22,167 bases of DNA, taken from IMG/VR virus record IMGVR_UViG_3300046002_004013, positions 1 to 22,167 of that record; one strand, written 5' to 3'. Of the stretch, positions 1 through 22,167 are shown piece after piece (the stretch's first letter is position 1; every line of letters begins with the position of its first letter). The notes below the pieces were generated by a model that was given only the letters and a program-made list of their open reading frames with translations, was not told the origin of the DNA and ran no database searches. The stretch is from a virus. The translations under genes were made by a program, and so were the position numbers.

Positions 1-2
1 AC

Positions 3-500
3 GCTAAGAAGTTTAAGCACAAGCAATACAAACCTCGCATGGTTCTTACACTCGGAAATCATGAGGACAGAATCAATCGTGCTATTAACGAGGATAGGAA
101 ACTAGATGGGCTTATCTCGGTTGATGATTTACCTTACCAAGATTGGGAGGTAATTCCGTTCCTAGAGGTAATTACCATAGACGGAATAGCGTACTCACAT
201 TACTTTACTTCAGGGGCTATGGGTAGACCTATAGGTTCTGCTGCTGCTTTATTGTCTAAGAAGCACATGAGTTGTTTTGCAGGCCATCAACAAGGCAGAC
301 AAATTGCTTATGGTATGCGTGCAGATGGCTCTGAGATGACGGCTATTATTTGTGGAAGTTGTTATGAACATAATGAAAACTATTTGGGCGCACAAGGGAA
401 TAATCATTTCCGTGGTGCTTATATGCTTTATGATGTACGTGACGGACGATTTGACGAACTACCTCTTACATTGAAATACCTTAAAGAGCGTTACAAGTAA
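3..500 (+). CDS. calcineurin-like metallophosphoesterase, 5' end missing
   Basis: The reading frame is open from base 3, so the gene starts outside the window; the first internal ATG is at 39. The visible part carries the family metal-binding GNHE motif (encoded near 52-63), a SHYF segment and a later AGHQQG segment in the place of the usual GHxH motif. Such enzymes hydrolyse phosphomono- or diesters with two metal ions. Phages often carry them among late or nucleotide-related genes, where their role is unknown. The missing last His of GHxH (a Gln here) may change metal binding. The N-terminal part with the first metal ligands (DxH, GD) lies upstream and cannot be judged. An intrinsic terminator follows immediately. 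Confidence 0.8.
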   Translation, partial: AKKFKHKQYKPRMVLTLGNHEDRINRAINEDRKLDGLISVDDLPYQDWEVIPFLEVITIDGIAYSHYFTSGAMGRPIGSAAALLSKKHMSCFAGHQQGRQIAYGMRADGSEMTAIICGSCYEHNENYLGAQGNNHFRGAYMLYDVRDGRFDELPLTLKYLKERYK

Positions 501-503
501 CAT

Positions 504-524
504 AAGCCCTTCGGGGCTTTTTTT
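504..524 (+). terminator. intrinsic terminator after phosphoesterase
   Basis: AAGCCC (504-509), a TTCG tetraloop and GGGCTT (514-519) form a perfect six-base-pair stem followed by a T run to 524. It ends the transcript of the phosphoesterase four bases after its stop codon. Confidence 0.9.
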
Positions 525-537
525 GTAAGTAAATTTT

Positions 538-672
538 ATGATACTACATAGAGTACGCAGATTAAACGGCAAATTACTAATGAGTGGTAGATACATTATT
601 GTCAGACGGCTTGATAAGCAAGCTCGTAAGATTGAGCGTTTATACAAGTTTAGAGGATATAAAAAATTATGA
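538..672 (+). CDS. small basic protein, unknown (44 aa)
   Basis: A 44-residue frame rich in Arg and Lys (begins MILHRVRRLNG) starts just after the terminator and overlaps the next gene by four bases (ATGA at 669-672), the usual sign of translational coupling. There is no clear Shine-Dalgarno sequence, which lowers confidence in this start; the internal Met at codon 15 is an alternative. No family recognised. The charge suggests nucleic-acid or membrane-surface binding, but this is a guess. Confidence 0.45.
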   Translation: MILHRVRRLNGKLLMSGRYIIVRRLDKQARKIERLYKFRGYKKL

Positions 673-812
673 TTAGAGTTGGCGTATGTTCAGAATGTGG
701 AACTCCATTTGAATGGGATGATGCAGAAGAAAATCCAACGGTATGTGGCGAGTGTAACTTACCAGATGAAGATTTAATAAGTTTTTTCGATATTGAGGAT
801 ATTTATGATTAA
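669..812 (+). CDS. small two-CxxC zinc-ribbon protein (47 aa)
   Basis: This 47-residue acidic protein has a CSEC pair near residues 7-10 and a CGEC pair near residues 26-29, the spacing of a minimal zinc ribbon, followed by an acidic tail (DLISFFDIEDIYD). The start codon overlaps the stop of the preceding small gene (ATGA) and its stop overlaps the ATG of the HNH gene by eight bases. The position suggests one operon. Zinc binding is inferred from cysteine spacing only; the function is unknown. Confidence 0.6.
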   Translation: MIRVGVCSECGTPFEWDDAEENPTVCGECNLPDEDLISFFDIEDIYD

Positions 813-1434
813 CTGCGCTCATTGCGGAGTCCAGTTTTCACCAGTTAGCTTTAAAAGGTCTGGCGGAAAGGAAACAAAATATTGCTCTAAGCAATGTAAC
901 GCAAACGCTTGGTATGCTAAAAAATCAGGTGGAAAAGTAATTGAGAAAAGAACCTGTGTTCATTGCAAAAAAGAATTTGTAAATCATGCTACGGTACGAA
1001 ACCAAAAAACATGCTCACCAGAGTGTTCTAAAAAACAAACTTACATAAGCCATAAAGAAAAAAGAATAGCTTACAATCAAGAATGGGCGCGTAACAATAG
1101 GGACAAAACTAGAGTCTATCACCGAAAACATTATGCAAAAAATAGTATAGAGTTATCTACAAAAAAACGACTAAGACGAGTAAAAATTTCTTTAGAGCAA
1201 TGGGAAATGATTTGTAACTCTTATCAAAATAAATGTGTGCAATGTGAAGTTGAATTGCCTGCGAACAAATTAACCATTGACCATATTATTCCTCACTCAC
1301 TAGGTGGAACGCATGAAATTAATAATTTACAGCCCATGTGTATGCGATGCAATGTTTTAAAGGGCAATAGGTACATTGGATTAATTCCAGAAAATATATT
1401 TAATAAAAAGGTTGAAAAAAATGATAACAGCTAA
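805..1434 (+). CDS. HNH endonuclease with two N-terminal zinc fingers
   Basis: A 209-residue protein. Two CxxC...CSxxC fingers (C4/C7/C27/C31 and C51/C54/C70/C74) precede a basic linker and a C-terminal HNH domain: CVQC (144-147), the DHIIPHSLGG core (H160 as likely general base), NNLQP and CMRC (179-182). HNH enzymes of this kind nick or cut DNA and in phages are often mobile homing-type nucleases. I chose ATG 805 over the in-frame TTG at 793 because GAGG lies six bases upstream of 805. It overlaps the endolysin start by 14 bases. It has the same orientation as its neighbours, unlike the other two HNH genes in the window. Confidence 0.85.
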   Translation: MINCAHCGVQFSPVSFKRSGGKETKYCSKQCNANAWYAKKSGGKVIEKRTCVHCKKEFVNHATVRNQKTCSPECSKKQTYISHKEKRIAYNQEWARNNRDKTRVYHRKHYAKNSIELSTKKRLRRVKISLEQWEMICNSYQNKCVQCEVELPANKLTIDHIIPHSLGGTHEINNLQPMCMRCNVLKGNRYIGLIPENIFNKKVEKNDNS

Positions 1435-1837
1435 ACAATGTCAAGAAAAATACGGAAATCCTGATTCACAAAAATTTATGACACTTTGGGATGTCCCTAC
1501 AGAATTAGAATTAGGAGTAATCCCTAAAAGAGTTTATTGCAATAAAGATATGGTAGTGCCTTTAACTCAAGCGTTTAAAAATATCATTGAACGCGACTTG
1601 GTAGATGAATTAAAAACATGGGATGGTTGTTTTAACATTAGACAAAAAAGAGGAGCATTAAGTCCTTCTTTACATTCTTGGGCGGTAGCTATTGATGTTA
1701 ATGCTGCATGGAATGGCTTTGGTAAAACCCCAACAATGTCAAAAGAGCTTGTAGCTTGTTTTAAAGATGCAGGATTTGATTGGGGTGGTGATTGGTCAAA
1801 ACCTGATGGTATGCACTTTCAGCTAAAGGCGATTTAA
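1421..1837 (+). CDS. endolysin, M15-family peptidase
   Basis: A 138-residue peptidase of the VanY/L-alanyl-D-glutamate peptidase type (peptidase M15_4). The metal ligands are visible: H85 and D92 in the SLHSWAVAIDV segment and H132 in the DGMHF segment, with GFDWGGDW just before it. It would cut peptide cross-links of the host cell wall at the end of infection. ATG 1421 is preferred over TTG 1412 because AAAGG lies nine bases upstream. There is no signal peptide, so it needs a holin; holin-like genes are at 16922-17574. The Rz/Rz1 pair follows directly. Confidence 0.88.
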   Translation: MITAKQCQEKYGNPDSQKFMTLWDVPTELELGVIPKRVYCNKDMVVPLTQAFKNIIERDLVDELKTWDGCFNIRQKRGALSPSLHSWAVAIDVNAAWNGFGKTPTMSKELVACFKDAGFDWGGDWSKPDGMHFQLKAI

Positions 1838-1838
1838 T

Positions 1839-2267
1839 ATGATGCTATTAACCTATTGGAAACAGTTTGTTGCATTAGCTCTGTTCTTAGCAGGTGCATA
1901 CTTAGGCTACTCATACGAACACGCAAAGTTTGAAGCATTTATCGCTAAGGTTGAAACTGAGGGTAAAATTGCAGAAGCACTTAACGCTAAAAAACAACAA
2001 CAACAAACTATCATTTCAAACAATATAGCTAAAGGATATTCAGATGCGGTTACTACTCTTAATAAGCATTATGCTAACAGGTTGCTCAACAGTCATTCCA
2101 AAAGCAGTTCAATGTCCGAAGTTTCCAGCACCACCGAAACAACTGATGGAAAAACCGAGGTCGTTACACCTGATTCCACAAGAGATGCTTCCGTAGATTG
2201 TGCTTTAGATGCTTTACAGCTCATTTATCTACAAAGTTGGATTGAGAATCAAATAACGATAGAATAG
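1839..2267 (+). CDS. Rz: inner-membrane spanin (Rz-like)
   Basis: A 142-residue type II membrane protein. A short cytoplasmic N-terminus and one membrane segment (about residues 9-25, VALALFLAGAYLG) precede a long periplasmic coiled-coil-like region rich in Lys, Gln and Ala, ending in DCALDALQLIYLQSWI, a C-terminal motif typical of Rz proteins. It starts one base after the endolysin stop (ATG 1839 or 1842), with AAAGG at 1825-1829. It joins with the Rz1 lipoprotein encoded inside it to fuse inner and outer membranes at lysis, which implies a Gram-negative host. Confidence 0.85.
   Translation: MMLLTYWKQFVALALFLAGAYLGYSYEHAKFEAFIAKVETEGKIAEALNAKKQQQQTIISNNIAKGYSDAVTTLNKHYANRLLNSHSKSSSMSEVSSTTETTDGKTEVVTPDSTRDASVDCALDALQLIYLQSWIENQITIE
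2044..2196 (+). CDS. Rz1: outer-membrane spanin lipoprotein (Rz1-like), embedded in Rz
   Basis: A 50-residue protein in a different frame wholly inside the Rz gene. It begins MRLLLLISIMLTGCS: a very short signal peptide with the lipobox LTG-C, so Cys14 would be lipidated. The rest is proline-rich (VIPKAVQCPKFPAPPKQ), as in Rz1 proteins. AAAGGA at 2031-2036 lies seven bases before ATG 2044. Location, length, lipobox and composition all fit the o-spanin partner of the surrounding Rz gene. The stop is TAG at 2194-2196, before the Rz C-terminal motif. Confidence 0.88.
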   Translation: MRLLLLISIMLTGCSTVIPKAVQCPKFPAPPKQLMEKPRSLHLIPQEMLP

Positions 2268-2376
2268 GGCTTGTTTTAAGCGATTATTTTAACGTTTTCA
2301 ATAGTGAGATATCAAATTAATATAAAAATGCGTTAGCGGAGCTTGTAGATAGCTTGGTGAGCGTTTAGGAGCAAAT

Positions 2377-2796
2377 ATGAGTTATGAAGAGCTATTAAAG
2401 ATGCTTGGTGGTGGATTATTAAGCAATTCTCCACAACAAGGTGGATTAAATGCTTCAAATTATAACAATCCATTTCAAAATCCAAATGTTGAAGGAGGCG
2501 GTTTAAGAGCATACCCTTTGCCTCAAGGTGGATATGGTGGTGAAATGCTACCTAAATCTACAGGATGGTTAGGATTGCTTCAAGTTCCTGGTAAAGATGA
2601 AGTAATGACTGAATACTCTATGGGTGATGAGCGTGGAGATTTTCCAACATTAGTTCAAGGTTTAACTGATAAAGAAAAGAAACAGATTCTAACCACAGGC
2701 AAAGTTAGCAAGCAAGCATACATAAAAGCTAAACAACAAGCTGATGCACTTCGTTCACAAGGTAAGAGTCCATTCTATAATGCAGTAGAACCATGA
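2377..2796 (+). CDS. phage protein of unknown function (139 aa)
   Basis: The N-terminal half is low-complexity, rich in Gly, Asn, Gln and Pro. The C-terminal half (WLGLLQVPGKDEVMTEYSM, then DFPTLVQGLTDKEK, and a lysine-rich helix ending GKSPFYN) resembles, from memory, a conserved segment of hypothetical proteins in aquatic phage genomes; it may be exposed on, or travel with, the virion. GGAG lies six bases before the ATG. The 109-base gap upstream holds AT-rich sequence and possibly a weak promoter (TAATATAAA near 2316-2326), with no other gene visible. No function assigned. Confidence 0.7.
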   Translation: MSYEELLKMLGGGLLSNSPQQGGLNASNYNNPFQNPNVEGGGLRAYPLPQGGYGGEMLPKSTGWLGLLQVPGKDEVMTEYSMGDERGDFPTLVQGLTDKEKKQILTTGKVSKQAYIKAKQQADALRSQGKSPFYNAVEP

Positions 2797-2828
2797 TAAT
2801 CACTAGCCACATTTAATAATCCTACAGA

Positions 2829-2856
2829 TTCGCATTTTTTACTTTTCTGATACTAT
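2829..2856 (+). promoter_or_regulatory. possible promoter of pqqA
   Basis: TTCGCA (2829-2834), a 16-base spacer and TACTAT (2851-2856) with the extended -10 TG at 2848-2849. Each hexamer matches four of six consensus bases. Transcription would start near 2863 and give a leader of about 36 bases. This is a weak match on its own; the isolated position of pqqA makes it plausible. Confidence 0.35.
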
Positions 2857-2898
2857 TAGTCATGCTCAATAAAGAGCTAACTAATTAGGAGAAATACC

Positions 2899-2970
2899 AT
2901 GTGGACTAAACCTGTAGCAAATGAGTTAAGATTCGGCTTCGAGGTAACTCTTTATATTTGCAACCGCTAA
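2899..2970 (+). CDS. pqqA: PqqA, precursor peptide of coenzyme PQQ
   Basis: A complete 23-residue peptide starts MWTKP, has NELRFGFE in the middle and ends EVTLYICNR. It shows the PqqA hallmarks: W2, K4-P5, G13, the ExxxY core with E15 and Y19 (the two residues cross-linked by the radical SAM enzyme PqqE and then converted into PQQ), and a basic end. From memory the Klebsiella peptide has the same length and about 15 identical positions. AGGAG (2887-2891) lies seven bases before the ATG; a terminator follows seven bases after the stop. No pqqB-E genes are in the window, so maturation would depend on host enzymes. The peptide is consumed one per PQQ, so extra copies could raise PQQ supply for quinoprotein dehydrogenases such as methanol dehydrogenase. 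It is too short for most gene callers. Confidence 0.9.
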   Translation: MWTKPVANELRFGFEVTLYICNR

Positions 2971-2976
2971 TATATG

Positions 2977-3000
2977 AAGCCCCTTAACTGGGGCTTTTTA
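2977..3000 (+). terminator. intrinsic terminator of pqqA
   Basis: AAGCCCC (2977-2983), a TTAACT loop and GGGGCTT (2990-2996) form a perfect seven-base-pair stem ending in five Ts. It closes the pqqA transcript and separates it from the convergent HNH gene. Confidence 0.92.
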
Positions 3001-3468
3001 TTAAAATATTTTACTAATTATTTCTTTGTAATATTCTTTTGCAACTTTTTTTGCTTCATTTAAATCCTTATAATATCCAACGTGAATTGATTTGCTATTA
3101 ACAGTAAAACTTACTTTGTAATATTTTCTGTCTTTACTTACACCTCTAATTCCAGTATTGCTTATTTTACAGCTTCTATTTAAAGCGTTTGAAACAGAAT
3201 CTGCTAATCTTAAGTTTTCAATTCTATTGTTACCTGGGTTTCTGTCTATGTGGTCTATTTGTTTATCTAAAGGTATTTCTTTGTTAAACAATACCCACAC
3301 TAATCTATGAGCGCTATAAGCAATTTTATTTATTTGAACTTTTGAATATCCTGCTGCTGTTGTAGTGCCAGCTATCTTGTCATTCTTTTTCCAAAACAAC
3401 AATCCATCTTTGTAATATAGAGCTTCAGAAATTTCTTCGTAATCTATTGGTTTTACTTTATAAGCCAT
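3001..3468 (-). CDS. HNH endonuclease with C-terminal AP2 domain
   Basis: A 155-residue protein with an HNH core (AHRLVWVLF, then IDHIDRNPGNNRIENLR, then NALNR) and a C-terminal AP2-type DNA-binding domain (TGIRGVSKDRKYYKVSF...HVGYYKDLNEA). This is the common layout of free-standing phage homing endonucleases, which spread by cutting related genomes and being copied in during repair. AGGA lies about eight bases upstream of the ATG. It faces pqqA tail to tail and its stop abuts the pqqA terminator. It shares orientation with the early operon but is separated from it by a 116-base gap. Confidence 0.87.
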   Translation of the reverse strand: MAYKVKPIDYEEISEALYYKDGLLFWKKNDKIAGTTTAAGYSKVQINKIAYSAHRLVWVLFNKEIPLDKQIDHIDRNPGNNRIENLRLADSVSNALNRSCKISNTGIRGVSKDRKYYKVSFTVNSKSIHVGYYKDLNEAKKVAKEYYKEIISKIF

Positions 3469-3584
3469 GATGTGTCCTAACTAACATTGATTGGGTAATG
3501 TAGGCTTGTTAATGAGTTAGCATCAACAATTTGCTCGCTCCCCAGCGACCTACAGTTATATTAGACATCATTTTCATAAAAAGT

Positions 3585-3776
3585 TCAATCACCTTCTAAA
3601 TTTTTATTAATTCTTTCTAGCTTTTCTTCTTGCTCGTAAGCATCATCAATTGAAGGTGGCTTCCATCCGCCATTTGTGCGTCTTTTCCCGAAAATCTTTT
3701 CAAACTGCTCCTCCCCTTCTTTACTCAGCGTTCTGCTAATTAAATTATCAAGAGTAATATCGTTAATTGCCATCAT
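3585..3776 (-). CDS. small hypothetical protein, end of early operon (63 aa)
   Basis: A charged, mostly helical 62-63 residue protein (IDDAYEQEEKLERINKNLE at the C-terminus). It begins with two adjacent ATGs that overlap the stop of the DUF3310 gene (ATGATG); AGGA is four bases from the first ATG and seven from the second, so translation from 3773 is also likely. No family recognised. It is the last gene of the leftward early operon. Confidence 0.65.
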   Translation of the reverse strand: MMAINDITLDNLISRTLSKEGEEQFEKIFGKRRTNGGWKPPSIDDAYEQEEKLERINKNLEGD

Positions 3777-3997
3777 TTATTCCTATCGTAATCACCATAA
3801 TAAAGTTCTTTAGCTAGTTCCAAATAATGAATAGCCTTGTTTAAGTCCTCAATGCCATTTTTGTTTCTATGTCTGCAAGTATATTTTATTACATTGCCTT
3901 CGAGAAACGACAAGTTATTTTTTACAATAAACTCTACTGGCTGTATCAACATATCTTTGTAATGGCTTCCACCTTCTTGCGTGTCTAATGCACTCAT
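3773..3997 (-). CDS. DUF3310-type protein
   Basis: A 74-residue protein with GGSHYK near the start, then QPVEFIVKNNLSFLEGNVIKY, then a CRHRNKNG...DLNKAIHYLE segment, the pattern of the DUF3310 family. These small phage proteins are sometimes annotated as nucleotide kinases, but the biochemical role is uncertain. I chose the ATG at 3997, not the longer frame back to 4072: the upstream 25 residues overlap a better coding frame (the membrane peptide at 3994-4101), and 3997 overlaps that gene's stop (ATGA). AGGGA lies upstream of 3997. Confidence 0.8.
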   Translation of the reverse strand: MSALDTQEGGSHYKDMLIQPVEFIVKNNLSFLEGNVIKYTCRHRNKNGIEDLNKAIHYLELAKELYYGDYDRNK

Positions 3998-4101
3998 ACA
4001 ATTTTTTCCCTGTAAAAATAATAAATAGCAATTCCACAGGCAAAGCCTAAAAAGAACGCTGTGCTGTAACATAATATATAACTAATTACTAAATCTGCCA
4101 T
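3994..4101 (-). CDS. tiny single-pass membrane protein (35 aa)
   Basis: A 35-residue frame beginning MADLVISYI with one hydrophobic segment (residues 4-29, including AFFLGFACGIAIYYF) and a basic end, YREKIV. The ATG lies inside the 3' end of the preceding gene with AGGGA eight bases upstream; the TGA overlaps the ATG of the DUF3310 gene. Coupling on both sides and a proper ribosome site make it a likely gene although it is short. Early phage membrane peptides can block superinfection or alter host membranes; nothing here shows which. Confidence 0.65.
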   Translation of the reverse strand: MADLVISYILCYSTAFFLGFACGIAIYYFYREKIV

Positions 4102-4267
4102 TTGCTTCATCCCTCATATCTCTAATAGATTCACGCTCAACCATCTCTACAATCATGTTAATCGCTTTTCCTAGCTCAACCTTGCTAATTGTATCAGGTG
4201 CATTTAACACATAACGTTTAACGTTTAACGCTAATAGTTCATAGTGTTTATCGTTAAAGCTCGCCAT
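4082..4267 (-). CDS. hypothetical early protein (61 aa)
   Basis: A mostly helical 61-residue protein (MASFNDKHYELLALNVKRY, then KVELGKAINMIVEMVERES). The start at 4267 is preferred over 4297 because AGGG lies eight bases upstream; it overlaps the end of the preceding gene by 14 bases. No family recognised. Confidence 0.65.
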   Translation of the reverse strand: MASFNDKHYELLALNVKRYVLNAPDTISKVELGKAINMIVEMVERESIRDMRDEANGRFSN

Positions 4268-4541
4268 AATGATAGCCCTCATTGCCGTTTGAGCCAATAG
4301 TATCTATTCTACGCTCATCCCAATCATCTACCAATGCCGAACGATTCCTGCACATATAAATAGGCACGTTACAATCTCTAAAATCGTCATTCCTGTTTTC
4401 CTTTGTAATAAAGTTGTTAGGATGCAATCTATAACGCTCTGCCATCTCAAACTTAACTTCTTCAACCTTGCGTAGATATTCTTCATACTTCAATCTTTCG
4501 TCATTCGTTTGTTTAACTAAAATCTGTTTGATAATTTCCAT
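4254..4541 (-). CDS. hypothetical early protein (95 aa)
   Basis: A 95-residue charged protein. The N-terminal 45 residues look like an amphipathic helix (KYEEYLRKVEEVKFEMAER); the C-terminal part has two cysteines and many Asp/Asn/Arg. It starts two bases after the stop of the preceding gene. No family recognised. Confidence 0.6.
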   Translation of the reverse strand: MEIIKQILVKQTNDERLKYEEYLRKVEEVKFEMAERYRLHPNNFITKENRNDDFRDCNVPIYMCRNRSALVDDWDERRIDTIGSNGNEGYHYGEL

Positions 4542-4543
4542 GA

Positions 4544-4798
4544 TTAATCCTCTAGTTTAATTTTTCCTATTGGCTTCATATTGCTAACAATCGTATTGCT
4601 CGTTTCTAATACTAACTCGCCTATGCCTTGATACACATACAAATACTGTGGCTCTTTAGGCTGTGGTTTAATGCGGTATTCATAATTAGTGTGCCAATCT
4701 GGCTTTTCTGTCGGCAACCAATTACCACTTGATGCTTGAAACTCAATCTCTGCACCATCAGCCCATGCTTTTATTTCTTTATGCCATTTATGTTTCAT
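4544..4798 (-). CDS. conserved phage protein with WADG/EYRIKP motifs (84 aa)
   Basis: This 84-residue protein has the pattern HKEIKAWADGAEIEF, a central W, P.W, and NYEYRIKP, which I recognise from many small phage proteins of unknown role encoded near replication and recombination genes. Its start overlaps the stop of the winged-helix gene (ATGA), so the two are probably coupled. No enzyme motif visible. Confidence 0.7.
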   Translation of the reverse strand: MKHKWHKEIKAWADGAEIEFQASSGNWLPTEKPDWHTNYEYRIKPQPKEPQYLYVYQGIGELVLETSNTIVSNMKPIGKIKLED

Positions 4799-5316
4799 AG
4801 CGTAGCTCCATCATATAAAGCAAATGTACTGCCAATACCACGATTAACCTGTGGCTTCGGTTTTTGGTAAGAGTAAAACCCTGCTGGTCTATTAGAGTTC
4901 ATCACAATAGTAGCGTGTGGATTGCCTTCTACTTTGATGTAAATATCTTTACCTGGCTTATCATTGTTAATATTAGCTTTAATGTTAGCTTTGTACTCTC
5001 TAAGCGATGCTTCTAAGTCATCGTTGACTTCAATAGAAGCAATAAACTCGTAACCATAGTATTTCTTTTTAGTCTTTTTGTAAAAGAATGACTGTTTGTT
5101 ACCTAACGGACAATTACCTTTATGGTCTGCAACAACATAACCATCATGTTTTAATCGTTGCATATCCTCAATGATACGTGCTGCTTTCTCGTCTAATGCA
5201 GTTGTAATTTGTTTTGTTGTTAAGATTTTATCTTGTAACAACTCAAGTATCTTGATACGTCTACGTACTGCAATAATCGATTGTAAATAACATTTCTTTG
5301 ATGTTTTAAATTCCAC
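4795..5316 (-). CDS. winged-helix DNA-binding-like protein (173 aa)
   Basis: Residues about 13-65 (VRRRIKILELLQDKILTTKQI, then EKAARIIEDMQRLKHDGYV) read as a helix-turn-helix with a wing; the rest is a mixed, Lys-rich domain with no recognised family. The start is GTG at 5316: AAGGAG lies six bases upstream, whereas a start at 5367 would give an unconvincing hydrophobic extension. It may be a transcription regulator or a replication-associated protein. A 232-base leader region, including inverted repeats, separates it from the preceding gene. Confidence 0.65.
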   Translation of the reverse strand: MEFKTSKKCYLQSIIAVRRRIKILELLQDKILTTKQITTALDEKAARIIEDMQRLKHDGYVVADHKGNCPLGNKQSFFYKKTKKKYYGYEFIASIEVNDDLEASLREYKANIKANINNDKPGKDIYIKVEGNPHATIVMNSNRPAGFYSYQKPKPQVNRGIGSTFALYDGATL

Positions 5317-5370
5317 AACTATCTCCTTAATTGGTGAGGGTACTAACAGGTTCAATAAAATAATCACAAG

Positions 5371-5488
5371 ATATTGAGGTCTGAGCTGCCAGACTAATAT
5401 GCTTTCCCCTCGTTGAATGGTGGGCTACTTGTTGCATTAGGTAGGCTATATAAGTAAATCATTGTTGCTATTTACGCACTCTTACCTA
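5371..5488. repeat. nested inverted repeats in non-coding gap
   Basis: The gap 5317-5548 inside the leftward operon has no convincing gene. It contains TAGGTA (5438-5443)/TACCTA (5483-5488) enclosing GTAAAT (5454-5459)/ATTTAC (5470-5475), which together could form one imperfect hairpin. A second hairpin, GTCTG (5379-5383)/CAGAC (5390-5394), is flanked by ATATT/AATAT (5371-5375 and 5396-5400). No T run follows on either strand, so these are not classic terminators. They may be an operator, an RNA processing site or an mRNA leader structure. Confidence 0.45.
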
Positions 5489-5548
5489 CACTTGGGTAGA
5501 CCTAAGACAACTTTCGCCCAAAACTCTAAATGTCAAATATACTTTACA

Positions 5549-5812
5549 TCAAAATGGGATGTCCGATTCAAAATCATCAACTTGTGGTTGATAACCATTA
5601 GCTTTAGCTGGTTCACCTGCTTCTTTAACGTATGGCTCACTAAATGCAAAGCTAAAGAACTTGCCTGACTTTCCTTCTTTTAACCATGCTGACATACGCA
5701 TCTCTTTACCATTGACCATGCAGTTACCTGTGTAGTCTGGATGGCTTTCTTTCTCTTTACGGTTGTTTTTAAATAAACTACCTGAGTTATCTCGTTGTTC
5801 GTATTGTGCCAT
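5549..5812 (-). CDS. small OB-fold-like protein with SSB-type acidic tail (87 aa)
   Basis: The N-terminal part ([19 protein letters not shown], then [20 protein letters not shown]) matches the layout of DUF736-like small proteins. The protein ends DDFESDIPF, close to the conserved C-terminal tip of bacterial SSB (DDDIPF), which recruits recombination and replication partners. It sits three bases before the annealing-protein gene in the same operon. The best reading is a phage single-stranded-DNA-binding or SSB-mimic protein acting with that annealing protein. The fold itself is inferred. Confidence 0.65.
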
Positions 5813-5815
5813 TTT

Positions 5816-6406
5816 CTAACCTTTCTTAAGTGTTGAACGTGTCTTACTATCTAAAATACTCCAAACAGCTAACTTAGTATCATTATCTAATGTTGCTGCG
5901 GATTCTTTGGCTTGCTCAATATCACCATTCTTAACAAAGAACGTAATTTCTTCTGCAATACCGTGTATTAACTCTTTTTCTGCTGCACTAAAGTTATCTA
6001 ATGCACCAGCCATTGGAGTAATTGATTGTGTAGGTGCTTTAACTACATCTTCCTCTGGCAAATCCTCACCAGCATAAATGTACAGACCTAAACCATGTAA
6101 CGCAATAGCTTTGGCTAGACATCGTTGCATTGCTGTATTAACAGACATAGCATCAGGATTCTGAATAGCTTTGTTACGATAATCCATAACAGGCAACTGT
6201 GCAGTCATAGACTTACCAAAAGCATTTACTGTACAAAACACCATCACAGATTCACCGAATGTTACTGGCTGACCGTAGTACCATGTCGCTGCAGGGTCGT
6301 TCTGTAGTAGTGTATCAACAGCCCATGCCCATGAGAGATACGATAAACCATTCTTCTTTTCAATATGCTCATTGACGTTAATCTTTCTTAGTTCTGAGTA
6401 GTTCAT
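5816..6406 (-). CDS. single-strand annealing protein, DUF1071/Sak3-like
   Basis: A 196-residue protein. Residues 20-125 carry the family pattern: YLSWAWAVDTLLQNDP, a VMVFCTVNAFGKSMTAQLP strand, MDYRNKAIQNPDA, and the NTAMQRCLAKAIALHGLGLY helix followed by YAGEDLP. DUF1071 proteins are grouped with RAD52-like annealing proteins and pair complementary single strands during phage recombination. The C-terminal third is an acidic helical tail. It lies next to the SSB-tailed small protein and overlaps the gene before it by four bases (ATGA), which supports a recombination unit. Confidence 0.78.
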   Translation of the reverse strand: MNYSELRKINVNEHIEKKNGLSYLSWAWAVDTLLQNDPAATWYYGQPVTFGESVMVFCTVNAFGKSMTAQLPVMDYRNKAIQNPDAMSVNTAMQRCLAKAIALHGLGLYIYAGEDLPEEDVVKAPTQSITPMAGALDNFSAAEKELIHGIAEEITFFVKNGDIEQAKESAATLDNDTKLAVWSILDSKTRSTLKKG

Positions 6407-6621
6407 TCTATGTCCTCAAATCTATCTCTAATAATTAATTTAAGAGCTTCTACGTCCTCTAGCGCATGAATAAGAGGCAATACATCGTTACCCATCCATA
6501 CTACTTTTTTAATATCAATTTCTACGTACTCTGATTCTAAGTCACCAAAGTAAACTGCACTAATATCTAGGTCGTACTCTACTGTTAGTTCTAATCCGTT
6601 TACTACTAAGTTTGTAATCAT
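6403..6621 (-). CDS. hypothetical early protein (72 aa)
   Basis: An acidic 72-residue protein with alternating strands and a C-terminal amphipathic helix (LIHALEDVEALKLIIRDRF). It is coupled on both sides: TAATG with the excisionase-like gene before it and ATGA with the annealing-protein gene after it. No family recognised. Confidence 0.65.
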   Translation of the reverse strand: MITNLVVNGLELTVEYDLDISAVYFGDLESEYVEIDIKKVVWMGNDVLPLIHALEDVEALKLIIRDRFEDIE

Positions 6622-6782
6622 TATTTAGTCCTTTCATATCCGTTAAAGTCTAACACTACCCATTGGTTGCCAACCCTGACAGCGTTAATACGTTGGTTTG
6701 TACATAGCCGTCTTACATAAGCTGGTGATACTTTTAGTATCTGTGCAGCCTCGTCTACGCTGATTAACAATTGCTCTTTCAT
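6621..6782 (-). CDS. excisionase/MerR-type HTH protein (53 aa)
   Basis: This 53-residue protein reads MKEQLLISVDEAAQILKVS near the N-terminus, then AYVRRLCTNQRINAVRVG and NQWVVLDFNGYER, the HTH_17 (excisionase-family) pattern of a single winged helix. AAAGG lies six bases before the ATG. Such proteins bend DNA or control transcription. No integrase is visible, so a regulatory role is as likely as excision. The stop overlaps the next ATG (TAATG). Confidence 0.78.
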   Translation of the reverse strand: MKEQLLISVDEAAQILKVSPAYVRRLCTNQRINAVRVGNQWVVLDFNGYERTK

Positions 6783-6811
6783 ACTTACCTTTCTTTGTTT
6801 CTAAGTTGATA

Positions 6812-6967
6812 CTATAACATATCTTTGTACGGAACAAAATGATTTTCTTCACAACAACTTAAACTATCATTTTTAGGTTCACCACAATACACACAGACCA
6901 ATTCATCCTCGTCTATCTCGTCATCTAACTCACGAGTTACCTGGTATTCATACATTGCCTGGCACAT
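6812..6967 (-). CDS. small acidic Cys-rich protein (51 aa)
   Basis: A 51-residue frame beginning MCQAMYEYQVTRELDDEID, with CVYC at residues 25-28 and CC at 38-39 followed by a His at 43; this could bind one zinc ion. Its ATG overlaps the stop of the preceding gene (TAATG) and it fills an otherwise empty gap. No family recognised. Confidence 0.6.
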   Translation of the reverse strand: MCQAMYEYQVTRELDDEIDEDELVCVYCGEPKNDSLSCCEENHFVPYKDML

Positions 6968-7290
6968 TATTCATTCCTTTCAACAATAATATCTTCAGCA
7001 ACTGTGTACATAGCAGCCATTAAACCTTTAGTAAAAATTAGTAAATCTTTTTCAGCTTCAAATTTTTGATTTAAATTAATAGTATGTACTCGTTTGCAAT
7101 ATGCTTTAAACATTGAACGCAAATAATCTTTGGTAACGTCAAAGTCTACACACTCATCGAATAATAGTTCTACAGCAAATTTATCTTCTTCTGCTGCATC
7201 TTCAATTGCATTTTCTAGCCATTCCATGTCATCATCCTCTGCTGGTATCTCGTGTGGGTTATTAAGGTAATATTCTCTGTGATCGCTCAT
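6967..7290 (-). CDS. hypothetical acidic early protein (107 aa)
   Basis: A helical, very acidic protein (EDDDMEWLENAIEDAAEEDK near residues 17-36). The start at 7290 is chosen over 7302 because GGAG lies seven bases upstream. It is the second gene after the early leftward promoter. No family recognised. Confidence 0.65.
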   Translation of the reverse strand: MSDHREYYLNNPHEIPAEDDDMEWLENAIEDAAEEDKFAVELLFDECVDFDVTKDYLRSMFKAYCKRVHTINLNQKFEAEKDLLIFTKGLMAAMYTVAEDIIVERNE

Positions 7291-7292
7291 AA

Positions 7293-7388
7293 TTATCTCC
7301 AATTAAAAATTTTAGCTAATAACTCGCCAATTAATAAGATTGCTACAAAAAATATAAGACCTGCTAAAATGATTGTTAAGTTATCCAT
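7293..7388 (-). CDS. tiny single-pass membrane protein, first gene of early operon (31 aa)
   Basis: This 31-residue frame begins MDNLTIILAG with a hydrophobic helix over residues 4-22 (LAGLIFFVAILLIGELL) and ends AKIFNWR. AGGAG lies about seven bases upstream. The strong early promoter lies just upstream, with a predicted leader of about 20 bases. Its stop is two bases before the ATG of the next gene. Being first behind the strongest promoter suggests immediate-early expression; the function is unknown. Confidence 0.7.
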   Translation of the reverse strand: MDNLTIILAGLIFFVAILLIGELLAKIFNWR

Positions 7389-7414
7389 GTTGCTCTCCTG
7401 TTGTTGATGTGACC

Positions 7415-7442
7415 ATTGTATCGACTTTGAAACTAATGTCAA
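7415..7442 (-). promoter_or_regulatory. strong early leftward promoter
   Basis: On the minus strand: TTGACA (7442-7437, perfect), a 16-base spacer containing AGTTTCAAA, and TACAAT (7420-7415). Transcription would start near 7408, about 20 bases before the first gene. Of 28 bases, 24 are identical to the rightward promoter at 9373-9400. Confidence 0.85.
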
Positions 7443-7481
7443 CATATTTGTGATTGTTTTTTTAAATTGATTCTAGATAGT

Positions 7482-7510
7482 TTGATAAATTTTATTAATT
7501 GGACTTTAAA
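7482..7510 (+). promoter_or_regulatory. possible rightward promoter before structured RNA
   Basis: TTGATA (7482-7487), a 17-base spacer and TTTAAA (7505-7510). An alternative pair is TTGATT (7467-7472) with TTTTAT (7490-7495). Either would start a transcript just before the structured region at 7527-7641. Neither is strong. Confidence 0.4.
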
Positions 7511-7526
7511 AGCTGAATGTGGTAGC

Positions 7527-7641
7527 ATTACGGTAGTGGTATGATTAATGGCTTGGACTAGAAGCCGTAATTAATGATGCCTCTGGTATCAGGGTTGTTA
7601 TTTAGGTGCTAGTCCCACCTATCTAGCAGCCCTTTTTTTTT
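7527..7641 (+). ncRNA. structured leader RNA or small RNA with complementary hairpin loops
   Basis: Hairpin A: GGCTT (7550-7554), loop GGACTAG (7555-7561), AAGCC (7562-7566). Hairpin B: GATGCC (7576-7581), TCT, GGTATC (7585-7590). Hairpin C: GGGTTG (7592-7597) and TAGGTG (7603-7608), loop CTAGTCC (7609-7615), CACCTA (7616-7621) and CAGCCC (7627-7632). The seven-base loops of A and C are exact reverse complements, so a kissing-loop contact is possible. ATTAC (7527-7531) can pair with GTAAT (7567-7571) around hairpin A. Hairpin C is followed by nine Ts. It may be a small RNA of about 120 bases or a leader controlling the genes from 7653. I recognise no known family. Confidence 0.7.
7592..7641 (+). 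terminator. intrinsic terminator or attenuator before replication operon
   Basis: Two-part stem GGGTTG/CAGCCC and TAGGTG/CACCTA with asymmetric internal loops, followed directly by nine Ts (7633-7641). It lies only 11 bases before the ATG at 7653, so it could either end a small RNA or act as an attenuator of the rightward genes. Confidence 0.75.
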
Positions 7642-7652
7642 GGGGTAAAAAA

Positions 7653-7883
7653 ATGAAAAAAGAAGTTAAAGAGTTGGTTAATTATTTAGTGGATGATGCT
7701 AAAGGTCCAACAATGGTATATCAACTATTGCAAATTATTAATTTATTAAAAAGTGAATTGGAATTTTCAGGTAATTATTTATTAATTGAAGAACATTTCA
7801 ATCAAGAAACAAAAGATTTATTAGAGGCTTGTGAAATATCTCAAGACTATTTAGATGTTTATTTTCAGATTGAAGGAAAATAA
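7653..7883 (+). CDS. hypothetical protein, first rightward gene (76 aa)
   Basis: A helical, acidic 76-residue protein (begins MKKEVKELVNYLVDDAKGP). It follows the structured RNA and terminator; the ribosome site is only a GGGG run (7642-7645) close to the ATG. It precedes the replication initiator by two bases. No family recognised. Its position suggests a link to control of replication. Confidence 0.7.
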   Translation: MKKEVKELVNYLVDDAKGPTMVYQLLQIINLLKSELEFSGNYLLIEEHFNQETKDLLEACEISQDYLDVYFQIEGK

Positions 7884-7885
7884 TC

Positions 7886-8515
7886 ATGGCTGAACGTAGA
7901 ATGTTTGCAAAGACTATTATAGATAGCGATGCTTTTTTAGATATGCCATTGTCAACACAGGCTCTTTACTTTCATTTATCTATGAGAGCTGATGATGATG
8001 GGTTTATTAACAACGCTAAGAAAATACAGCGAATGCTTGGATGCAATGACGATGATCTAAAGATACTATTATCTAAAAACTTTATTATTCCTTTTGAAAC
8101 TGGTGTATGTGTAATCAAGCATTGGAAAATACACAACCTTATTCAGAAAGATAGATACAAGCCTACCGTGTATAGCGAACACAAAAATAAATTATCATTA
8201 AAAAACAATAACGTATATACAATGGATACAGTATGTATACAAGATGTATCCAAACTGGAACCACAGGTTAGTATAGGTAAGGTTAGTCAAGGTAAAAGAG
8301 ATACGTTAATACCTGATGATTTTAGTGTTAGCGAAAGAGTAAAAAGGTGGGCTAATCAAAAAGGTTTTAGTGATCTGGAAAAACATCTTGAGCACTTTGT
8401 AATATTGTCTCAAGCTAAAGGTTATACATATACAGATTGGGACGCAGCATTTATGAATGCTATAAGAAGCAACTGGGCAAAGGTAGAAAGCAAGGAAGTG
8501 AAGTTAGCTCTATGA
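7886..8515 (+). CDS. phage replication initiator/helicase-loader-like protein
   Basis: A 209-residue protein. The N-terminal 75 residues (MAERRMFAKTIIDSDAFL, then STQALYFHLSMRADDDGFI) match the winged-helix start common to phage replisome organisers. A Lys/Asn/Ser-rich linker follows, and the C-terminal 60 residues (RVKRWANQKGFSDLEKHLE, then YTDWDAAFMNAIRSNW) form the helical tail often seen in these proteins. It probably binds origin DNA and loads the helicase encoded next, with which it overlaps by four bases (ATGA). Confidence 0.8.
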   Translation: MAERRMFAKTIIDSDAFLDMPLSTQALYFHLSMRADDDGFINNAKKIQRMLGCNDDDLKILLSKNFIIPFETGVCVIKHWKIHNLIQKDRYKPTVYSEHKNKLSLKNNNVYTMDTVCIQDVSKLEPQVSIGKVSQGKRDTLIPDDFSVSERVKRWANQKGFSDLEKHLEHFVILSQAKGYTYTDWDAAFMNAIRSNWAKVESKEVKLAL

Positions 8516-9369
8516 TTATTAATCCTAAAAGCCTTATAAACGATATTGAAAACCTTTACGAAACAGGAGTAGCACGTGGACATACAACTGGATGGAGTAA
8601 CGTGGATGAGTTTTTTACTGTTAAACACGGTGAATTTACTGTTATTACTGGTATGCCTTCCCATGGAAAGTCGGAGTGGCTTGATGCCCTATGTGTTAAT
8701 CTTGCAATCAATCACAATTACCGTATTGCTATGTTTAGTCCTGAGAACCATCCTTTAGAGATGCACGCTAAGAAAATCATAGAGAAGTACGCAGGTAAAC
8801 CTTTCTTTGGTTCACATCGTATGTCACAAGACGAGATGGTAGCTTCTATAGACAGGATGAATAAGAACTTTGCTTTCATTAAGCCTGAAGAAACAGCCTT
8901 TACACCAATAAACATTATTGATGAAGCGTTACCTTGGCTAGATATGTCTATTACACAGCCTAGAGCTATGGTGATTGACCCTTGGAATGAGATGGACCAC
9001 TACAGACCAGCAGGACTAACAGAAACAGAATACATCAGCCGAGTGCTTACAGAACTACGTAGAGCTGCACGTGAGTTTAGATGTCATTTATTTTTAGTAG
9101 CACATCCTACCAAGATGGCTAAAGACAAAGATGGTAACTATCCTGTACCTCGCCCTTACGATGTTGCTGGCTCTGCTCACTTCTACAACAAAGCAGATAA
9201 CTGTATCACGATATGGCGTGACGTAATGAACGCACCACAAGAAACACAGGTTCACATACAAAAGGTACGTTTTAACAGCACAGGTCATCCTGGCGTAGCA
9301 CAGCTATTGTACGACTACAGCAAGGCTACATACGTTTATGAGCAAGAATTTTATAAATCTATTAAATAA
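8512..9369 (+). CDS. replicative DNA helicase, DnaB/Twinkle-type RecA core
   Basis: A 285-residue protein with Walker A GMPSHGKS (residues 47-54), a Walker B-like RAMVIDPWNEM strand, and LVAHPTK as the sensor-like strand; the conserved VAGSAHFYNKADN segment follows. It has only the C-terminal helicase core, without a primase or DnaB N-terminal domain. It would unwind DNA at the phage fork. ATG 8512 is chosen since it overlaps the initiator stop; upstream in-frame starts would run back through the initiator gene. Confidence 0.88.
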   Translation: MIINPKSLINDIENLYETGVARGHTTGWSNVDEFFTVKHGEFTVITGMPSHGKSEWLDALCVNLAINHNYRIAMFSPENHPLEMHAKKIIEKYAGKPFFGSHRMSQDEMVASIDRMNKNFAFIKPEETAFTPINIIDEALPWLDMSITQPRAMVIDPWNEMDHYRPAGLTETEYISRVLTELRRAAREFRCHLFLVAHPTKMAKDKDGNYPVPRPYDVAGSAHFYNKADNCITIWRDVMNAPQETQVHIQKVRFNSTGHPGVAQLLYDYSKATYVYEQEFYKSIK

Positions 9370-9372
9370 TTG

Positions 9373-9400
9373 TTGACAACAGTTTCAAACACGATACAAT
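9373..9400 (+). promoter_or_regulatory. strong rightward promoter, twin of the early leftward promoter
   Basis: TTGACA (9373-9378), a 16-base spacer containing AGTTTCAAA, and TACAAT (9395-9400). Transcription would start near 9407. It drives the small genes from 9446 onward. Confidence 0.87.
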
Positions 9401-9445
9401 AAACACATCTAGTAAATAACTAGACAACTTTATAGGAGTATTAAA

Positions 9446-9610
9446 ATGAAAAAATCTAGCTTATTAGAGCAACTAATAGAAAAAAATAAAGGTGAAATGA
9501 CTTATTACGACCATGAACCTTTAGGCGTGTTTTTTACAATGGGTCATTTAGAAAATTTTTATAACGAAATTATTGAATTATCTTTAACTAATCAAATTAA
9601 AAAGGATTAA
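9446..9610 (+). CDS. small hypothetical protein (54 aa)
   Basis: A 54-residue frame (begins MKKSSLLEQLIEKNKGEM, ends TNQIKKD) with AGGAG upstream, directly downstream of the strong promoter at 9373-9400. It is mostly helical with a central DHEPLGVFF stretch. No family recognised. Confidence 0.68.
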   Translation: MKKSSLLEQLIEKNKGEMTYYDHEPLGVFFTMGHLENFYNEIIELSLTNQIKKD

Positions 9611-9615
9611 ATACC

Positions 9616-9804
9616 ATGAAAAAATTATTATTAGCATCATTACTAGCATTATCTTTTAACGCACAGGCTTGTTCATATCAAGACGGATGGAATTGCCCAT
9701 CACCTACTATTTATGTACCAGTACCTGTAGCACCACCTGTTTACATTCCACCTGTAAGCTCAGGTCAACCACCTGTAATGACACCATATAACCCAGGTCG
9801 ATAA
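9616..9804 (+). CDS. secreted proline-rich peptide (62 aa)
   Basis: A clear signal peptide (MKKLLLASLLALSFNAQA) with a likely signal peptidase I site after AQA is followed by a 44-residue mature part with two Cys and a Val/Pro-rich stretch (YVPVPVAPPVYIPPV). The residue at the cleavage point is Cys, but the preceding residues do not make a good lipobox. It would sit in the periplasm. AAAGGA lies upstream. It belongs to the small-gene operon, not the lysis cassette. Function unknown; an envelope-modifying or exclusion role is possible. Confidence 0.72.
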   Translation: MKKLLLASLLALSFNAQACSYQDGWNCPSPTIYVPVPVAPPVYIPPVSSGQPPVMTPYNPGR

Positions 9805-9805
9805 T

Positions 9806-9976
9806 ATGATACTAGTCGAAGTGTACGATGGCGAAGATGAAGATGCACAGTTTATATGCTTAATGACGTTTGAAAACTCATATAAATTTGATGCTTTCTT
9901 TGGTAACTGTTCGTTTGACGAGGAAATGACATTTAATGTTGTAGATTACGAAACTTTAAGTGAGACTTTACAGTAA
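9806..9976 (+). CDS. small acidic protein (56 aa)
   Basis: A 56-residue acidic frame (begins MILVEVYDGEDEDAQF, ends YETLSETLQ) that starts one base after the preceding stop, with AGG upstream, and fills an otherwise empty gap in the operon. Its strand-rich pattern with FEN and FGN loops is not recognised. Acidic, DNA-mimic-like composition is noted without further support. Confidence 0.62.
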   Translation: MILVEVYDGEDEDAQFICLMTFENSYKFDAFFGNCSFDEEMTFNVVDYETLSETLQ

Positions 9977-9985
9977 GGAGCAAGC

Positions 9986-10168
9986 ATGACCATTAACGAC
10001 TTTGTAAAAGCTATTAAAGAATGGAGTCCTAATGCTGAGTTTAAAGCTGTTAAAGACGGTGAAGTGTACAAAAGCAAAGGATGGTCAGATAAGTTTGAAG
10101 ATAAAGGATATAGATCTGTAACGCCTCATGTAAGTAAACCTTCGGAGAAAAAACGTGGACGCAAATGA
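9986..10168 (+). CDS. small hypothetical protein (60 aa)
   Basis: A 60-residue protein with a helical start (MTINDFVKAIKEWSPNAEF) and a strongly basic tail ending KKRGRK, which could contact DNA. AAGGAG lies six bases before the ATG. It overlaps the next gene by 14 bases. No family recognised. Confidence 0.68.
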   Translation: MTINDFVKAIKEWSPNAEFKAVKDGEVYKSKGWSDKFEDKGYRSVTPHVSKPSEKKRGRK

Positions 10169-10469
10169 GCTGTATCATAAATTAACCCAAGCTGGTGATG
10201 ATTGGGCTGACAAGCAAGCTGCTTATAATGTGTTAGATGACACCAAAAATGCAGTATTAGCACAGCTTATGTTAAAATCAAATGCTACAAGTGTCGCTGC
10301 TAAAGAAATAGAAGCTAAAGCATCAAAAGAGTACACAGACCATGTTAAGCACACTCAAGAAGCTATGAAGCTGGCATTAAAGGCTAAAGTAAACTATGAG
10401 TCTATTAAGATATGGATTGACCTTAAACGTAGTGAAGAAGCTACACGCAGAGCTGAGATGAAACTATGA
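10155..10469 (+). CDS. hypothetical coiled-coil protein (104 aa)
   Basis: An almost entirely helical protein rich in Ala, Lys and Glu. The start is GTG at 10155 with GGAG seven to eight bases upstream; no earlier good start exists in frame. From memory, similar Ala/Lys-rich helical proteins lie next to RusA and YbcO-like genes in other phages. Function unknown. It overlaps the next gene by four bases (ATGA). Confidence 0.68.
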   Translation: MDANELYHKLTQAGDDWADKQAAYNVLDDTKNAVLAQLMLKSNATSVAAKEIEAKASKEYTDHVKHTQEAMKLALKAKVNYESIKIWIDLKRSEEATRRAEMKL

Positions 10470-10756
10470 TTTATCGCAACAAACGTCTCCTAGAACTATG
10501 TCGAGAACTGCCATGTCAATCATGCGGCAGAAGTGATGGTAGCGTGTGTGCAGCACATTCTAACCAATTGCGTGACGGAAAAGGCACAGGCGTTAAAGCT
10601 AGTGATGCTATGGTAGCAAGCCTCTGTAGCAAATGCCACTATGAAATTGATAATGGTAAAGACTTATCTAAAGAAGAGCGGCGAGAAATATGGGAACTAG
10701 CCCACAGACTAACAATCAGATACATGATTGAGAATGATATGCTGGTGGTTAAATGA
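10466..10756 (+). CDS. YbcO-like putative nuclease (DUF1364)
   Basis: A 96-residue protein with CQSC (residues 17-20), AAHSNQLRDGKGTG (29-42), CSKCHYEIDNGK (54-65) and an EERREIWELAH helix, the layout of the DUF1364 family, whose member YbcO is considered a metal-dependent nuclease of the beta-beta-alpha type. The Cys residues would hold zinc and H31 may be catalytic. It sits just before the RusA resolvase, as YbcO-like genes do in lambdoid phages. Confidence 0.82.
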   Translation: MIYRNKRLLELCRELPCQSCGRSDGSVCAAHSNQLRDGKGTGVKASDAMVASLCSKCHYEIDNGKDLSKEERREIWELAHRLTIRYMIENDMLVVK

Positions 10757-10926
10757 CATCTCAAGAAAAATATTGGAAAGAGTTATACGAGCATCAGTAT
10801 GCACAGTTTTTATCATTGCGTACATTGTATAATAAAACTATACGTGAATATGACCATCCTGAAATTAGACTGTTGAAAGCAAAGTTACATGATAAAGCTA
10901 ACTCTACCATTCCCACCAACAGTTAA
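10753..10926 (+). CDS. small hypothetical protein between YbcO and RusA (57 aa)
   Basis: A helical 57-residue frame rich in Tyr and Leu (begins MTSQEKYWKELYEHQYAQF). It overlaps the YbcO-like gene by four bases (ATGA) and the RusA gene by 38 bases. Coupling and gap filling support it; no family recognised. Confidence 0.6.
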   Translation: MTSQEKYWKELYEHQYAQFLSLRTLYNKTIREYDHPEIRLLKAKLHDKANSTIPTNS

Positions 10927-11281
10927 TCATATGTGGGGTTATGCTGGTAAACGAAAATACCTAAAGAAAGAAGCACACGAGTTTCGTAGACTTGTTCAAG
11001 AAGAAGCTGTACGAACAAAAGCTAAAATTTCAGGTAGAATCGCAATCTATATTGCTTTATACGCACCAACTAAACGTAAGTATGACATTGATAACAGAAT
11101 CAAAAGTTTACTAGATGCTTGCACTCATGCTGGTATATGGCTAGATGACGAACAGGTAGACAGTATAATTTGCGTTAGGCGCAATGTTGTCAAGGGTGGA
11201 ATGTGTAAAGTTGTGATATGTGCAAATGATAAGCTACTTGATGTGTACGAATCTATGGGAGAAATAGATGGACAAAGCTAA
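10889..11281 (+). CDS. rusA: RusA-type Holliday junction resolvase
   Basis: A 130-residue protein with the RusA pattern: LPFPPTVNHMW at the N-terminus, KRKYLKKEAHEFRR, then KRKYDIDNRIKSLLDAC (D66, D68) and AGIWLDDEQVDSI (D86/D87). These acidic residues correspond to the metal-binding site. The enzyme cuts four-way junctions made during recombination and replication so that DNA can be packaged. It fits with the DUF1071 annealing protein. It overlaps both neighbours, so the gene set is tightly packed. Confidence 0.9.
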   Translation: MIKLTLPFPPTVNHMWGYAGKRKYLKKEAHEFRRLVQEEAVRTKAKISGRIAIYIALYAPTKRKYDIDNRIKSLLDACTHAGIWLDDEQVDSIICVRRNVVKGGMCKVVICANDKLLDVYESMGEIDGQS

Positions 11282-11594
11282 GGTTATTTATTACCTAGAT
11301 ATATGGCAATCATACATGAAAGGTAACACCACCAAGCTAGGCTATCCAAGCAAAGCAGCAGGATTTCTGTCATCAGGAGTTACATCTTTTGATGATATGC
11401 ACGATGAAATAGATATTAACTCTGCACGTACAGTAGATCAGGTGATAGACGACCTACCTAAACCACAAAGAGATGCTATTTACTCAATGTATCTAGGACA
11501 AAAGGTAAATATGACCGATATGCAAATAGGTATGAACTTTGACTTTGCACTAAACAACCTACAGTTAAAGCTAACTGAAAAGCATTTATATTAA
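11268..11594 (+). CDS. putative late-gene antiterminator/regulator (Q-like)
   Basis: A 108-residue helical protein (LDIWQSYMKGNTTKLGYPS, then TVDQVIDDLPKPQRDAIYSMY near the middle). The pattern of a short conserved GYPSKAAGF segment and a sigma-region-4-like helical C-terminus resembles small Q-type antitermination proteins encoded after rusA. Sequence evidence alone is weak. Context is stronger: it is the last gene before a promoter-terminator pair (11601-11707) that precedes the late operon, as with lambda Q, pR' and tR'. Confidence 0.5.
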   Translation: MDKAKVIYYLDIWQSYMKGNTTKLGYPSKAAGFLSSGVTSFDDMHDEIDINSARTVDQVIDDLPKPQRDAIYSMYLGQKVNMTDMQIGMNFDFALNNLQLKLTEKHLY

Positions 11595-11600
11595 AAAATG

Positions 11601-11630
11601 TTTGCATTTTTATTAAAAGTGTGATATTAT
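11601..11630 (+). promoter_or_regulatory. late promoter with extended -10 (pR'-like)
   Basis: TTTGCA (11601-11606), an 18-base spacer, and TATTAT (11625-11630) preceded by TG at 11622-11623. Transcription would start near 11637, giving a short RNA that runs into the terminator at 11681-11707. Confidence 0.7.
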
Positions 11631-11680
11631 TCCTTCCGTGCGTATAAACTCGTCTGTACATTTACACGTATCTCCGTTTT

Positions 11681-11707
11681 GACCGTCTATATGGCGGTCT
11701 TTTTTTT
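11681..11707 (+). terminator. intrinsic terminator before late operon (tR'-like)
   Basis: GACCG (11681-11685) and CGGTC (11695-11699) form the stem with a nine-base loop; eight Ts follow (11700-11707). It lies between the promoter and the first late gene, so late expression would need read-through. Confidence 0.82.
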
Positions 11708-11721
11708 GTTTAAGGATATCT

Positions 11722-11859
11722 ATGCCATTAAAGCCAGGTAAAAGCCAAAAGGTTATAAGCAAGAACATTAAGACTGAGATGGCATCAGGCAAGCCTCAAG
11801 ACCAAGCCGTGGCAATTGCCTTATCTAAAGCCGGAAAAGCTAAGAAGAAAGGTAAATAA
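11722..11859 (+). CDS. small basic phage protein, DUF6496-like (45 aa)
   Basis: A 45-residue Lys-rich protein ([20 protein letters not shown], then [17 protein letters not shown]). This short pattern is widespread in phage genomes just before packaging genes; its role is unknown. AAGGA lies six bases before the ATG. It is the first gene of the late operon, 14 bases after the terminator T run. Confidence 0.8.
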
Positions 11860-11861
11860 CC

Positions 11862-12005
11862 ATGATGAAAGATAACAAAGCATACGATAAGCTAGAGAAG
11901 CAAGAAGAAGCTATTGACATGAAGAAGAAAAAGCTAAAAGAAGCAGCTATGGATAAAATGATTCGTGATATTGTTCGTAGCGAGATGAACACTAAGAAAA
12001 AATAA
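11862..12005 (+). CDS. small charged helical protein (47 aa)
   Basis: A 47-residue, almost wholly helical Lys/Glu-rich protein (MMKDNKAYDKLEKQEEAID, ends EMNTKKK). It starts two bases after the previous stop and its stop overlaps the glycosyltransferase ATG (TAATG). Possibly a coiled coil; no family recognised. Confidence 0.65.
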   Translation: MMKDNKAYDKLEKQEEAIDMKKKKLKEAAMDKMIRDIVRSEMNTKKK

Positions 12006-12700
12006 TGTTACATATCTATGTGGGTTTTGATGGTAAGGTAGAACCAATTGCTTACCATACGTTTTGTCAGTCTGTCATAGAACACAGCAGTATTCCTGTA
12101 TCGTTCACACCATTAGCGTTGAATACGTTGAAGGACTACCAAGAGAAGCATAAAGACGGCAGTAATGCTTTCATTTATTCTCGATTCCTAGTGCCTTATT
12201 TAAACGATTACAATGGTATTGCTCTGTTCTGTGATGGCGACATGATATGTAATGGCGATGTAGCAGAACTACTAGAGCTTGCAGACCCATCATTAGCTGT
12301 ACAAGTCGTTAAGCACGACTACAAGACAAAGCATCCTGTTAAATACTTAGGTGCAAAAAATGACGATTACCCTAGAAAGAACTGGTCATCTGTCATCTTA
12401 TGGAATTGCCATCATTGGCAAAACAAGAAGCTCACACCTGAATTGGTGATGGAATCTACCGGCTCATACCTTCATAGGTTTAGTTGGCTTGAAGATAGAT
12501 TTATTGGTGACTTACCTGTAGAGTGGAATTGGTTAGAGACTGAGTACGAATACAATCCTAACGCAAAGCTTATTCATCACACACTAGGTACACCATGCTT
12601 TAAAGATTATCAATACTCCCCTTACTCACATGAATGGTGGAGTACATATCACAGAATGATTTATCCTTTAACAGGGGATAATAAAACAAGTAACTTATAG
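12005..12700 (+). CDS. glycosyltransferase, GT-A type (GT8-like)
   Basis: A 231-residue protein with a GT-A N-terminus (MLHIYVGFDGKVEPIAY), SRFLVPYL, the metal and nucleotide-sugar binding DGD motif (CDGDMICNGDV, D77/D79), a NWSSVILWNC strand and a C-terminal LIHHTLGTPCF segment, all typical of family-8-like enzymes. It would transfer a sugar from a nucleotide donor to an unknown acceptor: virion protein, phage DNA or host surface. It lies just upstream of packaging genes in the late operon, favouring a virion or cell-surface target, but this is inference. Confidence 0.8.
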   Translation: MLHIYVGFDGKVEPIAYHTFCQSVIEHSSIPVSFTPLALNTLKDYQEKHKDGSNAFIYSRFLVPYLNDYNGIALFCDGDMICNGDVAELLELADPSLAVQVVKHDYKTKHPVKYLGAKNDDYPRKNWSSVILWNCHHWQNKKLTPELVMESTGSYLHRFSWLEDRFIGDLPVEWNWLETEYEYNPNAKLIHHTLGTPCFKDYQYSPYSHEWWSTYHRMIYPLTGDNKTSNL

Positions 12701-12709
12701 GGGAATATT

Positions 12710-13114
12710 ATGGGTGGTGGTAAAAGCAAAAAAGTTAGAGTTCCTGTCTATCCAGCTATTCAAGGACCAATGGTAGCTCAAATGACACAGCGTGCTAACC
12801 AAGCTATGCAAAACGTCAATGTACCTACGCTTGCTGAACTATTCCCATACATGAATCAAAACCCATTCTTGGGTATGCAAGAAGGCACAATCCCTACAAA
12901 CAATCTAATGGGTGCAGGTCGCTTTCTAGGTCAGAACATGACAGATATGTCACAAGCACCTAACAATATGCCTCAAATGCCACAGATGCAACAAGGCATG
13001 GGATATAACTCACAACAATCAGCATTGCTTAACGCTTTAATGAACCCTGGTATGTCATCAATGAATACAGGCGCACCACAATTCAGCTTTAACGCACCAA
13101 CAACTAACACATAA
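12710..13114 (+). CDS. Met/Gln/Asn-rich late protein, probably virion-related (134 aa)
   Basis: Starts MGGGKSKKVRVPVYPAIQG, then a low-complexity region rich in Met, Gln, Asn and Pro (NMPQMPQMQQGMGYN), without membrane segment or enzyme motif. GGGGA lies six bases upstream of the ATG. Such proteins near terminase genes are often minor virion parts, but I do not recognise a family. Confidence 0.68.
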   Translation: MGGGKSKKVRVPVYPAIQGPMVAQMTQRANQAMQNVNVPTLAELFPYMNQNPFLGMQEGTIPTNNLMGAGRFLGQNMTDMSQAPNNMPQMPQMQQGMGYNSQQSALLNALMNPGMSSMNTGAPQFSFNAPTTNT

Positions 13115-13154
13115 TACATAGGGCAATGACCAACCTATACGGAGTCATAACATA

Positions 13155-13481
13155 ATGGAAAATCAAAAAGATATAAACGAAACAACTAGCAAGGGCGGAG
13201 CGCCTGAAGGAAACAACAATGCAGGCAAAGGCTCACAGCTTACAGCTATGCTAAGAGCAGCACTAAACGCTAATGACAGACAACGTTTAAGACAAGGTGT
13301 TGATAACGTAGCTCAAGCATTTGCAGAAGGCGAACGCTGGGCTGTTGAGTTTGTATTTGACCGTATTGAAGGTAAAGCTGTAGCTCGTACAGAGTTATCA
13401 GGTGCAGACGGCTCTCCACTTCCATTATCTATAGGTATATCTTTTGTCGAACCCACTAGCACAATTTCCGAAGAAGCTTGA
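13155..13481 (+). CDS. terS: terminase small subunit-like protein
   Basis: A 108-residue protein. The N-terminus is Gly/Asn-rich (GGAPEGNNNAGKG) and is followed by a helical region (LTAMLRAALNANDRQRLRQG, then AFAEGERWAVEFVFDRIEGK) that matches small DNA-recognition subunits of phage terminases. Its 3' end overlaps the large subunit by 38 bases, the usual arrangement. It would select phage DNA for packaging. Small subunits diverge strongly, so the call rests on both pattern and position. Confidence 0.75.
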   Translation: MENQKDINETTSKGGAPEGNNNAGKGSQLTAMLRAALNANDRQRLRQGVDNVAQAFAEGERWAVEFVFDRIEGKAVARTELSGADGSPLPLSIGISFVEPTSTISEEA

Positions 13482-14697
13482 TTTCCTATTTGAGCCTTCA
13501 CGTATCAAGGCTATCTATGGTGGTCGAGGATCAGGCAAGTCATGGGGAGTAGCTAGAGCGTTACTCATTATGGGTGCTAACAAACCTTTACGTATCCTAT
13601 GCGCTCGTGAAGTTCAAAAGTCTATCAAGCAATCAGTACATACATTACTAAGTGACCAGATACAAGCATTAGGTCTAGGCTCATTCTTTGAGATACTAGA
13701 AGCAGAGATTAGAGGACAGAACGGTACATTGTTCAGCTTTGCTGGTCTAGCAAGCAACACAGTAGAATCTATTAAGTCTTTTGAAGGCTGTGATATTGCA
13801 TGGGTAGAAGAAGCTCAGACAGTATCTAAACGCTCATGGGATATTCTAATCCCTACTATTCGTAAGCCTAGCTCTGAGATATGGGTAACATTCAACCCTG
13901 ACGTTGATACAGATGATACTTATCAGCGCTTTGTAGTCAACCCACCTGAGTTCGCTAAAGTAGTAAAGATTAACTGGAATGATAATCCTTGGTTTCCTAA
14001 CGTACTAGAAGAAGAACGCTTACACAGTCTAGCTCACAATCCTGACTACAAGAATATTTGGGAAGGTGAATGTAAAGCTGCTGTTGACGGTGCTATCTAT
14101 GCTAACGAGATTAGAGAGGCTCAAGAGAATGGCAGGATTACTACAGTTCCTTACGACCCTATGCTTAAAGTTCATGTGGTGTTTGACCTTGGTTGGAACG
14201 ACTCTATGTCTGTTATCTTATGTCAGCGTGGGGTTAGTGACATCCGTGTTATTGGCTACATTGAAGATAATCATCGCACGCTTGACTCATATTCTAGCCA
14301 GCTTAAATCATTAAACTACAACTGGGGTCAGATGTTCTTACCACATGACGGTAGAACTAAAGACTTTAAGTACGGTATAAGCGCAGAAGATATTATGCGT
14401 AAGCAAGGATGGGATGTACGTATTGTACCTATGGCTGATATAGAGTCAGGTATTAAGATTGCACGTATGAACTTCCATCGCTGTTACTTTGATAAAGCAG
14501 CAACACAGTTAGTAGATTGTCTGAAACACTATAGACGTTCTATTAACTCTAATACACAAGAGCCAGGCGCTCCATTGCATGATGCTTACTCACATGGTGC
14601 AGATGCTTTCAGATACATGGCTACCTCTATAGATGAAATGAAGAATGAATCTTGGGGTGGTGACAAAATAAATTACTCAAGCAAAGGTATAGTCTAA
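13444..14697 (+). CDS. terL: terminase large subunit
   Basis: A 417-residue packaging motor. ATPase: Walker A GGRGSGKS (26-33), Walker B CDIAWVEEA (116-124) and a TFNP coupling motif (149-152). Nuclease: VVFDLGWND (D248), HDGRTKDF (D302) and the HDAYSHGADAFRY segment near the end. This fits the PBSX/Terminase_3-like group. The start is TTG at 13444, with AGG about nine bases upstream; no ATG occurs before Walker A. It overlaps the portal gene by one base (TAATG). Confidence 0.92.
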   Translation: MSNPLAQFPKKLDFLFEPSRIKAIYGGRGSGKSWGVARALLIMGANKPLRILCAREVQKSIKQSVHTLLSDQIQALGLGSFFEILEAEIRGQNGTLFSFAGLASNTVESIKSFEGCDIAWVEEAQTVSKRSWDILIPTIRKPSSEIWVTFNPDVDTDDTYQRFVVNPPEFAKVVKINWNDNPWFPNVLEEERLHSLAHNPDYKNIWEGECKAAVDGAIYANEIREAQENGRITTVPYDPMLKVHVVFDLGWNDSMSVILCQRGVSDIRVIGYIEDNHRTLDSYSSQLKSLNYNWGQMFLPHDGRTKDFKYGISAEDIMRKQGWDVRIVPMADIESGIKIARMNFHRCYFDKAATQLVDCLKHYRRSINSNTQEPGAPLHDAYSHGADAFRYMATSIDEMKNESWGGDKINYSSKGIV

Positions 14698-16922
14698 TGA
14701 AGTTATCAGATAGTGAAATCATATATCGCATAGAGCAGGAAGAACAGATTGCTTATGGCATCAATGACTCTGCTTTGTCCGATGACCGTGCTAACGCTAT
14801 CGACTATTATCTTGGTGAAGAGCTAGGTAATGAGGTAGAAGGTCGCAGTCGTGTCATCTCTATGGATGTACAAGATACGATTGAAGCTGCGTTACCACAA
14901 CTACTTAAAGTCTTTGTATCAGGTGACAAAGTAGTACAGTTCAATCCTAAGAGCAAAGAGGATATGGATGCTGCTGACCAAGAAACTGATTACATCAATC
15001 ATGTGGTCATGGAAAAGAACGAAGGCTATCAAACATTCTATGTATGGTTCAAGGATGCTTTGTTATCTAAGAATGGTTACGTAAAAGCGTACTACAAGAA
15101 AGAGTCTGACATCCTAGAGGAATCATACGAAGGCTTGACCGATGGTCAGATTCAAATGATGGCTAGTGATGACAAGATAGAAGTATTAGAACACACAGCT
15201 TATCCTGACCCATCTGTTGACGTAATGATGTTACAAGAGCAAGCAATGATGCAAGGGCAAGACCCTATGTCTATCATGCCACCTATGTTGCATGACGTTA
15301 AGATTAAAGTAACAGAGACAAGAGACAAGATTTGCATTGAGAACGTAGCACCTGAGAACATGATGATTTCAGTTGATACATCTAGCCCATCTTTAGCTGA
15401 TGCACGCTTTGTACAACACCGTGAGATTATGACTCGCTCTGCTGCTGCTGAACAGTTCGGTCTAAGCATGAAGAAGATTGATAGCATCTTTGCTGAAACA
15501 AACGAAGCCTATCAGTTAGAAGCTATTGCTCGTGACATCTACAATGAAGAATATGACCGTGTAGTAGAAGGTGCAAACATCTTAGTACGTGATACTTATA
15601 TTCGTATTGATGGTGAGTTAATGCGTTATGTAGTGATTGGTAACACAATCGTCTATAAAGAAAAGACAGACGTTATCCCATTCGCTTGCATTACACCAAT
15701 GATTATGCCACACAGACACATTGGTCGTTCTTACGCTGACTTGACTATGGATATTCAGTTGATTAAGTCAACTCTATTACGTGGTCAGTTAGACAATATG
15801 TACCTAGCTAACAATGGTCGCTATGCTATCTCTAGCCGTGTAAACCTAGACGATATGTTGACTAGCCGTCCTGGTGGTATTGTTCGTGTTGAAGGTGATC
15901 CTGGCACATCTATCATGCCTTTAAGTCATCCACCACTACCAGCTTCTAGCTTCCAAATGGTTGAGTACATGGACTCTATGAAAGAGCAACGTACAGGCGT
16001 TACTGCTTACAACCAAGGCTTAGATGCTAACAGTCTAAACAAGACAGCTTCAGGCATTGCACAAATCATGTCTGCTTCACAGCAACGTATTGAGTTAGTA
16101 GCTCGTACATTCGCTGAGACAGGCGTTAAAGACTTATTCAAATTAGTACATCGTTTGGTTCGTACGTCATATACTAAACCTGACATTGTACGCTTACGTA
16201 ACAAGTGGGTAGAGGTTGACCCTAGGGAGTGGAAGAATCGTAGCGATTTGACCATCTCTGTGGGCTTAGGTGCAGGTAATAAAGACCAACAACTTACACA
16301 CTTAATGACTATCTTACAAATGCAGAAAGAAGCATTAGCCGCAGGTATTACATCACCTGACAAGATTTACAATGCGTTAGCTAAGTTGACACAGAACGCA
16401 GGCTTTAAAGACCCTGAAGAATTCTGGACTAACCCTGCTGAAGCTCCACCTGCTCCACCTCCTGGTCCTACTATTGAGGAACAAGCAATCCAAGCTCAAA
16501 AAGAGATTGATGCTATGAAGGTACAAGCTGAGAACGCACGTAAGGCTGCTGAGTTAGAAGAACGTCAACGTAAGGATGCTGCCGAGATTGAATTGAAACA
16601 ACGTCAATTAGCGTTTGATACTTGGAAAGCTAACTTAGAGAACGATACCAAAATTATGATTGCTGAATTGCAAGCTAATAAGGATATCAGAACTACAGCA
16701 ATGAACATTAATGGCAATAGCCCTGAATCATTTACACAGTTTGATGACTCTGGCTTATCTCAACCTAACCAAGCACTAGCAGGTTTAGTAGAGGCTATCA
16801 ATGAGAACATGGCAAGGCTAGTAGACAACCAAGCGCAAAGTCATCAGCAAATGATGGAAACTTTAAGCAGACCAAAAACAATTGTCCGTGATGCAAATGG
16901 ACGAGCATTAGGAGTGCAATAA
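14697..16922 (+). CDS. portal protein, P22-like
   Basis: A 741-residue protein, close to the length of the P22 portal (725). Recognisable stretches are RSRVISMDVQDTIEAALPQL near residue 50, FKDALLSKNGYVKAYY, AYPDPSVD, and PFACITPMIMPHRHIGRSYA in the centre. The C-terminal 150 residues are a long Gln/Glu/Lys-rich coiled coil, which may form the helical barrel of P22-type portals. It forms the DNA entry ring, to which terminase and tail attach. This is the best evidence for a short-tailed virion. Confidence 0.87.
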   Translation: MKLSDSEIIYRIEQEEQIAYGINDSALSDDRANAIDYYLGEELGNEVEGRSRVISMDVQDTIEAALPQLLKVFVSGDKVVQFNPKSKEDMDAADQETDYINHVVMEKNEGYQTFYVWFKDALLSKNGYVKAYYKKESDILEESYEGLTDGQIQMMASDDKIEVLEHTAYPDPSVDVMMLQEQAMMQGQDPMSIMPPMLHDVKIKVTETRDKICIENVAPENMMISVDTSSPSLADARFVQHREIMTRSAAAEQFGLSMKKIDSIFAETNEAYQLEAIARDIYNEEYDRVVEGANILVRDTYIRIDGELMRYVVIGNTIVYKEKTDVIPFACITPMIMPHRHIGRSYADLTMDIQLIKSTLLRGQLDNMYLANNGRYAISSRVNLDDMLTSRPGGIVRVEGDPGTSIMPLSHPPLPASSFQMVEYMDSMKEQRTGVTAYNQGLDANSLNKTASGIAQIMSASQQRIELVARTFAETGVKDLFKLVHRLVRTSYTKPDIVRLRNKWVEVDPREWKNRSDLTISVGLGAGNKDQQLTHLMTILQMQKEALAAGITSPDKIYNALAKLTQNAGFKDPEEFWTNPAEAPPAPPPGPTIEEQAIQAQKEIDAMKVQAENARKAAELEERQRKDAAEIELKQRQLAFDTWKANLENDTKIMIAELQANKDIRTTAMNINGNSPESFTQFDDSGLSQPNQALAGLVEAINENMARLVDNQAQSHQQMMETLSRPKTIVRDANGRALGVQ

Positions 16923-17293
16923 TGACAGAGCCAATAACAACAACAACGGCAGCAGCTGGGATGCAAGTTGGTCTAGCTGCGCTACTTGTTGGAGCATTAG
17001 GTGAGGTAGGGGCAGATGTAATGATGGTAGTGTTATCAGCCATCGCAGGTTGCTTCATCTCACTATCTAGTGACAAGCCTACAAAGGCATTAGGTTCTGC
17101 ATTGTTCTTTATTATTAAAGGCGTTGTCTTATCTTTAGTTATGGCATGGGCTGTAAGCTCTGTAGCTGCTAAGTTAATGCCAGCATTAGATAGTCCATAT
17201 TCACCTGCCATTGTAGCGTTCGTAATTGGCTTTAGTGGCGACAAGTTACCACTAATGATTAATAAGGTTCTGACAAAGGTAGGCTTGAAATGA
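16922..17293 (+). CDS. holin-like membrane protein (123 aa)
   Basis: Starts MTEPITTTTAAAGMQVGLAA. Three or four hydrophobic segments are visible at about residues 15-30, 33-50, 57-82 and 91-105, with a Lys-ended tail. Length and topology fit a holin, which would permeabilise the inner membrane so that the cytoplasmic M15 endolysin can reach the wall. It is coupled to the portal (TAATG) and to the next membrane gene (ATGA). It is far from the endolysin, and other membrane roles are possible. Confidence 0.6.
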   Translation: MTEPITTTTAAAGMQVGLAALLVGALGEVGADVMMVVLSAIAGCFISLSSDKPTKALGSALFFIIKGVVLSLVMAWAVSSVAAKLMPALDSPYSPAIVAFVIGFSGDKLPLMINKVLTKVGLK

Positions 17294-17574
17294 TAACACT
17301 ACTATTCGTTTTGATTGTGTTTGCCAAGATTGGCATTGGTTTCTTCTGTGCTAACAAGATGACATCTGATAATCCTTTATGGGTAAGGTTGATTGTATTA
17401 GGACCAGCACTTACAGGCTTTTACGTTTTGATTGAAATGTTGCATGGCAACTATGTAGCTTATCTAGGTGATATTTATAGAACTGCTGCTGTAATTGCTT
17501 TGTACTTATTAGTAGCTTCACGATTCACAGAGAAGCCTTGGCTAGATATTAAAACGAATAAGGATGACAAATGA
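17290..17574 (+). CDS. small membrane protein next to holin-like gene (94 aa)
   Basis: Three membrane segments at about residues 2-20 (LLFVLIVFAKIGIGFFC), 33-49 and 63-77, with a hydrophilic C-terminus (DIKTNKDDK). The gene overlaps both neighbours by four bases. It could be a second holin, an antiholin or another inner-membrane protein; the sequence does not decide. Confidence 0.62.
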   Translation: MITLLFVLIVFAKIGIGFFCANKMTSDNPLWVRLIVLGPALTGFYVLIEMLHGNYVAYLGDIYRTAAVIALYLLVASRFTEKPWLDIKTNKDDK

Positions 17575-17864
17575 AAACCACAGCAATTAAACCAACGACT
17601 GCCTATGCTAACGGCAAGAGAATGACAGCTACACAGTTTACGGTTATATCAATACAAGATAACTTATTTGATAGCGTCACGTTTAAATACACATTGCTTG
17701 ATGATAACGGTGTGTTTGCAGGTGAAAGCACATTCTCTTTAGAAGGCTTAGAAGAATACACGCAATGGGACACAACACCTGAAGGTGCGTTCGAGATTGT
17801 AGCTAATGGTATTGGCTTAGAGATTGTGAAAGACGAAAATAAAACGCTGTTTATACAGCTTTAA
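17571..17864 (+). CDS. hypothetical late protein (97 aa)
   Basis: A soluble, strand-rich 97-residue protein (TQFTVISIQDNLFDSVTFKY, then LLDDNGVFAGEST, ending KTLFIQL). It lies between the membrane pair and the tail fibre and overlaps the gene before it (ATGA). Position suggests a tail or adaptor role, without direct sequence support. Confidence 0.65.
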   Translation: MKTTAIKPTTAYANGKRMTATQFTVISIQDNLFDSVTFKYTLLDDNGVFAGESTFSLEGLEEYTQWDTTPEGAFEIVANGIGLEIVKDENKTLFIQL

Positions 17865-17873
17865 GGATAAATA

Positions 17874-20747
17874 ATGGCATTTGCTAGAACCACAGCAGTA
17901 TCGGGAACAGGTACAGTATCATGTGCTGGTACTACTACAGTTACAGGTAGCGGTACAGCGTTTGCCTTTTCTATTGGCGCAGCACCTGCAACTAACGCCC
18001 CTCGTGTTGGCGGTACAATTACAGTTGGTGGTGTTACTAAAACAATTACGGCTATTGCTTCTGCTACCTCATTAACGGTTGATTCAGCCTTTGGTACGTT
18101 CACAGCTCAAGCGTTTACTTGTCAAACAGGTATTACGCAAACAGGCACAGACACAATGAACCTGAGCCTTGGTGCTGCAACAGGTTTTACTATTACAAAC
18201 CGTGGCGACCTTTTCCGCACGTTTGATGTGGGCGGCCAAGACTTGTTCATTGAAGGAACATTGACAGTAGAATCAAGGGTAGCACAGCTACGCAATGATG
18301 GCTCATGTGCAAACCGATTTGAAGTGCTTGGTAGTGCAACTGGTGGCGAAGTCATCTTTAACGGACGCAAAGCAGCAGCAGCCAATGCGCCATTCCCTTA
18401 TCCAGGCTTTGATTGGCTTGGTCAAAACGGCAACAAGATAATGAAGCTAAGAAGTACCAATGCTACTTACCCTGCTAAGTTTACAATCATTGATGCTTGT
18501 GTTCGTTTCGGTGCGGATTGGTTGACAACGGATTCAGGAAACTTCTCACGTGTAACTACTCAAGGTGATGTGTGTTGGATTCTTTGTGCAAGGGGGACAG
18601 GTACTTCACAAGCACGTTTAAGACAAGATAACACCACAGCATCTATTGACTTCCAAGCAACTAAAACATTTGTCGGTGTATGGCTTAACTTTGGCGTACC
18701 ACAATTAAGTATTAAAGGCTATACACCTATTGATACAGATGGACCAGAGATTAACTTAGCATCAGTTCCAACTGCCTCACGGATTGTCATTGAAAACTAC
18801 TTAACTACTTATGTATTGCCTTCGTACTATGCTGGCGTTCAGATTGTGTTACTTGGTTCAGCATGGGCTAGATTAAAAAACAACTTGTTAGGTACTAACA
18901 TCTCGTGGCGTAGTTCAAGCTCATCTGGTGGCCGTCATAACGTAATTGAGTTTTCTAAGCAAATTACTATTAGAGCGCAAGATGCGGCTGGTAACTTATT
19001 ATCAGATGGCTTTATGTACTATCAACCTGTTGGTTCAAACGTAGCAGGGGTTCGGGCTAAAGGCATTACATCAGACATTACCTTTGACCTATCACAGCAA
19101 GCAATAGCGACTGTAAGTGGTGCTGCAACAAGTGAGTTCCCATTTGCATGGGGTTATACAACAGCTACAACAAACTTATCTTCATACAGTTATTTCTGTA
19201 CAGGTACAACACGTGGTGCTGAAACTCACGTAATCAGTTCAACTCGTTATGGGTATGACAAACAAAGTGCTACCGTTTCTTTAGCTGGTAACAATGATGC
19301 AACACCTACATACGTTCATGCTTCATTACCAACGACTGATAAAGTAATTGCTAATGCTGCTGCTATTACAGGTGTAGCATTTAACTTTAGCACTAAGACA
19401 ATGACTGTTACAGGTACTCTTACTGTTCAACAGATTTATGATGCTTACCAATATCAGTTAAATCAAACAGCTAACTTACAAACAGCTAACGAGTGTACTG
19501 TTGCAAATGGACAAACATATTATGTAGGATGGACTATTAACAATAGTGGCACTATTACTCCAGGTACTAGCTTAACAAGTATTAGAGCTAACACTATTAC
19601 TAACACAGGTACGATTACTGCTATTTACCAAGACAGCAATGGTACTTCTACTACATGGGAATTTCAAGACGTTGAAGTAGGTACATCTCTCGCTATCTAT
19701 GATGGCTCTGGTGTTACTAAATACTTCCAAGGTGAAGTAGCTACTGCTGGTACATATCGCTACTACATTCCACCAATGGCAACAGGCGTACCTTACACCT
19801 ATGCTATTGAGAAGTACGGCACAAGACGTGAAACAGGTAGCTTCCCTAGTAATGCTGGTGGGGTCTTATTCTACGTTCCTGCGTATGCTGAGGATGTAGG
19901 TATTACAGAAATAAATAAAGCGACTGTAGCGGCTTACACAGCTATTGATAACTTAGATAAGTTTTATGATGCAGTGGCTGTCTATCGCTTATCTGAAACA
20001 GGCATTAAGTTAGGCCAACTAGCAGAGCGTAACGGTAGTGCTGTAGATATTGGTACACATAGCTTAGTTGTTAATCAGTCAGCTTCTGTAAACGTAACGG
20101 CAACAAGTAGCTTGATTACTATTAAGTCATCTACGCTTGCTAACGGTACTAAGTTCACATTGATTACAGCAACACCACCTAAGACTGTTACGGCTAACAC
20201 AAATGAGGTTATTTCAGCTTCAATTGAGGATGCTAATGGTAACAGCTCAGTAACGATTCAAGGTGGCTCTGGTGACTTCACATTGTGGAAAATCACTAAC
20301 GCTACAAGTGAAGATGATTACGCTACAGGTACTGACTTAGGTGATGTGGGCAATATTACTTATCGTTTCTTATCAGACCCTGGCTTTAAGATTGTTATTC
20401 GAGATAACATTACTTCCTTCCGTCAGGTAGTGCCAATGGACAAGGGTATTTACACTAGAGGTTTATTCTTTGGTGACCAAGTTCAGTTAGCGCAATCTGC
20501 TGAAGTAACGCAAATCAATAACAAGGTAGATATCTTACAGGCTGACGTTGACAACATCATGGGTAGCTTTGATGTATCTACAGATAACCTTGCAGCTATT
20601 AGTGATACGCTTGATTTAGTTAAGGACAAGACAGACGGCTTAACCTTTACTCAAGCAGGTGTCATTGATGCTAACATTCAATATGTAAATGATATTGAGG
20701 TTAAAGGCACAGGCGAAGATGACGACCCATGGAACCCAATTGATTAG
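17874..20747 (+). CDS. tail fibre/tail spike protein (957 aa)
   Basis: A long beta-rich protein full of Gly, Thr, Ser and Asn. The N-terminal 100 residues are made of short GTG/TVTG-type strands; the middle contains sheet-forming sequence (FDVGGQDLFIEGTLTVESR). Near residue 885 comes a heptad-like coiled coil (VTQINNKVDILQADVDNIMG), then LDLVKDKTDGLTFTQAG and a terminal GTGEDDDPWNP, features common in phage tail fibres. It would recognise the host surface. AAGGA lies upstream. It overlaps the convergent HNH gene by four bases. Confidence 0.85.
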   Translation: MAFARTTAVSGTGTVSCAGTTTVTGSGTAFAFSIGAAPATNAPRVGGTITVGGVTKTITAIASATSLTVDSAFGTFTAQAFTCQTGITQTGTDTMNLSLGAATGFTITNRGDLFRTFDVGGQDLFIEGTLTVESRVAQLRNDGSCANRFEVLGSATGGEVIFNGRKAAAANAPFPYPGFDWLGQNGNKIMKLRSTNATYPAKFTIIDACVRFGADWLTTDSGNFSRVTTQGDVCWILCARGTGTSQARLRQDNTTASIDFQATKTFVGVWLNFGVPQLSIKGYTPIDTDGPEINLASVPTASRIVIENYLTTYVLPSYYAGVQIVLLGSAWARLKNNLLGTNISWRSSSSSGGRHNVIEFSKQITIRAQDAAGNLLSDGFMYYQPVGSNVAGVRAKGITSDITFDLSQQAIATVSGAATSEFPFAWGYTTATTNLSSYSYFCTGTTRGAETHVISSTRYGYDKQSATVSLAGNNDATPTYVHASLPTTDKVIANAAAITGVAFNFSTKTMTVTGTLTVQQIYDAYQYQLNQTANLQTANECTVANGQTYYVGWTINNSGTITPGTSLTSIRANTITNTGTITAIYQDSNGTSTTWEFQDVEVGTSLAIYDGSGVTKYFQGEVATAGTYRYYIPPMATGVPYTYAIEKYGTRRETGSFPSNAGGVLFYVPAYAEDVGITEINKATVAAYTAIDNLDKFYDAVAVYRLSETGIKLGQLAERNGSAVDIGTHSLVVNQSASVNVTATSSLITIKSSTLANGTKFTLITATPPKTVTANTNEVISASIEDANGNSSVTIQGGSGDFTLWKITNATSEDDYATGTDLGDVGNITYRFLSDPGFKIVIRDNITSFRQVVPMDKGIYTRGLFFGDQVQLAQSAEVTQINNKVDILQADVDNIMGSFDVSTDNLAAISDTLDLVKDKTDGLTFTQAGVIDANIQYVNDIEVKGTGEDDDPWNPID

Positions 20748-21241
20748 TTAATACATGCAAATTCACCGTGGAGAACATTAAGATATTTGATTTTTGCTTC
20801 TAAAGCATCATCAAGTGTCTTAAATGTTCCAATATAGTTGATTACATTATTCTTTTTAATTTGAACGTTATATGTGTTATTTCTTGTCAAATAAATATTC
20901 TTAATTTTAGTTGAGCTGTTTTTTTGATGACCCCTATTGCATAGGTTTTCACTATTAGTTGCTGCTCTTAAATTTTCGATTCTGTTGTCAGAAGGATTGT
21001 TGTTAATATGATCTACAATTTCAGGAAGATATCCATAGTGCCAAAGAAAAATAGCTCTATGCTCTCTCATTCTGATGTTAAGAATAGAAATTCTTTTGTA
21101 GCCTCTTTTGTTAGGGACACCACCAACTCTTGTGCCAGCGTTATCTTTTTTGTAGGTGCTTATTTTTCTAATAAAATACCCATCTTCATGATAATCAAAA
21201 GCGTTGAGCAAGTCTTGTTGAGTGATAGTCTTTTCATTCAT
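20744..21241 (-). CDS. HNH endonuclease with AP2-like C-terminus, second copy type
   Basis: A 165-residue protein: ISILNIRMREHRAIFLWH, then the HNH core VDHINNNPSDNRIENLRAA and NLCNRGHQ, then an AP2-like segment (KIKNIYLTRNNTYNVQI, YIGTFKTLDDALEA). It has the same architecture as the protein at 3001-3468 but differs clearly in sequence, so the two are relatives, not recent duplicates. It is antisense to all neighbours and inserted between tail fibre and virion genes, as expected for a homing nuclease. AAAGG lies upstream; it has its own promoter. Confidence 0.85.
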   Translation of the reverse strand: MNEKTITQQDLLNAFDYHEDGYFIRKISTYKKDNAGTRVGGVPNKRGYKRISILNIRMREHRAIFLWHYGYLPEIVDHINNNPSDNRIENLRAATNSENLCNRGHQKNSSTKIKNIYLTRNNTYNVQIKKNNVINYIGTFKTLDDALEAKIKYLNVLHGEFACIN

Positions 21242-21269
21242 GATAAAAAACCTTTTGTTGTAAAATTAA

Positions 21270-21278
21270 ATTATAGCA
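21270..21278 (-). promoter_or_regulatory. extended -10 promoter of HNH gene
   Basis: On the minus strand TGC-TATAAT (21278-21270) is a perfect extended -10 element; no good -35 hexamer lies upstream. Transcription would start near 21263, about 22 bases before the HNH ATG. It explains how an antisense gene is expressed on its own. Confidence 0.68.
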
Positions 21279-21314
21279 AAAGAATGAACCCGAATCCAGT
21301 ATAAAGGAGTTTAG

Positions 21315-21743
21315 ATGTTTAGTAGTTGGGCAAAAAGCTGGCTACGCTCTTGGGGTGGCTCTTGGGGCTACTCCGAGAAAACTTCTGAGGGTGGCGGTAG
21401 CGCACAGGGTACGAGAAAGAAACGATTAGTTGTTGTTGAGTACGATGGTAAGGAATACAGAGTACCTGAGAATCAGCTTCAATCATTCTTGCAAGCAATA
21501 GAAAATAAAGCAGAAGATAAACCTGCTGTTAAGACTATTAAGAAACGCAAGGTAAGAAAAGTAGTAGAAGTTGCACCACCTGAAATTGTTATCAAATCAG
21601 CACCTCCTGATATTATTGAGAGTGTGCAGACACAAGTTGATTATGCTAATATAAAGATAGCAAATATCTTGCATGATGCAGCCATCAGATACTTCCAACA
21701 AATGGATGAAGAAGATGAGCTAATACTTTTAATGATGGGATGA
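21315..21743 (+). CDS. probable virion-associated protein (142 aa)
   Basis: The N-terminus is Trp/Ser/Gly-rich (MFSSWAKSWLRSWGGSWGY), a feature I associate with small phage proteins encoded after tail fibres. A short beta segment follows (KRLVVVEYDGKEYRVPENQL), then a basic linker (KTIKKRKVRKVV) and an acidic helical C-terminus (QQMDEEDELILLMMG). The ribosome site AAAGGAG is strong. No family assigned; a structural or assembly role is inferred from position. Confidence 0.68.
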   Translation: MFSSWAKSWLRSWGGSWGYSEKTSEGGGSAQGTRKKRLVVVEYDGKEYRVPENQLQSFLQAIENKAEDKPAVKTIKKRKVRKVVEVAPPEIVIKSAPPDIIESVQTQVDYANIKIANILHDAAIRYFQQMDEEDELILLMMG

Positions 21744-22012
21744 CAATGGATAATGAACTTAACGAAGTTAAACGTGGTGAACAAGCAGCACAGGTCTTAG
21801 ATAATCCTTTATTTAAAGAATCTATAGAGAAAGTACGTGAAGGTATCATCAGGAGTATGGCTACAAGCCCTCTAGGTGACTCAGAAACGCACAATCGCTT
21901 AGTCATTGCTATGCAACTATTAAATCAGATTGAAAAGCAGCTTACGGACGTTGTACAGACTGGCAAGATGGCAGCTATACAAACGGACAATAAGCGTAAA
22001 TTATTTGGTTAG
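21740..22012 (+). CDS. conserved helical phage protein, possible head assembly factor (90 aa)
   Basis: A helical 90-residue protein (NEVKRGEQAAQVLDNPLFK, then LGDSETHNRLVIAMQLLNQI, ending TDNKRKLFG). From memory, similar sequences lie just before scaffold or coat genes in other phages, so a head-assembly role is suspected. It overlaps the gene before it (ATGA); ATG 21746 is an alternative start. A terminator-like hairpin follows. Confidence 0.68.
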   Translation: MTMDNELNEVKRGEQAAQVLDNPLFKESIEKVREGIIRSMATSPLGDSETHNRLVIAMQLLNQIEKQLTDVVQTGKMAAIQTDNKRKLFG

Positions 22013-22015
22013 ATA

Positions 22016-22041
22016 AAAATACCCATCCCAGAGGGTTTTTC
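22016..22041 (+). terminator. weak terminator-like hairpin
   Basis: ACCC (22021-22024) and GGGT (22033-22036) with an eight-base loop, flanked by AAAA and TTTT that can extend the stem with one bulge. The stem is short, so termination would be partial. Confidence 0.35.
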
Positions 22042-22126
22042 AGGGCGCGAGTCGGGCGATAGAGCAGACCACCTGTGTACGATTGACTATAGTAGTCGTA
22101 TTCTACGGACGAAAGTACCCGTAACT
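22042..22126. other. non-coding, locally GC-rich structured stretch
   Basis: No gene is visible. The start (GGGCGCGAGTCGGGCG) is much richer in GC than the rest of the window. It contains a hairpin GACTA (22085-22089)/TAGTC (22093-22097), and ACGGAC-GAAA-GTACCCGT (22104-22121), an imperfect stem with a GNRA-type GAAA loop. TACGATTGACTATAG (22078-22092) matches 13 of 15 bases of the T7 promoter core. It may be a small RNA, a leader or a promoter region for genes beyond the window. Confidence 0.4.
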
Positions 22127-22151
22127 AAGCTCACATTTTGTGGGCTTTTTT
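22127..22151 (+). terminator. strong intrinsic terminator
   Basis: AAGCTCAC (22127-22134), loop ATTTT, GTGGGCTT (22140-22147): eight pairs including one G-T, with a T run to 22151. It ends any transcript through 21315-22126. Confidence 0.87.
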
Positions 22152-22167
22152 ATTGTCTATTTCTCTT

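Follow-up and report, generated by a model that had tools for sequence, protein, structure and literature searches.

During synthesis of the redox cofactor PQQ the precursor peptide PqqA is destroyed, one peptide for each cofactor, and the PQQ enzymes are reused; the PqqA residues fused into PQQ are E15 and Y19. Methylotroph phages abound in coastal waters and in freshwater, and they affect the turnover of both methanol and methane. Cyanophages with psbA carry one piece of the energy machinery of their host, and jumbo methanotroph phages with pmoC have been described in a paper whose text does not mention PQQ (PMC7674155). Phage PqqA itself is already known: the Lake Baikal T4-like virus VP_266 was reported in 2020 to encode PqqA and a viral methanol dehydrogenase, and its PqqA was proposed to aid methanol oxidation as an auxiliary metabolic gene (PMC7678222). 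The viral genes of reservoir sediment also include pqqA (PMC13188868). VP_266 resembles the locus described here in that a phage PqqA was proposed to serve methanol oxidation, but it is one metagenomic population, reported with methanol dehydrogenase, and neither a general enzyme-free trait nor its occurrence in isolates was recognised. PqqA is likewise unmentioned in the papers describing the phages Venkman, Melnitz, MEP301 and MEP401/402 (PMC8163748, PMC8024684, PMC10580990, PMC9004378). The generality of phage pqqA, its orphan, enzyme-free design and its oversight in isolates appear to be new as far as the literature searched shows.

The window analysed here is a 22,167-nucleotide stretch of viral DNA in which positions 2899-2970 (+) translate to MWTKPVANELRFGFEVTLYICNR followed by a stop codon (2968-2970). 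The original prediction of a complete 23-residue PqqA at this site was borne out by both PqqA models: PF08042 gave 34.3 bits (E=2.3e-8) against a curated cut-off of 21.1, and the TIGR02107 equivalog gave 36.4 bits (E=3.2e-9) against one of 20. W2, K4-P5, G13, E15 and Y19, which had been named as matching the family, were all present in the translation, and E15/Y19 constituted the E-x-x-x-Y motif (a Glu and a Tyr separated by three other residues) of the PQQ backbone. N8, L10 and L18 were unusual. With 23 residues, its own start and a ribosome site (AGGAG), the ORF was of the size of PqqA peptides (~22-30 residues). A chance match was rejected on the model scores and on control contigs: the PqqA model scored at most 9.7 bits on 81 control phage contigs found via neighbouring genes, 80 of which share only the M15 endolysin with the window, whereas the peptide is kept in at least 269 viral loci.

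The gene is flanked by candidate expression signals. The Shine-Dalgarno sequence AGGAG lies at 2887..2891 (+), 7 nt before the pqqA start, and an extended -10 promoter-like element, TGATACTAT (TGn followed by TACTAT), was read directly at 2848..2856 (+), 42 nt before the ATG. This putative element has no good -35 and was omitted by the promoter consensus scan. The predicted Rho-independent terminator hairpin GAAGCCCC-TTAACT-GGGGCTTT with its T-rich tail (2976..3001, +) begins 5 nt past the pqqA stop, folds with -15.5 kcal/mol (z=-4.0), and likely ends the pqqA transcript; a simple terminator scan omitted it, which probably reflects pairing of some tail T residues within the stem. From the Shine-Dalgarno sequence, the -10-like element and the hairpin, the window pqqA looks like a one-gene transcription unit. 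The placement of the gene in a lysis/late region therefore held in part: it adjoins lysis genes, assigned from context as an M15-type endolysin (1412..1837, +) and an Rz-like spanin (1839..2267, +; E=8e-4), but looks like a separate transcription unit rather than a member of a late operon.

Upstream of pqqA lies an uncharacterised phage protein (2377..2796, +) without a PHROG or Pfam match. Its single distant viral relative (locus L249) is without pqqA and belongs to a different phage of other layout, with the terminase large subunit (TerL) close behind, so that it offers no test of the pqqA site. On the other side, an HNH endonuclease (3001..3468, -; phrog_99, E=4e-47) is convergent with pqqA. 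Three HNH endonuclease genes fall within the 22 kb (793-1434, 3001-3468 and 20744-21241), and a family-8 glycosyltransferase-like gene lies at 12005-12700, upstream of the packaging genes. TerL (13444..14697, +, from context), which was used as the query for relatives, and portal genes are on the same contig as pqqA.

DNA pattern scans of IMG/VR returned at least 119, at least 120 and 7 contigs, and in total at least 269 viral loci with at least 102 distinct peptides in at least 31 flanking-sequence contexts were collected. W2, P5, R11, G13, E15 and Y19 were invariant in all 102 distinct viral peptides listed; for most loci the invariance of E15 and Y19 is partly by construction, as the main IMG/VR patterns fixed these two codons, and the two main patterns left the codons of W2, P5 and R11 free. 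For the 23 loci recovered with no codon prescribed, pN/pS was 0.21 for the whole gene, 0.28 for codons 2-12 (leader) and 0.16 for codons 13-23 (core). A Shine-Dalgarno sequence preceded 99% of 102 non-redundant viral pqqA genes compared with 10.6% of random sites, a terminator-like hairpin followed 29% compared with a background of 4% (a roughly seven-fold enrichment), and an exact TATAAT was found 25-75 nt upstream in 20% of phage pqqA compared with 2.3% of the background.

Retention was followed through TerL. PqqA was present in 16 of 50 tested records with a TerL near that of the window, and the records lacking it included many short fragments; PqqA was carried by 13 of 15 such relatives of at least 24 kb and by all nine of at least 35 kb. 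No broken frames or neutral pN/pS were seen in close relatives. The expectations set out beforehand, conservation of E15/Y19 across phages, a dN/dS well below 1 and retention by related phages, were thus matched by these counts, with the codons of the two residues fixed in most loci. Three loci found through TerL had the core FGMEITAY or LGMEITAY, in which F14, V16 and M18 were changed and the Glu and Tyr kept. GME-core phage PqqA (L411, L413, L415 and L568-L574; FGMEITAY where read) resembles the alphaproteobacterial GMEVTSY and has a Methylophilaceae-type leader; a bacterial host form of it was not found. Phage pqqA is accordingly a cellular-type gene that is retained by phages under purifying selection, as is expected of an auxiliary metabolic gene.

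These data bear on two readings in which the peptide would do nothing. The pqqA transcript would be ~140 nt long with a strong terminator, and might be taken for a small RNA or leader in which the ORF is incidental; this is scarcely credible, since it is the amino-acid sequence that is conserved, divergence is much greater at synonymous than at nonsynonymous sites, and nearly every pqqA copy has a ribosome site. It is also highly improbable that pqqA is a functionless passenger, derived from the multi-copy pqqA of hosts and kept by drift and frequent recapture. Hosts do have several copies, short genes are easily captured, and phage and host share identical peptides, yet a pN/pS of ~0.2, a Shine-Dalgarno sequence in 99%, the seven-fold enrichment of terminators, retention in 9/9 long TerL relatives and occurrence across unrelated phage types all speak against drift.

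A tblastn search of PqqA against 50,697 phage records gave 12 records, comprising nine Methylophilales/Methylophilaceae isolates (Melnitz x4, Venkman, MEP301, MEP401, MEP402 and P19250A), one virome genome and two labelled Acinetobacter phage. PqqA was present in all nine Methylophilales/Methylophilaceae isolate genomes seen in this collection; the taxonomy-named HIM624-A (partial genome), phiMB624-A, Venkman EXVC038S, MEP431-434, MG-MTP1 and RSA-MFP1 were not seen in it and stand outside this count. The carriers span the T4-like Melnitz, the P19250A/Venkman group, MEP301 and the Zobellviridae MEP401/402, and the best DNA matches of the window in the collection were MEP401/402 and Venkman. Like the window, these isolates have an orphan pqqA of 23-24 residues, but they belong to other phage groups and carry it at other genome positions. 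The recurrence of pqqA in cultured phage genomes excluded host DNA joined to the window by assembly error, one of the outcomes that had been named as fatal to the original prediction. Between MEP301 and 6 kb of Venkman, DNA similarity was limited to a patch around pqqA, which suggests that the gene may move between phages as a cassette.

Gene callers had been expected to miss so short a gene. Indeed, none of the ten genuine GenBank phage records names PqqA: no annotation stands at pqqA in Venkman, P19250A, MEP301, MEP401 or MEP402, and the ORF called there in Melnitz-1 and in the virome genome lies on the strand opposite pqqA. The hypothetical CDSs antisense to pqqA in Melnitz-1 (2961-3056, -) and MW202481 (2067-2195, -) are probably false gene calls. 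The records labelled 'Acinetobacter phage MD-2021a' (CAKLQF020000010.1 and CAKLQH020000055.1) were rejected as PqqA phages and regarded as misfiled bacterial DNA; the former was inspected, carries pqqBCDE and ppk, and looks like a bacterial chromosome. Apart from these contigs, tblastn found no PqqA outside the Methylophilales/Methylophilaceae guild in the 50,697 records, and none in the Pseudomonas phages, of which the collection holds at least 379. An alphaproteobacterial PqqA query found nothing outside Methylophilales phages.

The phages carry the precursor gene by itself. No PqqE scored above cut-off in 126 viral records (119 from IMG/VR and 7 genuine GenBank phage genomes), with weak radical-SAM matches below the cut-off in two large viral records. 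No PqqB, C, D or E was found by tblastn in the viral loci, with bacterial loci giving 26-48 matches as the positive control; the pqqABCDE arrangement, with pqqB-E alongside pqqA, was therefore absent from the viral records. The claim that the phage supplies the substrate only agrees with these results. A PQQ-dependent alcohol dehydrogenase (TIGR03075) was found in none of 44 phage records tested, so any benefit must run through host enzymes.

On this evidence the window probably encodes a functional pqqA of a lytic methylotroph phage, acting as an auxiliary metabolic gene that provides host PqqB-E with substrate and nothing else. Extra PqqA peptide would be made from the phage's own promoter, ribosome site and terminator. 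Host PqqD would bind it, PqqE would join Glu15 to Tyr19, and host proteases with PqqB/PqqC would complete PQQ. When the phage halts host expression, the enzymes would remain and the peptide would run short. Since one peptide is destroyed per cofactor and the enzymes are reused, a phage would need to carry only the consumed part, which is also the smallest, for PQQ-dependent methanol dehydrogenase (XoxF/MxaF) to stay supplied; a positive effect of phage PqqA would presumably be exerted via this enzyme. As with cyanophage psbA, the phage would replace the consumed part and the host supply the rest, and as with jumbo-phage pmoC (PMC7674155) the phage would bring one piece of host energy machinery; both of those genes encode enzyme subunits, in contrast to PqqA, a precursor of which one is consumed per cofactor. 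A summary of the PqqE step that crosslinks Glu and Tyr is given in PMC9851590.

The same steps admit a decoy, in which the phage peptide would occupy PqqD/PqqE or other PqqA-binding factors and lower host PQQ, altering for example the redox state. Any peptide whose leader is intact would bind PqqD/PqqE in that case too, and the enzymes are not carried by the phage. A decoy is nevertheless unlikely, because it would have no need of the crosslinked residues, yet E15/Y19 were kept in the FGMEITAY variants with changed neighbours. The core, moreover, is the most constrained half of the peptide (pN/pS 0.16 as opposed to 0.28 in the leader), and cutting the energy route of a methylotroph would probably harm the phage.

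PQQ also has redox roles outside dehydrogenases. Extra PqqA might accordingly serve PQQ as an antioxidant or signal in infection, and the window pqqA is situated beside lysis genes. This is quite unlikely, as among annotated phage genomes pqqA was confined to phages of C1 oxidisers, was not found in any of the numerous phages infecting the PQQ producers Pseudomonas and Acinetobacter, and co-occurs with PmoC on two jumbo phages. The latter are contigs of 372 kb (L101) and 172 kb (L058) with the methanotroph-like PqqA MKWETPSYNDIRFGFEVTMYICNR and PmoC (L447 and L446), and their PmoC places them alongside the jumbo phages of methanotrophs described in PMC7674155. PqqA and PmoC on these contigs touch two successive steps of methane oxidation.

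Supply of PqqA to host methanol oxidation may have a wider bearing. With less confidence than for the window itself, we favour the view that PqqA supply is a near-universal need of lytic growth in C1 bacteria, and that a lone pqqA has repeatedly been acquired by unrelated phages as a 'psbA of methylotrophy' that donates the consumed precursor, this 70-base gene marking phages of methylotrophs and methanotrophs. The part suspected to be limiting in infection is PqqA rather than the PQQ enzymes. Few metabolic genes are listed in the papers on methylotroph phage isolates, and the one that these phages appear to share is so short that gene callers miss it. Precursor peptides can escape surveys of viral metabolic genes. 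As a sequence tag, pqqA ties viral contigs to methylotroph hosts, and the cultured phage-host pairs allow a direct test of the role of PqqA.

A methylotrophic or other PQQ-dependent host had been proposed. Consistent with this, a bacterial genome pattern scan for this PqqA type, biased towards A+T-rich genes, returned overwhelmingly methylotrophs and methanotrophs among the matches listed. Among these matches the C-termini differed by clade: VMNK/VCNR in Methylophilaceae, ICNR in Methylophaga and IYNR in Methylococcaceae. The window peptide was nearest to Methylophilaceae peptides (18/23 identical), and that of phage P19250A was the commonest Methylophilaceae one among the matches listed, unchanged. 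The host of the window phage is thus most likely a methylotroph of the Methylophilaceae. The window gene shares with bacterial, especially Methylophilaceae, pqqA its length, the leader W-x-x-P and the core G-F-E-V-T-x-Y, and differs in being phage-borne, in a record without pqqBCDE.

All 100 sampled Methylophilaceae genomes had pqqA, in 1-12 copies and usually at least two, which suggests that pqqA dosage matters in this family. A published methylotrophic PQQ producer has five pqqA copies, three of them solo, of which pqqA1 and the solo pqqA3 are expressed most (PMC9851590); extra precursor copies are therefore already normal in such hosts. A large class of phage PqqA ends in VANR/IANR, and its sole bacterial match among those listed was the Betaproteobacteria TMED22 (L166), in which a pqqB-like gene follows one pqqA and a second pqqA lies elsewhere.
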